Shown: positions 1 through 64,000 of the stretch, in pieces
How positions within the stretch are numbered: the first letter of the stretch is position 1
Layout of the letters: the number at the start of each line of letters is the position of its first letter
Origin: Bacillus sp. N1-1
GTDB lineage: Bacteria; Bacillota; Bacilli; Bacillales; Guptibacillaceae
Direction: 5' to 3'
NCBI RefSeq assembly: GCF_009818105.1
Contig: NZ_CP046564.1
Coordinates: forward strand, 434,001-498,000
Length of the DNA stretch: 64,000 nucleotides
The notes under the pieces: model-generated
What the model saw: only the letters and a program-made list of their open reading frames with translations
Told to the model about the DNA's origin: nothing
The model's database searches: none
Position numbers and translations under genes: made by a program

Positions 1-172
1 GACCAACTTGTCCATCTTCAAGACGTACTTTAATACCGTGTGGGTGAGTTGGAGACTTTGTTAAAATATCTTTCACAATTCCCCGCGTTGTTTTACCTGA
101 TCGCTGATCTTGTTTCAAGACGATATCAACGGTTTTCCCAGGTGCTATATTACTCCGATTCTGTCCGTTCAT
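1..172 (-). CDS. ywbE: YwbE family protein (3' end outside the window)
   Basis: Only the first 57 codons are present; the gene runs off the left edge. It begins MNGQNRSNIAPGKTVDIV and continues through KTTRGIVKDIL and SPTHPHGIKVRL, the conserved core of the short basic YwbE family (about 65 residues), whose function is not established. The start follows GAGGAAGAGGG at a good distance. The upstream gene on the same strand overlaps it by 23 bases, so the two are probably translated from one transcript. Family assignment is from recalled similarity. Confidence 0.85.
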   Translation of the reverse strand, partial: MNGQNRSNIAPGKTVDIVLKQDQRSGKTTRGIVKDILTKSPTHPHGIKVRLEDGQVG

Positions 173-329
173 GTTTACCCTCTTCCTCTGTCGTTTTGTG
201 CCGATGCTCTTCTGGCAACGGATCGACAGTATGTTTGACGCTGTATCCTTTTGATACAGCTATTCCAAAAGCAGCGGCAATGACAATTGTCATAATGATT
301 ACAACGATAATTGTAATAATGATAACCAT
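150..329 (-). CDS. Small single-span membrane protein, YtzI-like
   Basis: A 59-residue protein: an N-terminal hydrophobic helix (about residues 2-25, rich in I, V, T) followed by a charged tail containing SKGYSVKHTVDPLP. That GY.xKHTVDPL segment resembles the small Bacillus YtzI protein, of unknown function. I chose the internal ATG at 329 rather than the one at 362 because GGAAAGGAG lies seven bases before it; the longer form has no such site. The end overlaps the start of the ywbE gene by 23 bases, suggesting translational coupling. Small size limits certainty. Confidence 0.6.
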   Translation of the reverse strand: MVIIITIIVVIIMTIVIAAAFGIAVSKGYSVKHTVDPLPEEHRHKTTEEEGKHERTESE

Positions 330-522
330 TCCCGAACTCCTTTCCGTGATGTCTGTTTTCACTTTACCATGATTTGCCCGGTTAAGATAGAACAGCCACT
401 AACCATATACGTGACACGTTCTATCATCTAACTAGGACTCAGGTCTTATGCAAAGATATAGCTCTAGCTCATTATGAAAGCTAATGCAAGAAGATAGAAT
501 AAGGATATGAAAGGAGGCGATT

Positions 523-864
523 ATGATGAAGAAAGCAGGCTTGTTATTAGTAGGGGTTATTGCTGCAGTTGTCTTACTATCGAACCTTGGTTCTTTAGTA
601 GGTATGATCATTAGCCTCGGTATCTTATACGTAGCTGCTAAGAAATTCCTTCAAACGGATTCAACATTAGGAAAAGTCATTTGGGGAATCATAGGGTTCT
701 TTGCTTTAAGCATGGCTGTAGCAAATATGCCAGCTATACTTGGGCTTGTAGCAATCTACATCCTCTATGTCATTTATAAGAAGTGGGATGAACAAGGTAA
801 AGAAGAGGCAGATGATCCGTTCACCAATTTCGAGAAGCAGTGGGATGAACTTAAACGAAGCTAA
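523..864 (+). CDS. liaI: LiaI, membrane anchor of the Lia envelope-stress response
   Basis: Small integral membrane protein (113 residues) with three hydrophobic segments (about 5-20, 23-40, 50-80) and a charged tail ending in FEKQWDELKRS. In B. subtilis LiaI sits in the membrane and recruits the phage-shock-like protein LiaH to sites of envelope damage. It is followed directly by a PspA-family gene, then by liaF-liaS-liaR, which fixes the identity. Two adjacent ATGs (523, 526) follow AAGGAGG at 511-517; either may start translation. Expression is expected from an upstream LiaR-dependent promoter. Confidence 0.88.
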   Translation: MMKKAGLLLVGVIAAVVLLSNLGSLVGMIISLGILYVAAKKFLQTDSTLGKVIWGIIGFFALSMAVANMPAILGLVAIYILYVIYKKWDEQGKEEADDPFTNFEKQWDELKRS

Positions 865-887
865 TGATAAAAAGGAGAGAAAATAAT

Positions 888-1523
888 ATGGCGAATTTAC
901 TTACACGCATCAAAAATTCGATCGAAGCTGATTTTCATAGTATTCTTGATCAAAAAGAACAAAAAAATCCAATTTCAATGTTAAATCACTATCTAAGAAT
1001 GTGTGAACGAGAAGTGGAAAAGGCAGGGAAACTGGTTGAGCGACAATCAACGCTTTTAGGTGAGTTTAGAAGAGAACTTGATAAGGCAAGACGAAATGCA
1101 GAGAAGCGTGCAGGACAAGCTGTGCTAGCTAGTGAAGCTGGCGAAACAGATTTGTACGAGTTTGCTAAACAGGAGCAGGTTCAGTACGAAGAACGAGCAG
1201 ATCGGTTATCGGAATCAATGGATGAAGCAGGACTTGAACTTAAACGACTCGAACAAAAACATGAGAAGATGAAACATAAGCTAAAAGATATGTCGCTTAA
1301 ACGAATGGAATTAATGGGTAAAGAGAATAGCGTAAGAGCCCATCACAAAATGGACGTGATTCTTGAAGAGAGTCATCTTAACGAACCATTTAATCGATTT
1401 GATGAGATGGAGACATATATTGATAAATTAGAGAAAAAGGTGAATCGAGATTACTATGTTTCGAGCATGGACGTTCGATTTCATGATTTAGAAAAAAAGG
1501 TAAAAACGCAAGAAACTCATTAA
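888..1523 (+). CDS. liaH: LiaH, PspA/IM30 family phage-shock-like protein
   Basis: A 212-residue, almost wholly alpha-helical, charged protein with long coiled-coil stretches (roughly 20-165), beginning MANLLTRIKNSIEADFHS, typical of PspA/IM30. LiaH forms large oligomers that bind and stabilise the membrane under cell-wall antibiotic stress. The start at 888 follows AAAGGAGAG at 870-878; an upstream in-frame ATG at 864 overlaps the liaI stop but lacks a ribosome site of its own. A small hairpin terminator follows, so liaIH can be transcribed separately from liaFSR, as in B. subtilis. Confidence 0.93.
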   Translation: MANLLTRIKNSIEADFHSILDQKEQKNPISMLNHYLRMCEREVEKAGKLVERQSTLLGEFRRELDKARRNAEKRAGQAVLASEAGETDLYEFAKQEQVQYEERADRLSESMDEAGLELKRLEQKHEKMKHKLKDMSLKRMELMGKENSVRAHHKMDVILEESHLNEPFNRFDEMETYIDKLEKKVNRDYYVSSMDVRFHDLEKKVKTQETH

Positions 1524-1552
1524 AATCTTAAAAGAAATAATGGTATTCTAAA

Positions 1553-1574
1553 AGAGGCGCTTGCGCCTTTTTTA
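1553..1574 (+). terminator. Small hairpin between liaH and liaF
   Basis: AGGCGC at 1555-1560 pairs with GCGCCT at 1563-1568, followed by a run of T. The stem is short, so it probably attenuates rather than fully stops transcription into liaFSR. Confidence 0.7.
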
Positions 1575-1619
1575 GTGATGAATCGTTTTTCGATTAGACG
1601 GAAGCAAGGAGGTACACCG

Positions 1620-2345
1620 ATGTGGAAGAATTTAAATAGCGACACGGTTAAAGGGCTTTTAATTATTGGAGTCATTCTAATACTGCTAGAAGTTTCTTTA
1701 AATGGTGGCCTTCTATTCTTATTAATTGTATCCGGCGTATTGATTTATATGGGAAGGAAACGTCTGCCACGAACTTCCGGAAAGGTATTTCTGGGAGGGG
1801 GTGTTTTCTTTTTTGTTACGACGGTAATGAATATGGTCGTCGTGAAGTTTTTTCTTCTCGTATTGTTAGTATATCTTGGGTTTCAACTCTATCAGTCCAA
1901 ACAAAAACCTAAAAAAATCCGTCCTGTTTTAGAAGAACCTGAACATGTGAAAGAAGGTCTTGTTCATCAGCAGCCGATTTTTCAAAATAGATGGGTTGGG
2001 AAACAAAGGACACATGAACATGTGTATGAATGGAACGATGTGAACATCCAGGCTGGTTTTGGAGAAACAGTCATTGATTTAAGCTATACTGTTCTTCCGA
2101 AAGGCGAATCAATTATTATGATTCGTAACATCGTGGGTAACATACAGGTGCTCGTGCCGTATGAACTCGAAGTAAGTATTCAGCATTCATCTATGCTCGG
2201 GTCAGCCACAATATTTCATCATGAAGAGCCTGGTATGTTTAATAAAGTGCTTTCTTACAAAACAAATGGCTATGAGGAAGCTTCTGAGAAAGTGAAGCTT
2301 GTAACCTCCATGTTTGCTGGGGATTTAGAGGTGAAGCGCGTATGA
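1620..2345 (+). CDS. liaF: LiaF, membrane inhibitor of the LiaSR two-component system
   Basis: A 241-residue protein with about four hydrophobic helices in the first 100 residues and a soluble C-terminal domain (about 130-241) of the LiaF/DUF2154 type, ending in [15 protein letters not shown]. LiaF keeps the histidine kinase LiaS off in unstressed cells. I chose ATG 1620, preceded by AAGGAGG at 1606-1612, over the longer frame opening at 1575. The stop overlaps the liaS start by four bases. A liaG gene, present between liaH and liaF in B. subtilis, is absent here. Confidence 0.9.
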   Translation: MWKNLNSDTVKGLLIIGVILILLEVSLNGGLLFLLIVSGVLIYMGRKRLPRTSGKVFLGGGVFFFVTTVMNMVVVKFFLLVLLVYLGFQLYQSKQKPKKIRPVLEEPEHVKEGLVHQQPIFQNRWVGKQRTHEHVYEWNDVNIQAGFGETVIDLSYTVLPKGESIIMIRNIVGNIQVLVPYELEVSIQHSSMLGSATIFHHEEPGMFNKVLSYKTNGYEEASEKVKLVTSMFAGDLEVKRV

Positions 2346-3373
2346 GTGTGATACAGCGTCATATGTTCATTGGTGCGTTGCTCTCACTCCTGCTGCTTTT
2401 CCTCTTCACTGCGGCTTACTTATCGGTCTATCCAATTGCTTCCTTCTCTCTATTGTTTGAAAAGGATTTAATGGATTTACCGTTTGGGCTAATCGTTCCA
2501 ATCATGACTATTATACTTGGAGGAGCTGCTGGGGGAGTATCAGGATTTTACGTTAGTAAAGAACTTCAATATGTAGCTGATACGCTTCAAGAACTTGATA
2601 AAGGACGCACGATACATAATAAAAATAGCACAGGTCTAAATGGTGTTTTTGAACAGATTAGCAAGCTGCAAAATCGAATAAATGAGCAGGTGAGATTAGC
2701 TCAAAAGCTAGCGAATGAAAAAGCAGAAGATCATGAAAAGCGTGTCCAACAAGTTGTCTCAGAAGAGCGGAATCGTCTAGCAAGAGAACTACATGACTCG
2801 GTTAGCCAACAACTTTTCGCTGCTTCAATGCTCATGAGTGCCATCACAGAAACGCGAGAAGAAATGGATGATCAAGAGACAAGACACCTTAAGATGGTTG
2901 AGGAAACCATTCATCAATCTCAGTTAGAAATGCGCGCTCTTTTACTTCATCTTAGACCAGCCGCTCTAAAGGATCGTACCCTTGAAGAAGGAATAAAGGA
3001 ACTTCTAAACGAATTGTCACAAAAGGTTCCAATTGATGTGAGTTGGAAACTTGAAACTCTCGAACTAGATAAAGGTGTAGAAGACCACCTCTTTCGTATC
3101 TTACAAGAATGTGTTTCTAACACGTTGCGGCATGCGAAAGCATCGACACTTGATGTTCTTCTCATTCGGCGCGAGGGGCGAACGATTTTAAGAATTGTTG
3201 ATGATGGTATTGGATTTAAGATGGATGAGAAGAAAGCTACCTCTTATGGTCTACAAAACATGCATGAACGAGCATTAGAAATTGGAGGCGTTCTTAAGTT
3301 AGTCAGCTTGCCACAAAAGGGGACAAGACTAGAGGTGAGCGTACCACACGTTGGAGGGGAACGAAATGATTAA
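2342..3373 (+). CDS. liaS: LiaS, sensor histidine kinase (NarL-type partner)
   Basis: A 343-residue kinase: two membrane helices (about 8-33 and 48-72), a HAMP-like linker with a coiled coil (about 75-140), a HisKA_3 phosphoacceptor with [10 protein letters not shown] (His151), and a HATPase domain whose N box reads [13 protein letters not shown] and G boxes DDGIGF and YGLQNM. The extracellular loop is very short, as expected for an intramembrane-sensing kinase controlled by LiaF. It overlaps liaF by ATGA and liaR by eight bases, indicating tight coupling of the three genes. Confidence 0.93.
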
Positions 3374-3998
3374 GGTGTTGTTTGTTGACGATCATGAAAT
3401 GGTGCGAATCGGGGTATCGTCTTATTTGTCAGCTCAAGCAGATATTACCGTTGTTGGAGAAGCAGACAATGGGAAGAAAGGGGTAGAACTGGCTCTTTCA
3501 CTTCGGCCTGATATCATTCTTATGGACCTTGTGATGGAAGAGATGGATGGCATTGAAGCAACGAAGCACATTATTGCAGATTGGCCTGAAGCAAAGATTA
3601 TTATTGTAACAAGCTTCATTGATGACGAAAAAGTATACCCGGCACTTGAAGCTGGGGCTACAAGTTATATGCTAAAAACATCAAAAGCTGTGGAAATTGC
3701 GAATGCCGTTCGAAAAACCTATCATGGAGAATCTGTGCTTGAACCTGAAGTGACTGGGAAGATGATGTCACGCATGCGTAGCCGGGTTCAAACGCTACCT
3801 CATGAAGAGTTAACGGAAAGAGAAATGGAAATACTCTTATTAATGGCTCAGGGTAAAGCAAACCAAACAATCGCAGATGAATGTTTTATTGCTCTTAAAA
3901 CCGTGAAAGTTCATGTAAGTAATATCCTTGGTAAACTTGAAGTCCAGGATCGAACTCAGGCCGTTATTTACGCATTTAAACACAACCTTGTGAATTGA
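3366..3998 (+). CDS. liaR: LiaR, NarL/FixJ family response regulator
   Basis: A 210-residue regulator: receiver domain with acidic pair VDDHE, phosphoacceptor Asp54 (ILMDLVME) and a conserved Lys in MLKTSK, then a LuxR-type helix-turn-helix (about 148-195, [15 protein letters not shown] ... VKVHVSNI). It activates the liaI promoter and its own genes on envelope stress. The true start is ATG 3366 after GGAGGGG at 3353-3359, inside the end of liaS. A strong terminator follows. Confidence 0.94.
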
Positions 3999-4005
3999 TG
4001 AGAAG

Positions 4006-4040
4006 AAAGCAAAAACAGAAAGCGTTTTTGCTTTTTTTTG
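4006..4040 (+). terminator. Rho-independent terminator of the lia operon
   Basis: AGCAAAAAC (4008-4016) pairs with GTTTTTGCT (4024-4032), followed by eight T. Confidence 0.88.
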
Positions 4041-4176
4041 ATGCAAAAAATAAAACACCAGCACCGAAAATTAAGAAAATTCTTGTATATCACTGTCGAA
4101 ATAAGTTGATATCATAGTACTAAAAGCCTATTTATCTATTGTAACCGCTTCAATTAAAAATCTTAGGTTTAGGTTG

Positions 4177-4205
4177 TTTACAAAGCATTAAATCCCTATT
4201 ATAAT
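4177..4205 (+). promoter_or_regulatory. SigA-type promoter for the YitT gene
   Basis: TTTACA at 4177-4182 and a perfect TATAAT at 4200-4205 are separated by 17 bases, about 50 bases before the gene start. The region from 4041 to 4176 holds nothing else that I can recognise. Confidence 0.7.
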
Positions 4206-4253
4206 CCCGATTGTGCTTACGAAACGAAAACAAAACAACGGGAGGGATAATAG

Positions 4254-5102
4254 ATGCTTCATCACATCAAAACTTATCTGCTAATTACTTTGGGTGCACT
4301 CGGTGTTGCTACCCACGTTCATTTCTTCCTATCTCCTAATAGTCTTGCAACAGGGGGAGTCAGTGGTTTGTCGATTTTGATGAACCATCTTGTCCCAAAC
4401 CTGTCAGTCGGAATGTTTATGATTATTTTGAACGCAGTTCTTTTGTTAGTTGGAATTCTTTTTCTCGGACCGAAATTCGGTGTTAAAACGATCTATGCAA
4501 GCTTTGCTTTATCACTTGCTGTATGGGCATTTGAGCGCTTTATCCCAGTGACTGAGCCATTTAGTCAGGATATCTTAATTCAATTGATCATTGGACAGTG
4601 TATTGCTGCAGCTGGCATGGGACTTGTCTTTCATCAGAAAGCGTCTACTGGCGGTACGGATATCATTGCAATGATTCTGAATAAATTCTTCTCAATGGAA
4701 GTTGGGAAAGCAGTTCTGGTCTCAGATATTTCAATTGCCCTATTCTCAGTCGTCTTATTTGGACCTGAAATCGGAATGTATGCAATATTTGGTGTCATTC
4801 TAAACGGCTTAGTGATTGATTATACGCTTCAAAGCTTTGAAGCAAAGAAAGAGATTGTTATCATTAGTAAAGAAAGTGAAGAAATTCGTTCCTTTATTGT
4901 TGAAGTAATTGGGAAAGGCGCTACAATTCACACAGCAAGAGGCGCGTTTACTTCAGATGAAAAAGAAGTGATCACAACGATTCTTGGAAGAAAAGATCTT
5001 CTAAAACTGAAAAAGCACGTTGGTACGGTTGATCAAAAAGCCTTTATAACAGTTCACAGTATGAAGGAAATTCTTGGTCAGGACTTTAAATCACTTGCTT
5101 AA
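4254..5102 (+). CDS. YitT family membrane protein with DUF2179 domain
   Basis: A 282-residue protein: five or six hydrophobic helices in residues 1-195 (YitT_membrane, with FFLSPNSLATGGVSG near the start and KASTGGTDIIA) and a soluble C-terminal DUF2179 domain (about 215-275, containing GKGATIHTARGAFT). Family members are widespread in Bacillus in several paralogues; the transport or binding role is unknown. It stands alone between a clear promoter and a terminator, so it is probably its own unit. Which B. subtilis paralogue it matches cannot be decided here. Confidence 0.85.
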   Translation: MLHHIKTYLLITLGALGVATHVHFFLSPNSLATGGVSGLSILMNHLVPNLSVGMFMIILNAVLLLVGILFLGPKFGVKTIYASFALSLAVWAFERFIPVTEPFSQDILIQLIIGQCIAAAGMGLVFHQKASTGGTDIIAMILNKFFSMEVGKAVLVSDISIALFSVVLFGPEIGMYAIFGVILNGLVIDYTLQSFEAKKEIVIISKESEEIRSFIVEVIGKGATIHTARGAFTSDEKEVITTILGRKDLLKLKKHVGTVDQKAFITVHSMKEILGQDFKSLA

Positions 5103-5106
5103 TCTA

Positions 5107-5145
5107 TAAAATCCTCGTTTCCATTTGGAAACGAGGATTTTATTT
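5107..5145. terminator. Bidirectional terminator between the YitT and TspO-like genes
   Basis: AAAATCCTCGTTTCC pairs with GGAAACGAGGATTTT around a four-base loop; A and T runs on both sides serve both converging genes. Confidence 0.85.
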
Positions 5146-5875
5146 AGCGTTTATTTACTTTAAAAGCATAAACAAGAGTAACCATGAAGAGCAGTGCAGC
5201 AAGAAAGTAGGATGAATAGACGACTAGCGGAACGTCTCCATTTTGATTTTTTACGCCAATTCCAATAAAGGCCCATACAAATACGAGCGGATAAATCCAA
5301 TCTTGCTCTTTCTTTAGGAAAGTAAGCGCCAATATTGTGGCGATAATTAACAGAAGGAAAGTCCATACCGAATCAGATAAGCCGAAACCATCCCAGTCGA
5401 TGTAGGTTAGATAATAACTAATGTTTGCGATTGTCGCTACGCTAATCCACCCAAGATATACGGAAAAAGGGAGTAAATCAAAGAAGGACGCGTCTGCTGC
5501 TTTTGCTTTCGTGTATAGTCTGATGAGTGTTGAGAGTAAAAGAAGCATAACAATAACAGATAACCCGAAGAATTCATAATGCCATAGGAAAATCCATAGA
5601 CTGTTTAGGATGGAGCTTAATACAAATAGTCCGCTCGTTTCCTGATAGACTGGCAAATCGCGACGACTTTTAGGGAATTGGCGAATAACCCATATCCCTA
5701 ATAAAAGATAAATCAATCCCCAAATACTAAACACATAACCAGCAGGTGTAAACAATACATTTAGTCTATTTGAAATTTCTCCAGTCGTTTGTCCATTTAG
5801 TGGAAGTGAATTAGCTAACCCGTTTACCGTTACGACGATCATGTATGCAATAAGATTAAGAAGAAATTTACCCAT
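5144..5875 (-). CDS. TspO/MBR-like tryptophan-rich sensory membrane protein
   Basis: A 243-residue membrane protein with seven or eight predicted helices, longer than classical five-helix TspO (about 155). The N-terminal part carries NGLANSLPLNGQTTGEIS and LFTPAGYVFSIWGLIYLLLG, the latter close to the conserved FxPPxWxFxxxWxxLY region of TspO. TspO proteins bind porphyrins and sterol-like ligands; the role of the long bacterial form is unclear. GAGGAGG precedes the start at a good distance. The ligand is inference only. Confidence 0.75.
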   Translation of the reverse strand: MGKFLLNLIAYMIVVTVNGLANSLPLNGQTTGEISNRLNVLFTPAGYVFSIWGLIYLLLGIWVIRQFPKSRRDLPVYQETSGLFVLSSILNSLWIFLWHYEFFGLSVIVMLLLLSTLIRLYTKAKAADASFFDLLPFSVYLGWISVATIANISYYLTYIDWDGFGLSDSVWTFLLLIIATILALTFLKKEQDWIYPLVFVWAFIGIGVKNQNGDVPLVVYSSYFLAALLFMVTLVYAFKVNKR

Positions 5876-5960
5876 AAGAACCTCCTCGTTATAGTCTATA
5901 GTACATACTATTCCTTCTTAATATTAAAGATAACCGCCTTTTTATGAGCAAGAGCACATA

Positions 5961-5990
5961 TAAAAACCTGCTCCAGTTAAGGAGCAGGTG
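5961..5990 (-). terminator. Terminator of the yfmJ-type gene
   Basis: CCTGCTCC (5968-5975) pairs with GGAGCAGG (5981-5988); the preceding run of A on this strand gives the U tract for the minus-strand transcript. Confidence 0.8.
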
Positions 5991-5997
5991 AGTTTGT

Positions 5998-7029
5998 TTA
6001 GCGATTAGGAAGTGTAGCATATTCTGGATCTGCCACTTTTACAAGTTGTTTACCAAGATTTTTACCTTCAAAAAGACCGAGGAATGCATTTGGAACGTTT
6101 TCGAATCCTTCTACGATCGTTTCTTCGTATTTTAACTTGCCTTCTTGTAGCCATTTACCAAGTTGTTCAGCACCTTCATTAAAACGATCAGAATAGTCGC
6201 CAACAACAAAGCCTTTCATGAGAGAACTAGTTTGAATTAGTTTACCTTGAACGCGTGGACCAAGATCTGCTTCTTTATTATTGTAAGAAGAGATAGCGCC
6301 ACATACAGGGATGCGAGCAAATTTGTTGAGTAAGCTAATAGCAGCATCACCAATTTCGCCACCAACGTTCTCGTAATACACGTCAATGCCATCTGGACAA
6401 GCTTCTTTTAGTGCTTGATAGACGTCCTGTGTTTTGTAATTAATTCCTTCGTCAAAGCCAAGCTCGTTTTTAATATAATCAATCTTGTCATCAGACCCAG
6501 CAATACCAACCACACGGCAGCCTTTAATTTTAGCGATTTGACCAACTACAGAGCCTACTGCTCCAGCAGCGCCTGAGACGACTACTGTTTCGCCCTCTTT
6601 AGGTTGACCGATGTCTAAAAGTCCGAAATAAGCCGTTTGACCTGGCATGCCGAGAATTCCAAGGTGCGTGGTAATTGGTGCAACACTTGGGTCGATTTTG
6701 CGAAGGTGTTTCTCGTTAACTACTGAATATTCTTCCCAGTTCAGATGCCCGATAACAACGTCACCTTGATTAAAGTGTGATGATTTAGACTCTGCTACTT
6801 CAGCTACAACACCACCATTTAATGGTTCATTTACTTGGAATGGTGCTACGTATGATTTTGCATCTCTCATACGACCTCTCATGTAAGGGTCTACTGTAAG
6901 GTAAAGTGCACGCAGAAGAACTTCTCCATCTTTCGGGGATGGAATATCTGCCTCAACAATGTTGAAGTGCTCCATTGAAGGCATACCTTCTGGTCGTTTT
7001 GCTAGATGAATTTGTCTTTGTTTACTCAT
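5998..7029 (-). CDS. yfmJ: NADP-dependent medium-chain oxidoreductase, YfmJ type
   Basis: A 343-residue zinc-free medium-chain dehydrogenase/reductase of the prostaglandin reductase / leukotriene B4 dehydrogenase group. N-terminal GroES-like fold with LTVDPYMRGRM, then a Rossmann domain with the nucleotide motif VVSGAAGAVGSVVGQIAK and a C-terminal GKQLVKV. These enzymes reduce the double bond of alpha,beta-unsaturated carbonyls with NADPH, a detoxification role. It closely recalls B. subtilis YfmJ along its length. It is a single gene with its own terminator. Confidence 0.88.
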   Translation of the reverse strand: MSKQRQIHLAKRPEGMPSMEHFNIVEADIPSPKDGEVLLRALYLTVDPYMRGRMRDAKSYVAPFQVNEPLNGGVVAEVAESKSSHFNQGDVVIGHLNWEEYSVVNEKHLRKIDPSVAPITTHLGILGMPGQTAYFGLLDIGQPKEGETVVVSGAAGAVGSVVGQIAKIKGCRVVGIAGSDDKIDYIKNELGFDEGINYKTQDVYQALKEACPDGIDVYYENVGGEIGDAAISLLNKFARIPVCGAISSYNNKEADLGPRVQGKLIQTSSLMKGFVVGDYSDRFNEGAEQLGKWLQEGKLKYEETIVEGFENVPNAFLGLFEGKNLGKQLVKVADPEYATLPNR

Positions 7030-7270
7030 TCATAACCCCTCCATTATATGATTGATGCTTCATTCATTTCCTATCTAAGCTGTTCCACTTAAACAGTATC
7101 ATAAAACATTACAGTTCATCAAAACATTCGTATTCTAAATATGGAAAGCGTCATTTGTTAGGATTCCCAGGATATAGGGGGATATTTAGTTGAGAGAACA
7201 TTCAAATGGTTCTTTTTTTGAAAAGAATCATCGCAATTGGTTATGATACAGGTGAGAGGAGGAGAGGCAA

Positions 7271-7993
7271 TTGAGTCAAAAAACAAGCGGATGGATCATG
7301 AAGCAAACTTGGGAGGACCTCTTATTCTTGCACTGGTCCATTGATCCCTCCTGGCTTCAATCAATGCTTCCACCTCAATTAGAAGTCGATACTTTTGATG
7401 GAAAAGCATGGATTGGGATCGTTCCATTTGAAATGACCCATATTCGATTTAGAGGATTGCCTTCCGTTCCATTTGCTTCAAGACTACTTGAGTTAAATGT
7501 ACGCACCTATGTGAAATACGGTAAAAAGCGTGGAGTATATTTCTTTAGCCTTGATGCTAGTCATAAAGCAGGTGTCGCGATTGCTAGAAATCTTTTTCAC
7601 CTTCCATACTTTCACGCAAAGATGGGTAAAAAAAGCGATGGAAACCAAATTAGTTTTTGGTCATCACGAACGCATAAAGATGCTAAACAAGCCGATTATC
7701 ACATTATTTACGAACCAGTAGGTGATCGCTACGAGACAATAGAAGGAAATCTTGATTACTGGCTGACAGAAAGAGATCGGCTCTTTATCGTACGTCAAAA
7801 CAACGTTTATCAGGGGAAAATTAGGCATGATAAGTGGCCGCTCCAAAAAGTTGACGTCGCCGTTCTCCGAGATACACTCTCTCAATCGTATCACTACCAT
7901 GATTCTTACATCACTCATTTTTCTAGATCTGTGACGACCTATTTGTGGCCATTTGAGAAGATAACAAAAACAACAAGCCCCTCTTCGAAGTGA
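7271..7993 (+). CDS. YqjF/DUF2071 family protein
   Basis: A 240-residue soluble protein. DUF2071 marks visible are LLFLHWSIDPSWLQSMLPP near the N terminus, WIGIVPFEMTHIRFRGLP, LNVRTYV and GVYFFSLDAS, the acetoacetate-decarboxylase-like fold described for this family. Enzymatic activity is unknown. TTG 7271 is the start, preceded by GAGGAGGAGAGG. Its 3' end lies in a terminator shared with the converging rarD gene. Confidence 0.82.
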   Translation: MSQKTSGWIMKQTWEDLLFLHWSIDPSWLQSMLPPQLEVDTFDGKAWIGIVPFEMTHIRFRGLPSVPFASRLLELNVRTYVKYGKKRGVYFFSLDASHKAGVAIARNLFHLPYFHAKMGKKSDGNQISFWSSRTHKDAKQADYHIIYEPVGDRYETIEGNLDYWLTERDRLFIVRQNNVYQGKIRHDKWPLQKVDVAVLRDTLSQSYHYHDSYITHFSRSVTTYLWPFEKITKTTSPSSK

Positions 7994-8010
7994 AGCGGGC
8001 TTGTTGTCTT
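7968..8010. terminator. Bidirectional terminator between the DUF2071 gene and rarD
   Basis: ACAACAAGCCC (7970-7980) pairs with GGGCTTGTTGT (7997-8007). The left arm lies within the last codons of the DUF2071 gene. Confidence 0.8.
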
Positions 8011-8011
8011 A

Positions 8012-8953
8012 CTAAGATTCTAGTGAATGCTTTCTTTGAAAGAAGGATGGCTCAATTCTACGGAATAGTTTCGTTCGCGCAAAAGTGAAAAGTATGAGCG
8101 CTGCCCAGATTAACGTAAAGCTGACGACGTGTACAGAAGTGAATGATTCATCATAAAGAAATACACCTTGTACAAGCATTAGCGTAGGAGCGATGTACTG
8201 TAAAAAGCCAATCATGGAAAGAGAGATGCGGTTAGCGCCACTTGCAAATAAAAGGAGTGGGACAGCCGTTACGATTCCTGCAGCAAGCAATAGACCGAAA
8301 ATAACTGAATCCTGAATATATAAAGCATCCGCAACGCTAGAGCGCACTGTCATTAAATAGATTAATGCAAACGGCGTGATGAGTAGCGTTTCAATGGTTA
8401 GTCCTGTTAGAGCACCAAGTCTTGCTTTCTTCTTCAATAAGCCATATAAACCAAAGCTCATCGCAAGAATAAGAGAAACCCACGGTATTTCCCCAAAACG
8501 AAAAACGAGATTTAATACGCCAATTGTCGCGAGCAAGAAAGAAATCAGCTGCCAGAATGACAGTTTTTCTTTTAAAAATAGAATTCCAAGAAGAACGCTA
8601 ATCAATGGGTTAATGTAATAACCAAGACTAGTTTGAATAACGTGATTGTGATTAACCGCCCAAATGAAAGCATACCAATTAATTGTAATAAATAAAGAAG
8701 CAAAGGCAATAGCCATTAGCTTTTTAGGCTGGCGAAAGATTGCGTACAGTTCATCTTTAAAAGAAGAGATTTTCCTAAGCATAGCTAGAATGATTAACAT
8801 AAAAACAAATGACCAGATGATACGGTGAGCGAGTACTTCTTCAGATGGCACACTCCCGACTAGCTTCCAATATAGCGGAAGAATCCCCCATAAGAAGTAG
8901 GCGCCTGCACCGGAAAGTATACCGATTGTTTGTTCATTATCTAAGTTTTTCAT
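8012..8953 (-). CDS. rarD: RarD, EamA/DMT family transporter
   Basis: A 313-residue membrane protein with ten predicted helices and the RarD features GAYFLWGILPLYWKL, VLAHRIIWSFVFM, INWYAFIWAVN and LGYYINPL. RarD belongs to the drug/metabolite transporter superfamily; it was named for chloramphenicol sensitivity in Pseudomonas, but its substrate is not established. It is transcribed towards the terminator shared with the DUF2071 gene. Length and motif order are those of a complete protein. Confidence 0.9.
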   Translation of the reverse strand: MKNLDNEQTIGILSGAGAYFLWGILPLYWKLVGSVPSEEVLAHRIIWSFVFMLIILAMLRKISSFKDELYAIFRQPKKLMAIAFASLFITINWYAFIWAVNHNHVIQTSLGYYINPLISVLLGILFLKEKLSFWQLISFLLATIGVLNLVFRFGEIPWVSLILAMSFGLYGLLKKKARLGALTGLTIETLLITPFALIYLMTVRSSVADALYIQDSVIFGLLLAAGIVTAVPLLLFASGANRISLSMIGFLQYIAPTLMLVQGVFLYDESFTSVHVVSFTLIWAALILFTFARTKLFRRIEPSFFQRKHSLES

Positions 8954-9074
8954 ACACTAATCCTCGTTTCTATAGTGTCACTCTTACCAGTTTAGCTTCC
9001 TTTCCAAATCATTACAACGAAAAAGAGTTCAGGTTGCAACATACATTGTGTAAGAGAGGGAAGGGGGAAAGGTG

Positions 9075-9773
9075 ATGAGGATTGAACGAATTTTACTAGA
9101 TCAACAGATTGGAGACGTAACAGGTAATGGGCTTCCAGATCTTGTTCGTCTTACTGGTACGAAACCTTATGGATCCGACACGCCGTTTGTCGATGAGGTG
9201 TTGTTAACGATTCAAAATGATGGTTCGGGAGTAGATGTTTCTTTCTCACTGCCCGGAAGTAGTGGCTATCGTCCTACTCTTTATTTGGGAGATTTTACAG
9301 GGAATAAGGTGAAGGAAATATTAGTTCGCACAGATTCAGGAGGAAGTGGAGGCATCACGTATGACTTTCTGTATTCTTATCTCAATCAATCTTTAAGATT
9401 ACTTTTTGATCAACAAAGCTTTTATGAGTCTTTTACTTATGATGTGAATTATCTTGATTACTATCAAGCAAAGGTAGAAAATAAAACGTTAAACCAGAGT
9501 TACATTGTGAGTTTGCTTTATAAGGGAAAGGAATATCTTTCGGAAATTTATAAGGAGAATGGCCAATTAATAGCACCAATAGCAGGTGACGTACTGCCTC
9601 CAGGAGGCGTATATCCAATCGACTTACAGCGTGATGGAGTGGATGAATTGTTGGTTTATCAGAGGGTAATCGGCAGATACAATGCGGATGGACTAGGCTT
9701 TCTTTCAACACCGCTTCAGTGGAAAGAAAACCAATTCGTTCCTATGTATCAAACGTTATGTATCTTTGGATAG
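9075..9773 (+). CDS. FG-GAP/VCBS-like hypothetical protein
   Basis: A 232-residue protein with no signal peptide or membrane helix. Three spaced segments resemble calcium-binding FG-GAP beta-propeller blades: GDVTGNGLPDLVRLTG (about 14-29), GDFTGNKVKEILVRTDSGG (about 74-92) and DLQRDGVDELLVY (about 182-194). The Asp-rich D.xGDG.xD pattern is best in the first. ATG 9075 follows GGGGGAAAGG; the GTG three bases earlier is the alternative. Function unknown; extracellular proteins usually carry this fold, so the missing export signal is odd. Confidence 0.65.
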   Translation: MRIERILLDQQIGDVTGNGLPDLVRLTGTKPYGSDTPFVDEVLLTIQNDGSGVDVSFSLPGSSGYRPTLYLGDFTGNKVKEILVRTDSGGSGGITYDFLYSYLNQSLRLLFDQQSFYESFTYDVNYLDYYQAKVENKTLNQSYIVSLLYKGKEYLSEIYKENGQLIAPIAGDVLPPGGVYPIDLQRDGVDELLVYQRVIGRYNADGLGFLSTPLQWKENQFVPMYQTLCIFG

Positions 9774-9784
9774 ATGGTATGTAA

Positions 9785-9812
9785 AAAAAAGGGGGAGGGT
9801 TCCCCCTTTAAA
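9785..9812. terminator. Bidirectional terminator after the FG-GAP-like gene
   Basis: AAAGGGGG pairs with CCCCCTTT around AGGGTT; an A run before and T run after the stem serve both strands. Confidence 0.82.
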
Positions 9813-9823
9813 GGAACTTCAAT

Positions 9824-9949
9824 TTATTGCTTTTCAAGAAGAGCTGCAAGTACGTGTTTCTTAAATTTCTCTGTCTTGCGTCCTTCAATGTAACGTACAT
9901 CATGTTTTTTTAGCTGTTCAACGTACCAGCCTTTGCTTGCGTAATGCAT
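9824..9949 (-). CDS. Small YflJ-like protein (DUF2639)
   Basis: A 41-residue basic protein starting MHYASKGWYVEQLKKHDVRY, with EGRKTEKFKKHVL behind it. The MHYxSKGWYVxxLKK opening matches the small Bacillus YflJ family, of unknown function. AAAGGATGG lies upstream at a proper distance and a terminator lies just past the stop. It is too short for most ORF callers, but start site, terminator and family pattern agree. Confidence 0.78.
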   Translation of the reverse strand: MHYASKGWYVEQLKKHDVRYIEGRKTEKFKKHVLAALLEKQ

Positions 9950-10337
9950 CGAACCATCCTTTCTCTAATGAAAATTCTATAAGGATTATTCTATAAACCT
10001 TAACCGTCAACCATGTTATCATCCATTGGATTTATTGAAAAGGGGAAAACAGTAATTCATTTAGTGGAAATTATTCTTCTTATTTATGACAAAATAAAAG
10101 CAAAATGGATCATAACAGAAAGGAAGGATATGCATGGGTTTTGGCTAGCTTATGAGCGAAGTGCAATTTTGGTCCCCGAGTATCAGCATAAAGTGCATAA
10201 AAAACTTTATGAATCGTAATATTACCCCTTCTTTGCATACGCGCTTAAAGGAGAAGGTTGTTCTGAAGCGAATGTATGTATAACAGCGTGGAAAAGTGAA
10301 GGTCGACGTGAAGCGCACCGACAAAGGAGGAGCGGTA
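9950..10337. other. Stretch without a convincing gene
   Basis: A 68-codon frame at 10013-10219 on the plus strand is open but its ATG has no ribosome site; an in-frame internal ATG at 10130 sits only two bases after AAGGAAGG. The peptide is not recognised, so I do not call it. The interval presumably contains the divergent promoters for the YflJ-like gene and the ABC exporter, but I see no clear -35/-10 pair. Confidence 0.45.
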
Positions 10338-11294
10338 ATGGATGGTTCTATTTCGGTTCAAGATCTAGTAAAGACGTATAAAGGTGATGTGAAGGCAGTC
10401 CAGGGCGTCAGTTTTGAAGTGGCGGAAGGGGAGTTTTTTGCTTTTCTTGGTCCGAATGGCGCAGGGAAATCGACAACCGTTCAGATCTTAACTACACTCG
10501 TTAAACCTACAACAGGATCCATTCGAATTGGCGGGGTTGATGTTGGAGAAGAGCCAGAGCGCGTGCGCTGGAATATTGGAGTAGCCTTACAAGAAACGGG
10601 AATCGATCCGGTACTAACGGGAAGAGAATTAATTGAAATGCAGGCGCGGTTATTTGCCTTCACTAAAACAGAAGCGAAAATAAGAGCTGCTGAGTTACTT
10701 ACTCTAGTTGATTTAAATGTTGCTGCTGATCGCCCGTGCGGAAAATATTCTGGAGGTATGAGGAGGAGACTGGATCTCGCTCTAACTTTAGTTCATAAGC
10801 CTAAAATTCTTTTTCTTGATGAACCGACGACAGGACTCGATCCATCTAACAGAAAAGCTATTTGGAAAGAAATTAAGAGGTTAAATAAAGAAGAAGGCAC
10901 GACAATCTTCCTCACGACACAATATCTTGAAGAAGCTGATCAATTAGCGGATCGCATTAGTATTATTAATCAAGGGAAAATCGTAGCTTCTGGAAGTGCT
11001 GAAGAGTTGAAAAGAACACTCGGTTTTGATGCCATTCAACTTTTATTTGAAATGGATGAAGAAGCAGAGCGAGCAGGTCAAATTCTTGGAGATCTTGGGG
11101 AGAATATTGAACGTTCAAAAAATGAGGTGACGCTTTATACAGAGAATGGCACCCAACTTCTCTCTGATCTCGTCCGTAAACTTGATGAACATAAGCTTTC
11201 GCCGAAAACATTAAATGTAAAACCCCCATCTTTGGATGACGTCTTTATTAATGTCACGAACGAACAAAAGGAAAGGGCGTTAGGGCATGAGTGA
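10338..11294 (+). CDS. ABC exporter ATPase subunit (DrrA-like)
   Basis: A 318-residue ATPase: Walker A GPNGAGKST, signature YSGGMRRRLDLA, Walker B ILFLDEPTTGLD, H-loop region replaced by TTQYLEEADQLAD (Gln where many have His), and a C-terminal DUF4162 extension (about 225-310). This is the architecture of DrrA-type subunits that drive ABC-2 exporters of drugs or lipids. ATG 10338 follows AAAGGAGGAGCGG. It overlaps the permease gene by eight bases. Substrate not predictable. Confidence 0.88.
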   Translation: MDGSISVQDLVKTYKGDVKAVQGVSFEVAEGEFFAFLGPNGAGKSTTVQILTTLVKPTTGSIRIGGVDVGEEPERVRWNIGVALQETGIDPVLTGRELIEMQARLFAFTKTEAKIRAAELLTLVDLNVAADRPCGKYSGGMRRRLDLALTLVHKPKILFLDEPTTGLDPSNRKAIWKEIKRLNKEEGTTIFLTTQYLEEADQLADRISIINQGKIVASGSAEELKRTLGFDAIQLLFEMDEEAERAGQILGDLGENIERSKNEVTLYTENGTQLLSDLVRKLDEHKLSPKTLNVKPPSLDDVFINVTNEQKERALGHE

Positions 11295-12078
11295 ACAAAG
11301 AAAGGGCTCTTTCTTAATGGATACACTCGTTTTTACGAAAAGAAGTATCATAACAATTATCCGAAACCCATTGATTTTTATCCCTAACTTAATTATCAGT
11401 CTTTTCTTTTTGTTTGTATATGAAGGAGGGTTAAGCGGGATTTCAGAGCTACCGGCATTTGAAGGGGCCAATTATCTTGCATTTATTTTACCAGTCTCTA
11501 TCGTTTCGGCGGCGATCGGGGGAGCGGGTGGAGCGGGGCAAGCGCTTGTAAAGGATCTCGAAAATGGATATTTTTCACGACTTCTTCTTACGCCTTCTTC
11601 AAGACTTGCGATTGTTCTTGGACCAATCATTGCAGGAATGCTACAGCTACTTATTCAAACGGTATTAATTCTTGTTGTCGCTTATTTTCTTGGTCTAGAA
11701 GTAGCAGCTGGCTTTGGCGGAGTAATTGTGGTTTTGTTGTTAACGCTTGGATGGGGACTTGCGTTCGCAGGGTATTCAGTAGGTGTAGCTCTTAGAACAA
11801 AAAATGCTCAGTCTGCACAAGCCGGAACATTTGTCTTTTTCCCACTTATTTTTCTCAGCACTACGTTTGTCCCTTATGAACTGATTGAAGCAGGGTGGTT
11901 AAAAGTAGCTGCAACAATCAATCCAACGACCTATTTATTTGAAGCAATGCGCTCGGTATTTATTGATGGATGGGAAGCCTGGCCACTTGTTAGGGGATTC
12001 TTAGTAATCGCGCTCTTATGTGCCATTACGATTAGCTTCTCAGCAATAAGTGCCTCAAAAGCGGTTAGTGCTGACTAA
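11287..12078 (+). CDS. ABC-2 type permease (DrrB-like)
   Basis: A 263-residue membrane protein with about six helices and an ABC-2 family core (VSAAIGGAGGAGQALVKDLE then GYFSRLLLTPSSR, and FFPLIFLSTTFVPYELI). It pairs with the ATPase encoded immediately upstream, with overlapping ends, to form an exporter of the daunorubicin-resistance type. A strong terminator closes the two-gene operon. The exported compound is unknown; resistance to a membrane-active or hydrophobic drug is a reasonable inference only. Confidence 0.86.
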   Translation: MSEQRKGSFLMDTLVFTKRSIITIIRNPLIFIPNLIISLFFLFVYEGGLSGISELPAFEGANYLAFILPVSIVSAAIGGAGGAGQALVKDLENGYFSRLLLTPSSRLAIVLGPIIAGMLQLLIQTVLILVVAYFLGLEVAAGFGGVIVVLLLTLGWGLAFAGYSVGVALRTKNAQSAQAGTFVFFPLIFLSTTFVPYELIEAGWLKVAATINPTTYLFEAMRSVFIDGWEAWPLVRGFLVIALLCAITISFSAISASKAVSAD

Positions 12079-12118
12079 AGAAGGATCGCGCAGACTTCCT
12101 GCGCGATCCTTCTTTTTT
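12077..12118 (+). terminator. Terminator of the DrrAB-like operon
   Basis: A long stem, AAAGAAGGATCGCGCA against TGCGCGATCCTTCTTT, with a short loop and trailing T run. Confidence 0.9.
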
Positions 12119-12125
12119 GTAGCCA

Positions 12126-12899
12126 TTATTCATCTTTCTGATCGGATTTTGTTGCATGGATAAGAAACCGGTGAGATGGCAAATCAATAAAACCATTTTT
12201 CTCGATTTGCTCGTGAAGACGATAGAGGGCGGATTGATAACGGTTCGTTGTGAAGTCAGGAATCTGCCATGGAATCGCTTTTAAATAATATATAATCGCC
12301 CCAATGTCATAAAATCTTGTTGAAGGAAAAGCTTCATTGGCTTCAAGAATATGAAAGCCGGCAAGTTCAAGTTCTTGAACAGCATAATCTAAGTTCCAAT
12401 GGTCAAACTCAGACTTCAAAGGAGCTTCTAGAACACGATTAAGTTCTTTCATATCCTCGCCACCCACTTGTTGTGTAATGAACGATCCAGTTTTGTTCAG
12501 AATGCGGTGAACCTCCGTTGGTGAGTAAGAATCATGTTTATTCATCACCAATTGGAATTCTTCATTTGAAAACGGAAGGTTATGGTCATCTTCAAATCCT
12601 TTAACAATTACTCCTTGATGTTCGAGACGAGCTTTTGCAATAGGAAGGTTAGGTGGATAGCCTTCTGTAGCTGATAGCTTCTTTGGAAATGGTTTTAGCG
12701 CTTCAAGAAATTCTCCGCCACCTGTTCCCATATCAAGAACGCTCTCGCTTGTCCGAAATTGTTTGATTACTGAAGAAGTGTAAGACCATGGAAGCGGGGT
12801 GGCACTCATTCGTTCAGTGTCTGTAATATAAGAAAAGTCCCATCCTGCAAAAGGTTTTTCCCCCTCCGCCATGAAGAATTCGAATACAGAGTTTTTCAT
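12126..12899 (-). CDS. Class I SAM-dependent methyltransferase
   Basis: A 257-residue methyltransferase. Motif I reads VLDMGTGGGEFLEAL (about 57-71), an acidic second-strand position follows in SATEGYPPN, and NLPFSNEEFQLVMNKHDSY resembles the post-II segment of ubiquinone/SAM methyltransferases. I chose ATG 12899, which has GGAGAGGG nine bases upstream; a longer frame opens at 12932 without such a site. Substrate unknown. It stands alone, converging on the ABC exporter terminator. Confidence 0.82.
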   Translation of the reverse strand: MKNSVFEFFMAEGEKPFAGWDFSYITDTERMSATPLPWSYTSSVIKQFRTSESVLDMGTGGGEFLEALKPFPKKLSATEGYPPNLPIAKARLEHQGVIVKGFEDDHNLPFSNEEFQLVMNKHDSYSPTEVHRILNKTGSFITQQVGGEDMKELNRVLEAPLKSEFDHWNLDYAVQELELAGFHILEANEAFPSTRFYDIGAIIYYLKAIPWQIPDFTTNRYQSALYRLHEQIEKNGFIDLPSHRFLIHATKSDQKDE

Positions 12900-13085
12900 C
12901 AATAAAAACCCTCTCCTGTTAGTTATTACCATTATATCAGGGAGGTTTAAATTATAGGGGAATGAATATGTCTTTTAAGATTTAAAAGTGTCAAAAATAG
13001 GGTAAAACAAGATATGCGAGCATCCAAGTGTATCGATCAAGCAAATCAATTGAATCTGTAATGTAGATTAAAGGACGTGGAAATA

Positions 13086-14387
13086 GTGGATACAACAAAA
13101 AGATATGATCTAGTAGGAATTGGGATAGGGCCATTTAACTTAGGGATGGCAGCCCTTGCGGATGAATCAGAAGTAGACGCGATATATTTTGATCAAAAAG
13201 AGGAATTTAATTGGCATCCAGGCATGTTGATTGATGGAGCGGATCTGCAAGTTCCGTTTCTAGCTGATCTTGTCACGATTGCAGATCCAAAAAGTCCTTA
13301 TACGTTTATTAATTATTTACATGAACATGATCGCCTTTACCAATTTTATTTTTTTAATAAACTAGATATTCCGAGAAAGGAATACAATACCTATACTCGC
13401 TGGGTAGCATCAAAGTTATCAAATTGTTTTTTCGGTAAAAAAGTAATCGATGTCATCTATGCTCAAGAAAAAGAGTGCTATACCGTTACGATTGAGGATG
13501 TGAAAACGAGGCGCTCTGATGTTATTCAAGCGAAGCACGTTGTTCTTGGTACAGGGAGCGTACCCAATATTCCACAAGGCTTTGAATCATATCCACTTGA
13601 AGACGTTCTTCATACGAATCATTACCTTTTCCATGAAAAAGAGTTAAAGAAATCAAAATCCGTTACAGTTGTAGGATCGGGACAAAGTGCTGCGGAAGTA
13701 TTTTATGATCTCCTTCATGATCAAGAGCGATATGGTTATCGGATAAATTGGCTAACGCGATCAGCTGGTTTCTTTCAATTAGAATCAGCGAAATTAGGTC
13801 AGGAAGTATTCTCGCCTGATTATGTGAGTTACTTTCACGGTCTTTCGTTTGACGATCGTAAAGACGCCCTTTCAACTCTTGGTACATTGAGAAAAGGAAT
13901 CGATCCATCTACATTAAAAAATATTTATCACCTTCTTTATCATCGTTCTGCTGAGCAACCGCTAGACGTGATGATTCAACCTTTAACAGAAGTAAATGGA
14001 GTGGAAAAGTCAGAAGGGTACTATGAGTTAAGTTGCAGACAGTGGCAAGAGAACAATGAGTTCGAGGTCAAAACTGAAAAAATTGTTCTGGCTACTGGCT
14101 ACAAGCCTCATTTTCCAGAATGGTTTAAACGAATAGAGGATGAAATTGAATGGGAAGATGAGAAGCGGTTTAAAGTGGAACGAGATCAACAACTCGTTTT
14201 TAAAGACGGAAGAATGAACCACATTTTTTCCTTAACAAACTTGGATCATTCTCATGGAACGGGAGCTACGAACCTAGCTCTTTCAGTCGAGCGAAATAAG
14301 CGAGTGTTGAATGCTGTAGCAGGAAAATCACTTTTTAAGGTGAACACGAATACGGTTTTTCAACAATTCTCTAGTAAAGAAAGATAA
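13086..14387 (+). CDS. Lysine/ornithine N-hydroxylase (SidA/IucD/PvdA family)
   Basis: A flavin-dependent N-monooxygenase of about 433 residues. It has the FAD motif VGIGIGPFNLGMAALAD at the N terminus, the substrate-binding WHPGMLIDGADLQVPFLADL segment, an NADPH motif VVGSGQSAAEVFYDL and a C-terminal LATGYKPHFP / LDHSHGTGATNLALS. Such enzymes hydroxylate lysine or ornithine side-chain nitrogen as the first step of hydroxamate siderophores. GTG 13086 is preferred over GTG 13077 because AAAGGACG lies ahead of it. No siderophore synthetase or transporter is adjacent. Confidence 0.85.
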   Translation: MDTTKRYDLVGIGIGPFNLGMAALADESEVDAIYFDQKEEFNWHPGMLIDGADLQVPFLADLVTIADPKSPYTFINYLHEHDRLYQFYFFNKLDIPRKEYNTYTRWVASKLSNCFFGKKVIDVIYAQEKECYTVTIEDVKTRRSDVIQAKHVVLGTGSVPNIPQGFESYPLEDVLHTNHYLFHEKELKKSKSVTVVGSGQSAAEVFYDLLHDQERYGYRINWLTRSAGFFQLESAKLGQEVFSPDYVSYFHGLSFDDRKDALSTLGTLRKGIDPSTLKNIYHLLYHRSAEQPLDVMIQPLTEVNGVEKSEGYYELSCRQWQENNEFEVKTEKIVLATGYKPHFPEWFKRIEDEIEWEDEKRFKVERDQQLVFKDGRMNHIFSLTNLDHSHGTGATNLALSVERNKRVLNAVAGKSLFKVNTNTVFQQFSSKER

Positions 14388-14412
14388 CAACCTTTTAGTC
14401 CAAAAAGTAGAA

Positions 14413-14446
14413 TAAAAAAGGAGCTGAATCGTTCAGCTTCTTTTTT
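14413..14446. terminator. Terminator after the N-hydroxylase gene
   Basis: AGCTGAA pairs with TTCAGCT across TCG, flanked by A and T runs, so it may also end minus-strand transcripts of the decayed gene. Confidence 0.75.
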
Positions 14447-14755
14447 ATCTTTTCTTATAAACGAGCGAGTAACCTTCAAGATTGACAACATGATTAATGC
14501 CCTGACGAAATGTAGCAAAAGTGGGGATAGTAGGATCTAAGTTAAGGTTCATTAGCCACTGCACGACTTGCTTTGTAATTCCGACATAAACGAAGTTCTT
14601 TTTGGTCATTCCCTAACATCAAGCCAGATAAGAAGGTATCCTACCTTAACTCATGCATCGTCTTTGTATTAGGATATCACAATGCTCGCCGCAAAGCGGT
14701 CGAATAAAGTGATGGTACTTTCATCCACTATGTGAAAAAAAGTTGTTTCGACCAA
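14445..14755 (-). pseudogene. Decayed small gene, possibly STAS-like
   Basis: From TTG 14755, seven bases after GGAGG, the frame reads VETTFFHIVDESTITLFDRF and ASIVIS, then meets TAA; the same frame continues YKDDA, another stop, and VKVGYLLIWLDVRE. After a frame change, ATG 14609 opens a 54-residue piece with NFVYVGITKQVVQWLMN and LDPTIPTFATF. The pieces look like one protein of about 100 residues broken by two stops and a frameshift. The second half resembles the last helix-strand-helix of STAS-type proteins, but that is weak. The 54-residue piece could be independently translated. Confidence 0.5.
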
Positions 14756-14820
14756 CTCATTACCTCCGTAATTCAACTAACTTTTCCTTTTATTATAGTG
14801 GAAAGAGGTTAGAATGCCTA

Positions 14821-15093
14821 TTAATATCGAATGGAAAAGGAGCGCTCGTGATCATGGACTTGTTTTTCTTGTGCTTGAACTTCATCAACAGCTGAAAAGG
14901 GACTCCCTTTTTGTAAGGCAGATTGGAACTTTGTAAGTGTGTTTTCCTCTCCCTGTGCTTCAATTTCCACAGAGTTATCCATCTGGTTCATCACATACCC
15001 CGTTAGCCCAAGTTGAGCTGCTTTTTGCTGTGTGAAAGCACGAAATCCAACACCCTGTACTCTTCCTTTCACTATAAACTGATACCGTTTCAT
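14821..15093 (-). CDS. acyP: Acylphosphatase
   Basis: A 90-residue protein with the two signatures of acylphosphatase: GRVQGVGFRAFTQQKA (catalytic Arg in the phosphate-binding loop) and GYVMNQMDNSVEIEAQG (catalytic Asn). It hydrolyses acyl phosphates such as acetyl or carbamoyl phosphate in the cytoplasm. Length is normal for the family. AAAGGATG precedes the start. The ywaF-type gene upstream on the same strand is only about 25 bases away, so they may be co-transcribed. Confidence 0.95.
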   Translation of the reverse strand: MKRYQFIVKGRVQGVGFRAFTQQKAAQLGLTGYVMNQMDNSVEIEAQGEENTLTKFQSALQKGSPFSAVDEVQAQEKQVHDHERSFSIRY

Positions 15094-15118
15094 TTTATGT
15101 CATCCTTTCCGTAAAGTC

Positions 15119-15886
15119 TTATAACGTTCTTTTCCTAATTTCTCTGTTATTAAACGGAGGTGAATGGTGAAAAGGTCGCCGGAGTAGAAAATGGAACGGG
15201 AGATAAAGTAAGTGAAAAACAATGATTGTGACCACTTCAAGTGAAAGTAAGTAGAATGGCCAGGGGCCAAGATATGAGATGAGCGTTTGACTGGCGGGTT
15301 CATTCATTAAAAACATATAGTTTGAGCCAAGTGTAAGGTTAAGTGGAAACAGCAAAAGAACGTAAATGTTTAAGCCTGCAAATGACATCCATAATGAGCG
15401 ATAAGAGGGATGAGCTTTTTCAACGATAATCATAAACCAGGTGGCAAGAAGTATTCCCCCATGAGCAATAAAGAAGTGAAAAAAACGAAAGTGTGGAAAA
15501 GCATATGGCCCAAGGTCCGGAGTAATCATAGCAAGTAGGGCACTAGCGGAACCAGCAAAATAAGTGATAGGAAATAGCGTTTTATTCTTTGTTAGAACGA
15601 GTGCGATAGCTAGAAATAGGGATATACTACTAAGCTGTAGTGGCAAAGTAGTGGTGATGCTCCACTCATTATAGTAGGCGAACCAGGTATGAAAACTTAT
15701 CTCTGATAGAAGTAAGAGAAAAGCAATCATTAGTCGAATAACGAGGTTGGGAAGTTTGTTTCTTAAGGTTTTTCGAAAAAGAAACACTCCAATTATACAA
15801 CTTCCTACAATGAAGAGTGTCAAAAGATGTGAAAAAGAAAATAGGGTAAATGAACTCTCGGTAAACCATGAAAAATATCTCTCCAT
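15119..15886 (-). CDS. ywaF: YwaF/TIGR02206 family integral membrane protein
   Basis: A 255-residue membrane protein with six to seven predicted helices, typical length for the YwaF family of unknown function. Features include the opening ERYFSWFTESSFTLFSFSHL and LPLQLSSISLFLAIALVLT. I took ATG 15886, preceded by AGAGGTG six bases upstream; a GTG at 15895 is the alternative. It lies upstream of acyP on the same strand. Family name from recalled similarity. Confidence 0.8.
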   Translation of the reverse strand: MERYFSWFTESSFTLFSFSHLLTLFIVGSCIIGVFLFRKTLRNKLPNLVIRLMIAFLLLLSEISFHTWFAYYNEWSITTTLPLQLSSISLFLAIALVLTKNKTLFPITYFAGSASALLAMITPDLGPYAFPHFRFFHFFIAHGGILLATWFMIIVEKAHPSYRSLWMSFAGLNIYVLLLFPLNLTLGSNYMFLMNEPASQTLISYLGPWPFYLLSLEVVTIIVFHLLYLPFHFLLRRPFHHSPPFNNREIRKRTL

Positions 15887-15939
15887 TGACAACACCTCTA
15901 TCTAAATAAGGGGATTTAGAGTTGGGATACATAATGAAA

Positions 15940-15971
15940 TAAGCTTTCGAGACTAGTATCGAAAGCTTATT
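15940..15971 (-). terminator. Hairpin after the LOV-STAS gene
   Basis: TAAGCTTTCGA pairs with TCGAAAGCTTA around GACTAGTA. It lies just past the stop of the LOV-STAS gene; the U tract is weak. Confidence 0.55.
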
Positions 15972-15985
15972 AATCATAGACATTC

Positions 15986-16792
15986 TCAGTTGATCGAACT
16001 TGAATCATCTATGTTTTTTAAGGCATGCTTAACAGATGGGAAACTTTTCACAGAAGATAAAGAGAAATCCGCCTGAATCCCTTCTAAAACAAAATCGGGA
16101 CGAATTCCTGTTATCCTTAATTCAGCACCCATTAATTTAATTAGTTGATGAAGTTGGTAAACACCTTTGTGAAGTTCAGAAGTGAAATGACTGACTCCGG
16201 ACAGGTCTAGTATTAGGAACTCATCTCCGCTTTTTTGGATATGAGAACTTACGTTATGTAAGAGAAGCTCAATTCGTTCTTCATCAATTTTTCCAACGAG
16301 CGGTACGATGGAAACATTCCGGTCTATCGGCACAATCGGTGTGGACAATCGTTTGACCTCATCGAGGTAGTGCTCAGAACGTTCTTCCGCTTCTTTTCTC
16401 TTAGTAATATCTTGTTGCACACCGACAAAGTATGTTTGATTTTCACTTTCAATGTGAACGGGATAGATTTGCAGTTCATTCCAAAAATATTGCCCATTTT
16501 TTCTATAGTTTTTAATTTCGATTTTAACCTTGTTTTCTTTATTAATTGCGTCTCTCAATTGAGCGATTGTTCCTGGGTCCGTGTCTTCTCCTTGCAAAAA
16601 TCGGCAATTAAAGCCAAGGATTTCTTCCGAAGTATACCCTGTTAACTTCTCAAATCCTTCATTCGCATACACAATTGGATTGTCCGGAAGTTCCGGATCA
16701 GTAATCACAACACCTGTATCAACATACTCGATTGCCGTTCTGACAAATTCATTTCTTTTCATACGCCTAAATTGTTCTTTGTTTACTTTCAT
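15986..16792 (-). CDS. ytvA: LOV-STAS blue-light photoreceptor (YtvA type)
   Basis: A 268-residue protein with an N-terminal LOV domain (about 17-125) and a C-terminal STAS domain (about 150-260). The flavin-binding loop reads GFNCRFLQGEDTDP with the photoadduct cysteine at Cys63, and downstream NYRKNGQYFWNELQIYPV and GVQQDITKRK are standard LOV core. In B. subtilis YtvA is part of the stressosome and activates the SigB general stress response in blue light. ATG 16792 has GGAG nine bases upstream; the earlier ATG at 16807 is weaker. No rsb genes are nearby. Confidence 0.92.
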   Translation of the reverse strand: MKVNKEQFRRMKRNEFVRTAIEYVDTGVVITDPELPDNPIVYANEGFEKLTGYTSEEILGFNCRFLQGEDTDPGTIAQLRDAINKENKVKIEIKNYRKNGQYFWNELQIYPVHIESENQTYFVGVQQDITKRKEAEERSEHYLDEVKRLSTPIVPIDRNVSIVPLVGKIDEERIELLLHNVSSHIQKSGDEFLILDLSGVSHFTSELHKGVYQLHQLIKLMGAELRITGIRPDFVLEGIQADFSLSSVKSFPSVKHALKNIDDSSSIN

Positions 16793-17033
16793 GATAAACA
16801 GCTCCATGACATCGACGTTCTCATTTGATCATCACCTTTTACAATTGAATGGTACTTCTAGTATAAAACTCTATCGTAGAAAATCCAATAAAAACCCATC
16901 TTTCTCCTTTATGTAATGAGTAACTGGGTGGATTTTTCTGAAAAATTAGCAAAACATCTTTCGAGAAGAAAGGTAGTTTGGTATACATGGTATAATAAGA
17001 GTATTTATTGTGATCGAATGGGAGGGCCTTGTT

Positions 17034-18248
17034 ATGGATGCACTTGATGTTATGGGAAAAAAAGAAGAGATCTTCCCTTACTTCCAGCCGATTGTTAGCG
17101 CTGATAAGCAGCAAATCATTGGATACGAAGTTCTTGGAAGAATTAAAACAGAAGAAGGAATGAAAAGCCTCGGCTTTTTCTTTCAGGATCAATCGATTCC
17201 TGAAGAGTACATATTGGAAATTGATACGCACATTCGTGATTGTGCCATTGATATATTTTTAGAGCGAGGTACGAGTCAGAGCGTGTTTTTTAATGCTAGT
17301 GCAAGACATTTACTATTTGACCATGGTGAAACGCTAACACATTCTCTTGAAGAATATTTTAATAAAGGCATCGCTTATGAACAAATTGTGATTGAAGTGT
17401 CTGATTATGATATTGCTGATGAAAGCCTTCAGAAACTGCAACATATTCTTACTTACTATAAAAGCCTTGGGGTACAAGTTGCCATAAGTCATGCCGGAAA
17501 CACAATGAGTAATATTGAGAAAATCGCTATACTAAATCCGAACATAATTAAAGTAGGATTATTAAACTTAAAAGACAAAGGAATGCCTCCTGAGTATAGG
17601 GAAGTTCTCTATGCGTTATCTATGTTAGGCAGAAAAATCGGCGCAACCCTATTGTTTGAAGGGATTGAAGCGATCGGACAATTAAAGTATGCCTGGGAGA
17701 ATGGAGGAAGATATTATCAAGGTCATTATCTTGGTAAGCCTGCTGCAGACTTTCATGATGTGAACAAGTACAGAGCACTCCTAACAAAAGAATTTCAACA
17801 TTTTATTACACATGAGAGAAAGCGCCTTCTTTCACTTTACGAGCTTTCCCAAAACTTTAACCGTCATTTGCAGCAGCAGATTAAGCGAAATAAGCAAAAT
17901 GATTGGAATACTATTGTGTCTGAAGCAGCTCATTCGCTTGGGAATGCGTGTTTTAGAGGATACATTTGCGATGAAGACGGTCATCAAGTTTCAGCTAACT
18001 ATTATCGTAATGGTGATGGAAAGTGGGAGTTCCAACCTGAATATGAAGGTGATAACTGGAGTTGGCGCCCCTATTTCCTAGAAAACATCGTAAGGATGAA
18101 ACATGATCAGGTAGGAATCCTTTCCGATCTTTATAGTGATATAGAAACAAATGAGCTCATTCGTACCTATTCTTATCCTATAAACGAATCTTACTACTTG
18201 TTTCTCGACATTCCATACCTTTATCTCTACGAACGAGATGACTATTAA
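17034..18248 (+). CDS. ykuI: YkuI-like protein: degenerate EAL domain plus PAS-like C terminus
   Basis: A 404-residue protein: EAL-fold domain (about 10-250) then a helical linker and PAS-like domain (about 270-400, with NWSWRPYFLENI and SDLYSDIETNELIRT). It resembles B. subtilis YkuI throughout. The EAL motif is EVLGR, the usual DDFG metal-binding segment is replaced by AISHAGN, and KID by KVG, while QGHYLGKP remains. Catalytic hydrolysis of c-di-GMP therefore looks unlikely; binding it as a receptor is plausible. ATG 17034 follows GGGAGGG. Divergent from the LOV gene. Confidence 0.88.
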   Translation: MDALDVMGKKEEIFPYFQPIVSADKQQIIGYEVLGRIKTEEGMKSLGFFFQDQSIPEEYILEIDTHIRDCAIDIFLERGTSQSVFFNASARHLLFDHGETLTHSLEEYFNKGIAYEQIVIEVSDYDIADESLQKLQHILTYYKSLGVQVAISHAGNTMSNIEKIAILNPNIIKVGLLNLKDKGMPPEYREVLYALSMLGRKIGATLLFEGIEAIGQLKYAWENGGRYYQGHYLGKPAADFHDVNKYRALLTKEFQHFITHERKRLLSLYELSQNFNRHLQQQIKRNKQNDWNTIVSEAAHSLGNACFRGYICDEDGHQVSANYYRNGDGKWEFQPEYEGDNWSWRPYFLENIVRMKHDQVGILSDLYSDIETNELIRTYSYPINESYYLFLDIPYLYLYERDDY

Positions 18249-18358
18249 AGCGAGACTCCCTTTAGTAATCGATGTTCCACGTGGTTATTCATACTGAAAT
18301 TTGAATGAAATCACAGTAACAAGGGTAGTAGTAATAGAGTAATCTGAGGAGGGATCAT

Positions 18359-18760
18359 ATGCTTAATAGAATTTCTGTGAAAACAAGTAAACGAGATGAA
18401 ATGATTGATATTACAAGTGACGTGAGAAGCGCGGTTCACGAAGCAAATATCAAGCAAGGGATTGTAATGGTTTTTTCTGCTCATACAACAGCAGGAGTTA
18501 CGATCAATGAAAATGCGGACCCAGATGTGAAGCACGATATGCTAATGAGGTTGAATGAAGTTTATCCTTGGGAGCACCCTAAGTATCGACACGCTGAAGG
18601 GAATTCTGCTTCGCATCTAAAAACGAGTACAGTTGGGGCTTCGCAAATGATCATCATTGAAGAGGGAATTTTGATTCTCGGCACGTGGCAGGGAGTTTAT
18701 TTCTGTGAATTTGATGGTCCACGGAACCGTACTGTTTACATTAAGGTTATGGAGGGATAA
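18359..18760 (+). CDS. YjbQ family protein (UPF0047)
   Basis: A 133-residue protein with the family marks SAHTTAGVTINENADPDV, HAEGNSASHLKTS and LGTWQGVYFCEFDGPRNR. Conserved His and Cys residues suggest a metal or cofactor site. Databases call these secondary thiamine-phosphate synthases because the E. coli relative can replace ThiE at low efficiency; the true role is uncertain. GAGGAGGGATCAT precedes the start. Its stop overlaps the start region of the following phosphatase gene, so they form an operon. Confidence 0.92.
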   Translation: MLNRISVKTSKRDEMIDITSDVRSAVHEANIKQGIVMVFSAHTTAGVTINENADPDVKHDMLMRLNEVYPWEHPKYRHAEGNSASHLKTSTVGASQMIIIEEGILILGTWQGVYFCEFDGPRNRTVYIKVMEG

Positions 18761-18762
18761 TG

Positions 18763-19233
18763 ATGATCCGAGTTCTATTCGTATGTCTTGGGAACATTTG
18801 TCGTTCACCGATGGCGGAAGCTGTTCTCCGGTCCAAAGTAGCGAAAGCTGGATTAGCTAATCAGATTGAAATCGACTCAGCTGGAACGGGCGATTGGCAC
18901 ATAGGCGAACCCCCACATGAAGGGACAGCGGACATTCTCTTAAAACAAAACATCTCAACAGATGGTATAAAAGCGCGACAGGTGAAAGAAGCTGATCTGC
19001 TTCACTTTCAATACGTCATCGCAATGGATGCAGGAAACCTCGGAGAACTTCACGAAATGGCAGGAATTAATCCAACAACCTCTATTTCAAGGTTAATGGA
19101 TTATGTGAGTGAAAGTGAAATAGAAGATGTTCCTGATCCTTATTTTGAAGGGAATTTTAAAGAAGTTTATGAAATGATAGATGCTGGTTGCGAGAAATTA
19201 TTGGAACAAATAAGAATAGAAGAAGGTTTATGA
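18763..19233 (+). CDS. yfkJ: Low-molecular-weight protein tyrosine phosphatase
   Basis: A 156-residue phosphatase with the P loop CLGNICRS (CX5R) near the N terminus and the general-acid aspartate in DVPDPYF near the C terminus. B. subtilis YfkJ is a LMW phosphatase linked to ethanol stress, and in that genome yfkJ-yfkI-yfkH form one unit, matching the YtxH and BrkB genes found downstream here. GGAGGG sits six bases before ATG 18763, favouring it over the ATG at 18760. The stop overlaps the next start by four bases. Confidence 0.93.
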   Translation: MIRVLFVCLGNICRSPMAEAVLRSKVAKAGLANQIEIDSAGTGDWHIGEPPHEGTADILLKQNISTDGIKARQVKEADLLHFQYVIAMDAGNLGELHEMAGINPTTSISRLMDYVSESEIEDVPDPYFEGNFKEVYEMIDAGCEKLLEQIRIEEGL

Positions 19234-20090
19234 ACCATATCGAAGAAGCGATTAGAGAAAGCGGTGACTTGACTTCTATTGAGATGATAGAAGGTGTGTC
19301 AGGCGGGTCAATAAATGAAGCTTACTACGTTCGAACAAAAGATAGGGAATACTTTGCGAAAAGTAATTCATCAGCACCAGGAGATTTTTTTCACGCTGAG
19401 AAAAATGGTCTTGAGCTGTTAGGACGACATGGGGTCTCGGTACCTGAACCTCTTTTAATTCTGTCTCAAGGTAATCATGAGAGTGTTTTTCTTATGGAAT
19501 GGATTCGAGCTGTGCCATCGAGCAAAGAAGGGGACCGAGCACTCGGAAGTCTAGTTGCATCCTTGCATCAGAAGAAGGAGAATTTTGCTGGTTTAAATCA
19601 TGCCAATTTCATTGGTGAATTAGATCAAATAAATGAACCATCCACTGATTGGGTTACTTTTTTTAGAGATCAACGACTTGGGACAATGCAGAACCTCGCT
19701 CGTAAGAAAGGAAACCTCTCTAAGGAACGTGATCAACGTTTGTCAAAGCTCCGTCAACGTCTTGATACGATTATTGGGCATCATCCCGATTTTTCGCTCT
19801 TACATGGTGATCTTTGGGGAGGAAATTGGCTCATGGCTGATGAAGGTGCTTATTTAATCGATCCCGCCGTTTATTATGGAGACCGAGAGATCGATATTGC
19901 TTTTACATATTTATTTGGTGGGTATTCCAAAGCATTTTACGACCAATATCAAGCTGACTTTCCGCTAGAGAAAGAATTTACCGATCGTATTCCCATCTAT
20001 CAATTATATTATTTACTTGTTCATCTGATCTTATTTGGGGAAAGCTATGGAAGTGCAGTGGATCGCATACTGAAAAAGTATACGTTTTGA
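19230..20090 (+). CDS. Fructosamine kinase family protein
   Basis: A 286-residue protein-kinase-like enzyme. Visible are an N-terminal GVSGGSINEAYYVRT nucleotide loop with YFAKSN lysine, the catalytic LLHGDLWGGNWL and the metal-binding LIDPAVYYGDREID. These kinases phosphorylate ketosamine adducts of glycated proteins so the sugar can be released (deglycation repair). The ATG overlaps the yfkJ stop as ATGA, so the pair is translationally coupled. This gene sits between yfkJ and the YtxH gene, an arrangement I do not recall from B. subtilis. Confidence 0.9.
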   Translation: MNHIEEAIRESGDLTSIEMIEGVSGGSINEAYYVRTKDREYFAKSNSSAPGDFFHAEKNGLELLGRHGVSVPEPLLILSQGNHESVFLMEWIRAVPSSKEGDRALGSLVASLHQKKENFAGLNHANFIGELDQINEPSTDWVTFFRDQRLGTMQNLARKKGNLSKERDQRLSKLRQRLDTIIGHHPDFSLLHGDLWGGNWLMADEGAYLIDPAVYYGDREIDIAFTYLFGGYSKAFYDQYQADFPLEKEFTDRIPIYQLYYLLVHLILFGESYGSAVDRILKKYTF

Positions 20091-20160
20091 ACTGCAGTGG
20101 TTTCATTATGAACGATTAAGGGAAATAAATGTCATCTTAATCTAATGAGGAGGAAATGAA

Positions 20161-20562
20161 ATGAGTCAAACATATTCAGGCGGTAGTCAAAATAAACTGT
20201 TTAAGGCAGTCCTTATTGGTGGACTGGCAGGTGCCCTTATTTCACTTCTAGATCGAGGGACGAGAGAATCCATTCAGAATGGTTCGAAAAAAGCTGGAAG
20301 TGTTTTGCGTGACGTTAAGAATAATCCTTCTTACTATACGGATAAATGGAAGCAAACGGTGGATGATGCTAGTGAGCTTATGAAGGAAGTACAAGATGAT
20401 ATTTCAACTTTATCAGAGAAGTTTAACGGACTGAAAGAAAGTTCAGTTGAAGCATTTAATCTTGTGAAAGAAACGCAGCACGATCTTAAAGAAATAGGCT
20501 CGAGAGTAGTTGAAGCCGGTGAAGAGCTAACTGGTAACAACGGCGATCCAATGACACATTAA
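20161..20562 (+). CDS. YtxH domain protein (YfkI position)
   Basis: A 133-residue protein with one N-terminal hydrophobic segment (about 14-32, AVLIGGLAGALISLLDRGTR) and a long helical, charged remainder (about 60-125) likely to form a coiled coil. This is the layout of YtxH-domain, so-called gas-vesicle-like, stress proteins. AGGAGGA precedes the ATG. It lies 22 bases before the BrkB-family gene, echoing yfkI-yfkH in B. subtilis. Molecular function is unknown. Confidence 0.78.
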   Translation: MSQTYSGGSQNKLFKAVLIGGLAGALISLLDRGTRESIQNGSKKAGSVLRDVKNNPSYYTDKWKQTVDDASELMKEVQDDISTLSEKFNGLKESSVEAFNLVKETQHDLKEIGSRVVEAGEELTGNNGDPMTH

Positions 20563-20584
20563 TCGAGTCCCAGGAGGGTAAATA

Positions 20585-21406
20585 GTGAATGCATCGCTAG
20601 GACAATTTACAAAACAGCTTTTTTCAAGAATAAAAGAACATCAGGTGACTGACTTGTCAGCGCAACTTGCTTATTATTTCTTGTTATCGCTGTTTCCTTT
20701 TCTTATATTTGCTATTACCCTCCTGACTCATTTTGATTTCTCACAGGACCAAATTCTTGATTTAATCGCTCAATATGCACCATCTGAGTCATTTGTCACG
20801 ATACAAGAGAACATTATTCTTGAAGATGGAGCTCGAAAAGGGCTTTTATCCTTCGGGGTTATCGCGACAATATGGTCAGCTTCCAATGCGATTAATGCCA
20901 TTATTAAATCACTTAACCGTGCCTATAACGTTCAAGAAAGTCGGCATTTTCTACTTGCAAGAGGCTTGTCTGTTCTTTTATCGTTAGCAATGATTTTTGT
21001 TATAGTCGTTGCATTGGTATTACCTGTTTTCGGTGAAACGCTGTGGAGATTTTTCGTTGCATTTTTTGAGTTGCCTGAGTCATTAAGCTTTATGTTTGGG
21101 ATTATTCGGTGGATTTTAAGTCTTTCAATCATGATTGTTGTATTTATGTTTATTTATTTCTACGCACCGAATAAACGATTGAATTATAAAGATGTGCTGT
21201 TAGGATCTATCTTTGCTTCAGTGCTATGGCAACTTGTCTCTTTGGCTTTTTCTTATTACATTAATAACTTCAGTAACTATTCTGCAACGTACGGAAGTCT
21301 TGGGGGCGTAATCGCGCTAATGCTCTGGTTTTACCTGACAGGTCTTGTCATTATTATTGGTGGCGAAGTGAATGCCACTTCGAATTATTTTAGAAAAAAA
21401 GCCTGA
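20585..21406 (+). CDS. yfkH: YihY/BrkB family membrane protein
   Basis: A 273-residue membrane protein with six predicted helices and family marks LAYYFLLSLFPFLIFAITLL, IWSASNAINAIIKSLNRAYN, YFYAPNKRL and GSIFASVLWQLVS. The family was once mistaken for RNase BN; its role is probably transport or envelope related, not established. GTG 20585 follows AGGAGGG. The terminator after it closes the YjbQ-to-YfkH run of genes. Confidence 0.92.
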   Translation: MNASLGQFTKQLFSRIKEHQVTDLSAQLAYYFLLSLFPFLIFAITLLTHFDFSQDQILDLIAQYAPSESFVTIQENIILEDGARKGLLSFGVIATIWSASNAINAIIKSLNRAYNVQESRHFLLARGLSVLLSLAMIFVIVVALVLPVFGETLWRFFVAFFELPESLSFMFGIIRWILSLSIMIVVFMFIYFYAPNKRLNYKDVLLGSIFASVLWQLVSLAFSYYINNFSNYSATYGSLGGVIALMLWFYLTGLVIIIGGEVNATSNYFRKKA

Positions 21407-21434
21407 TAGCGCGCGTGGCGCTATCAGGCTTTTT
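21396..21434. terminator. Bidirectional terminator between yfkH and the metal ATPase gene
   Basis: GCCTGATAGCGC (21401-21412) pairs with GCGCTATCAGGC (21418-21429), bounded by A and T runs. It overlaps the last codons of the ATPase gene. Confidence 0.88.
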
Positions 21435-23340
21435 ATTTTAATAACCTCAGTCCGTTTAATATCACAAGTATTGTACTACCTTCATGGCCGAGTACTCCTA
21501 AAGGAAGGGTGAGGAATTGAAAGAAGTTAGATGCAATTAAAATAAGAATAACGGAAATAGAGAATATCACATTTTGTTTTACGATTTTGTTTAATCGGTT
21601 TGAAAGCTTTACGGCTCGTGTCAGTTTTCCGAGATCGTTCTTCATAAGAACAACATCTGCGGTTTCAAGAGCGACATCAGTACCCTGCCCCATTGCAATC
21701 CCTACATCAGAGGCTGCAAGAGCGGGTGCATCGTTAATGCCATCCCCAATCATTCCAACCGTTTCGTATTTCTCTTTTAATTCTTTCATTCGAGTTACTT
21801 TATCTTCAGGAAGGCAATTCGCGTAATAAGTGCGGATCCCGACTTCTTCAGCAATGGCTTTTGCCGTTTGCTCGCTGTCACCAGTTAACATCACGGTTTC
21901 AATTCCACGCTTTTTTAGTGCCTTCACCATATTCGCCGATTCGCTTCGAACTTTATCTTTTAAAGCAATCATTCCAGCTATGCCCTGGTTATCTGCAGCA
22001 AGTACGATTGTTTTTCCACTTGATTGCAGCTGACGATAGTTTTCTTCAAATAAATTGAATCCATCCTCTTCAGACAAGAACGCTAATTTACCGACTTTCC
22101 AACTTATCCCGTCAATTGTGGCTTCCACGCCCCATCCAGAATGATCCATCATATCATTTGGCTCTAGAAAGTTGACGTCTCCGGCATGATCGACAATCGC
22201 TTTAGCAAGTGGATGTGTTGATTGTCGCTCGATTGAAGCGACGATTTTGATAAACGTCTTTTCATTAATATCAGTTCGGGTGAAAACATCTGTGACGACA
22301 GGAGAGCCTTCCGTTAACGTTCCTGTCTTATCGAGCGCAACAGCCTTCATTGAACCTAGCTGTTCAAGATGCACGCCGCCTTTAAAAAGAATACCATTTC
22401 GTGCGCCTGCAGAAATAGCAGATAGCGTGGCAGGCATAATCGATGCGACTAGTGCACAAGGAGAGGCGACAACGAGAAAGACCATTGCGCGATAGATCGT
22501 TTCATCCCATGTCCAGCCAAGTAGAAAATGGGGAAGGACCATGAGAAGTGCGCCTACCATTAAAACGATTTTCACGTACCAGCCTTCTAACTTTTCAATA
22601 AAAAGCTGGGAAGGTGCTTTTTGATCTTGTGCTTCTTGAACAAGTGCGATAATTTTTTGGAAAACCGTATCCTGACTACGTTTGGTCATTTTAATCGATA
22701 AATGACCAGAGATATTTAACGTTCCAGCAAATACCTCTTCGTCAATTCGTTTAATAACTGGGATGGATTCACCAGTAATAGCCGATTGATCAAGAGATGT
22801 CTGCCCTTTTGTAATCACACCATCAGCAGGCACCCGTTCTCCTGGTTTGACTAGAATGAGATCCCCTATTGAAAGAGATTCTGCTGGTACAATGCGTTCT
22901 TCTCCATTAGATAGAATCGTTGCCGTCTCTGGTTGTATTTCCATGAGAGACTGAAGTTCACTTTCGCTTTTATTAAGAGTGTAAGTTTCAAGGGCTCCAC
23001 TGAGTGCGAAAATAAAAATAAGAATAGCGCCCTCTGTCCAGTAACCAATACTTCCTGCCCCGATAGCAGCAATAATCATAAGAAGCTCAACATTTACATC
23101 TTTTTCAGTAAAAGAGTCTTCAATTCCCTCTTTCGCTTTTGCGAATCCACCGATTATAAATGCGGTGATATATAAGACAGATTCAATCGTAGGAGAGTAG
23201 ATACCTTCTGTGATCCATGTAAATGCAATAATAACCCCACTTAACAGGGCAGCACCTAGTTCGCCATGTTTTTTTAATGTATTCCACCAGAATGACGAGT
23301 GGGAAGGGTATGTGTCTGACCGTAAATTTATCTGTTCCAT
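21433..23340 (-). CDS. P1B-type metal-exporting ATPase with SPC motif (PfeT/ZosA-like)
   Basis: A 635-residue P-type ATPase without an N-terminal heavy-metal domain. Motifs in order: TGES (about 189), transmembrane SPC (293-295) in VVASPCALVAS, phosphorylation site DKTGT (Asp337), TGDS, GDGINDAPAL, and HEGST close to the C terminus. SPC plus HEGST marks subgroup P1B-4, which includes B. subtilis PfeT (also called ZosA), an Fe(II) exporter under PerR and Fur control. PerR-like and Fur-like boxes lie about 150 bases upstream. ATG 23340 has AAAGGAGG upstream; earlier in-frame ATGs do not. The metal remains inferred. Confidence 0.88.
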   Translation of the reverse strand: MEQINLRSDTYPSHSSFWWNTLKKHGELGAALLSGVIIAFTWITEGIYSPTIESVLYITAFIIGGFAKAKEGIEDSFTEKDVNVELLMIIAAIGAGSIGYWTEGAILIFIFALSGALETYTLNKSESELQSLMEIQPETATILSNGEERIVPAESLSIGDLILVKPGERVPADGVITKGQTSLDQSAITGESIPVIKRIDEEVFAGTLNISGHLSIKMTKRSQDTVFQKIIALVQEAQDQKAPSQLFIEKLEGWYVKIVLMVGALLMVLPHFLLGWTWDETIYRAMVFLVVASPCALVASIMPATLSAISAGARNGILFKGGVHLEQLGSMKAVALDKTGTLTEGSPVVTDVFTRTDINEKTFIKIVASIERQSTHPLAKAIVDHAGDVNFLEPNDMMDHSGWGVEATIDGISWKVGKLAFLSEEDGFNLFEENYRQLQSSGKTIVLAADNQGIAGMIALKDKVRSESANMVKALKKRGIETVMLTGDSEQTAKAIAEEVGIRTYYANCLPEDKVTRMKELKEKYETVGMIGDGINDAPALAASDVGIAMGQGTDVALETADVVLMKNDLGKLTRAVKLSNRLNKIVKQNVIFSISVILILIASNFFQFLTLPLGVLGHEGSTILVILNGLRLLK

Positions 23341-23469
23341 TATCATTCCTCCTTTTCCTAATTGAGAATAATAGTCATCATCATTCTCTTTATAAACGTG
23401 CAATGCTGTGACCACTTGTGAGGTCACAGCATATTAAGTACTGACAAATAAGTCATTTGATTTCATTAC

Positions 23470-23484
23470 TGAGAATGAATTTCA
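23470..23484. promoter_or_regulatory. Fur-like box upstream of the metal ATPase
   Basis: TGAGAATGAATTTCA agrees with the 7-1-7 Fur consensus TGATAATNATTATCA at 11 of 14 defined positions. It lies five bases from the PerR-like box. Confidence 0.4.
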
Positions 23485-23489
23485 ATAGA

Positions 23490-23504
23490 TTAGAATTATT
23501 ATTA
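23490..23504. promoter_or_regulatory. PerR-like box upstream of the metal ATPase
   Basis: TTAGAATTATTATTA matches the Bacillus PerR consensus TTATAATNATTATAA at 12 of 14 defined positions. It is about 150 bases before the ATPase start, on the side expected for its promoter. Confidence 0.55.
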
Positions 23505-23645
23505 TGTTTTAATGATTTTATTCTACCACATACTTCACTTCTTGACTATGTTTATAATCACAATTGGGCTGATGGATTTTACGTTTAAGGATAGGAAAAA
23601 GGAGGGAATGGAAATAATAACAAAGCAATGATGAGGAGGAGAAAA

Positions 23646-24443
23646 ATGTTGTTAAAAGAGAAGCTAGATCAGTTAAAAAATGCTCATGTTCAAAAGCCTG
23701 ATAAAGTGTTTACCTTATATTTAAATACGGACCGTCGTGATGCTGACCGACAAAATGGCGAATGGAAAATTCAGCTTAAAAACGGCTTTCGTAACTTTGA
23801 AGATTATTTAAAACAAAGCGATAATAAAGAAGAGCTTGAAAAATACGAAAAAGTAAAAGAGAAAGTTCAAGATGAGCTCAATCGCATCGAAAATGATTTA
23901 AAGCGTGGTCTTGTTATTATTGCTTCCTCAGACGACCAAATATGGTTTGTGGAGCGCACGCAGGTACCAGTTGAAACGAATATATATTGGGAAGAAGAAC
24001 CTCAACTTGAAGCGCTAGAGAAGTTGAAAAGTGACTATCCGAACACAGGAATCATTCTCGTTCATCATGACTATGTACGTATACTTGAAACAGAGCTTGG
24101 TTTTCTAACAAAAAGCGAAGAGTATGCCTGGGATCCTGACGAAGATAACTGGAAGATCTACGAAGGAACCACTGGAAATGAGAATATTGCTGGAAACGGT
24201 AGTACAGCCCAGCGAGAGCTTTATGAAGATCGCATTAAAGCCAATCGTGAAAGATGGTATAAGTCAATGGCAGCGAAACTTGACAAAAAAGCGAAAAATC
24301 GTCAGTGGGAAAGAATATACGTAGCTGGTGAAAAAGAAGAAGCTAGTGAATTGAATGAGTTAATGAACAAAGAGTCGATCGTCGTCGGAAAAAATTATTC
24401 TGATAAACGAGATGATGAAGTCATTGAGTCGCTCGTTTCCTAA
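23646..24443 (+). CDS. VLRF1 family, aeRF1-type release-factor-like protein
   Basis: A 265-residue soluble protein. It opens MLLKEKLDQLKNAHVQKP then FTLYLNTD, and has a helical insertion (about 35-80), ERTQVPVETNIYWEE, and a C-terminal part with RERWYKSMAAKLDK. This is the pattern of bacterial proteins named VLRF1 family after the eukaryotic/archaeal eRF1 middle domain, proposed to act on stalled peptidyl-tRNA; activity in Bacillus is not established to my knowledge. ATG 23646 follows GAGGAGGAG. Single gene with its own terminator. Confidence 0.72.
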   Translation: MLLKEKLDQLKNAHVQKPDKVFTLYLNTDRRDADRQNGEWKIQLKNGFRNFEDYLKQSDNKEELEKYEKVKEKVQDELNRIENDLKRGLVIIASSDDQIWFVERTQVPVETNIYWEEEPQLEALEKLKSDYPNTGIILVHHDYVRILETELGFLTKSEEYAWDPDEDNWKIYEGTTGNENIAGNGSTAQRELYEDRIKANRERWYKSMAAKLDKKAKNRQWERIYVAGEKEEASELNELMNKESIVVGKNYSDKRDDEVIESLVS

Positions 24444-24447
24444 CGAG

Positions 24448-24474
24448 AAAAGCACCCATTCGGGTGCTTTTGTT
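24448..24474 (+). terminator. Terminator of the VLRF1-type gene
   Basis: AAAAGCACCC pairs with GGGTGCTTTT across a four-base loop. Confidence 0.85.
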
Positions 24475-24477
24475 GAT

Positions 24478-25653
24478 TTAATAAGCTTGTTTCGTTGCTT
24501 TAACAGTAAAAATCTTTGGAATACCTCGGTCATGGAGCTTGATATTTGGTTCCTCTGATACTTGTTTAATAATCAAATCCTCATCTGCCATGCTCGTTAG
24601 AATTTCGCCGAGCGTCCATTTTCGCTGCAAGACCACGCTGTCTTCCTTTTCATTTGTTAGATGCTTCTCATAAGCGACTACAGTTTTGTGAATTGTAGGA
24701 TCAAAATAATTACCATCCACTTTATGCTTCTTACCTTTAGATGTAATAAGCTTAGTAGAAATCGGATGAAAGTCTTGAAGGACAAACGTGCCGCCGCTTT
24801 TTAAGAGGCGAGACACTACTTTAAACAACGGATGAAGATCAAGGAAATAATGTAGGATCCCGAGCTCCATCACAATGACATCGAACTCTCCATCATGATG
24901 ATGATCCATCTTTAAAATATCAGCTACAATATAGGTGAGGTCAATACCACATTTGGTGGCTACTTCCTTTGCGTAACGTTCATTTTCATATGAAAAATCA
25001 ATCACCGTTGCATCGGCGCCCATAAGACTCATCGCTGTTGCTTTCATTCCGTGTGAACCCATTAGATTGGCTACTTTCTTTCCTTGTAGTGCAGGAAGAT
25101 AAGGCAATAAGGATTTCATTCGTGAAGTTGGGTTTTCTTTTAACTTTATTGCAGCTTCTTCTGGAGTACCGAAACGATTTAATAAAGCTTCATATGTTTG
25201 TTGATTCCAAGATTTTTTGTTTTGTTCTGTCACACTTTCTTGAACGTTATTTAGGTGTGCTTCAACAGTCATGCGCCATTCTGGAATCTGCTGATAGTAG
25301 TAAAGTGAAAGGCAAGGGACGCTTGCTTCTTTAAAATCAACATAAACTAAGTAAGGGTTCGTTCGGATGACCGTGTTATATGTGCATTCTATACGAACAG
25401 ATATATCAGCAATCTGATAAACAGCATAAGAAATATCAGCCTTGTGTTCTGGTATTGCATTGCCGTATTTTAGGTTGAATTCCTGAAGTACGGACTCAAA
25501 AGCATCCCATTGAACCGAAACGGCTATAGAATGAGGTGCATCAACTGCACCTTGAAGCCAAAGTGCTGTTTCGTTTATAAAAAAATAAGGAATGTTATAG
25601 TTATTCAGGTCTGAAGATAGTTGCAATAAGACATTTTCTTTGGAGCTCGGCAT
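24478..25653 (-). CDS. Two-domain protein: nucleotidyltransferase-like N half, methyltransferase C half
   Basis: A 391-residue protein. The C-terminal half (about 190-330) is a class I methyltransferase: KKVANLMGSHGMKATAMSLM fills motif I, ATVIDFSYEN motif II and FDVIVMELGILHYF motif IV. The N-terminal half (about 1-130) has YFFINETALWLQGAVDAPHS and VSVQWDAFESVL, reminiscent of the nucleotidyltransferase fold of proteins that judge substrate sugars or antibiotics, but a clear catalytic GS...DxD is missing. Motif I is also unusual (NLMGSHG). No close family comes to mind; substrate unknown. Confidence 0.7.
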   Translation of the reverse strand: MPSSKENVLLQLSSDLNNYNIPYFFINETALWLQGAVDAPHSIAVSVQWDAFESVLQEFNLKYGNAIPEHKADISYAVYQIADISVRIECTYNTVIRTNPYLVYVDFKEASVPCLSLYYYQQIPEWRMTVEAHLNNVQESVTEQNKKSWNQQTYEALLNRFGTPEEAAIKLKENPTSRMKSLLPYLPALQGKKVANLMGSHGMKATAMSLMGADATVIDFSYENERYAKEVATKCGIDLTYIVADILKMDHHHDGEFDVIVMELGILHYFLDLHPLFKVVSRLLKSGGTFVLQDFHPISTKLITSKGKKHKVDGNYFDPTIHKTVVAYEKHLTNEKEDSVVLQRKWTLGEILTSMADEDLIIKQVSEEPNIKLHDRGIPKIFTVKATKQAY

Positions 25654-25753
25654 TTTTCCACCTCAATTTTATTACATGAACATATTTTGTATAGAATACT
25701 ATAGCATATAGACAGCCCATAAGGCATCTGAAGAATAGGGAGAGACAGAGATT

Positions 25754-26215
25754 ATGCAGACTCAGAATGAAGGTGTGTCAACGCAAAAGTGGGTGAAAAG
25801 AGGCGGATCCTTCGCATTAGGTATCTACTTACTTGCACTTTTCTATGCAACGTTGTTTATTTACAATTATTATCCGTATGGGAAATCCGTTAACCTTGTT
25901 CTATTTGATAGCATTAAGCTTATGTGGGAAAGCGGAAGTTATTGGCTTATCTTAAAGAATATCATCGGAAACATTTTGCTTTTTATGCCGCTTGGGTTTT
26001 TGATGCCACTAGTCAGTAAAAAGGGCAAATCCGTCCTTATCATTGGAATCATCGGATTTTTAACGAGCACGGTTATTGAATTACTTCAGTACTTTGTGGC
26101 TCACCGTATTTTTGATATAGACGATATTCTCTTAAATGCCCTCGGAGCACTTGTAGGTTATGGGGCTTATCATTTCGTTCTTTTCATCTATCAGAAAATA
26201 ATAAAGAGAAAATAA
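25754..26215 (+). CDS. VanZ family membrane protein
   Basis: A 153-residue protein with four predicted helices and the VanZ core NIIGNILLFMPLGFLMPLVS, then TSTVIELLQYFVAHRIFDIDDILLNALGALVGY. VanZ family proteins raise low-level teicoplanin resistance in enterococci; most Bacillus members have no known role. It is a single gene between the two-domain methyltransferase (divergent) and a bidirectional terminator. Confidence 0.92.
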   Translation: MQTQNEGVSTQKWVKRGGSFALGIYLLALFYATLFIYNYYPYGKSVNLVLFDSIKLMWESGSYWLILKNIIGNILLFMPLGFLMPLVSKKGKSVLIIGIIGFLTSTVIELLQYFVAHRIFDIDDILLNALGALVGYGAYHFVLFIYQKIIKRK

Positions 26216-26244
26216 AAAGAGGCAGCGAATTCGCTGCCTCTTTC
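26214..26244. terminator. Bidirectional terminator between the vanZ-like and redoxin genes
   Basis: AAAGAGGCAGCGAA pairs with TTCGCTGCCTCTTT with essentially no loop beyond the centre. Confidence 0.85.
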
Positions 26245-26249
26245 ATACC

Positions 26250-26708
26250 TCAGTCTTCTTTTTTTGCTTTATCAAGAAGTTTTGTAATTCGTTTCGTAAG
26301 CATTTTACGTCCTTCTCCGCCTGCCTGGAAATGGCGCAGTTTGCCTTCTGAATCAAATACGTAATAAGCAGGGACATATTGATTATCGAATGCATCTGTT
26401 AGTTTGTGGTCGCTATCGACAAAGATAGGCTGACTAATATCATGCTGATCGGCAACCTTTTTGATTTCATCAAGATCAAGATCCTTCTCAGAACGTGGCA
26501 TATGAACGGCTACAACATTCATGTCTTCACTATACTCGTCACGAAATTCATTTACCATTGGCATTGCTTCTTTACATAGGCCGCAACTAATCGACCAGAA
26601 GTGAACAAGTGTAAGTGGCTTGTTGCCAACAAGATCACTTTTCTTAACTTCTCCGTTAAACCATTGTGTAGCGCCTTCTAATTCAGGCATTTCTTCGCGT
26701 AGTTTCAT
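26250..26708 (-). CDS. TlpA/ResA-like thioredoxin-fold protein
   Basis: A 152-residue redoxin with HFWSISCGLCKEAMPMVNE: the active-site CxxC reads CGLC, which differs from the CGPC of thioredoxin and the CEPC of ResA. FVDSDHKLTDAFDNQYVPAYYVFD supplies the cis-proline region. No signal peptide or N-terminal membrane helix is present, so it should be cytoplasmic, unlike ResA. A strong PerR/Fur-type box lies 30 bases before its ATG, so induction by peroxide or iron change is likely. Partner and substrate are unknown. Confidence 0.85.
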   Translation of the reverse strand: MKLREEMPELEGATQWFNGEVKKSDLVGNKPLTLVHFWSISCGLCKEAMPMVNEFRDEYSEDMNVVAVHMPRSEKDLDLDEIKKVADQHDISQPIFVDSDHKLTDAFDNQYVPAYYVFDSEGKLRHFQAGGEGRKMLTKRITKLLDKAKKED

Positions 26709-26737
26709 TCTCTATCGACTCCTTTATTCGGAATTAA

Positions 26738-26752
26738 TTATAATCATTATCA
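26738..26752. promoter_or_regulatory. PerR/Fur-type operator upstream of the redoxin gene
   Basis: TTATAATCATTATCA differs from the PerR consensus by one base and from the Fur 7-1-7 consensus by one base. It lies 30 bases before the redoxin start codon, where a repressor would block transcription. Confidence 0.7.
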
Positions 26753-26850
26753 GATAATCACAGTTATTATTATAGTACATATCCATCATAAGTCAATGAA
26801 AAGGGTTCATTCCATATAGTATTAAAATGGCTATAAAAACGTTTCTTTAC

Positions 26851-28020
26851 TCACGAAGTAGAATATTGTCTCATTGGCTCAGGATTTTTATGAACAGCCG
26901 TTGCAATAAATAAAGTTAGCAACATACCGCTAATCGCATAGAAAATGCTTCCCGTAGCAAACCAATCGATAAAAACCCCACCAAGAAATGGTCCGAGAAT
27001 ACTGCCAATACCAAAGAAAATGCCTGCTAAAATGTTTCCCGTCGGCAGAAGGCTAGTCGGGAGAAGATCGGCTAAGTAAGTGATGCTTAAGGAAAAAAGT
27101 GATCCAACCATCATTCCTGCTAGGAAGAATAGTGTAAATAGCAACGGAATGGATGTTGTAAAGATCGCACTTGAAAAACAAACCCAGCCAATCAAAATAC
27201 TAATAAGCAGGATGTTTTTACGTCCGAATTTATCACTAATGATCCCAAGTGGCATTTGAAACACCAGACTTCCTACAACAAATGCGGGAAGTAGAATCGA
27301 AACCGCTTTTACGTCTAATCCTGCTCGAAGCGCATACACGGGAAAATTCCCATGAAGGGAAGCTTCGAGGAAACCGTATCCGAAAGAAGGTAATAGAGCT
27401 GCCCAGCCGATTTTTAATACGTGAGCATATTTAGAGAGAACCCGTTCAGAGCCATGCGTTAATGGATCAGGGAACTCATTTTTAATTTTTGATAGTAACA
27501 ACCAGGTAACGCAAGCAATTCCTGAAGCAAGTAAGAATGGAAGGTACAAGGAATATTCAACTAAGATCGTAGAGAGGGGTCCTGCTGCAAACCCTAGCCC
27601 AAAAGCAGAGCCGTATATTGCAATGTTCCTTCCCCGTTTTTCTTTTGGAGTTGTTGTTGTAATCCAGAGCTGTGTGGCAAAGTGTAGAAGGTTATCACCA
27701 ATTCCTACAATTACCCTTAAAATAAACCAGAACCAGAAAGCCTGCCAGATAGGAATCAACGTAATTGAAACGATAACAAGAAAAAGTCCAACAGCAATGG
27801 CAGGTTTGTACCCGTATTTGCGCACGGGTTTTTCGATAAATGGCGAAGCAAATAAAATTCCGATATAAAGAGCAGAAGCATTTAACCCATTCATACTTGA
27901 CGAAACGCCTGCTTCTTCAAGAAGAATAGATAGTAATGGAAGTAGCATACCTTGAGAATACCCTGAAATAAAGACAATCGAAATTAGAATTAGGAAACGA
28001 TATCGTTTTGATTCAAACAA
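26851..28020 (-). CDS. MFS transporter
   Basis: A protein of about 389 residues with twelve predicted helices. The loop 2-3 region and GIISDKFGRKNILL between helices 8 and 9 fit the major facilitator superfamily; SMNGLNASALYIGILFASP and GFAAGPLSTILVE are helix 2 and 5 type segments. It looks like a drug or metabolite exporter, substrate unknown. The start is uncertain: TTG 28020 has GGAG ten bases upstream, while TTG 28044 gives a longer form without a ribosome site. Confidence 0.85.
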   Translation of the reverse strand: MFESKRYRFLILISIVFISGYSQGMLLPLLSILLEEAGVSSSMNGLNASALYIGILFASPFIEKPVRKYGYKPAIAVGLFLVIVSITLIPIWQAFWFWFILRVIVGIGDNLLHFATQLWITTTTPKEKRGRNIAIYGSAFGLGFAAGPLSTILVEYSLYLPFLLASGIACVTWLLLSKIKNEFPDPLTHGSERVLSKYAHVLKIGWAALLPSFGYGFLEASLHGNFPVYALRAGLDVKAVSILLPAFVVGSLVFQMPLGIISDKFGRKNILLISILIGWVCFSSAIFTTSIPLLFTLFFLAGMMVGSLFSLSITYLADLLPTSLLPTGNILAGIFFGIGSILGPFLGGVFIDWFATGSIFYAISGMLLTLFIATAVHKNPEPMRQYSTS

Positions 28021-28159
28021 ACTGTTCACACTCCATCTGGCCAAAAAAGGAAATTCTTATCAGTGCCATTATAATAGAATGGAAAGAAAAGGGCTACCAT
28101 TCGCAATTTTTCATTTCCTGATTTAAAATAAGAGCAACGTCTAGTAACGAGGAGTGGGC

Positions 28160-28552
28160 ATGTTGGAATTTAACATGAAAAAAGAAGAAACAGGTTTTAC
28201 GGCTGATTTTGAGTATGGGACACTTCACATATCTGGAGATGAACAGTTTGGCTTTCGACCTTACCAGCTGCTTGTCTCGTCTGTAGCAGTTTGCAGCGGT
28301 GGTGTGCTACGACAGATTCTTGATAAAAAGCGAATGAAATATGACGATATTAAAATAAATGCTGATGTTACACGCAATACAGAAGAAGCGAATCGCGTTG
28401 AAAAAATTCACCTTCACTTTACGTTATATGGTGACCTTGACGATCAAAAGGTTGAAAGAGCACTTGAATTAACGAAAAAACATTGTTCTATGGCGCAATC
28501 TGTTATTGGCAGTATTGACCTGGAAGAATCCTTTGAGATTGTAGCTGAATAA
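28160..28552 (+). CDS. OsmC family protein
   Basis: A 130-residue protein of the OsmC/Ohr fold: GFRPYQLLVSSVAVCSGGVLRQIL holds the first conserved cysteine and ELTKKHCSMAQSV the second, the usual peroxidase pair. Family members reduce organic hydroperoxides or act in osmotic stress; the YhfA-like subgroup to which this seems to belong is uncharacterised. ATG 28160 is preceded by GAGGAGTGGGC; a GTG at 28154 is the alternative. Confidence 0.88.
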   Translation: MLEFNMKKEETGFTADFEYGTLHISGDEQFGFRPYQLLVSSVAVCSGGVLRQILDKKRMKYDDIKINADVTRNTEEANRVEKIHLHFTLYGDLDDQKVERALELTKKHCSMAQSVIGSIDLEESFEIVAE

Positions 28553-28596
28553 GAAACGAAAGAAGGGACACGGCCGTGTCCCTTCTTTCGTTTCTT
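28551..28596. terminator. Perfect 46-base palindrome acting as bidirectional terminator
   Basis: AAGAAACGAAAGAAGGGACA and its exact complement meet at CGGCCG with no unpaired loop (23-base arms). It lies between the converging OsmC and flavoprotein genes. Confidence 0.85.
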
Positions 28597-28607
28597 TCGT
28601 GTCTGCT

Positions 28608-29036
28608 CTACAATTCTAGCGTTTCTGGAGTGTTTTCTCCCTCGTTCATGAGGCGAATTGTATCAGGCTTGATTTTAAGAACGATGTAGTTAGGATCTTC
28701 AGGTGAATCAAACCAGCGTTTCAGTTCATCCCCCCAAAGTTTTTCCTTCGTTTCTTTGGAATCATCGATGGTAACCTGCCCCTGTACTTCTACGAAACGA
28801 TCATGCCATCCTTCGCCATCGTAACCAAGTAGGACATGCACATTTTTATTTTGTTCGATGTCTTCCACCTTATGTGTTTCCTTACTTGTTGGTGTCATGA
28901 GCGTTAACTCGTCATTGAAGAAAGTCATAAATCGTGAATGTGGTTTATTATCCTTCACTGTACTTAGCGTACCAACATAGTGAGAATCGAAAATGCTTAA
29001 AACCTTATTTTTTATTTCTGATTGAGACATTGCCAT
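28608..29036 (-). CDS. Pyridoxamine 5'-phosphate oxidase family stress protein (YdaG-like)
   Basis: A 142-residue split-barrel flavin-binding protein of the general stress protein 26 type, with HYVGTLSTVKDNKPHSRFMT, LMTPTSKETHKVEDI and a tail WFDSPEDPNYIVLKIKPD. B. subtilis YdaG/GS26 is a SigB-controlled relative. Start ATG 29036 (MAMSQSE) is chosen since GGAG stands eight bases before it; the frame continues upstream without a site. Confidence 0.88.
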   Translation of the reverse strand: MAMSQSEIKNKVLSIFDSHYVGTLSTVKDNKPHSRFMTFFNDELTLMTPTSKETHKVEDIEQNKNVHVLLGYDGEGWHDRFVEVQGQVTIDDSKETKEKLWGDELKRWFDSPEDPNYIVLKIKPDTIRLMNEGENTPETLEL

Positions 29037-29215
29037 TACAAATTCTCCTTTCGAATTTAACTCTAGTCTTAATCTTCCTCTATTCTCAAATTCTAAAACA
29101 CCTGAATATGCCATTATTTCCTACAAATCATTGTGGCGCATTCGATCGTTTTTCAAACCGATACTAAGGGTATACCAAAGTGAGATTCTAAAACGTTAAG
29201 TAAGAAGGGTATCAG

Positions 29216-30598
29216 ATGAACAAAACACACGACTTTACTCAAGGAAATATTGCGAAACAAATGGTCTTTTTTTCGTTACCTATATTCTTAACAAATTTAC
29301 TCCAAACGTCGTACCAATTTATCGATAGTATTTGGGTGGGGAACTTACTCGGGGCAAATGCTCTTGGAGCGATTTCTATTGCAGCTCCAGTGATCTTTAC
29401 TGTTCTCTCATTCATTATCGGAGTGAATAGTGCGACGTTAACCGTATTGTCTCAGAGAAAGGGAGCTTCTGATCACAGCGGACTAATTGAATCGCTAAAC
29501 GCATTTGTTGTAGCTTTAACAATTCTCTCGGTTCTTTTTGGGATTATTGGGTTTCTTTTCACTGATCCCATTCTAAAATTTTTAGGAACGCCTGATGAGA
29601 TATTTGAAAGTACGAAAGTGTACTTACGAATTAATTTTCTTGGTATTTTGTTTTTATTTGGCTATAACTTTATTGGGACAGTTTTACGGGCGCTTGGGGA
29701 TAGCAAAACTCCGATTCGCTTCGTACTGTTTGCTGTTATTTTAAATACCGTATTGGACCCTCTTTTCATTTCTTATTTTAATTGGGGAATTGAAGGGGCA
29801 GCTTATGCGACAATTCTTTCACAAGGGGCAGCCTTTTTGTATGGCGTGATTTATTCAGTATGGAAATCTAAAATTCCATTTACAATTCCGCATCTTCCTG
29901 ACTCAAAAGAAATTAAGCGTATTTCCAAGCTCGGTATACCAGCAGGATTGCAAATGATGACCGTATCTGCAGGAGTAACAGCGATTATGGGAATAGTAGC
30001 GAGCTTTGGTACGCAAGTAGTTGCAGGATTTGGAGCAGCACAAAGGCTTGATCGAATTATTATGTTACCTGCGTTTACACTTGGAGCTGCAGTGAACAGC
30101 ATGGCTGGACAGAATATTGGCTCTGGGAAATGGGGGAGAGTCTCTGCGATCTCTAAAAATGGGATTATCTTAATTCTTTCCGTTTCTCTTACCATTAGCG
30201 CCATTATCTTTTTTTCTGCTGAATCAATGATTCGCCTGTTCATTAACGATCCGGAGACCATTGTATTTGGTGAAAACTACTTAAAAACGGTTGCCTTTTT
30301 CTATCCGTTTCTTGGCATTAACTTTGTTTTAAACGGCGTCGTGAAAGCAGCAGGTGCGATGGTTCAAGTGCTCGTACTTAATATTATTTCGTTCTGGGTG
30401 CTTCGTGTACCGCTTACTTACCTTTTCTCAAAATGGTTAGGAGCAGAGGGGATTGCATATGGAATAGGAGTAAGCTTTATCATCTCAAGTCTATTCGCGA
30501 TTGGATATTACCGTTATGGGAAATGGCGTGAAATTGATTTGTTTGAAGGTAAGAAAGAAACAAGTGATGACAAAATCCCTCAAAAAAAGAATGGTTAA
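29216..30598 (+). CDS. MATE family efflux transporter
   Basis: A 460-residue transporter with twelve helices and two MATE halves: FLTNLLQTSYQFIDSIWVG and LGANALGAISIAAPV open the first, GLQMMTVSAGVTAIMGIVAS and GFGAAQRLDRI the second. It belongs to the DinF/NorM-like group that exports cationic drugs using Na+ or H+. ATG 29216 follows AGAAGGG at moderate distance. The YczE gene about 90 bases downstream may be in the same transcript. Confidence 0.93.
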   Translation: MNKTHDFTQGNIAKQMVFFSLPIFLTNLLQTSYQFIDSIWVGNLLGANALGAISIAAPVIFTVLSFIIGVNSATLTVLSQRKGASDHSGLIESLNAFVVALTILSVLFGIIGFLFTDPILKFLGTPDEIFESTKVYLRINFLGILFLFGYNFIGTVLRALGDSKTPIRFVLFAVILNTVLDPLFISYFNWGIEGAAYATILSQGAAFLYGVIYSVWKSKIPFTIPHLPDSKEIKRISKLGIPAGLQMMTVSAGVTAIMGIVASFGTQVVAGFGAAQRLDRIIMLPAFTLGAAVNSMAGQNIGSGKWGRVSAISKNGIILILSVSLTISAIIFFSAESMIRLFINDPETIVFGENYLKTVAFFYPFLGINFVLNGVVKAAGAMVQVLVLNIISFWVLRVPLTYLFSKWLGAEGIAYGIGVSFIISSLFAIGYYRYGKWREIDLFEGKKETSDDKIPQKKNG

Positions 30599-30684
30599 AT
30601 GCTCAAGGAAAGTATCGTCTTTTAGCTGTTTCCTGCGTTACAATGGACAATGGAGTCTATGCAGTTAAAGAGAGGATGCCATCA

Positions 30685-31278
30685 TTGAAAATGAAGCGCT
30701 TTTTGTTCTATGTAGTTGGGTTATTCGTATTAACAGCTGGGATAACATTAACCATCAAATCAGATATTGGTGCGGGGGCCTGGGATGCCCTTAATGTTGG
30801 ATTATCGGAAACAATCGGATTTACGGTTGGCAGTTGGGTCATTATTGTTGGGATAATCTTGATTATTGTAAACGCAATTCTAATGAGAGCGTGGCCGGAT
30901 TTCTTTGCACTCATTACAATTATTGTTATAGGTTTATTCATTGATTTTTGGTTATTAACTTTATTTGCAGACTGGACAATTTCGGATGTTTTCGTAGCAT
31001 ACGCTGTTTTTGCAATTGGAATGATCTTGGTTGGACTTGGAATCGCAATTTATCTTCAAGCGAAATTTGCCGTTATTCCGATTGATGGGTTAATGCTCGC
31101 GATTCATCATAAAACAGGTCTAAGCATTCGAACTTCAAAAACAATTGGTGAGCTAATTGCCCTACTTGCCGCTGTTATTTTAGGAGGTCCAATCGGAATC
31201 GGTACCCTCGCTATTACATTTGGTATTGGTCCGCTTGTACAGTTTTTCTATCCTACCTTTGAGAAAATGAACGCTTAA
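30685..31278 (+). CDS. YczE-like membrane protein
   Basis: A protein of about 197 residues with five helices and the YczE marks IKSDIGAGAWDALNVGLS and AVIPIDGLMLAIHHKTGLSIRTSKT, similar to the YitT/YczE membrane superfamily. B. subtilis YczE influences surfactin and bacillaene production posttranslationally; whether that applies here is unknown. TTG 30685 is taken as start because AGAGAGG lies nine bases upstream; ATG 30691 and the far upstream ATG 30643 are alternatives. Confidence 0.75.
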   Translation: MKMKRFLFYVVGLFVLTAGITLTIKSDIGAGAWDALNVGLSETIGFTVGSWVIIVGIILIIVNAILMRAWPDFFALITIIVIGLFIDFWLLTLFADWTISDVFVAYAVFAIGMILVGLGIAIYLQAKFAVIPIDGLMLAIHHKTGLSIRTSKTIGELIALLAAVILGGPIGIGTLAITFGIGPLVQFFYPTFEKMNA

Positions 31279-31292
31279 GCGTTCATTTTTTT
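31265..31292 (+). terminator. Terminator overlapping the YczE-like stop
   Basis: AAATGAACGCTTAAGCGTTCATTT is a perfect palindrome running into a T run; its left arm contains the last codons. Confidence 0.85.
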
Positions 31293-31434
31293 GTATAAGA
31301 TGGATGAATGGACATTAATGACGTCTACTTTTAAATATCTCACTTTGTTGGATAAAAGAAAGGTTTCTAGAAAAAAATAGGGATATGAGTCTGAATCATT
31401 TCTAATGAACAGTTGCCAACAAAGGAGAATTAAA

Positions 31435-32229
31435 ATGAAGAAATTAGTCTTAATTATCCTACTTTTGACCTTTATCTCGCCACTAAATTCCTTAGCTGCC
31501 GAGGGGAAGAAAGCAGGAAATAATCAATCGCTACAAGTTCCAGATTCGACGGTCAATATTTCAAAGGAGAACACATACCCGAACCCCGCCCAAGATTTAC
31601 CCACTTTACAGCCGAGTGAACTAACGAAAGAGTTGACTGGATCGGCTGAGGTTCGTATTGAAAACCCTGAGCTTATTCAGATATTAAATGACTCCTCAAT
31701 TTCACCATCTAAGCTTGCGATTGGCTATCGTGCAAGCATCTATCTGGGCAAGTGGGCGCTGAATTATGACTCTGCTGAGACAAATGTTAATTGGCAATAT
31801 AAGCAGGCGAATGTGAACCGAGTGGACAATAGAGGTGGAAGTGGCCCAGTTCAAATGACGTACCGTCAAGAAGAAGAGAAAAAAGTAAACGGCGGCCTAA
31901 CTGCCTCAATTCCTGATAGTGAAGATGTAAAGAAAATGATGATGATGAAGGCTTCTGAAAAAACGAAACTATCTCTTTCTTTTCAAACAATGATTGGGAA
32001 AGATACGAAAAAGGGGAATGTTTATAACGTTGGTGCAAAGCATTATGGGACACTGACAAGTTTTGTACCTGCAGTGAATGAGAAAGGCAAAGTAACCTAT
32101 GGTGAAGTGTATCTTGTGTTAAAAGGAAGCAAAATGAAATTGGAAGTACGAAATGTAACACAGCAGGGAATTGGGGCATGGATACCTGTTCAGGATTATT
32201 TAAGTTTTGAATTTAATACTCGTCAATAA
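31435..32229 (+). CDS. yfkD: YfkD family secreted protein
   Basis: A 264-residue protein with a signal peptide (about 1-20, KKLVLIILLLTFIS ... SLAA) and the YfkD family pattern: LQVPDSTVNISKENTYPNP, VRIENPELIQILNDSSISPS, GYRASIYLGKWALNY and TQQGIGAWIPVQDYLSF. Role unknown. ATG 31435 follows AAAGGAG; the frame opens ten codons earlier without support. yfkD lies next to pdaA and yfjP here as in the B. subtilis yfk/yfj region. Confidence 0.9.
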   Translation: MKKLVLIILLLTFISPLNSLAAEGKKAGNNQSLQVPDSTVNISKENTYPNPAQDLPTLQPSELTKELTGSAEVRIENPELIQILNDSSISPSKLAIGYRASIYLGKWALNYDSAETNVNWQYKQANVNRVDNRGGSGPVQMTYRQEEEKKVNGGLTASIPDSEDVKKMMMMKASEKTKLSLSFQTMIGKDTKKGNVYNVGAKHYGTLTSFVPAVNEKGKVTYGEVYLVLKGSKMKLEVRNVTQQGIGAWIPVQDYLSFEFNTRQ

Positions 32230-32253
32230 CCAGCAGAAATGCTGGTTATTTTT
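32225..32253 (+). terminator. Terminator of yfkD
   Basis: AATAACCAGCA pairs with TGCTGGTTATT across GAAA, then T run. Confidence 0.88.
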
Positions 32254-32374
32254 ACGAAAAAGGGCAATTCTTTTGAGATTGGGGATAATTACCTGAGAGA
32301 GTTGTAAGGTAATGCGGATAGAAAGCAGATCAAACTTCACACACTAAATAGGAGGGTAGAGAAGGAGGGGTTAG

Positions 32375-33154
32375 ATGAGGATAACTTTATTAACGATTGC
32401 TCTATTTGTGGGCACGATGACTGGAGCACATGCGATCGATAATGAATCGCATGATTGGTATTTTAAACGTAGTAAAAATCATGCACCCGCTACGACAGAA
32501 CCTGAATTTCAAGAATTGCTAAAAACGTATGATAGTTATTTTATTGGTCAGTCAGAGAAAAAAGAGCTATATATGACTTTTGATAATGGGTATGAAAATG
32601 GTTATACAGATGAGATCTTAGACGTTTTAAGAAAAGAAGAAGTACCTGCAACTTTCTTTGTAACGGGACATTACTTGAGAGATCAACCCGATCTTGTGAA
32701 GCGAATGGTGAAAGAGGGGCATCTTGTTGGAAATCATTCGTGGAGCCATCCAGATATGACGGCGATTTCTGATGACAAAATAAGGACTGAGTTACGAAAG
32801 GTCAAAGAGGAATATGCTCGCTTAACGGGGGACCATACGATGCAATATTTACGACCGCCCCGTGGGGTTTTTAGCGAGCGATCACTCGCAATTTCTCATG
32901 AAGAAGGATACCATAACATCTTCTGGTCACTCGCTTATAAAGATTGGGAAACGAATAAGCAAAGGGGTAGTCAGTATGCGTATGACTCCATCATGAAACA
33001 GGTGCATCCCGGCGCTATCATGCTACTTCATACCGTTTCAAAAGATAATGCAGAAGCGCTTGAAAAGGTTATCCAAGATCTAAAGAAAGAGGGCTATACG
33101 TTTAAGAGTCTTGATGATCTTGTTTTGAAGGAAAAACTGCCAACTATGCCTTAG
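32375..33154 (+). CDS. pdaA: PdaA, delta-lactam-biosynthetic polysaccharide deacetylase
   Basis: A 259-residue secreted deacetylase: signal peptide (about 1-20), then a NodB domain with YMTFDNGYENGY, the zinc histidines in GNHSWSHPD, the catalytic RPPRG segment and GAIMLLHTV. In B. subtilis PdaA deacetylates N-acetylmuramic acid in the spore cortex so that the muramic delta-lactam can form, which germination lytic enzymes need. AGAAGGAGGGG precedes the start. In that species it is made in the forespore; I did not find a clear SigG promoter. Confidence 0.94.
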   Translation: MRITLLTIALFVGTMTGAHAIDNESHDWYFKRSKNHAPATTEPEFQELLKTYDSYFIGQSEKKELYMTFDNGYENGYTDEILDVLRKEEVPATFFVTGHYLRDQPDLVKRMVKEGHLVGNHSWSHPDMTAISDDKIRTELRKVKEEYARLTGDHTMQYLRPPRGVFSERSLAISHEEGYHNIFWSLAYKDWETNKQRGSQYAYDSIMKQVHPGAIMLLHTVSKDNAEALEKVIQDLKKEGYTFKSLDDLVLKEKLPTMP

Positions 33155-33182
33155 AAAGACTGCCAGAGATGGCAGTCTTTTG
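33155..33182 (+). terminator. Terminator of pdaA
   Basis: AAAGACTGCCA pairs with TGGCAGTCTTT across GAGA. Confidence 0.87.
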
Positions 33183-33278
33183 CATGTGGTTTGGAAGAGG
33201 GATCTACTTCGAGGTACAACTAGTAATCAAGTGTGGTATTTGCGATAATATACAGGACATGATGAAGGGGGCGGTATC

Positions 33279-34148
33279 GTGTGGGCTGAGAAAATATTTC
33301 CTCAAAAACCGTACAATGTGAATCGACTTTTCCGAAGATTAAACATGGATCCGCTTCAGTGCGTTGATGATCATAATCAAATCCTTAAAGTTCCGTTAAT
33401 CATACAACAAGAAAAAGGGGTTTATTCTGTTCAGTTCATTGGAACAGACGAACAACCTTGCTTTGAGATAAGTGGAAAAGATGTTAGCAAAAGAGACGAA
33501 GTTGTTACTCGCATTAACCAAATGTTTGACTTTCAAATGGATACACCTAGTATCTATTCAACATTAAGAAAAACTAATATTCATTCATTAGTCGACGATT
33601 ATATAGGTATGCCTATTATTTGTGAGCCTGATGTGTACAGTGCTTTACTAAAGAATATTGTTCATCAGCAGCTTAATATGAAGTTTGCTTATACACTAAC
33701 GTATCGCTTTGTGACGCATTATGGTACTAAAATGGATGACGTATGGTTTTATCCTAACCCCGAGATTGTAAGCAAGCTTAAGATAGATGAGTTGCGAGAG
33801 CTACAATTTAGTAAAAGAAAAGCGGAATACGTGATTGGAATTGCCGAGAAGATGCTGTCGGGCGATCTTGATTTGGAGAAGCTATATACACAAACAAATA
33901 ATGAAGTGTATGATGAGATGCTTCCAATCAGAGGTGTCGGCCCGTGGACAGTTGAATGTGTCCTTCTTTTTGGGTTAGGAAGAAAGGATATTTTGCCAGC
34001 AGGTGATGTAGGCATTCAAAATGCACTCATGAAGTGGTATCAGCTACCAACGAAGCCGTCAAAAGAAGAAGTACTGGCTTATAAAAAGAAGTGGTCACCG
34101 TATTCGAGCTATGTTTCCATGTATTTATGGGAAAGCTTAAGCGGTTAA
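33279..34148 (+). CDS. yfjP: DNA-3-methyladenine glycosylase II (AlkA type, YfjP)
   Basis: A 289-residue HhH-GPD glycosylase. The helix-hairpin-helix reads MLPIRGVGPWTVECVLLFG, followed by the catalytic aspartate in ILPAGDVGIQNAL, and LLKNIVHQQLNMKFAYTLT is the helix preceding it. It removes alkylated purines from DNA in base excision repair. GTG 33279 follows GAAGGGGGCGG. The RNA methyltransferase gene begins 16 bases after the stop, matching the B. subtilis yfjP-yfjO pair. Confidence 0.92.
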   Translation: MWAEKIFPQKPYNVNRLFRRLNMDPLQCVDDHNQILKVPLIIQQEKGVYSVQFIGTDEQPCFEISGKDVSKRDEVVTRINQMFDFQMDTPSIYSTLRKTNIHSLVDDYIGMPIICEPDVYSALLKNIVHQQLNMKFAYTLTYRFVTHYGTKMDDVWFYPNPEIVSKLKIDELRELQFSKRKAEYVIGIAEKMLSGDLDLEKLYTQTNNEVYDEMLPIRGVGPWTVECVLLFGLGRKDILPAGDVGIQNALMKWYQLPTKPSKEEVLAYKKKWSPYSSYVSMYLWESLSG

Positions 34149-34163
34149 ATAGAAGGAGAGATT

Positions 34164-35564
34164 TTGTTGGATAACAAAAAGGTGAAAGGGACAGGGCTTA
34201 CGAATGGTCAAACGATTCCTTTAACAATTAAACGATTAGGAATAAACGGAGAAGGTGTAGGATTCTTTAAGAGAACTGTTGTTTTTGTACCAGGAGCACT
34301 GCCTGGGGAAGAAATTACAGCTGAAGTGACAAAAGTTTTCCCTAACCGAGCAGAAGCCAAAGTAAAGCGGCTTCGTAAAAAGTCAAAGGATCGTGTTACT
34401 CCTCCATGTCCTGTTTATGAAGAATGTGGTGGATGTCAGCTACAACATATGAGTTATCAGGCTCAATTACGTGAGAAGCGTGATATCGTGATTCAGTCAT
34501 TTGAGCGGCATGCAAAATTAGGTGAAAACGATTTAACTATAAAACCCGTTATCGGAATGGAAGATCCATGGAATTATCGAAACAAGAGCCAGCTGCAGGT
34601 CAGAAAGCAAAAAGGGAAGGTCATTGCGGGGTTATACGGCGCGGGTTCTCATGAACTTGTTGAACTGACAAACTGCCTTGTTCAACATCCTGAAACAAAT
34701 CGCGTTACACGTCAGGTTGTAAACATTTTACAAGATTTAAACATTTCAATTTATCATGAAAAGAAGCGAAATGGTCTTGTTCGGACCATTGTGACAAGAG
34801 TGGGGTTTGAAACCGGTCAAATTCAACTTGTTCTTATTACTTCAGAAGAAACGATTCCTAGGAAAGAATTGTTGATTAAAGAAATTAAGAAAAGACTGCC
34901 AGAAGTTAGGTCCGTTATTCAAAATGTTAATGGGAAACGAACTTCGCTAATATTTGGTGAGAAAACTCTTTTATTAGAAGGTGAAGAAGTGATTCAAGAG
35001 TCATTAGGTGATTTGAATTTCGAATTATCTGCGCGTGCTTTCTTCCAACTTAATCCACGTCAAACCGTAAAACTATATGATGAAGTGAAAAAGGCCGCTA
35101 ATCTGACTGGTAACGAAAATATCATTGATGCTTATTGTGGAGTGGGCACAATTGGTCTTTGGCTTGCTGAGGAAGCCAAAGAAGTAAGAGGAATGGACGT
35201 CATCAAAGAGTCAATTGATGATGCAAGGGAGAATGCTCGAAGACACGGTTATGAGTCAAAAATGACTTATGATGTTGGAAAAGCAGAAGAAGTTGTACCG
35301 AAGTGGATAAAAGAAGGGTTTAAGCCGAATGTTATCGTGGTGGATCCACCTAGAACAGGTTGTGATGATACTTTATTAGCTACGATGGTGAAAGCGAAAG
35401 CAGATCGCATTGTTTATGTATCGTGTAATCCTTCTACTTTGGCAAAAGATGCTAGCTACTTAATGAAAAAAGGATATAAGCTGGAGCAATTGCAGCCAGT
35501 TGATATGTTTCCACAAACAAGTCATATAGAAGTAGTATCCGTTTTCAAGAAAAAACAGCGCTAA
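34164..35564 (+). CDS. rlmD: 23S rRNA (uracil-C5)-methyltransferase, RlmD/TrmA family (YfjO type)
   Basis: A 466-residue m5U methyltransferase: N-terminal TRAM domain (about 15-72), an iron-sulphur cluster site with Cys82, Cys88 and Cys91 ([10 protein letters not shown]) and Cys near 166, SAM motif [19 protein letters not shown], and the catalytic cysteine in [13 protein letters not shown]. It methylates a uridine of 23S rRNA or tRNA; the exact position cannot be read from the sequence. Two adjacent TTG codons (34164, 34167) follow AAGGAGAG. A DnaA-box cluster follows the gene. Confidence 0.9.
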
Positions 35565-35625
35565 AATCGTCAGTCGCGTAGTCTCGACTGAAAAGCGAAA
35601 ATAGTCATCAACAATTTCCACAGAC

Positions 35626-35786
35626 TTATACACACGTTAAAAAGAGTTTACACGCATTACTAACAAATTTATCAACATTATCCACAAAAAATGCAGATAT
35701 TATCAACAGTTTTAGATGTTAATAAATTTTCCCGTTGTGTCGAGGATCATGAAATGTTGTCCACATTATTAACAACTTGTGGATAA
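35626..35786. promoter_or_regulatory. Cluster of DnaA boxes
   Basis: Seven 9-mers at or one base from the TTATNCACA consensus: 35626 (TTATACACA, exact), 35669 (TTATCAACA), 35678 (TTATCCACA, exact), 35700 (TTATCAACA), 35757 (TTGTCCACA), 35766 (TTATTAACA), and on the minus strand 35778-35786 (TGTGGATAA, exact). Two pairs lie head to tail with no gap. No coding sequence occupies 35565-35856. Known families of such clusters titrate or redirect the initiator DnaA; that role here is inference. Confidence 0.75.
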
Positions 35787-35826
35787 CATGTTGTTAACTT
35801 CAGAATTGCATTTTTGTTCTGAATAT

Positions 35827-35853
35827 AAAAAGGGACCATTGCGGTCCCTTTTT
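35827..35853. terminator. Terminator between the DnaA-box region and a small minus-strand gene
   Basis: AAAAAGGGACC pairs with GGTCCCTTTTT across ATTGC, usable on both strands. Confidence 0.85.
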
Positions 35854-35856
35854 ATG

Positions 35857-36027
35857 TTATTTGTTTTTCTTGTTACGCTGATCTGCTGCTCGTGCTCTTT
35901 CTGCTGCTTTCGCATCAGCTGAATCGAATTCACTTGCAAATTCTACATCTTCGTTTTGTGCTGATGGAATTGGGTTTTTAGCCTGACGTTTTTGTTTACC
36001 TTCTGAATAATTTGGACGTTTTGCCAT
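35857..36027 (-). CDS. Small SASP-like protein with a germination-protease site
   Basis: A 56-residue, Ala- and Lys-rich protein beginning MAKRPNYSEGKQKRQ and containing VEFASEFDSADAKAA. EFASEF is the sequence that the spore germination protease GPR cuts in small acid-soluble spore proteins, and the segment parallels EFASETDAQEVKA in the gamma-type SASP of this same window. AGGAG stands nine bases before ATG 36027 and a terminator follows. I do not know a named family; a spore-core protein is the likely reading. Confidence 0.75.
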   Translation of the reverse strand: MAKRPNYSEGKQKRQAKNPIPSAQNEDVEFASEFDSADAKAAERARAADQRNKKNK

Positions 36028-36107
36028 CTTAATCAGCTCCTGTAAATGTGTTTGGAGAGGTTCTCTCCACTCATTAGGATGGCTTTTTATCAGTTAATTA
36101 TTCATAT

Positions 36108-36221
36108 TTACTTATGACCAGCCCTGTCAGCGCGTTTAAATTCACGCCCAAAAAGTACATCTTGTGTTTTTGTTAACGTCATTTTGGATTCTTTGTTATC
36201 TCTGCCTTTCCGTTTATCCAC
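36108..36221 (-). CDS. yfhE: YfhE-like small protein
   Basis: A 37-residue basic protein ending LTKTQDVLFGREFKRADRAG, similar to the short Bacillus YfhE protein (LxxTQEVLYxREFKxAD). GTG 36221 follows GAGAGGG by six bases; the frame remains open to 36323 but without a ribosome site. It lies in the yfh neighbourhood (yfhF, recX, yfhH, sspK, yfhJ, yfhP follow). Function unknown. Confidence 0.65.
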   Translation of the reverse strand: MDKRKGRDNKESKMTLTKTQDVLFGREFKRADRAGHK

Positions 36222-36324
36222 AATAATCCCTCTCTTCTTTAAGATGGTACTAGCATTGCCATCCAAAAAAGTTCTATGCACATGTGGACAAAGGACATGT
36301 GCAAACGATTTGTTGTTAGTCAAC

Positions 36325-36351
36325 TAAAAAAAGTTCCTCTGAAAGGAACTT
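36325..36351 (-). terminator. Terminator of the GNAT gene
   Basis: AAGTTCCT (36331-36338) pairs with AGGAACTT (36344-36351); an A run on the plus strand gives the U tract of the minus-strand transcript. Confidence 0.78.
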
Positions 36352-36904
36352 ATGCTTCCATTTGAATCTCAACAGAGTCTATTCCCTCACGCATCACATG
36401 TAGGTGGTAATTGTCGCGTTCGATTTCATATAAATGATATGATTTTTCTCCGGCGTTGATTTTCTGATAAATTTCTGGCCATTTGTTATTGGCTTTTTCA
36501 ACATATGGGATTTTTTCTGCTGCTTTTTGCGAGCGCGTATTTTCCTTGTTGATCCTCATAAAAATGGTTTTGATTTGCTTATCAAAAAACAACTCGTTGA
36601 AAAAGGCTTCTTTTGCAAGTTGATTATACCCTTTGCCGTGATAGGGGGTGCCGATCCAGGTTCCGAGAAATCCAGTTTCTTGTTCAATATCATACAGATT
36701 AATCGTACCAATTGGGTTACCCCATTCATCAAGAATGGTACGAGAAACAAGCTCACCCTGTTCCTCAGCTTCAATTAGCTGTTTTGTTAAGAACAAATAC
36801 TCTTCGTAAGAACTTGCTTTATGACGCACGAATGGGAAGACAGCTGGGTCAACCATCAAGTCAAATAGCACATGACATTCCGACAGGTCACGATGTTTAA
36901 TCAT
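36350..36904 (-). CDS. GNAT family N-acetyltransferase
   Basis: A 184-residue acetyltransferase of the RimJ/RimL-like group: LWIGTPY-type motif A is present as TWIGTPYHGKGYNQLAKEAF, with FMRINKENTRSQKAAEKI following it. Substrate unknown; relatives modify ribosomal proteins, polyamines or antibiotics. ATG 36904 follows ACAGGAGGG; the open frame upstream to 36991 runs through the hairpin region and is not coding. Its leader contains two competing hairpins and a tRNA-like sequence. Confidence 0.87.
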   Translation of the reverse strand: MIKHRDLSECHVLFDLMVDPAVFPFVRHKASSYEEYLFLTKQLIEAEEQGELVSRTILDEWGNPIGTINLYDIEQETGFLGTWIGTPYHGKGYNQLAKEAFFNELFFDKQIKTIFMRINKENTRSQKAAEKIPYVEKANNKWPEIYQKINAGEKSYHLYEIERDNYHLHVMREGIDSVEIQMEA

Positions 36905-36918
36905 GAGTTTCCCTCCTG

Positions 36919-36979
36919 TCGAGGGCAGACGAATCCCCACCCTCGAATAATAGTATGTTGAATTATTATTCGGGGTGGG
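36919..36979 (-). promoter_or_regulatory. Two mutually exclusive hairpins in the leader of the GNAT gene
   Basis: Hairpin A: 36936-36952 pairs with 36964-36979 (CCCACCC..GAATAATA with TATTATTC..GGGTGGG, one bulge, 11-base loop). Hairpin B: TCGAGGG (36919-36925) with CCCTCGA (36940-36946). They share 36940-36946, so only one can form. B ends four bases before the GGAGG ribosome site on the minus-strand RNA. Confidence 0.45.
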
Positions 36980-37035
36980 AATCGAACCCACTAGGACCAG
37001 TCATTGCTGGTGGCGCACCAATTGCCTTCCCATAT
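36967..37035 (-). ncRNA. tRNA-like element, probably a tRNA remnant
   Basis: Read on the minus strand from 37035, 69 bases fold as a tRNA: acceptor ATATGGG with CCCGAAT (one mismatch), a D arm GGC-loop-GCC with AATTGG in the loop, an anticodon-like arm ACCAG-CAATGA-CTGGT, four-base variable loop, and a perfect T arm GTGGG-TTCGATT-CCCAC. The anticodon loop has six bases and no T at the second position, and no CCA is encoded. It is therefore not a normal tRNA; a decayed or repurposed tRNA is the best reading. Confidence 0.45.
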
Positions 37036-37184
37036 TCAGATATGAAGTTGTTAGTTCATTTTATTTTAATTACAAAAGTATCATACTCGATTTATTCAAA
37101 AAAAGATACTAGTTTTTCGCGTATTTTTCTTAGTGAAATGTAAACTTTTTGTAAGCCTCTATGTGACAAGAAAACCATAGTAAT

Positions 37185-38300
37185 TTAACGAATAATATTC
37201 CCGTTAATCATGGTTAAAAGAGGGCGAGCATCATACTGAAAAGGATGATTGGACCAGAGTACTAAGTCGGCATCTTTTCCGACTTCAATGCTGCCAATTC
37301 GATGGTCAACGCCAAGGCTTTTTGCGGGATTAAGGGTAATGCCTTCAATGGCTTTTTCTTCACTTAATCCTTCTCTAACCGCAAGTGCTGCACAAATGTT
37401 TAAGTATTGGATCGGAACGTACGGATGATCTGTTGTAATCGACACTTCAATCCCATGACTATTTAAGATTCCATAAGTAGCCCATGTCTTATTTTTAAGT
37501 TCGATTTTAGAACGTCTGGTCATTGATGGTCCTACGGTTACTTTCAGGTTTTGTCCACTAAGTTCATCGGCAATAAGATGTCCTTCTGTACAATGCTCAA
37601 TTCTGAGATCGAGATTAAATTCCCTGGCAAAGCGAACGGCTGTTAAGATATCATCAGCTCGATGAGCGTGTATTCTAACAGGGATTTCTCGATTGAGCGC
37701 TGCAATTATAGGTGCTATACGCGGATGCTCTTTTTGATTTGAGCGACTTGCATCATAGAATGCTTCACGCAGTAATCCCATAATGCCCATTCGGGTAATT
37801 GAGTCATTGTTTGATTGACTATGCACTCGTTTGGGATTTTCTCCTAAGGCAATTTTAAGTCCAGCTATTTCTCTTACAATCATTTTCTCTACATTTTTTC
37901 CATGTGTTTTTAAAACAGTCGTTAAGCCGCCAATAATATTGGCGCTCCCAGGCATAACTTGAACGGAGGTAACACCAAAGGCAATGGCATCTTTAAAGCC
38001 AACGTCTAATGGATTAACACCATCAAGCGCTCTCACATGGGGCGTTAGAGCTTCTACCGTTTCATTGGCATCATTTCCAGCCCAGCCAGTCCCTTCATCA
38101 TATAGCCCCAAATGTGTGTGAGCATCAATGAACCCAGGAAAAAGATGATACCCCTTCCCGTCAATAACTGTCATTTCAGGTTCCTCAGGTATAGACGGGG
38201 ATATTTTATGGATAAGACCGTCTTTAACGAGAACATCAGCACATGGTAGTAATGGGGAAGCAACCGGATAGACGCGAGCTTGCTTAAATAATATTGTCAT
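37185..38300 (-). CDS. Amidohydrolase family protein
   Basis: A 371-residue metallo-dependent hydrolase of the imidazolonepropionase-like group. It has the metal-binding HLFPGFIDAHTHLGL, IHAHRADDI, RIEHCTEGHLI and the late aspartate in VSITTDHPYVP, and ends with GKDADLVLWSNHPF as in this superfamily. The natural substrate is unknown. ATG 38300 follows GGTG six bases upstream; a GTG at 38309 is the alternative. No pathway genes are adjacent. Confidence 0.88.
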   Translation of the reverse strand: MTILFKQARVYPVASPLLPCADVLVKDGLIHKISPSIPEEPEMTVIDGKGYHLFPGFIDAHTHLGLYDEGTGWAGNDANETVEALTPHVRALDGVNPLDVGFKDAIAFGVTSVQVMPGSANIIGGLTTVLKTHGKNVEKMIVREIAGLKIALGENPKRVHSQSNNDSITRMGIMGLLREAFYDASRSNQKEHPRIAPIIAALNREIPVRIHAHRADDILTAVRFAREFNLDLRIEHCTEGHLIADELSGQNLKVTVGPSMTRRSKIELKNKTWATYGILNSHGIEVSITTDHPYVPIQYLNICAALAVREGLSEEKAIEGITLNPAKSLGVDHRIGSIEVGKDADLVLWSNHPFQYDARPLLTMINGNIIR

Positions 38301-38461
38301 CTCATTCACCTATTATCTATTAGTTTTAATGTTTGACATAGCCGTTATTATGTTTTTATATAGTATAGCCATTATCGGGAAAGGTTGCTATATAATCGAG
38401 TGTAGACAGCTAAGAATTGTATTAATCGGTTTTAAGGGCATTTATAGGCTTGGTAAGTTAT

Positions 38462-38493
38462 AAAAAAACCTGCTGATATTATACCAGCAGGTT
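38462..38493 (-). terminator. Terminator of yfhF
   Basis: ACCTGCTG (38468-38475) pairs with CAGCAGGT (38485-38492), with the A run giving a U tract on the minus strand. Confidence 0.82.
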
Positions 38494-39381
38494 CTCGAGA
38501 GCATCTTTTAATTTAATATAGCGGAAAGGGTAGCCGAGTTCTTTCGCTTTTTGTGGTAGGACACATTGACCTTTTAACACAATTCCACTCTTTTCTCCTA
38601 AAGCAGCCTGCACTGGCGCTTCTGGAACAGGCATCCAGTGTGGTCGATTGAGTACTTCACCGACCGTTTTACCAAAATCATTCATTCTTTTTGGTTCAGG
38701 TGCCGTAACGTTTAATGGTCCTTGAACTGATTCATGATCGACGGCAAATCTGATCATTCCAACAACGTCCATGATATGTACCCAGGAATACCATTGACGT
38801 CCGTCTCCAAGTTTTCCACCCATAAATAATTTATATGGGAGTACCATTAATGGAAGTGCACCTTCTTCGCCAAGAATAACGCCAAACCGAGCAAGAACTG
38901 TTCTTACACCGTGATTTTGTGCTTTCATTGCTTCATTTTCCCATTTTCTTGAAACATCAGCCAGAAAATCTGAGCCGGGATCTGTATCATTTTCCGTAAA
39001 TGATTGATCAAGAGAGGAGCCATAAAAGCCAATCGCCGAAGCGTTTACAAGTACGCGAGGTTTTTGATCAAGTTTGTCTATGATTGAAGTGATCTCTCTA
39101 GTTGCGGAGATACGACTATCGAGAATACGTTGTTTCCGCTCTTCCGTCCATCGTCCACTATTGATCGACTCGCCGGCTAAATTAATAAATGCATGAATAT
39201 TAGGCAGTTCTTTTTCAGGCTCAGCGTCGTCCTGCAACCATTTCACATATGTAACACCTTTTTTGACAGGTTTGTTTGCAGGATTACGTGTTAGGATATA
39301 CACAGAGTGCCCATCATTAACAAATGACTCAGTTAGAGCGCTTCCGACAAAACCTGTTCCCCCGGTGATCGCAATGTTCAT
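38479..39381 (-). CDS. yfhF: YfhF, TIGR01777 family NAD(P)-binding oxidoreductase
   Basis: A 300-residue extended SDR-like protein (epimerase family) with ITGGTGFVGSALTESF at the N terminus, NLAGESINSGRWTEERKQRI, a VLVNASAIGFYGS segment with the catalytic Tyr region, and a C-terminal DUF1731-type part with NRPHWMPVPEAPVQAALGE. Function is unknown; E. coli YfcH and plant relatives belong here. GGAGG precedes the start. It lies head to head with recX as in the yfh cluster. Confidence 0.93.
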   Translation of the reverse strand: MNIAITGGTGFVGSALTESFVNDGHSVYILTRNPANKPVKKGVTYVKWLQDDAEPEKELPNIHAFINLAGESINSGRWTEERKQRILDSRISATREITSIIDKLDQKPRVLVNASAIGFYGSSLDQSFTENDTDPGSDFLADVSRKWENEAMKAQNHGVRTVLARFGVILGEEGALPLMVLPYKLFMGGKLGDGRQWYSWVHIMDVVGMIRFAVDHESVQGPLNVTAPEPKRMNDFGKTVGEVLNRPHWMPVPEAPVQAALGEKSGIVLKGQCVLPQKAKELGYPFRYIKLKDALENLLV

Positions 39382-39514
39382 ATTATTTTCCTCCTAAGCG
39401 TGCGCGATGTACTTCTATTACTTCTTTACCCATAATCATAATCCTTTAATCAAATGCTCAAACTTAATGGCTAATTTCATAAAGTGCTACAATGGAACTG
39501 GAGGTGAGTGCATC

Positions 39515-40321
39515 GTGAAGGTTACACGAATAACGACTCAGAAAAATAATAATGAGCGTTTTTCAATATTTATTGATAAAGGATCTGGTGAAGAGTTCGG
39601 TTTCGGAGTGGATCAGGATGTTTTGATTAGCTTTGGTCTCCGAAAAGGTGTTGAATTAACTGACGAAATGCTTGAAGGCATTCAGTTTGAGGACCAGATA
39701 AAAAAGGGCATGAATTACGCTTTGAATTATCTATCTTACCGGATGCGCTCAGAAAAAGAAGTGAAAGATTACCTTCTAAAAAAAGAGGTGCCAGAAGAAG
39801 CATTTCCGAAGATAATTGAAAAGCTTAAACGCTATGGCTATATAAATGATCTTGAGTTCGCAATCGCATTTGTAAGAACCAAGATAAATGCGGGTGGAAA
39901 AGGGCCGTTTGTTATTGCACAAGAACTTAACCAAAAAGGGGTTACTAAACCAATGATTGATAAATCACTTGAAGAATATTCTTATGAACAGCAGCTTGAG
40001 ATTGCTAAAAATTTAGCTGAAAAGAAAGCGTCAAAGCTTAAGAAGTCTTCAGCAACGGAACAAAAACAGAAAGTGAACCAGGAGCTGAGAGCAAAAGGAT
40101 TCGACCGAGATATTATTCAAGAAGTGATGGAGCAAATCAATTTAGATAAAGGCGATAATGAAGAATGGGAAGCCCTCGTTATGCAAGCTCAAAAAGCCGA
40201 ACGTCGCTACAGTAAGCTAGGACGTAGAGAATTTGATCAAAAGATGAAGCAGTTTTTGTATCGTAAAGGATTCCCATTTCCACTAATTAATAAGTACCTT
40301 GAAGAATTTAACGATCAATAA
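39515..40321 (+). CDS. recX: RecX, regulator of RecA
   Basis: A 268-residue, helix-rich protein of three-helix repeats typical of long Bacillus RecX (YfhG): ALNYLSYRMRSEKEVKDYLL, KRYGYINDLEFAIAFV and KGFPFPLINKYLEEF at the end. RecX binds RecA filaments and modulates strand exchange. GTG 39515 follows GGAGGTGAG at 39501-39509; a longer open frame reaches back to 39407 but is not supported. Its last 14 bases overlap the end of the converging SDR gene. Confidence 0.93.
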   Translation: MKVTRITTQKNNNERFSIFIDKGSGEEFGFGVDQDVLISFGLRKGVELTDEMLEGIQFEDQIKKGMNYALNYLSYRMRSEKEVKDYLLKKEVPEEAFPKIIEKLKRYGYINDLEFAIAFVRTKINAGGKGPFVIAQELNQKGVTKPMIDKSLEEYSYEQQLEIAKNLAEKKASKLKKSSATEQKQKVNQELRAKGFDRDIIQEVMEQINLDKGDNEEWEALVMQAQKAERRYSKLGRREFDQKMKQFLYRKGFPFPLINKYLEEFNDQ

Positions 40322-40979
40322 AAATTTCTTTCTGCCCCTTATCTTCCTCAATGATTTGTCTTGCTTTCTCTGAAGCTGACTTTAATCTAGTGGGATCAGA
40401 TATATGGTTCGAATGAGACCAGAAAGGGGTATTCATTCCACCCATATAGACCGCCGTAGCGCTTACACCTGTGCTTTCAAGTTCTTTCCACAGGCTCTCT
40501 GTAAATCCTCTCACAGCATATTTTGAGGCCACATAAACAGTTTCATGTTTCTTTCCTTTCAAGCCTGCCGTAGAGATGATATTCATAATGCGCCCTTTAT
40601 TTTCTTTTAATATCGGCAGAAATGCTTGGGTTGTGAAAATCGTCCCTTTTACATTTGTATCTATGACATGATGAATGTCTGAAATCGTTATCTCTTCTAA
40701 AGAACCGAATGTCCCTATTCCGGCATTATTTACAAGAAGATCAATGCTAAGGTCATCTTCTTTCAGTTTCTTAGTCAAATGCGCTAGATCATCAGGGTTT
40801 GTAATGTCGCATTGGTAGCTCAGACATGTCGCGTTTTCTTTCTCGATATGTTGACAGATAGAGGTAAGTTTTTCTTTTGTTCTTCCTACTAATACCATAC
40901 GATGTCCCTCTTTTGCCCAGCACTTTGCAAGTTCAGCGCCGAGGCCAGACCCAGCACCCGTAATTAAGATGGTTTTCAT
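40308..40979 (-). CDS. Short-chain dehydrogenase/reductase
   Basis: A 223-residue SDR: cofactor motif TGAGSGLGAELAK, NNAG in LLVNNAGIGTFG, catalytic Ser in MNIISTAGLKG and YVASKYA as the Tyr-Lys pair. Arg in VGRTKEK after strand 2 suggests NADPH. Substrate unknown. No counterpart in the B. subtilis yfh cluster comes to mind. It converges on recX, overlapping it by 14 bases, with no terminator visible between them. Confidence 0.9.
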   Translation of the reverse strand: MKTILITGAGSGLGAELAKCWAKEGHRMVLVGRTKEKLTSICQHIEKENATCLSYQCDITNPDDLAHLTKKLKEDDLSIDLLVNNAGIGTFGSLEEITISDIHHVIDTNVKGTIFTTQAFLPILKENKGRIMNIISTAGLKGKKHETVYVASKYAVRGFTESLWKELESTGVSATAVYMGGMNTPFWSHSNHISDPTRLKSASEKARQIIEEDKGQKEIFIDR

Positions 40980-41074
40980 AGTAAATCACTCCTTGATGTA
41001 AGCGTAGCATATTTTTGTCAGGAAGCAGAAAATAAACTATACTTGGGGGAAGAATAGAGTAGTGGAGGTTAAGA

Positions 41075-41395
41075 ATGGAAAAGCGTTTCAGTGAAATGAG
41101 TGAGCAGGAATTACGAAGTGAAATAGCACTTCTTAGTGAAAAAGCACGTCGAGCTGAGCAGATGGGAATGGTGAATGAATTTGCTGTTCATGAACGCAGA
41201 ATAGCCCTTGCAAAATCCTATTTAATGAACCCTGAGAACTTTGCTCCAGGTGAGAAGTATGAAATAGATGGCGACCCAGGTTCAACATTTACAATCGACT
41301 ATATGAACGGAACGTTTGCCTGGGGATATCGTGAGGGAAATAAGGAAATAGAAGCATTTCCTATCTCGATGCTCATTGAAAAAGAGCAGCAGTAA
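41075..41395 (+). CDS. yfhH: YfhH family protein (DUF1811)
   Basis: A 106-residue protein: a charged helical N-terminal half (KRFSEMSEQELRSEIALLSE) and a small beta C-terminal half with GDPGSTFTIDYMNGTFAWGY, the pattern of DUF1811/YfhH. Function unknown; placed as in the B. subtilis yfhG-yfhH order after recX. AGTGGAGG precedes the start. Confidence 0.9.
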   Translation: MEKRFSEMSEQELRSEIALLSEKARRAEQMGMVNEFAVHERRIALAKSYLMNPENFAPGEKYEIDGDPGSTFTIDYMNGTFAWGYREGNKEIEAFPISMLIEKEQQ

Positions 41396-41404
41396 TGCTG
41401 CTCT
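41382..41404 (+). terminator. Hairpin at the end of yfhH
   Basis: GAGCAGCA pairs with TGCTGCTC across GTAA and includes the stop codon; the T run is poor, so termination may be partial. Confidence 0.6.
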
Positions 41405-41419
41405 CTTCATTTCTCATTT

Positions 41420-41578
41420 CTAAGATCGTTTTCGCGTTTGCACTTGAAGAACGATATCGTTATACGTTTGCTTTGATTGTCCATTTACCTGATTGTGCGC
41501 GTGTTTTGGGTTTGCAGTTGGAGATTGGAATGGATCCTCATATTTCGGGTGAAGCCGATTTCGGTTATTTTTACCCAT
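41420..41578 (-). CDS. ypzG: YpzG-like small protein
   Basis: A 52-residue protein with ANPKHAHNQVNGQSKQTYND and a C-terminal TRKRS. The NPKHA and QVNG elements mark the short YpzG family of Bacillus, of unknown function, often beside spore proteins. GGAGG stands eight bases before ATG 41578. It lies just downstream of sspK on the same strand and may share its transcript. Missed by length cut-offs of ORF callers. Confidence 0.78.
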   Translation of the reverse strand: MGKNNRNRLHPKYEDPFQSPTANPKHAHNQVNGQSKQTYNDIVLQVQTRKRS

Positions 41579-41603
41579 AGCTGCTGCCTCCTATATGAGA
41601 AAA

Positions 41604-41759
41604 TTATCCCTGACGGTTGCCTGTACGATTAGACGCGCTCATGCGCTCCTGTGGATGAGTGTTAATCGATCCGTCAGCTCGTTTCGATGCATATTCTTCT
41701 TTTGCGCGTGGTTCTCCAGAAAATTTCGCATCTGGAAAACCGGTTTTTTTGTTTCTCAT
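41604..41759 (-). CDS. sspK: Small acid-soluble spore protein K
   Basis: A 51-residue protein beginning [19 protein letters not shown] and ending with [13 protein letters not shown], the full pattern of SspK, a minor SASP made in the forespore. ATG 41759 follows AAAGGGG; the frame extends 14 codons further without a start signal. It is transcribed divergently from yfhJ, as in B. subtilis. Confidence 0.93.
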
Positions 41760-41888
41760 CTTTGTGCGCCCCTTTCCAATATCGTGTTGTGAAGCAGGCA
41801 CACAATTAGTATGCGAATCAGAACGTTATGTTATGTGTGGTTTATTTAATTTCTACGTTGAAAGTACAACATGAAAGGAGCATGCCTC

Positions 41889-42158
41889 ATGGAAGATCTA
41901 TTTCAAAGGCTTACTCATAACCTTCTTGAGAAAAACGACCATCTTTCTTATGGACAGGCAAGAACAATGGTGGAGTTACTGTGGGAGGATTTTGAATCAT
42001 CAAGAGCGAAGGCTGGAAGAGAGTATAAAGGTCAAGATGTAACAGAAAAAATCGTGAAACAGTGGATTGATTATTATGGACCAGTTCTTCATGATTTTAT
42101 GATGAATAATCCAAAATACAAAGGATATTTTGGAGACGATAGAAGTATAAAGCACTAA
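41889..42158 (+). CDS. yfhJ: YfhJ family (WVELL) protein
   Basis: An 89-residue protein with the LLWEDF segment of the family in MVELLWEDFESSRAK, followed by GREYKGQDVTEKIVKQWID and YGPVLHDF. Function unknown. ATG 41889 follows AAGGAG by eight bases; the upstream in-frame ATG 41871 overlaps that site and is less likely. A strong bidirectional terminator follows. Confidence 0.9.
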   Translation: MEDLFQRLTHNLLEKNDHLSYGQARTMVELLWEDFESSRAKAGREYKGQDVTEKIVKQWIDYYGPVLHDFMMNNPKYKGYFGDDRSIKH

Positions 42159-42161
42159 ATG

Positions 42162-42197
42162 GAAACCGGCTGGACATTTTTGTCCAGCCGGTTTCTT
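42162..42197. terminator. Bidirectional terminator between yfhJ and yfhP
   Basis: GAAACCGGCTGGACA pairs perfectly with TGTCCAGCCGGTTTC across TTTT. Confidence 0.88.
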
Positions 42198-42230
42198 ATA
42201 TAATCCTTTCAATGAGTCACTTAGCAGTGA

Positions 42231-43211
42231 TCAATCGACAGCAGGATCCAATTTTTTTCTAAGCGTGTCTTCACTGTATACCCAACCTGTATAGGAACTA
42301 GTAATTTCAAGCTGATCTTCCATCTGTACAACAGCAACAAAAGGATAGTGACCTTTATTGCGATAGCGAAGATCGATAAATCGCACTTCGTATCCAACTT
42401 CTTTTTCTTCAATTTCCCATCGATATACGGGTGAAAAAGAAAGGAAAGCACTTAAGTTCGGGTCTTCTTTTGCAGATTCGAGTACAGGCGTTTTAGGGAC
42501 TGGCACCCGTTCAAATTCATCTTGAACGTGTATAGTCGTTCCCTCAGCACGAGCGACATAAAACTGTGTTTCCGACTTAACTGCAATATGCCATCTACTC
42601 CAACGAATCGTAGGTGAGACAATGACTTCCACGGCATCAGGAATTCGTTCTCTTACAGAACGGATCACTTTTTTCTGTTCTGAAATCCTCCATAGATAAT
42701 AGAGAATGAGAACGCCGTATATCGTTAAAAAGGTGAACCCAGGATTTGCACCGACGTACCATAGAATCAGACCTGCAATATGGCTGAGGAAAATAAATGG
42801 ATCAAAGATATTTATGACGCCAAGTGCGACCCATCTATTGGAAAATGGTCGAATGGCCTGTGTTCCATAAGCATTGAAAATATCGACAAACACGTGAATG
42901 AAGACGGCAAGAAATGTCCATAACCAGAGATGAAGCCAGTTTGTTTCTGGATAAAAAAGCATGATACCACTACTAATAATAATGGGCCAGAGAAGGACTG
43001 CAGGAATCGAGTGGGTAATCCCTCTGTGATGGCGTATATAGACAGCGTTATTTTTTAATTTTAATACTGTATCAAAGTCAGGGGCCTGCGATCCGATTAG
43101 CGCCCCAATTAGAACGCTTTGTGCGGTAATAGGGTCCTGCGCAATAGCTGGATCTAAAGTTGCGAGAGCTCCAATCCCCAGTCCCATGACCACATGTGTC
43201 CCAGTATCCAT
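42231..43211 (-). CDS. yfhP: YfhP, membrane-bound metal-dependent hydrolase (YdjM/DUF457 family)
   Basis: A 326-residue protein: the opening MDTGTHVVMGLGIGAL, the metal motif RHHRGITHSIPAVLL and VFVDIFNAYGTQA belong to the membrane-bound hydrolase family of YdjM; four to five helices in residues 1-170, then a soluble C-terminal part (about 180-326). The substrate is unknown. ATG 43211 follows AAGGAGG by ten bases. It is divergent from mutY, as in B. subtilis. Confidence 0.9.
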   Translation of the reverse strand: MDTGTHVVMGLGIGALATLDPAIAQDPITAQSVLIGALIGSQAPDFDTVLKLKNNAVYIRHHRGITHSIPAVLLWPIIISSGIMLFYPETNWLHLWLWTFLAVFIHVFVDIFNAYGTQAIRPFSNRWVALGVINIFDPFIFLSHIAGLILWYVGANPGFTFLTIYGVLILYYLWRISEQKKVIRSVRERIPDAVEVIVSPTIRWSRWHIAVKSETQFYVARAEGTTIHVQDEFERVPVPKTPVLESAKEDPNLSAFLSFSPVYRWEIEEKEVGYEVRFIDLRYRNKGHYPFVAVVQMEDQLEITSSYTGWVYSEDTLRKKLDPAVD

Positions 43212-43438
43212 AGGGTAAGATCCTCCTTGTGAAGCAGATCGATTAAGTTGCCAAAATCGCATAAAGTTTAGCGTTCTCTCTTTAGTTATACCCAATTAAA
43301 ACAAATGTGAAAAGTTAAAAGGTGAATGAAAAGGTATGATGAGTTATTATATGTGATAGATGAAGGTGGAGGAAGTTTAAAAGTGAATTATAATCGTTCT
43401 TTAACACCATTTACTATATCATATCGGAGAGTTGATGT

Positions 43439-44530
43439 ATGACAGAGAAAGTGACAGACCTTTTACATTTATTTGACGAACAAAAATTCCAACAAGATCT
43501 TATTGCTTGGTTTAAAAAAGAACAGCGGACGCTTCCATGGCGTGAGAATAAGGACCCTTATCGGGTGTGGGTTTCTGAAATAATGCTACAACAAACAAGG
43601 GTCGATACGGTCATTCCTTATTTCGAGCGATTTATGAGCCTCTTTCCTACAGTGGATGCACTTGCAGAAGCTGAAGAAGCAGACGTATTAAAGGCATGGG
43701 AAGGGCTTGGATATTATTCAAGAGCGCGAAATCTACAGAGCGCGGTTCGTGAAGTTGCAGATTCCTATAACGGAATCGTACCCAATCAGCCAAAACAAAT
43801 TTCTGATCTGAAGGGTGTAGGTCCTTATACAGCAGGTGCAATTCTAAGTATTGCATACGATATACCGGAACCTGCAGTTGATGGAAATGTCATGCGTGTA
43901 CTATCAAGAATTATTGGAATATGGGAAGATATCGCAAAACCTTCAGCTAGGAAGACGTTCGAAGAAATAACACGACGAATTATTTCAAAAGACGACCCAT
44001 CATCATTTAATCAAGGAATGATGGAGCTAGGCGCAATCGTGTGTACACCACGATCTCCTTCCTGTTTCTTATGTCCGGTACAGGAGCATTGTAGAGCTTT
44101 TGCGGAAGGATCACAGGAAGAGTTACCGATTAAATCTAAGAAAAAAGCGCCACGCCCTGTTCCAATAGCTGTAGTGGCACTTGAAGATAATTCAGGGAAA
44201 TTTCTTATTAGGCAGCGACCGGAAACAGGCCTTCTAGCAAGCTTATGGGAATTTCCAAGCGTTGAACTGAGTGAAGGGTCAAAAGAGGATCAGCTTCAAA
44301 ATCATATAAGGGAAGAATATCAAATCGAGGTTGAAATTGAGAAAGAGTTAGCTACTTTTAATCATATTTTTAGTCATCTAAAGTGGCAATTAACCGTTTA
44401 TAAAGGATCGTATGATGGTGAAATTTCTCCTAAGAACTTTAAGATGGTAGAGAAAAAAGACTTGAAGAACTTCGCTTTTCCCGTTGCTCATCAAAAAATC
44501 ACACAAATGGTTCTAGAAGGAGAGGAATAA
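43439..44530 (+). CDS. mutY: MutY, A/G-specific adenine glycosylase
   Basis: A 363-residue repair enzyme: PYRVWVSEIMLQQTRVDTV carries the catalytic Glu, the helix-hairpin-helix is LKGVGPYTAGAILS with the catalytic Asp in EPAVDGNVMR, and the 4Fe-4S cysteines are in CTPRSPSCFLCPVQEHC. A C-terminal NUDIX-like domain (about 235-360) recognises 8-oxoguanine. It removes adenine mispaired with 8-oxoG. The SDR gene begins three bases after its stop. Confidence 0.95.
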   Translation: MTEKVTDLLHLFDEQKFQQDLIAWFKKEQRTLPWRENKDPYRVWVSEIMLQQTRVDTVIPYFERFMSLFPTVDALAEAEEADVLKAWEGLGYYSRARNLQSAVREVADSYNGIVPNQPKQISDLKGVGPYTAGAILSIAYDIPEPAVDGNVMRVLSRIIGIWEDIAKPSARKTFEEITRRIISKDDPSSFNQGMMELGAIVCTPRSPSCFLCPVQEHCRAFAEGSQEELPIKSKKKAPRPVPIAVVALEDNSGKFLIRQRPETGLLASLWEFPSVELSEGSKEDQLQNHIREEYQIEVEIEKELATFNHIFSHLKWQLTVYKGSYDGEISPKNFKMVEKKDLKNFAFPVAHQKITQMVLEGEE

Positions 44531-44532
44531 TT

Positions 44533-45294
44533 GTGGAGTTGAATTTAGAAAATAAACGCGTTTTAATTACAGGTGGCTCAAAAGGTATTGGCAAATCGAT
44601 TGCGAAGGCATTTTATGAAGAAGGTGCAAAGGTAGGTATTTGTGGAAGGAATCGCGAGGATCTTGAGATGGCGAAAGATGAAATTGGCCCGAACCTTGCT
44701 TTATTCGAAGCGGATATAACAGATGAAAGAAAACGTGTACAACTATTGGATTCATTTATAATGGAATTTGGTTCTATTGATATCCTCATAAATAATGCTG
44801 GAGGAAGCAGTGGAGGAGCTATTATGGAAACAAACCTCTCTGAATTTCATAAGGCGATGGATCTCAATTTCTATTCAGCGGTTCACCTCAGTCAACTATC
44901 AGCAGAAAAAATGAAGGAGCTGGGTGAAGGGGTGATTGTTAATATCTCTTCTATTTTTGGTCGGGAATCTGGGGGCAAGCCAACTTACAATCATTCAAAA
45001 GCAGCCATGATTAGCTTTACAAAAGCAATGGGTGATGAAGTAATTCAAGATGGTGTGCGAGTAAATGGCGTAGCACCAGGGGCAATTCTTCATCCTTCAG
45101 GAAATTGGCAAAAGCGCAAGGAAGAAAATCCAGAAAAAATTGCTCAGTTTGTAGAAAGTGAAATTCCAGGTGGGAGATTTGGTACACCTGAGGAAGTAGC
45201 AAATGCCGTCGTTTTTCTAGCTTCTGACAAAGCATCCTGGATCGTCGGTGCCACCATCACGGTAGATGGTGGCCAATCAAAATCTAATTTTTAA
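44533..45294 (+). CDS. Short-chain dehydrogenase/reductase
   Basis: A 253-residue SDR: TGGSKGIGKSIAK cofactor motif, Arg in CGRNREDL (NADPH preference), NNAGGSSGG, catalytic Ser in VNISSIFG, YNHSKAA for Tyr-Lys, and the C-terminal DGGQSKS. This position holds fabL in B. subtilis, but the sequence here does not look like FabL, so enoyl-ACP reductase activity should not be assumed. GTG 44533 follows AGAAGGAGAGG. It is probably co-transcribed with mutY. Confidence 0.9.
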   Translation: MELNLENKRVLITGGSKGIGKSIAKAFYEEGAKVGICGRNREDLEMAKDEIGPNLALFEADITDERKRVQLLDSFIMEFGSIDILINNAGGSSGGAIMETNLSEFHKAMDLNFYSAVHLSQLSAEKMKELGEGVIVNISSIFGRESGGKPTYNHSKAAMISFTKAMGDEVIQDGVRVNGVAPGAILHPSGNWQKRKEENPEKIAQFVESEIPGGRFGTPEEVANAVVFLASDKASWIVGATITVDGGQSKSNF

Positions 45295-45301
45295 CGATGT
45301 T

Positions 45302-45337
45302 AAAAGCCCTCCGTGAGTTCCCGGAGGGCTTTTGTTT
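45302..45337. terminator. Terminator of the mutY-SDR unit
   Basis: AAAAGCCCTCCG pairs with CGGAGGGCTTTT across an eight-base loop; suits both converging transcripts. Confidence 0.88.
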
Positions 45338-45343
45338 ATCATT

Positions 45344-45535
45344 TTAATCAGGCATAAAGGCAGACAGCCCACCACGTTGTTCAATTTCTTTCATGATTTC
45401 TCTATGAATTGCCAGGCCCTCACTGTTTAAATAAGGTGCAATTTGCTGCAAACTGTGGTGAAAAAAAGAAAGCTCCTGGTCAGCCCAATCCTTTTTCGCC
45501 ATCATGGATAGCTCAGTCATATCTCGATGATCCAT
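45344..45535 (-). CDS. Small hypothetical protein (YfhS-like position)
   Basis: A 63-residue soluble, mostly helical protein (WADQELSFFHHSLQQIAPYL, EGLAIHREIMKEIEQRGGL). AAAGGAGG stands right before the ATG at a good distance and the gene converges on the SDR terminator, so it is likely real. In B. subtilis a short gene, yfhS, lies in this interval; whether the two are related I cannot tell. Function unknown. Confidence 0.7.
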   Translation of the reverse strand: MDHRDMTELSMMAKKDWADQELSFFHHSLQQIAPYLNSEGLAIHREIMKEIEQRGGLSAFMPD

Positions 45536-45690
45536 TTAAGATCCTCCTTTTCGATTATATTTTGCTACAGAAATGTATGTAGTATGAAGGGAAGTTTTGA
45601 GAAACCAAGAGAGGATTTTTTATTTTTTGAAATAGCATACATAAGAATGTCTCATCTGGATATTCTATTGTTTGTGGGAGGTGATAAGCC

Positions 45691-46023
45691 ATGGCAAAGA
45701 AACCAGGACAAACTCAAGCTGGTACAAGTATTCAACACGTAAAACAGCAGAATCAACAAGCTTCTGCAGGACAAGCAGGTCAGCAACAATACGGTGCTGA
45801 ATTTGCAAGCGAAACGGATGCTCAAGAAGTGAAAGCTCGCAATGCGAAGTCTGCTCAAAACAAGCAGCAAGCATCTGCAGGACAAGCAGGACAAGCAGGT
45901 CAGCAACAATACGGTGCTGAATTTGCAAGCGAAACGGATGTTCAAGAAGTGAAAGCTCGTAACGCAAAGTCTGCTCAAAATAAGCAGCAAGCATCTGCGA
46001 AGAACAACCAGCAGCAACAATAA
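45691..46023 (+). CDS. sspE: Gamma-type small acid-soluble spore protein
   Basis: A 110-residue, Gln/Ala/Lys-rich protein beginning MAKKPGQTQAGTSIQHVKQQ and holding two copies of QQQYGAEFASETD with QEVKARNAKSAQNKQQ. Each copy has the EFASET site cut by germination protease. Gamma-type SASPs are spore-core amino-acid stores. GGGAGGTG precedes the start. It sits before ygaB and ntdP as in B. subtilis. The length is somewhat above the usual 80-95 residues because of the duplicated unit. Confidence 0.94.
   Translation: MAKKPGQTQAGTSIQHVKQQNQQASAGQAGQQQYGAEFASETDAQEVKARNAKSAQNKQQASAGQAGQAGQQQYGAEFASETDVQEVKARNAKSAQNKQQASAKNNQQQQ
45781..45988 (+). repeat. Tandem repeat inside sspE (120-base period)
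   Basis: Bases 45781-45868 recur at 45901-45988 with only five differences, all but one silent. The high nucleotide identity points to recent duplication or homogenisation of the unit. Confidence 0.9.
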
Positions 46024-46037
46024 GAGAACTTCCCATG

Positions 46038-46066
46038 CAGGGCTGACTTAGTCAGCCCTGTTTTTC
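46038..46066 (+). terminator. Terminator of sspE
   Basis: CAGGGCTGAC pairs with GTCAGCCCTG across TTA, followed by TTTTT. Confidence 0.9.
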
Positions 46067-46140
46067 TTTCAAATGATTAAAGGATGATAGGGATTTTAAC
46101 GAAAACATCGAAACACTTACTAGAAGGAAGGAGGCTTCAT

Positions 46141-46806
46141 ATGTGTGGACGCTTTTCCTTAACAACAGAACTCGACGCTCTACTAGAACGTTTTCAAATT
46201 GAACAGACAACTATTGAAGGCTATGAGCCAAGGTTTAACATCGCGCCATCTCAACAAATTCCAGCCGTTATTCGAGCAGGTCATAGTAATCGAATAGGAA
46301 CATTAAGGTGGGGGTTAGTTCCTTTCTGGGCAAAGGATGTTTCAATTGCATCTAAATTGATCAATGCAAGAAGTGAAACAGCAGATAAAAAGGCAAGCTT
46401 TAAGCACGCACTTAAAAAGCGGAGATGCCTGATCTTATCCGATGGCTTCTATGAATGGAAACAAATCGAAAATAGGAAAATCCCTATGCGAATTCAAGTA
46501 AGAAAAGGTGAGCCGTTTGCAATGGCTGGTTTATGGGAAAAATGGGATGATGGTAAGCTCACGCACTATACGTGTACCATTTTGACGACTGAAGCAAATG
46601 AGCTAATGGAAGAAATACATAATCGAATGCCTGTCATTTTAACAAAGGAAGCGGAAAAAATTTGGCTTGATTCTTCTGTGAATGATGTAGCTGAATTAAA
46701 TCAGTGCCTGAAGCCTTTTGCATCTTCTGAGATGAATGCCTATGAAGTTTCCACAATTGTCAATTCACCAAAAAACGAAAAACCAGAATGTATCATACCT
46801 ATTTAA
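46141..46806 (+). CDS. SRAP domain protein (YedK/HMCES-like SOS response-associated peptidase)
   Basis: A 221-residue protein starting MCGRFSLTT, whose Cys2 becomes the catalytic N-terminal cysteine after Met removal. Other family marks are YEPRFNIAPSQ, ARSETADKKASF, LILSDGFYEWK and IHNRMPVIL with the conserved His. SRAP proteins form a thiazolidine cross-link with abasic sites in single-stranded DNA and so protect them. ATG 46141 after GGAAGGAGG is fixed by the need for Cys2; the frame opens earlier at 46084. Located between sspE and ygaB. Confidence 0.94.
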   Translation: MCGRFSLTTELDALLERFQIEQTTIEGYEPRFNIAPSQQIPAVIRAGHSNRIGTLRWGLVPFWAKDVSIASKLINARSETADKKASFKHALKKRRCLILSDGFYEWKQIENRKIPMRIQVRKGEPFAMAGLWEKWDDGKLTHYTCTILTTEANELMEEIHNRMPVILTKEAEKIWLDSSVNDVAELNQCLKPFASSEMNAYEVSTIVNSPKNEKPECIIPI

Positions 46807-46974
46807 GCTGCTTCCCGTTACAGGATGAGACAGCACAAGATTTTTGTTTTTGACAAAACCTCCTACTTCTCTACAGAACTTTCCAAAGGTATTTCACCTC
46901 ACATATGGAATTTGTTTGCTGAAGATGTTTCGTATATGTGAGTTAACACGTTTAGTTTGAAAGGAGAAGGTTAG

Positions 46975-47199
46975 ATGACCGAGTTTGATGAGCTTATTCA
47001 ACAACAACTCAAGCTTGCTGATCAGATGATTTATACCAGGGAAGAAATACAGAAGTTAGAGGCGACGTTATCTGGGACGGATGAAGCGATGAAAACGATT
47101 ATCGTAGAAAAAAAAGAACGGCTGTGGCATTTGGAAGAAGAGTTTGAACGACTTATTGAGAATGTCATCTCTACCTTTGAAAATACACCAATTTATTGA
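46975..47199 (+). CDS. ygaB: YgaB family protein
   Basis: A 74-residue protein that is almost entirely one charged coiled coil (DELIQQQLKLADQMIYTREE, KKERLWHLEEEFERLIE), matching the short YgaB family of Bacillus. Function unknown. AAAGGAGAAGG precedes the ATG. Order sspE-(SRAP)-ygaB-ntdP agrees with B. subtilis apart from the inserted SRAP gene. The 168 bases before it hold no other gene. Confidence 0.85.
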   Translation: MTEFDELIQQQLKLADQMIYTREEIQKLEATLSGTDEAMKTIIVEKKERLWHLEEEFERLIENVISTFENTPIY

Positions 47200-47208
47200 T
47201 AGCAAATG

Positions 47209-47243
47209 AGGTGCCATTCAATTCGAGTGGCGCTTTTATTTTA
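47209..47243 (+). terminator. Terminator of ygaB
   Basis: AGGTGCCA pairs with TGGCGCTT (G-U pairs included), followed by T-rich sequence. Confidence 0.65.
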
Positions 47244-47406
47244 ATTTTATTTTGTTAAGCGTTATAATGGAGAAGAATATAGATGAGATGTAAGAAATTT
47301 GATGACAGCCATGTATTGAACGGTAAGAAAGAAAGGATACTGTGAGTCTGCCTATATGCAAAAGGCATTCATCGTTTTCCGGAATTTCTTAGGAAAGGAG
47401 AAGGAG

Positions 47407-47934
47407 ATGAGTTTCCCAACGACCGGGACGAGAATTCAAATTCAAAGCTATAAACATCGCGGTACGCTTCATCGTACTTGGGAAGAAAGCATCGTACTGA
47501 AAGGTACCTCAAAAGAGATCATTGGGGGAAACGATCGCATTCTCGTGACAGAAGCTGATGGAAGACAATGGCGTACGCGTGAACCTGCGATTTGCTATTT
47601 TAGTGCGAATCACTGGTTTAATGTCATTGGAATGATTCGGACGGATGGACTTTATTACTATTGTAATTTAGGTACACCATTTACGTACGACGAAGAGGCG
47701 TTAAAGTATATTGATTATGATCTTGATATTAAGATCTACCCTGATATGACCTTTAAACTTCTTGATGAAGATGAGTATGAAGCACACCGCGAAGAGATGA
47801 ATTATCCCGAAGCCATTGACCGCATTATACAACAAAATGTAAAAGAGCTGATGAACTGGATTCATCAGCGTAAAGGACCATTTGCCCCAGGTTTTGTGGA
47901 TCAATGGTATGAACAGTTTCTACAATATAGGTAA
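47407..47934 (+). CDS. ntdP: NtdP, nucleoside tri-/diphosphatase (DUF402, YgaC)
   Basis: A 175-residue protein, the normal NtdP length, with [56 protein letters not shown] and the metal-binding [11 protein letters not shown] segment. DUF402 enzymes hydrolyse nucleoside tri- and diphosphates with divalent metal; the S. aureus relative influences virulence. ATG 47407 follows GGAAAGGAGAAGGAG; the frame opens upstream at 47356 without good support. Confidence 0.92.
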
Positions 47935-47935
47935 G

Positions 47936-47968
47936 AAAAACCTGTTGAATGTTTTTCAACAGGTTTTT
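47936..47968 (+). terminator. Terminator of ntdP
   Basis: AAAAACCTGTTGAA pairs with TTCAACAGGTTTTT across a short loop. Confidence 0.88.
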
Positions 47969-48012
47969 GCATGATATAAAAAAGCACGTGAATAGCTAAA
48001 GGATGATGCCAT

Positions 48013-49752
48013 CTGGGTAGTATAAAAAGATATATGACTTTCGTCAGGCCATATAAAAAACAAATTGGGATTACGATTGGAATCGGAATAGTAAAGTTTG
48101 GAATTCCTCTTCTTCTTCCATTGATTTTAAAGTATGTCATTGATGATATTATCAATGCAGAAATGCCAGCTGGGGATAAGTATGAGCAACTTCTTTGGTT
48201 GATGGGAGGAGCTTTCTTTCTATTCGTCGTTGTCAGACCACCGGTAGAATACTTCCGTCAGTATTATGCTCAATGGATTGGAAGTAAGATTCTTTATGAT
48301 ATAAGAGATAAATTATTTTCTCATATTCAACAATTAAGTTTGAAGTTTTACTCTAATAACAAAGCAGGCGAAATCATTTCAAGAGTAATAAATGATGTGG
48401 AACAGACAAAAACCTTTGTGATTACTGGGATGATGAATGTTTGGCTTGATCTCATTACGATCGTCATCATTATCGGTATACTATCGTTTATGAATGTCTG
48501 GCTTACGCTTGCAGCAATTGTTCTTCTTCCTCTCTATGGACTTTCAGTTAAGTTTTTCTATAAGCGTCTTCGCGACTTAACGAAGGACCGCTCACAAGCA
48601 CTTGCAGAAGTTCAAGGTCACCTTCATGAACGAGTTCAAGGGATGTCAGTGATTAGAAGTTTTGCCCTGGAAGATTATGAACAAGATCAATTCAACAAAA
48701 GAAATACGAATTTCTTAGAACGAGCACTTGATCATACAAGGTGGAATGCCAAAACGTTCGCTGTCGTTAATACGATTACGGATGTAGCGCCTCTTATTGT
48801 GATTGCCTTTTCTGCGTACCTTGTGATTTCAGGAGGACTTCAAATTGGTGAGATGGTAGCCTTTGTAACTTATATGGATCGCCTTTATAGTCCACTTAGA
48901 CGATTGGTAAACTCATCTACAACACTAACGCAATCCATTGCTTCCATGGATCGAGTTTTTGAATTTGTTGATGAGAAATACGATATTGTGGATAGAGAAG
49001 ATGCTCGAAAGTTGAGCAACGTTCGAGGAAATATACAGTTTGAAGATGTTTATTTCAAATATAATGAAAATGATCTTCCTGTTCTAAAAGGAATTGATCT
49101 TGATGTAAGGGCTGGTGAAACCATTGCTCTTGTTGGTATGAGTGGAGGTGGGAAATCGTCTCTTGTTAGTTTGATACCTCGTTTCTACGACGTAACGGGT
49201 GGGCGAATTCTTATCGATGGCACGGATATTCGAGATTACGAAGCAAGAAGTCTTCGTGACAATATCGGCATGGTTTTACAGGATAATATTTTGTTTAGTG
49301 AATCAGTTCGAATGAATATTATGATGGGAAATCCGAATGCTTCTGAAGAAGATGTCATACGTGCAGCAAAAGCAGCGAATGCGCATGAGTTTATCATCAG
49401 CCTTCCGGAAGGTTACGATACGCCCGTTGGTGAGCGCGGTGTTAAACTATCCGGAGGACAAAAGCAAAGGATCGCCATCGCGCGTGTCTTTCTCAAAAAT
49501 CCTCCTATTCTTATTTTGGATGAAGCGACATCAGCTCTTGACCTTGAGAGTGAACATCTTATCCAGGAGGCGCTCGAAATACTTGCAAAAGATCGAACAA
49601 CTTTCATCGTAGCACACCGTCTTGCAACAGTGACGCATGCTGATCGAATTGTTGTCGTTGAAAATGGACAAATTTCTGAGAGCGGAAACCATCAAGAACT
49701 GATGAAACAAAAAGGGTCATACCATAATCTGTTCCAAGTACAAAATTTATAA
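48013..49752 (+). CDS. ygaD: YgaD-like ABC exporter (fused membrane and ATPase domains)
   Basis: A 579-residue half-transporter: six-helix membrane domain (about 20-315) and ATPase domain with Walker [10 protein letters not shown], signature KLSGGQKQR and Walker [13 protein letters not shown]. Homodimeric multidrug/lipid exporter type; substrate unknown. The first ATG (48034) has no ribosome site and would cut off the conserved opening; reading from CTG 48013 restores [13 protein letters not shown], like the start recalled for YgaD, and AAAGGATG lies seven bases before that CTG. A UGA precedes in frame. A terminator follows. Confidence 0.88.
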
Positions 49753-49762
49753 TGATTCATCA

Positions 49763-49790
49763 AAAAGCATCTATTTTAGATGCTTTTTTT
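49763..49790 (+). terminator. Terminator of ygaD
   Basis: AAAAGCATCTA pairs with TAGATGCTTTT across three T, followed by a T run. Confidence 0.88.
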
Positions 49791-49854
49791 GTTTAATTAT
49801 GCACATTATCGCGTAAAAGTGACAAAGAAAGACAGAAAATTACCTCAATATACG

Positions 49855-49883
49855 TTGCCAATTGATTAAATTAATGTAATAAT
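49855..49883 (+). promoter_or_regulatory. SigA-type promoter for the oligopeptide ABC operon
   Basis: TTGCCA (49855-49860) and AATAAT (49878-49883) are 17 bases apart, each one base from consensus, about 60 bases before the first gene. Confidence 0.6.
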
Positions 49884-49940
49884 GATAAACAGATTTTAGT
49901 TAAATTAAAAAATTCAGAATTTATAGAAAGGGGTGAGGGT

Positions 49941-50945
49941 GTGGAACAACCAGTATTAAAAGTTAGCGGGTTAGAAACTCACTTTTTTACAGATGATGGA
50001 GAAATTCCGGCAGTCGATTCTGTTGATTTTTATGTCAACAAAGGAGAGGTGCTTGGCATTGTAGGGGAGTCCGGATCTGGAAAAAGTGTTACCTCATTAT
50101 CCATTATGCAGCTCATTCAGGCCCCTGGTAAGGTAGTCGGTGGTGAAATTACATACAAAGGTGAAAATCTTATCGCTAAATCTGAGAAAGAGATGAGGAA
50201 GATAAGAGGGAATGAAATCGGCATGATTTTTCAGGAGCCGATGACATCGCTGAATCCAGTCTTCCGAATAGGAAATCAGCTGATCGAAGGAATTCGAATA
50301 CATAAGAAGTGGAACAAGAAAAAAGCCTGGGATCATGCTGTATCAATTCTTAAGTTGGTAGGATTGCCAAGAGCTGAAGAGCTAATGAATGAATATCCTC
50401 ACCAATTATCTGGTGGGATGCGTCAGCGCGTTATGATCGCAATGGCAATGGCATGTGAACCAGAAGTTCTTATCGCGGATGAGCCAACAACTGCTCTCGA
50501 TGTGACTATTCAAGCTCAGATTCTTGAGTTGATGAAAAAGTTGAATAAAGAAACGAACACATCGATTATTATGATTACTCATGATCTTGGAGTAGTGGCA
50601 GAGATCTGTGATCGGATTGCTGTCATGTATTCTGGAAAAATCGTAGAGCAAGGGAAAACTCAGGATATATTTCAGCACCCTAAGCATCCCTATACGATTG
50701 GTTTAATCGAATCAGTACCTGACGTTCGCGTTCGAAAAGACAGGCTGTATTCAATACCTGGAAATGTTCCAAAACCAGGTTCTATCCATAAGGGATGTCA
50801 CTTTGCACCACGTTGTAGTTTCGCTTTTGATAAATGTTATGAAGAGAATCCAATGCTATTAGATGCAGGACCGGCACAACAGGCCAGATGCTGGCTTCAT
50901 GAAGATGCCGAGAAAGCAGCTGTATTAGAGAGAGTGAAAAGCTAA
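49941..50945 (+). CDS. appD: Oligopeptide ABC importer ATPase (AppD/OppD type)
   Basis: A 334-residue ATPase: Walker [12 protein letters not shown], signature [12 protein letters not shown], Walker [12 protein letters not shown], His-loop ITHDLG, and the C-terminal oligopeptide extension (about 260-325) with cysteines in [15 protein letters not shown] that may bind an iron-sulphur cluster. GTG 49941 follows GAAAGGGGTGAGG. Gene order ATPase-ATPase-binding protein-permease-permease is that of the B. subtilis appDFABC operon; whether peptides are the cargo is inferred. Confidence 0.92.
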
Positions 50946-50959
50946 AGGGGGCGCCTATT

Positions 50960-51940
50960 TTGCAAGAAGCACTACTTGAAGTTAAACAGCTGAAGAAACA
51001 TTTTCCCATTCAGGGAGGCGTACTTAAGCAGCAGGTAGGAACAGTAAAAGCCGTTGATGGTGTGACCTTTACATTACATAAGGGAGAAACTTTTGGACTG
51101 GTTGGAGAAAGTGGATGTGGAAAGTCTACAACTGGACGGATGTTGATGAGACTGCTTGAACCAAGCGAAGGTGAAGTTCTTTTTGATGGGAAAGAAATGA
51201 CGGCCTTAAACAAAAAGGATCTTCGTCACCTTAGAAAAGATATTCAGATGGTGTTTCAGGACCCTTTTGCATCGCTTAATCCGAGGCATACAGTTGAAAA
51301 AATTATCGAAGAACCTCTTATTGTTCATCAGCTTGGTAATAAAGCAGAGCGTAAAAAAAGGGTAAGAGAACTTCTTGAAATTGTTGGTCTAAGTGCCTAC
51401 CATGCCAAGCGGTATCCTCATCAATTCAGTGGTGGACAGCGCCAAAGAATAGGTATAGCACGGGCACTAGCAGTTAATCCGAAGTTAATTATTGCGGATG
51501 AACCTGTTTCAGCACTTGATGTTTCGATCCAAGCTCAAGTATTAAATCTTTTAGAAGATCTTCAGAAAGAGCTTGGCCTAACATATTTGTTTATCGCTCA
51601 TGATTTAGGAGTTGTCCGTCATATTAGCGATCGCGTCGCAGTGATGTACCTTGGACGTATTGTTGAAATGGCAGATAGTGAAAAGCTTTATTTGGATTCG
51701 AAACATCCGTATACACAGGCTCTTCTTTCAGCCGTTCCGGTTCCAGATCCTGAATATGGGAAAGACAGAATTATTCTTACTGGAGATGTGCCAAGCCCAT
51801 CGAATCCGCCATCAGGATGTCCTTTTCACACAAGATGTCCTAAGGCGATGGACGTGTGCAGCTCTGTTGTTCCTGAATTCAGGGAGATAGAACCTGGACA
51901 CCATACAGCGTGTCATCTGTATGAAGAAGACCTTGTATAA
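50960..51940 (+). CDS. appF: Oligopeptide ABC importer ATPase (AppF/OppF type)
   Basis: A 326-residue ATPase: Walker [12 protein letters not shown], signature [12 protein letters not shown], Walker [12 protein letters not shown], His-loop IAHDLG, and a C-terminal oligo_HPY extension with [15 protein letters not shown]. It forms a heterodimer with the AppD-type subunit encoded 14 bases upstream. TTG 50960 is the start, after AAAGGGGGCGCC. The F-type ATPase is identified by [21 protein letters not shown] near its N terminus. Confidence 0.93.
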
Positions 51941-51968
51941 ATCACAAACATGACTAAGGGGGAAGAAC

Positions 51969-53582
51969 ATGAAGAAAACCATTTTTTCATTAGTATTTGT
52001 ATTGCTACTTTCGATTGGTCTAGCCGGTTGCGGTGGATCAAACGAAACGAATGGCAATGGCGGGGGTGACTCCGGAGACGGAGGCGAAGAAGCAGGTGGA
52101 ACATTGATCTTTGGTCGCGGCGGTGACTCCGTATCACTTGATCCAGCATCTGTAACAGACGGGGAATCATTTAAAGTAACAAAGAATATTTTTGATACGC
52201 TTCTTGATTACGGTGACGATAACACAGATGTGCAAGAAGCCCTTGCGACAGATTGGGAAGTTTCTGACGATGGTAAGACATATACGTTCACACTTCGTGA
52301 AGGTGTAAAGTTCCATGACGGTACTGACTTTAACGCAGACGCTGTAGTTTACAACTTCGAACGTTGGATGAATGGGACTGAAGAAGCGTTCTATTACTAT
52401 AAATCCATGTTCGGTGGATTTAAAGGTGATGAAGGGCACGTTATTGAAAGTGTAACGGCGAAAGACGATTACACGGTTGAATTCCAATTGAAGCGTCCAC
52501 AAGCGCCATTCTTGAAAAACATCGCGATGTCTCCATTTGCGATTGCTAGTCCAGATGCACTTGAGAAGCAAGGCGATAAGTTTGGTGAAAATCCTGTAGG
52601 TACCGGTCCATTTGTATTTGATCAATGGAACCGAAATGACAAAATCGTACTAAATAAAAATGAAGAGTACTGGATGGATGGCTATCCAAAGCTTGATAGC
52701 GTTATTTTCAGAGCGATTCCTGATAACTCAGCACGTCTAAATGCACTAATGGCTGGAGAAATTGATTTGATGGATGGGCTGAATCCTTCAGATGTTCAGC
52801 AGGTAGAGGACAATGCCGATCTTCAAACGTTCTTCCGTCCTTCTATGAACGTAGGGTATCTTGGTTTAACAACAAACCGCGGCCCATTAAAAGATAAGCT
52901 TGTCCGTCAAGCGCTAAACCACGCAGTAGACAAGCAAGCGCTTATTGATTCTTTCTATGCAGGACAAGCGGAGCCAGCGAAAAATCCGATGCCTCCGGTA
53001 ATTGGTGGGTATAACGATGAGATCGAACCTTATGAGTATGATCTTGATAAAGCGAAGGAACTTCTAAAAGAAGCAGGCTATGAAGATGGATTTGAAATGG
53101 AGCTTTGGGCTATGCCGGTTCCACGTCCATATATGCCTGATGGCCAAAAAGTAGCAGAAGTTCTTCAGAAAAGCTTCGCTGAAATTGGCGTAGATGCTGA
53201 AATCAAATCATACGAGTGGGCAACTTATCTTGAAAAAGCTCGTAATGGTGAAGCTGATAGCTTCTTGTTAGGTTGGACTGGCGATAACGGTGACGCTGAT
53301 AACTTCCTATACGTCCTTCTTGATCAAGATAATATTGGAAGCAACAACTATACGTACTATGAAAACCAGGAGCTTCATGATCTTCTAATCGAAGCACAGT
53401 CAACTCCAGATGAAGAAGAGCGTAACAAGCTTTATAAAGAAGCACAAGAAATTATCCATGAAGATGCACCGTGGATTCCTCTTGTACACTCCAAGCCAGC
53501 ACTTGGCGGCTCTAGTACAATTAAAGGTTTCTCACCGCATCCAACTGGATCTGACAAGCTAACAAAAGTAACGCTTCAATAG
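51969..53582 (+). CDS. appA: Oligopeptide-binding lipoprotein (AppA/DppE type)
   Basis: A 537-residue SBP_bac_5 protein: lipoprotein signal with lipobox LAGC (Cys21), a Gly-rich linker, then DSVSLDPASVTDGESFKV, TFTLREGVKFHDGTDFNADA and NPVGTGPFVFDQWN. It would sit on the outer face of the membrane and pass peptides to the two permeases. AAGGGGGAAG precedes the ATG. A hairpin after the gene probably raises its expression relative to the permeases, as is usual for binding-protein genes. Confidence 0.93.
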   Translation: MKKTIFSLVFVLLLSIGLAGCGGSNETNGNGGGDSGDGGEEAGGTLIFGRGGDSVSLDPASVTDGESFKVTKNIFDTLLDYGDDNTDVQEALATDWEVSDDGKTYTFTLREGVKFHDGTDFNADAVVYNFERWMNGTEEAFYYYKSMFGGFKGDEGHVIESVTAKDDYTVEFQLKRPQAPFLKNIAMSPFAIASPDALEKQGDKFGENPVGTGPFVFDQWNRNDKIVLNKNEEYWMDGYPKLDSVIFRAIPDNSARLNALMAGEIDLMDGLNPSDVQQVEDNADLQTFFRPSMNVGYLGLTTNRGPLKDKLVRQALNHAVDKQALIDSFYAGQAEPAKNPMPPVIGGYNDEIEPYEYDLDKAKELLKEAGYEDGFEMELWAMPVPRPYMPDGQKVAEVLQKSFAEIGVDAEIKSYEWATYLEKARNGEADSFLLGWTGDNGDADNFLYVLLDQDNIGSNNYTYYENQELHDLLIEAQSTPDEEERNKLYKEAQEIIHEDAPWIPLVHSKPALGGSSTIKGFSPHPTGSDKLTKVTLQ

Positions 53583-53591
53583 TAAAAAAAG

Positions 53592-53619
53592 AAGGGGAGT
53601 GATGCACTCCCCTTTTATT
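53592..53619 (+). terminator. Hairpin between the binding-protein and permease genes
   Basis: AAGGGGAGTG pairs with CACTCCCCTT across ATG, then TTTT. Likely a partial terminator or mRNA-stabilising stem within the operon. Confidence 0.75.
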
Positions 53620-53689
53620 CTTCATAATGAATTGGCTTTATACATATTAAACGACATGTCATTTTACAGACGGAAGAAGAGGTGAGTAG

Positions 53690-54694
53690 ATGCTTGCTTA
53701 TACAGTTAGACGACTGCTGATGCTCATCCCAGTGTTGTTTGGGATGACACTCATTGTATTCTTTATGATTCGAGCCATTCCCGGAGATCCAGCTCAGGTC
53801 ATTTTAGGACAACAGGCAACAGAGGAAGCAATAAAAAGTTTAACAAAACAGCTTGGTCTCGATCAGCCGTGGTATCTACAGTATATCGATTATATTAAAA
53901 ACTTATTTACAGGAGATTTAGGCACTTCTCTTCGGACAAGTTCAGATATTAGTGGAGAAATTTGGCCATATCTTGCCGCTACTCTTGAATTGTCGCTTGT
54001 TGCGATGGTTATTGCGATTTTTATTGGTGTAAATGCAGGTATTATTAGTGCCTGGTTCCAAAACTCATGGTTTGATTACACGGCTATGGTATTAGCGCTA
54101 GTTGGTGTATCCATGCCTGTTTTCTGGCTTGGGTTGATGGAACAGTGGGCTTTCTCTCTTGAACTTGGATGGCTACCATCAACGGGTCGCGAAAATGTGA
54201 GAAACCCTGTAGATGCTATTACCCATCTTTATCTTATTGATACCTTAATTCAGGGGAGAATGGATCAATTTGTTGAAGTTATTAAGCATTTGATTCTACC
54301 TGGTATTGCTCTTGGTACGATTCCAATGGCTATTATTGCACGAATGACACGCTCAAGCATGCTTGAAGTTATGCGATCTGATTTTGTTCGCACAGCTCGT
54401 GCAAAAGGAACGAAAATGTTTTGGGTTGTCTATAAACACTCTTTAAAAAATGCCTTTATTCCCGTTCTAACCGTTATTGGACTACAAATGGGCTTGCTTC
54501 TAGGGGGAGCGATTCTTACTGAGACGATCTTTGGTTGGCCAGGAATTGGTCGATATATTTACGACGCGATTAATTTTAGAGATTATCCTGTCATTCAATC
54601 AGGGATTTTAATCGTTGCGGTAATTTTCGTTTTTATTAATTTAATTGTCGATCTGCTATATGCTGCAATTGATCCTCGAATCAAATACAACTAA
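53690..54694 (+). CDS. appB: Oligopeptide ABC permease (AppB/DppB type)
   Basis: A 334-residue permease with six helices: MLAYTVRRLLMLIPVLFGMT and FMIRAIPGDPAQVILGQQAT open it, and the EAA-loop ATPase contact reads RTARAKGTKMFWVVYKHSLK, with GAILTETIFGWPGIGRY near the end. This is the DppB/OppB family. GAAGAGGTG precedes the ATG. The second permease begins 13 bases after the stop. Confidence 0.93.
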   Translation: MLAYTVRRLLMLIPVLFGMTLIVFFMIRAIPGDPAQVILGQQATEEAIKSLTKQLGLDQPWYLQYIDYIKNLFTGDLGTSLRTSSDISGEIWPYLAATLELSLVAMVIAIFIGVNAGIISAWFQNSWFDYTAMVLALVGVSMPVFWLGLMEQWAFSLELGWLPSTGRENVRNPVDAITHLYLIDTLIQGRMDQFVEVIKHLILPGIALGTIPMAIIARMTRSSMLEVMRSDFVRTARAKGTKMFWVVYKHSLKNAFIPVLTVIGLQMGLLLGGAILTETIFGWPGIGRYIYDAINFRDYPVIQSGILIVAVIFVFINLIVDLLYAAIDPRIKYN

Positions 54695-54707
54695 AGGGGG
54701 CTTCTAA

Positions 54708-55607
54708 ATGGCTGAAATTGCTCCGCAAAAACAAGTGAACGTTCAAAAACAACCAGACGAAGAAGTACTATCGCCATGGCGTGAAGCCTGGAAAGGATTC
54801 AGGAGAAATAAGCTAGCGATGGTCGGCATGGGGATTGTACTTTTTTTCATTCTTCTAGCGATCTTTGCAGGAGTCATCGCTCCTGAAGGGATTAACGAAC
54901 AAAAATTAGGTGAACGACTTCAATCGCCCTCAGCCAGTCATTGGTTTGGAACCGATGATTTCGGTCGCGATATTTTATCACGCATTATTTATGGGGCACG
55001 AATTTCTTTATGGGTTGGTTTCTTTGCCGTACTCGGTTCAGCAGCGGTAGGGAGTTTACTAGGTATGGTAGCGGGATACTACGGTAAGTTAGTAGATACA
55101 ATTATTTCACGTATCTTTGATATCATGCTTGCATTTCCAAGTATCCTTCTTGCGATTGCAGTTGTGGCAGTTTTAGGACCGTCGTTAAGAAATGCGCTGA
55201 TCGCGATTGCCATCATTAATATTCCAAACTTTGGACGGCTTGTTCGTTCTAGAGTGTTAAGTGTGAAACAGGAAGAGTATGTAATGGCGGCAAGGGCTGT
55301 TGGAATGAAAGACTCAAGAATCATTTTTCATCATGTATTACCCAATTCCCTCGCACCTATTATTGTGCAAGGGACACTTGCTATCGCGACCGCTATTCTA
55401 GAAGCGGCTGCACTTAGTTTTCTAGGTCTCGGTGCACAGGCGCCACAACCAGAGTGGGGGAAAATGCTAGCAGATTCTCGTTCGTACATTATCCAGGCAC
55501 CATGGACGGTGTTTTTTCCAGGACTTGCGATTATGCTAACAGTTCTTGGATTTAACCTACTTGGTGACGGTCTCCGTGATGCGCTGGATCCTAAAATGAA
55601 GAAATAA
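54708..55607 (+). CDS. appC: Oligopeptide ABC permease (AppC/DppC type)
   Basis: A 299-residue permease with an N-terminal OppC_N segment (WREAWKGFRRNKLAMVGM), HWFGTDDFGRDILSRIIYGAR and the EAA-loop MAARAVGMKDSRIIFHHVLP, five to six helices. It completes the five-gene operon in appDFABC order. AAAGGGGGC precedes the start. The terminator after it is shared with the converging YgaE-type gene. Confidence 0.93.
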   Translation: MAEIAPQKQVNVQKQPDEEVLSPWREAWKGFRRNKLAMVGMGIVLFFILLAIFAGVIAPEGINEQKLGERLQSPSASHWFGTDDFGRDILSRIIYGARISLWVGFFAVLGSAAVGSLLGMVAGYYGKLVDTIISRIFDIMLAFPSILLAIAVVAVLGPSLRNALIAIAIINIPNFGRLVRSRVLSVKQEEYVMAARAVGMKDSRIIFHHVLPNSLAPIIVQGTLAIATAILEAAALSFLGLGAQAPQPEWGKMLADSRSYIIQAPWTVFFPGLAIMLTVLGFNLLGDGLRDALDPKMKK

Positions 55608-55637
55608 AAAAATCAGCCGATTCGGCTGATTTTTTTA
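55605..55637. terminator. Bidirectional terminator between appC and ygaE
   Basis: AAAAAATCAGCCGA pairs with TCGGCTGATTTTTT around a minimal loop; serves both strands. Confidence 0.88.
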
Positions 55638-56717
55638 TTTGGCATGAAGCTCTTGTATGTCGACTTCATTTTCTTCCTGGTGATACGAATGGAAGCTATC
55701 GACTAGCAGATCAAGGTGTTCTAGATGGTCGTTGTAATCAATAATCATACCGATTAAAGGAAAGATTGTCATCCAAAGTTCGCGGTTACATTCACCACTT
55801 TCGTATAAATCAACATAGCGTTCGGTTAAAGTAGATTCACCGGATCCAACTGTGTTTAACATTTCCTCAGGAGACTGATGCCTCACTTTGCCGATATATT
55901 TTAAATGGATACGTTCGTGATAATTTGTCAACTCATCAAGGTGAGTCTGAATCATCTTTCTTACCTCATCCGGCATGATCAAAATCTTGACATCAAGTTG
56001 ATCAAGCATTTTTAGAATAGCGAGTGATTTTTCTGTTGTAGCGATCATCTGTCTGAATAGAACGAGCTTACGAGCTTTTACAAAATCTCTTCGTTTGAAA
56101 TAGGTTCGTTCTTCCTTATAAAGAAGAAAGTACTGATCACTTTTCACCGTGTCTTCTTTTAACTTAATCAAGTTTTCTTTAAGGACTTTGTGTTCCGCAT
56201 CATTCCTCGTAGCAAGTCGAATCCATTGTGAGATATATTCAGTGTTGCTTACGATTTTATGAAACAATTTTGTTTCATACTTCGGTGGGAGGAAAATCAA
56301 ATTCACAAAGAAAGAACTGACGACCCCAACCATAATGACGAGAAATCGATTCGTGGCAAAAGTGATAAATTCCTCTTGTGGCGCGTTCATAATTAATATC
56401 ACTGTTACAACAGCAAGTGGAATCGTACTTTCAATTTTTAACTTAATATTAATGGCGATAATTATAATAGCGCCTAAGCCAATGACAATGGGCTGATTTC
56501 CGAAAAGAAGAACAAGCACAACGGCTAGCAGGGCTCCAATAATGTTTGATTGAAATTGATCGATAATCGTTTGATACGATCTGTAGATGGATGGTTGGAT
56601 CGCAAACAATGCAGCTACACCAGCGAAAGTAGGTGGCTCTAATCCAAGCCATGTTGCTAAATATAAGGCGATGGTAATCGCAAGCCCTGTTTTAAAAATA
56701 CGGGCACCAAACTTCAT
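55635..56717 (-). CDS. ygaE: YgaE-like aromatic acid exporter family membrane protein (FUSC-type)
   Basis: A 360-residue protein: about six closely packed helices in the first 150 residues (KFGARIFKTGLAITIALYLA, AGVAALFAIQPSIYRSY) and a long soluble helical C-terminal domain (about 155-360). This is the FUSC/DUF939 layout; relatives export aromatic acids, but most Bacillus members are untested. ATG 56717 follows AAAGGA by nine bases. Placed next to hemL as ygaE is in B. subtilis. Confidence 0.85.
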   Translation of the reverse strand: MKFGARIFKTGLAITIALYLATWLGLEPPTFAGVAALFAIQPSIYRSYQTIIDQFQSNIIGALLAVVLVLLFGNQPIVIGLGAIIIIAINIKLKIESTIPLAVVTVILIMNAPQEEFITFATNRFLVIMVGVVSSFFVNLIFLPPKYETKLFHKIVSNTEYISQWIRLATRNDAEHKVLKENLIKLKEDTVKSDQYFLLYKEERTYFKRRDFVKARKLVLFRQMIATTEKSLAILKMLDQLDVKILIMPDEVRKMIQTHLDELTNYHERIHLKYIGKVRHQSPEEMLNTVGSGESTLTERYVDLYESGECNRELWMTIFPLIGMIIDYNDHLEHLDLLVDSFHSYHQEENEVDIQELHAK

Positions 56718-56857
56718 TCTGTTATTATCCTTTCGTTGCATACTATTAATATAGAGAGTAACCTCTATTTCCTCTTTTAAACATATGAGACGTTCTAGTT
56801 ATACATCGGAATGGTTCGGATAGCAAGGCTTATTTCAAATAATACCAAAGATAGTAG

Positions 56858-56892
56858 AAAAGACAGAATGAAGTTGCTTCATTCTGTCTTTG
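56858..56892 (-). terminator. Terminator of hemL
   Basis: AAAGACAGAATGAA pairs with TTCATTCTGTCTTT across GTTGC, just past the hemL stop on the minus strand. Confidence 0.83.
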
Positions 56893-56902
56893 TCAATTTC
56901 CA

Positions 56903-58192
56903 TTAAGCCATCTGTTGGAAGACGCGTTTTACTGCTTCCAGCGTTTCATCAATGTCTTCTTCAGTGTGTTCTGTTGTTAGAAACCAAGCTTCGTATTTAG
57001 AAGGGGCAAGATTAATTCCTTCCTGAAGCATGAGTTTAAAGAAGCGGGCAAATCTCTCTCCATCAGAATCTTCAGCCTGTTTGTAATTAATTACTTTCTC
57101 GTCATTAAAGTAGACGGTAAGAGCCCCTTTGAGACGGTTGATTGTAATCTGAATCCCGGCTTCCTTTGCGTGTTGAAGGATGCCTAATTCAAGTCGTTCT
57201 CCAAGTTTGTCTAAGTGGTCATATACTCCTTCTTCTTGGAGGACTTCCAAACACGCTATACCTGCTGAGATCGAAGCAGGATTTCCGGCCATTGTTCCAG
57301 CTTGATAAGCTGGTCCTAGAGGAGCAACGTGTTCCATAATCTCGCGCTTACCGCCGTATGCGCCAATCGGGAGACCTCCTCCAATAATCTTTCCGAGTGC
57401 TGTCATATCTGGCTCAACACCAAGTAAGTTCTGGGCACCGCCGTACATAAAGCGGAACGCCGTTATCACTTCATCGTAGATTACGAGAGCACCGTGTTGG
57501 TGAGTGATTTCATTGACCTGTTCAAGAAAACCTTCTTCAGGCTCAACGATTCCAAAGTTACCAACAATCGGCTCAACGAGAACACCCGCTACTTCATCTC
57601 CCCATTTTTTCATTGCTTCTTTATAAGCCTCAATGTCGTTAAATGGTACCGTGATCACCTCTCTGGCAATGCTTTTTGGAACGCCAGCAGAATCCGGACT
57701 ACCTAAAGTAGCAGGGCCAGAACCAGCAGCAACTAGTACAAGATCTGAGTGTCCATGATAGCAACCAGCAAATTTCACAATTTTGTTGCGACCGGTATAG
57801 GCCCTTGCAACACGAATCGTTGTCATAACCGCTTCGGTACCGGAGTTTACAAACCGAACGCGTTCAAGAGAAGGAATTGCCTCCTGAAGCATTGAACCAA
57901 AGCGATTCTCTAGAACAGTCGGTGTCCCATATAGAACGCCATTTTCCGCTGCAGTTGTGATGGCTTTCGTAATATGTGGATGTGCATGACCAGTGATAAT
58001 GGGACCGTAAGCTGCAAGGTAGTCTATGTATTTGTTACCATCAACGTCCCAGAAATAAGGCCCCTTTGCTTTTTCCATGAAGACGGGAGTGCCTCCGCCA
58101 ACGCCTTTATAGGATCGAGATGGACTGTTCACACCACCTAGCATAATATCGAGTGATTCTTTATGATGTTGTTCTGATTTAGTGAAATTCAT
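56903..58192 (-). CDS. hemL: Glutamate-1-semialdehyde 2,1-aminomutase
   Basis: A 429-residue PLP enzyme of class III aminotransferase fold: [13 protein letters not shown] at the N terminus, [30 protein letters not shown] with the PLP aspartate, and the Schiff-base lysine in [14 protein letters not shown]. It makes 5-aminolevulinate from glutamate semialdehyde for haem. ATG 58192 follows AAGGAGGTC; longer frames upstream lack support. This copy is outside a hem operon and corresponds by position to gsaB, the second B. subtilis paralogue. Confidence 0.93.
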
Positions 58193-58345
58193 ATTGACCT
58201 CCTTGTAATGCGTGTTCATCAATTTCCATTGTAGCATGAGTAGCGCGGAACAAAACACTATTCCCGCTTAGCATCTAAGCTCAATGATTGTTTAATGTTC
58301 ACGGCTCTTGTAAACTAAGTTGGTGTGTAAAAAGGAGGATAACGT

Positions 58346-59359
58346 ATGGAAAAGGTTATTGATGTGCAGTCATTGCGTAAGGATTTTAAATCGCATTCAA
58401 GTCGTTCAGGCTTAAAAGGAGCGTTTCGAGATCTGTTTACGCGTAATTATAAAGTAATATCTGCTGTTCAAGATATATCGTTTACTGTGAATAAAGGAGA
58501 AATGGTAGGGTATATCGGTGAAAACGGCGCTGGTAAATCAACGAGCATTAAAATGTTAACAGGGATTTTAACACCGACGTCTGGAACTGTTCGAGTGAAT
58601 GGAATGGATCCTCATAAAGAACGTGAAAAGTTTGTTCGCTCCATTGGTGTTGTATTTGGGCAACGTTCTCAATTGTGGTGGGATATTGCCGTACAAGAAT
58701 CGTTTCGTTTACTTAAAAAAGTTTACAATGTGCCGGATGATGTGTATAACGACCATATGAACCACGTCATTGAATCACTTGATATTGGACCATTGCTTGA
58801 TAAGCCTGTAAGAAAGTTATCGCTAGGACAACGTATGCGATGTGAGCTAGCAGCAGCGCTTCTTCATAATCCAAAGCTTTTGTTTCTTGATGAACCAACA
58901 ATTGGTCTTGATGTGCTTGTGAAATTAAAGATTCGTAATTTTTTAAAAGAGATTAACGAGAAGTACAAGACCACGATTTTACTTACTACCCATGATCTTA
59001 CGGATATTGAAGCGTTATGTGATCGTGTTGTGATGCTGGATGAAGGACAGATCATCTATGATGGCAAGCTTGCAAAGCTTCGTTCAAACTGGGGCGAAGG
59101 AAAGCAGATTGAATTTCAGTTTGGAGAACAAGTTAAGTTTGAAAGTCTGGAACCTCTCTTAAAAGAGTTAGAAGCAGAATGGACAAAAGGTGATCGAGAA
59201 AATGTCTGGATCGCGAACGTGATAAACGAAGAACATGTGATTTCTGAAGTGATTGGTCGAGTAGTGTCAGCAAACCGAATTACGGATATTAAAATTCATG
59301 AAATTTCGACGGAAGAGATTATTCGAAATATCTATGAAGAAGGTATGCGGAATGGGTAA
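58346..59359 (+). CDS. ABC-2 exporter ATPase subunit
   Basis: A 337-residue ATPase: Walker A GENGAGKSTSI, signature KLSLGQRMRCELAAALL, Walker B LLFLDEPTIGLDV, His-loop TTHDLTDIEAL, and a C-terminal extension (about 240-335). It is of the group that works with two unlike ABC-2 permeases encoded just downstream. AAAGGAGG precedes the ATG. Its end overlaps the first permease start by eight bases. Substrate unknown. Confidence 0.9.
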   Translation: MEKVIDVQSLRKDFKSHSSRSGLKGAFRDLFTRNYKVISAVQDISFTVNKGEMVGYIGENGAGKSTSIKMLTGILTPTSGTVRVNGMDPHKEREKFVRSIGVVFGQRSQLWWDIAVQESFRLLKKVYNVPDDVYNDHMNHVIESLDIGPLLDKPVRKLSLGQRMRCELAAALLHNPKLLFLDEPTIGLDVLVKLKIRNFLKEINEKYKTTILLTTHDLTDIEALCDRVVMLDEGQIIYDGKLAKLRSNWGEGKQIEFQFGEQVKFESLEPLLKELEAEWTKGDRENVWIANVINEEHVISEVIGRVVSANRITDIKIHEISTEEIIRNIYEEGMRNG

Positions 59360-60142
59360 GTACCTAGAAATGATTCGGGTTCGCTTCTTAATGATGCTCG
59401 CCTATCGGACGAACTATTATAGCGGAATTTTAATTTACAGCATTAACATTGGAGCTTACTACTTTTTGTGGAATGCGATTTATGGTGGAAAAGGAGAAAT
59501 TGAAGGATTATCGGTGATTCAGATGACAACCTATGTGGCTGTTGCCTGGATGGCAAGAGCTTTTTACTTTAATAACATTGATCGAGAAATCGCTCAGGAA
59601 ATTAAAGAAGGTAAGGTTGCTGTGGAGTTTATACGACCGTATCATTATTTAATGATGAAAACGATGCAGGGACTTGGTGAAGGGATTTTTCGATTGAGTT
59701 TCTTCTCTATTCCAGGGATGATTATTGTTAGCCTTATTTTTCCGATTGAATTTTCAGCTGCATTTTCTACGTGGGTATTTTTTATGATTGCTATTATTCT
59801 AAGTTTTATTGTGAATACACAAATCAATTTGCTGACTGGCGTTCTCACCTTTTTCTTCTTTAATAATGATGGGCTCATTCGAGCAAAACGCGTAGTGATT
59901 GATTTATTCTCGGGATTATTACTTCCAATCAGTTTTTACCCTGGTTGGGCACACAAGTGATGGACTTTCTTCCGTTTCAAGCCATTAGCTATATTCCAAG
60001 TATGATTTTTACTGAAGGTTTTACAGGAAGCGCGGTTTGGGAAGCGATTTTGTTCCAAGTTGTATGGACTGTTATTCTCATTCTTCCAATACAGGCGCTA
60101 TGGGTAATTGCGAAAAAACGCTTGATTGTACAGGGAGGGTAA
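59352..60142 (+). pseudogene. ABC-2 permease broken by a frameshift
   Basis: From ATG 59352 the frame encodes a membrane protein up to FYPGWAHK and a stop at 59960. A second frame, overlapping by a few codons, continues QVMDFLPFQAISYIPSMIF to 60142 and supplies the missing last two helices. Joined, the product is about 262 residues, the same as its partner. The break lies at GGGCACACAAG (59948-59958); removing one CA restores GWAQVMDF. It may be a real mutation or a sequencing error. Confidence 0.75.
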
Positions 60143-60145
60143 CAG

Positions 60146-60931
60146 ATGAAGCATACGAGTATTTTCTTTCTATATGTGGCACAGTATATGAAAACAAGGC
60201 TAACCTATCGTGTTGACATGTTGATGGAGATTATGTCTGACTTACTGTTTCAGGCGGTTAATCTCATTTTTATTTTGGTCGTATTTGGTCATACAGATAT
60301 GCTTAGTGGTTGGTCGAAAGATGAAATTATTTTTATTTACGGTTTTTTCCTCGTTCCATTTGCGATCTTTGGCGCCTTTTTTAATATTTGGGATTTTAAT
60401 GAACGATATATCGTTAAAGGCGAAATGGACCGGATACTAACAAGGCCCGTTCATAGTTTGTTTCAAATTATTTTAGAACGCATGGAGCTTGAATCGTTGT
60501 TTGGTGTACTGACAGGTATCGCTGTTATGATCTATGCGGGTAATCGTCTTGATTTAAGCCTATCGTGGTATGACCCAATTGTTTTTCTTTTCATGGTTCT
60601 AGGCGGAGCTTTTGTCTATGCAGGGATCTTTATTTTGCTGGCAAGTATCAGCTTCTGGTCTGATAGCAGAACAAGTATTATGCCAATGATGTACAATATC
60701 GGAAACTATGGAAGATATCCGGTTGATATTTATAACAAAGTCATTCGCTTTGTTTTAACGTGGATCTTACCTTTTGCTTTTGTTGGTGTATATCCGTCTG
60801 CTTATTTCTTGGGTCGTGAAGAATGGTACGGTTATGCTTTTCTTACACCAGTTATGGGGGCTGTCTTTTTTGGATTTGCCATCTTTATGTGGAATATTGG
60901 CGTAACAAAATATCGAGGTGCAGGTAATTAA
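60146..60931 (+). CDS. ABC-2 family permease (DUF990-like)
   Basis: A 261-residue membrane protein with six helices: YVAQYMKTRLTYRVDMLMEI at the N terminus, FNERYIVKGEMDRILTRPVH between helices and a C-terminal MWNIGVTKYRGAG. This matches the ABC-2 permease family found in pairs after one ATPase. AGGGAGGG precedes the start and the preceding permease stop is four bases away. Its partner is frameshifted, so the complex may not function in this strain. Substrate unknown. Confidence 0.87.
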   Translation: MKHTSIFFLYVAQYMKTRLTYRVDMLMEIMSDLLFQAVNLIFILVVFGHTDMLSGWSKDEIIFIYGFFLVPFAIFGAFFNIWDFNERYIVKGEMDRILTRPVHSLFQIILERMELESLFGVLTGIAVMIYAGNRLDLSLSWYDPIVFLFMVLGGAFVYAGIFILLASISFWSDSRTSIMPMMYNIGNYGRYPVDIYNKVIRFVLTWILPFAFVGVYPSAYFLGREEWYGYAFLTPVMGAVFFGFAIFMWNIGVTKYRGAGN

Positions 60932-60965
60932 AAGGCCAGAGGGAATCCCTCTGGCCTTTTTGTTT
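60930..60965. terminator. Bidirectional terminator between the ABC-2 operon and the sigma factor gene
   Basis: AAAAGGCCAGAGGGA pairs perfectly with TCCCTCTGGCCTTTT. Confidence 0.9.
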
Positions 60966-60969
60966 ATGA

Positions 60970-61515
60970 TTAGGCAGGTTCTAATAATGATGAATCGATC
61001 TTTTCTTTTAATTTTTTCATGCCAAGCCTAACGCGACTTTTCACTGTTCCAAGAGGAATCTTCTTTTTGGAAGCTACTTCTGCTTGACTATATCCCTCTA
61101 AGTAGATGAGCTTAAGAATTTCCTTTTGATCCGTATTCAAAGAATTTAAGGCTCCATTAATGATATCTTTGTTTCCAAAGTCATCTTGATTATAAATTTC
61201 TTTATCGACCAAATGATGATCTTCAACAACTGTTTCTTTAAAATTGCGCTGTTCTTTCTTAATCCGGTCAATAGCTCGGTTCCGTGTGATCTGGTTTACC
61301 CATGAGGAAAGCTTTCCTTTATCAGGCTTAAATTGGCTTCTCTTATTCCAAACTTCTAAATAAACATCCTGAACGATTTCTTCGGCAATTTGCTGGTCAT
61401 TGACTATGCGACGGGCGATGCGTAAAAGCGTCTGATGGTTTTCAATACAAAAGACTTTGAAATGCTCCTCGTTTCCTCGTTCCCAGTAAGCAATCGCATA
61501 ATTGCCTTTACTCAT
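60970..61515 (-). CDS. ECF-type RNA polymerase sigma factor
   Basis: A 181-residue sigma factor with region 2 (about 25-90: IAEEIVQDVYLEVWNKRS, WVNQITRNRAIDRIKKE) and region 4 (about 120-175: LNTDQKEILKLIYLEGYSQA, PLGTVKSRVRLGMKKL). No regions 1 or 3, so it is extracytoplasmic-function type. ATG 61515 after GGAGGAGG is well supported. It is divergent from the DUF4397 protein gene, and no anti-sigma gene is adjacent. Control of the DUF4397/sortase genes is inferred from position only. Confidence 0.9.
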   Translation of the reverse strand: MSKGNYAIAYWERGNEEHFKVFCIENHQTLLRIARRIVNDQQIAEEIVQDVYLEVWNKRSQFKPDKGKLSSWVNQITRNRAIDRIKKEQRNFKETVVEDHHLVDKEIYNQDDFGNKDIINGALNSLNTDQKEILKLIYLEGYSQAEVASKKKIPLGTVKSRVRLGMKKLKEKIDSSLLEPA

Positions 61516-61684
61516 TAGTTTGTTCCTCCTCCGAGCTTTGCTAGTAGCTCTATTCCCTTGAATTCGAAATAAAAACAATAAAAGTGTAAAAAAAGTGATC
61601 CAATTGCAAATGTTTCGTCGTATTAACAAGTGAACAAAGGTTATACAAAAGTATAACAAAAATTAAATCAGGGGAGTGGATGGA

Positions 61685-62488
61685 ATGCTTAAGAAGTTTA
61701 TGGCAGCTGCGGTTGCAATGGTTATGATGTTCGGAATAATTGGAGGAACGGCGTTTGCAGATCATCACGAAGCAATGGTACGCGTGATTCATGCTTCTCC
61801 AGATGCGCCTGCAGTTGATGTGTATGTGGATGGTGAAGCAGTAGTAGAAGGTGCTAAATATAAGCAAGCGACAAATTACTTGGCACTTCCAGCCGGAGAC
61901 CATGAAATTGAAGTATTCCCAGCTGGAGAAAATGGAGAAGGGGAACCGGTTATCAGTCAGTCCGTGACACTTGAAGAAGGAATGAAGTATTCTGCTGCAG
62001 CTGTCGGTAAACTTGATAGCATTTCTCTTTGGGCACTGAATGATGATATGGAAGCTTCTGAAGGAAAAGCAAAAGTAAGAGTAGTACATGCTTCTCCAGA
62101 TGCACCTAATGTAGATGTAGCTGTTAAAGACGGGGATGTTCTGTTCTCCGATGTTGCATTCAAATCGACGTCTGATTATGCAGAAGTTGATCCTATGACT
62201 GTTGATCTTGAAGTTCGGCCAGCAGGATCTGAAGACGTTGTCCTTGAAATCCCTGGTGTTGAATTGAAAGAAGGGTATGTTTACTCGGTATATGCTATTG
62301 GTCTTGTAGAAGGTGAACCAACGCTTGAAGCTTGGCCAATGGTTGATGCGACAAACATGCCTTCAGAAATGCCGCAAACTGGTATGGGTGGTACAGCAGA
62401 TCAGTCGAATACAGTTGCGTGGGCACTTCTAGGTGGAGCGATTCTAGCAGCAGGAACTGGAATCTATCTTCGCAGGCAAACAGCCTAA
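61685..62488 (+). CDS. DUF4397 surface protein with a wall-sorting signal
   Basis: A 267-residue secreted protein: signal peptide (about 1-26, ending GGTAFA), two DUF4397 repeats opening VRVIHASPDAPAVDVYVDG (about 31) and VRVVHASPDAPNVDVAVKDG (about 139), then a sorting signal MPQTG (229-233), a hydrophobic helix and RRQTA. MPQTG is a variant of LPXTG. The next gene encodes a sortase, the expected anchoring enzyme. GGGGAG precedes ATG 61685. Repeats of this family form beta-rich surface domains of unknown role. Confidence 0.9.
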   Translation: MLKKFMAAAVAMVMMFGIIGGTAFADHHEAMVRVIHASPDAPAVDVYVDGEAVVEGAKYKQATNYLALPAGDHEIEVFPAGENGEGEPVISQSVTLEEGMKYSAAAVGKLDSISLWALNDDMEASEGKAKVRVVHASPDAPNVDVAVKDGDVLFSDVAFKSTSDYAEVDPMTVDLEVRPAGSEDVVLEIPGVELKEGYVYSVYAIGLVEGEPTLEAWPMVDATNMPSEMPQTGMGGTADQSNTVAWALLGGAILAAGTGIYLRRQTA

Positions 62489-62511
62489 TTTTACACAAAG
62501 GAGGAGCAGTG

Positions 62512-63147
62512 ATGCTGGCAAAAAAGCTTTTAATGATGATTGTACTTTTAGGAGCAGCGGCAGGCTGCTCTTCTTCTACTTCTGATCAGAAGGGTGGAAA
62601 GGAAGGGGTTTCAGCTAATGAAACGCAACTTATATCTGCTCCAGATTTAACAGCATCTTCTTCATCTAAGAGTAAAGAATCCGTTGAACCAGCTTTAGAA
62701 GGGGTCATTCCAGCTCAATTATCTATTCCAGCCATTAATGTAGATGCAAAAGTGGAGCATGTCGGCCAATTACCAGATGGCCAAATGGATGTGCCGAAAG
62801 ATGATCGTAATGTTGGGTGGTATCAGTTTGGAGCGAAGCCTGGTGAAATAGGGAACGCCGTTCTTGCTGGTCATGTTGATAATAAAACAGGTCCTTCGGT
62901 GTTTTTTTATCTTGATAAGTTAGAACCAGGCGATATCGTCACAGTTTCTAGTGAAAATGGAAAGGAATTTGACTTCGAAGTACAGGAGATCGAATCGTAT
63001 CCTAGAGATGAAGCACCACTCGAAAAGGTATTTGGAACGAGTTCTAAATCACGTCTTAATTTGATTACTTGTACAGGAACATTCAATCGTGATGCCGGCA
63101 CACACGAGGAGCGGATGGTTGTCTATACGACGCTTGTTTCAAAATAG
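62512..63147 (+). CDS. Class F-like sortase with lipoprotein signal
   Basis: A 211-residue sortase. Catalytic residues are His121 (VLAGHVDNKTG), Cys187 (LITCTGTF) and Arg201 (HEERMVVY); LSIPAINVDAKVEHVG opens the beta barrel. The LAGHVDN and short length suit class F. The N terminus has a lipobox, AAAGC with Cys19, so the enzyme would be lipid-anchored rather than held by a membrane helix. AAAGGAGGAG precedes ATG 62512. It follows its likely substrate by 23 bases. Confidence 0.9.
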   Translation: MLAKKLLMMIVLLGAAAGCSSSTSDQKGGKEGVSANETQLISAPDLTASSSSKSKESVEPALEGVIPAQLSIPAINVDAKVEHVGQLPDGQMDVPKDDRNVGWYQFGAKPGEIGNAVLAGHVDNKTGPSVFFYLDKLEPGDIVTVSSENGKEFDFEVQEIESYPRDEAPLEKVFGTSSKSRLNLITCTGTFNRDAGTHEERMVVYTTLVSK

Positions 63148-63162
63148 TTCGTCCTAAAAGAA

Positions 63163-63196
63163 GAAAACGCCTCATAGCTTTATATGAGGTGTTTTC
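63163..63196 (+). terminator. Hairpin after the sortase gene, covering the next ribosome site
   Basis: GAAAACGCCTCATA (63163-63176) pairs with TATGAGGTGTTTTC (63183-63196). GAGGTG, the likely ribosome site of the following gene, is inside the right arm; the T run is short. Confidence 0.75.
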
Positions 63197-63198
63197 TA

Positions 63199-63630
63199 AT
63201 GTTCCTATTGATTATGTGTGCGATCATCCTTGCTTTTATTAGTGTTGGAAGAAGTATAATATCCATCATGAAAAGAACGAGAGTACCTGGAAGTCTAATA
63301 TCAGTGTATAAAATGTTTCTCTTATTTCTTGTTTATATAACGATGATCATCGCATTTGGATGTGTCTATTTAAGCTTTATCATACTTGATGTTCCTGTTC
63401 TTCAAGAAGGTCAGGTGGATCTTGCTGATATGCCGCTAACACCACTTGCAAGAATCCAAGCGGTTCTCTATTTTAGTGCTGTCACTCTACTATCTGTTGG
63501 TTATGGTGATCTGACACCGATTGGGATAGGACGATGGATTGCGATTATTGAGGCGTTAATTGGTTACTTGATGCCGGCGGCTTTTTTCGTAACAACGATT
63601 GTTGATTACAGGGAAAACTCTAAGTTGTAA
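63199..63630 (+). CDS. Potassium channel family protein (two-helix pore)
   Basis: A 143-residue membrane protein with N-terminal hydrophobic segments (about 2-20 and 38-65), a pore helix and a selectivity filter VTLLSVGYGDLTPIG (SVGYGD in place of TVGYGD), then a last helix (about 108-135). No cytoplasmic RCK domain is present, so gating must differ from KtrA/MthK-type channels. ATG 63199 is seven bases after GAGGTG, which lies in a hairpin; an upstream ATG at 63184 is the alternative. Confidence 0.85.
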   Translation: MFLLIMCAIILAFISVGRSIISIMKRTRVPGSLISVYKMFLLFLVYITMIIAFGCVYLSFIILDVPVLQEGQVDLADMPLTPLARIQAVLYFSAVTLLSVGYGDLTPIGIGRWIAIIEALIGYLMPAAFFVTTIVDYRENSKL

Positions 63631-63683
63631 GTTGAATGGAATTTCGTTACGCTTAGCTTATGATGAGCTAAGGAGGCGTAAAA

Positions 63684-64000
63684 ATGAAGAATGAAATTGG
63701 TCAAAAAGCTTCTGATTTTAAGTTAGAAGCTAGCACAGGAGAAACGGTATCTCTTTCTGACTACAAAGGGAAAAATGTCGTACTATATTTCTACCCAAAA
63801 GATATGACACCTGGATGTACGACAGAGGCATGTGATTTTCGTGATCATATTGAAGGATTCGAAGAACTGGATACAGTGATTTTAGGTGTTAGCCCCGATC
63901 CAGTTGAAAAGCACAAGAAATTTATTGATAAGTATGATCTTCCGTTTCTTCTTCTTGCAGATGAAGATCACTCTGTTGCCGAAGATTATGACGTCTGGCA
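63684..64000 (+). CDS. bcp: Bcp-type thiol peroxidase (start only)
   Basis: The first 105 codons are present; the gene runs off the right edge. It has the peroxiredoxin opening IGQKASDFKLEASTGE, the active site YPKDMTPGCTTEACDF with peroxidatic Cys in TPGC and a second Cys five residues later, and LGVSPDPVEKHKKF. This is the thioredoxin-dependent Bcp (YgaF) peroxidase. AAGGAGG precedes the ATG, partly inside a small hairpin (63651-63673). In B. subtilis the peroxide regulator gene perR follows. Confidence 0.93.
   Translation, partial: MKNEIGQKASDFKLEASTGETVSLSDYKGKNVVLYFYPKDMTPGCTTEACDFRDHIEGFEELDTVILGVSPDPVEKHKKFIDKYDLPFLLLADEDHSVAEDYDVW

Follow-up and report, generated by a model that had tools for sequence, protein, structure and literature searches.

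An off-origin array of DnaA boxes downstream of rlmD in Bacillus sp. N1-1, conserved in the genus and sharing its geometry with the tsaD/ydiF cluster

What does a dense group of DnaA boxes do between two converging genes, far from any replication gene? The window analyzed here is a stretch of 64,000 nucleotides, C1:434001-498000 of the 4,497,340-bp single-contig genome of Bacillus sp. N1-1, whose contig begins at dnaA. The closest named relative by RlmD is a Pseudalkalibacillus hwajinpoensis strain (97%). The cluster lies at C1:469.6 kb, 469.6 kb from dnaA, and is thus outside oriC. The sole dnaA found in the genome (one match at E <= 1e-100) occupies C1:1-1350 and is followed by dnaN, the two genes together spanning C1:1-2691, some 470 kb from the cluster. 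Neither dnaA nor dnaN adjoins the cluster as they do the origin, and the cluster is, as the preliminary description stated, not the chromosomal origin.

In 35626-35786 of the window, eight sites match TTATNCACA with no more than one mismatch (35626+, 35669+, 35678+, 35700+, 35717-, 35757+, 35766+, and 35778-). The preliminary description had counted seven; all the sites that it named are present, but the true number is eight. Its three exact matches (35626, 35678, and 35778) and its two directly abutting pairs (35669/35678 and 35757/35766) were likewise recovered. Two-mismatch sites at 35605, 35614, 35657, and 35789- lengthen the array, the first three of them being conserved in the genus. The whole cluster extends over 35600..35797 with the template in plus orientation, where the tsaD/ydiF profile R1, described below, matches 35611-35790 with 70 bits and the rlmD profile R2 matches C1:469600-469797.

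The array opens with two weak boxes of two mismatches each: a1 (TCATCAACA, 35605..35613, +), with a pairwise identity of 0.92 among the 14 genus genomes and a position corresponding to the first box of the tsaD/ydiF cluster, and a2 (ATTTCCACA, 35614..35622, +), which abuts a1 and has a genus identity of 0.94. The exact box a3 (TTATACACA, 35626..35634, +) follows 12 bp after a2. Box b (TTACTAACA, 35657..35665, +) has two mismatches here; its position holds an exact TTATACACA in six genus members (G002, G013, G012, G007, G010, and G003) and is occupied in only 2 of the 16 tsaD/ydiF representatives. Box c (TTATCAACA, one mismatch, 35669..35677, +) is abutted by the exact box d (TTATCCACA, 35678..35686, +), and box e, again TTATCAACA with one mismatch (35700..35708, +), comes 22 bp after d. 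The eighth site is box f (TTATTAACA, one mismatch, 35717..35725, -), which has a counterpart in 1 of the 16 tsaD/ydiF patterns. Box g (TTGTCCACA, one mismatch, 35757..35765, +) is abutted by box h (TTATTAACA, one mismatch, 35766..35774, +), which is sub-threshold in most genus members. The exact and inverted box i (TTATCCACA, 35778..35786, -) lies 12 bp after h, and an extra weak inverted site of two mismatches (TTAACAACA, 35789..35797, -) is kept in some, not all, genus members.

For the comparison with chance, the background consisted of fifteen 20-kb stretches of the same chromosome (300 kb of 4.5 Mb), which contained 279 sites with at most one mismatch. The densest 160 bp in this sample held four sites, in one case, versus eight in the cluster. 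By the same measure, the dnaA-dnaN stretch reached six, the region upstream of dnaA five, and the tsaD/ydiF region six. The density also exceeds an AT-adjusted background: in first-order Markov simulations with the AT-rich composition of the interval itself, none of 5000 sequences reached eight sites (mean 0.66, maximum 5), and none reached three exact sites. Among 300 permuted motifs, one reached eight; this motif, TATCNACAT, is a shifted-register overlap of the box motif. The second-best reached six, and the mean was 0.58. Background, Markov, and motif controls thus rule out chance clustering in AT-rich DNA. The whole 64-kb window contains 82 sites versus a mean of 73.6, and 16 of 100 shuffles were as high; a site total above chance across the window was therefore ruled out, and it is the clustering that is unusual, not the count.

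A genome-wide search for pairs of TTATNMACA boxes, same-strand or facing and separated by at most 30 bp, found more than one pair in just two places, the tsaD and tsaD/ydiF region (266.8-267.3 kb) and the cluster itself (469.7-469.8 kb). Single pairs occurred downstream of dnaA (1393) and at 3916.5, 4247.4, and 4461.8 kb, with one facing pair at 4086.1 kb. Much the same spacing also recurs at another, unlinked locus and in many related bacteria (see below), and the interval 35626-35786 is for that reason very probably a genuine site that holds DnaA off the origin, as opposed to boxes clustered by chance.

Both neighboring genes end at the cluster. On one side, rlmD (34164..35564, +), encoding a 23S rRNA (uracil-1939-C5)-methyltransferase (TIGR00479, 574 bits, cut-off 184), points its 3' end towards the boxes; on the other, a yfhD-like small gene (35857..36027, -; PF14151 with 22.3 bits, under the cut-off of 27) is convergent to it. 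The gene order past the cluster is yfhD-like, yfhE, GNAT acetyltransferase, amidohydrolase, yfhF, and recX. The yfhE-like small gene (36108..36323, -; PF14152, 41.8 bits, cut-off 27) has an uncertain start, and the GNAT acetyltransferase gene (36350..36991, -; PF13302, 54.8 bits) remains near the cluster in several families. The TIGR01777 oxidoreductase gene (38479..39381, -), which we take to be yfhF, was the anchor gene for the synteny test.

An intrinsic terminator-like hairpin (35822..35858, +) with the stem AAAAAGGGACC/GGTCCCTTTTT lies between the cluster and yfhD. Its GGGACC arm is conserved in most genus members, its loop is variable, and its stem suggests that it may work in both directions. 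A short hairpin without a T tract, recognized by eye right after rlmD (35570-35591, TCAGTCG...CGACTGA), is not kept in more distant genus members. Around the yfhE start, a second small box group spans 36214-36291, with an exact site at 36214 and one-mismatch sites at 36274 and 36283-. An exact TTATCCACA occurs at the 36214 position in 10 of the 14 genus genomes and the adjoining pair in 8 of the 14; since the 36214 box overlaps a possible GTG start, coding constraint may explain its conservation. The Rfam search of 35400-36400 at gathering score gave no structured RNA match, and no plasmid relative of the interval was found.

All 14 genus genomes examined, including that of strain N1-1, have six to eight boxes per 160 bp downstream of rlmD, with box positions conserved in each. 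Six to eight boxes also occur downstream of rlmD in G014 (same family), P. salsuginis, and strain YIM B00296. Over the 14 genus genomes, the 99 box columns have a pairwise identity of 0.884 with 66 invariant columns, whereas the 84 spacer columns have an identity of 0.46 with 5 invariant. No circular shift of the box mask, out of 182, gave as strong a contrast. Losses affect single boxes in single members: e is sub-threshold in G011 and G003, and f is missing in three genomes (G002, G013, and G012). The box variants at fixed places (TTATCAACA, TTATTAACA, TTATACACA, and TTATCCACA) alter inside the consensus. Because the spacers have diverged so far while the boxes have stayed alike, the alignment indicates that the boxes at the rlmD-side locus are under selection now. 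A hidden gene in the interval was also considered; the spacer divergence and the length changes of one or two bases within the genus argue against a coding interval.

The N1-1 genome contains a second cluster at C1:267.2 kb, between tsaD (gcp) and an ABC-F gene that is presumably ydiF, judging from its position after tsaD. Read on the minus strand, its spacing is 9-12-42-9-22-57-9-13(inverted), and that of the rlmD cluster is 9-12-43-9-22-57-9-12(inverted). The rlmD cluster thus has the order, orientation, and spacing of the tsaD/ydiF type (9-12-42/43-9-22-57-9-12/13, last box inverted). Of the boxes in the N1-1 tsaD/ydiF cluster, g has two mismatches and h (CTATTCACC) could be assigned only by visual inspection. 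With good boxes only (at most one mismatch), the two clusters of this genome agreed in 5 of 7 positions, a level that random placement attained in 33 of 20000 runs, interval permutation in 199 of 20000, and permutation with the orientation order kept in 524 of 20000. With the weak boxes added, the agreement was 8 of 9, and none of 5000 random placements was as good. As the good-box agreement within this genome is only 5 of 7, the case for a shared geometry rests on profiles and relatives.

Two profiles were used for this comparison. R1 is a sequence-only profile of 16 tsaD/ydiF clusters (14 genus genomes, G014, and G024) with no rlmD-side sequence, and R2 was derived from 15 rlmD clusters, including that of N1-1, with G014 in its alignment. 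When R1 was searched against the N1-1 genome, the rlmD cluster was matched at E = 4.3e-19, second in 4.5 Mb to tsaD/ydiF alone, with a single-base insertion and a single-base deletion in 180 bp. R2 in turn matched the tsaD/ydiF cluster at E = 1.1e-15. For both profiles, the next match in this genome was an rlmH-side cluster at -35 kb, with E of 2.4e-5 (R1) and 5.9e-5 (R2). The genome also has clusters beside rlmH and beside a Sua5/TsaC gene; we take rlmH to correspond to yydA and the Sua5/TsaC gene to ywlC. The rlmH cluster fits the template partly (R1 E 2e-5) and the ywlC cluster hardly (E 0.2).

For the geometry control, the real rlmD cluster scored 71.7 bits against a DNA HMM of the tsaD/ydiF alignment. 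Permuting the spacers with the boxes unchanged resulted in a mean of 25.7 bits (maximum 56.3), and permuting the boxes with the spacers unchanged in a mean of 27.4 bits (maximum 70.6); in each case, 0 of 1000 permutations reached the real score. When the spacer letters were shuffled and the geometry was kept, the mean was 58.5 bits, and 9 of 1000 reached it. These controls indicate that the likeness consists mainly of spacing and box identity and in small part of spacer sequence.

Of 30 tsaD loci tested with R1, 27 matched (L146, L150, and L153 did not), and 16 of these were chosen as representatives because the genus would otherwise count many times. On the rlmD/yfhF side, 32 loci minus L225, L227, and L229, in which the template lies more than 6 kb from yfhF, left 29, with 17 representatives; the loci L233 and L236-L239, at other places, were outside the occupancy analysis. 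For occupancy, offsets were allowed to deviate by up to 2 bp and each locus was aligned on its best anchor, so that the figures lean towards the template. The 9-base abutment, at first described as unusual, turned out to be a recurrent spacing element, occurring in 14 of the 16 tsaD/ydiF-type and 16 of the 17 rlmD/yfhF-type representatives. Both classes repeatedly show same-strand distances of 9, 12, 21-22, 31, 42-43, 51-52, and 73 bp, in a histogram that is independent of the template but whose loci were picked by R1. The classes also differ: in the rlmD class, b is occupied more often, f is added in some members, and a1 and a2 are weaker. At one locus downstream of tsaD (L158, G042), the template is inverted relative to tsaD with its boxes on the plus strand, an indication that the whole array is able to invert as one block.

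We then considered the order as a whole with 61 genomes, comprising N1-1, 13 others of the genus, one of the family (G014), and 46 of the order, each with its own family label. R1 matched somewhere at E <= 0.01 in all 61. Within the genus, all 14 genomes had a template match no more than 6 kb from yfhF. Outside it, 47 genomes were examined, 42 of which have yfhF; at least 19 of these 42 had such a match, where about 0.4 would be expected by a rough estimate of three matches per 4-Mb genome. The count of 19 is a lower bound, as R1 matches were listed to E of about 0.001 under stricter filters, and tsaD/ydiF hits and some dnaA-side hits were excluded. R2 also matched near yfhF in 15 of the 19, 14 of them independent, G014 being in the R2 alignment. 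By R1 best match, the template is directed towards yfhF in 18 of the 19, and the exception, G057, conforms with R2.

The R1 E value was below 1e-5 in 13 of these 19 genomes. In the other six (G027, G032, G039, G045, G057, and G059) it was no better than 1e-5, the level of the dnaA-side matches, and these six therefore support a box cluster and hardly its geometry. R1 matched the dnaA-adjoining region at E of 1e-5 to 2e-4 in nine genomes (G012, G007, G002, G004, G001, G009, G006, G013, and G011), which may represent either the specificity floor of the profile or a partial sharing of the geometry by oriC.

The rlmD loci of other genera mostly lack boxes. A feature confined to the genus was nevertheless dropped as a reading, since in other genera the profiles find the template next to the GNAT/yfhF block, cut off from rlmD by intervening genes. 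As this separation occurs in several genomes, the GNAT/yfhF side is the more stable neighbor. In P. decolorationis, the GNAT gene adjoins the cluster; in Niallia circulans and Calidifontibacillus oryziterrae, the cluster is near recX; and in Sutcliffiella horikoshii, it lies beside a gene, presumably DoxX-like, that flanks the G024 cluster too. Four B. pumilus-group genomes have the tsaD/ydiF cluster and, among the matches listed, none by yfhF or recX. The genes next to the template and their arrangement, judged mainly from ORFs of at least 80 aa, vary by family, being convergent in G031, G047, G017, G032, and G059, divergent in G023 and G024, and tandem in G049, G060, G042, and G050; G015 showed no clear arrangement. 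Among the matches listed, none was seen near yfhF in 23 of the 42 non-genus genomes, and the top-20 DnaA list of B. subtilis given in PMC4447404 contains no yfh site; the site therefore appears dispensable in many lineages.

The distance between cluster and dnaA within the genus is 469.6 kb in N1-1, 472.1 kb in G009, and about 429 kb in G007. In other families it is about 457 kb (G023), 449 kb (G059), 593 kb (G049), about 776 kb (G032), and about 874 kb (G027), where distances across contig ends assume circular contigs. A constant distance from oriC thus holds roughly in the three genus genomes measured and fails between families; the cluster is on the origin-proximal half, and its distance to dnaA is not fixed. 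Good template matches were also found away from yfhF and tsaD, with E of 6e-10 to 3e-14, at C1:2880284 in G055 (L229), C2:625907 in G038 (L227), and C24:50964 in G058 (L225). They may be additional loci with this blueprint, and G038 and G055 encode a similar predicted protein (PTPFLVGPVNVY) near the template.

The rlmD cluster shares with the tsaD/ydiF cluster, in both N1-1 and B. subtilis, a non-coding position between converging genes on the same chromosome arm and an array whose boxes have nearly the same order, orientation, and spacing. It differs in lying 202 kb further from dnaA and in its largely unrelated spacer sequences. With the other B. subtilis off-origin clusters (ywcI, trmE, ywlC, sda/yqeG, and yydA) it shares the grouping of DnaA boxes away from the origin. 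Those clusters lie upstream of genes, several of which they regulate as described in PMC4447404, whereas the rlmD cluster lies between converging genes. According to the same source, the interval downstream of gcp/ydiF in B. subtilis is one of eight high-affinity DnaA regions, with 10 sites. Its apparent Kd is reported as 0.15 uM for ATP-DnaA versus 0.33 uM for ADP-DnaA (PMC4447404, Table 1), and 16-fold more of its DNA was recovered with ATP-DnaA at 55 nM (PMC4447404). In two reviews, the off-origin clusters of B. subtilis are treated as DnaA-holding sites, and deletion of all six is stated to cause early initiation (PMC5295017, PMC13220808).

Density, genus conservation, and tsaD/ydiF geometry strongly support, at the level of sequence, an off-origin cluster of the B. 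subtilis kind, as had been proposed for this locus. The explanation that we consider likely is that it cooperatively holds DnaA away from oriC and restrains re-initiation. By analogy with B. subtilis, DnaA binding, nucleotide preference, and an effect on initiation would be expected in Bacillus sp. N1-1, whose DnaA is full, with the C-terminal DNA-binding domain. The eight good and three to four weak boxes, in the geometry 9-12-43-9-22-57-9-12 with the last box inverted, would bind DnaA cooperatively, ATP-DnaA presumably being the best-bound form. Lying about 470 kb from oriC, the array should be copied early in each replication round. The doubled array would then hold more DnaA off the origin soon after initiation, lowering free DnaA and restraining an early second initiation. 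The converging genes here, together with neighbors that differ between families, point to holding DnaA from oriC and not to gene regulation as the job of the array.

The most interesting rival, given how strictly the spacing is kept, is an active site: DnaA would assemble on the array into a defined complex that itself has an activity, comparable to E. coli datA, which promotes DnaA-ATP hydrolysis and requires IHF, or DARS, which acts in nucleotide exchange. In its favor, order, orientation, and spacing are common to two unlinked clusters and recur in other families. The offsets of a1 to e also lie roughly on one side of the DNA helix (at 10.5 bp the resultant is 0.905, a value equaled by 109 of 20000 random arrays). 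Boxes g and h do not share this phase; with them the resultant falls to 0.539. By its described features, datA is likewise an off-origin DnaA-box cluster, located more than 450 kb from oriC (PMC4451416), and it acts negatively on initiation (PMC5295017). However, B. subtilis is described in a review as having no homologues of IHF, Hda, or DiaA and no datA or DARS loci (PMC13220808), and cooperative binding alone can account for the kept spacing. We regard such an activity as an uncertain prospect, clearly less probable than the simple holding of DnaA.

The cluster could instead be a transcriptional control site at which DnaA regulates a neighboring gene, in the manner of the sda and ywlC sites of B. 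subtilis. A transcription-factor role of DnaA is indeed described for several clusters of that species (PMC4447404, PMC8203912), and two promoter-like matches lie on the minus strand within the cluster. However, 35500-36400 contains three promoter-like matches where 2.7 are expected from shuffled sequence, both neighbors are convergent and end at the cluster, and the adjoining genes and their arrangement differ between families. Converging neighbors here and varying neighbors elsewhere make gene regulation improbable.

The likeness of the two clusters might also be purely a relic, one having been copied from the other with the geometry functionless today. Their spacers share slightly more letters than would be expected (38% versus 27%, permutation p = 0.011), and this slight likeness is consistent with the shared geometry having possibly arisen by an old duplication. 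Such a duplication is compatible with a present function, and the divergence of the spacers relative to the boxes in the genus argues for current selection, so that we hold a functionless relic to be very improbable.

Like the oriC of this genome (rpmH-dnaA and dnaA-dnaN), the cluster has DnaA boxes of the same consensus. The many boxes and the 31.6% GC of the interval speak for a secondary origin or DNA-unwinding site. Unlike the cluster, however, oriC has an AT-rich segment, adjoins dnaA, and has another box layout, matching R1 only at E 0.07 or worse in N1-1 (1e-5 to 2e-4 in some genus members). A secondary origin or DNA-unwinding site is scarcely credible, because boxes flank dnaA on both sides at C1:1 in the style of a bipartite origin, and the interval has no unusually AT-rich unwinding region beside its boxes, its lowest-GC 27-mer having 18.5% GC (equaled or undercut in 37.5% of background segments) versus 7.4% at oriC (1.5%). 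The AT content thereby speaks against the unwinding site that the preliminary description had offered as its other reading.

Off-origin DnaA-box clusters are known as a kind. Within the literature searched, the rlmD-side site and the shared blueprint are unreported: the open-access literature, a scope that leaves out the main B. subtilis primary papers, gave no report of an rlmD/yfhF cluster or of a shared geometry. Because the geometry is common to two unlinked clusters over many families, it predicts that spacing matters beyond box number. A broader and speculative proposal is that Bacillales off-origin clusters share a blueprint of about nine boxes, at the tsaD/ydiF and rlmD/yfhD-yfhF loci of many families, which might build one DnaA complex that changes the state of DnaA (e.g., its ATP/ADP form or oligomer), a counterpart of datA/DARS and not a passive sponge. 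An active DnaA-controlling DNA site of this type in Bacillales thereby becomes directly testable, and a 2026 review states that the regulators balancing DnaA nucleotide forms in B. subtilis are still to be settled (PMC13220808). The profile from the shared geometry also provides a search tool for mapping such clusters in Bacillales genomes.

As a further observation, all four off-origin clusters examined in the N1-1 genome adjoin RNA-modification genes, namely tsaD (267.2 kb), rlmD (469.7 kb), rlmH (4461.9 kb), and Sua5/TsaC (4247.3 kb). The B. subtilis trmE cluster described in PMC4447404 is likewise beside an RNA-modification gene. These neighbors may be a coincidence, since the rlmD-type cluster lies away from rlmD elsewhere.
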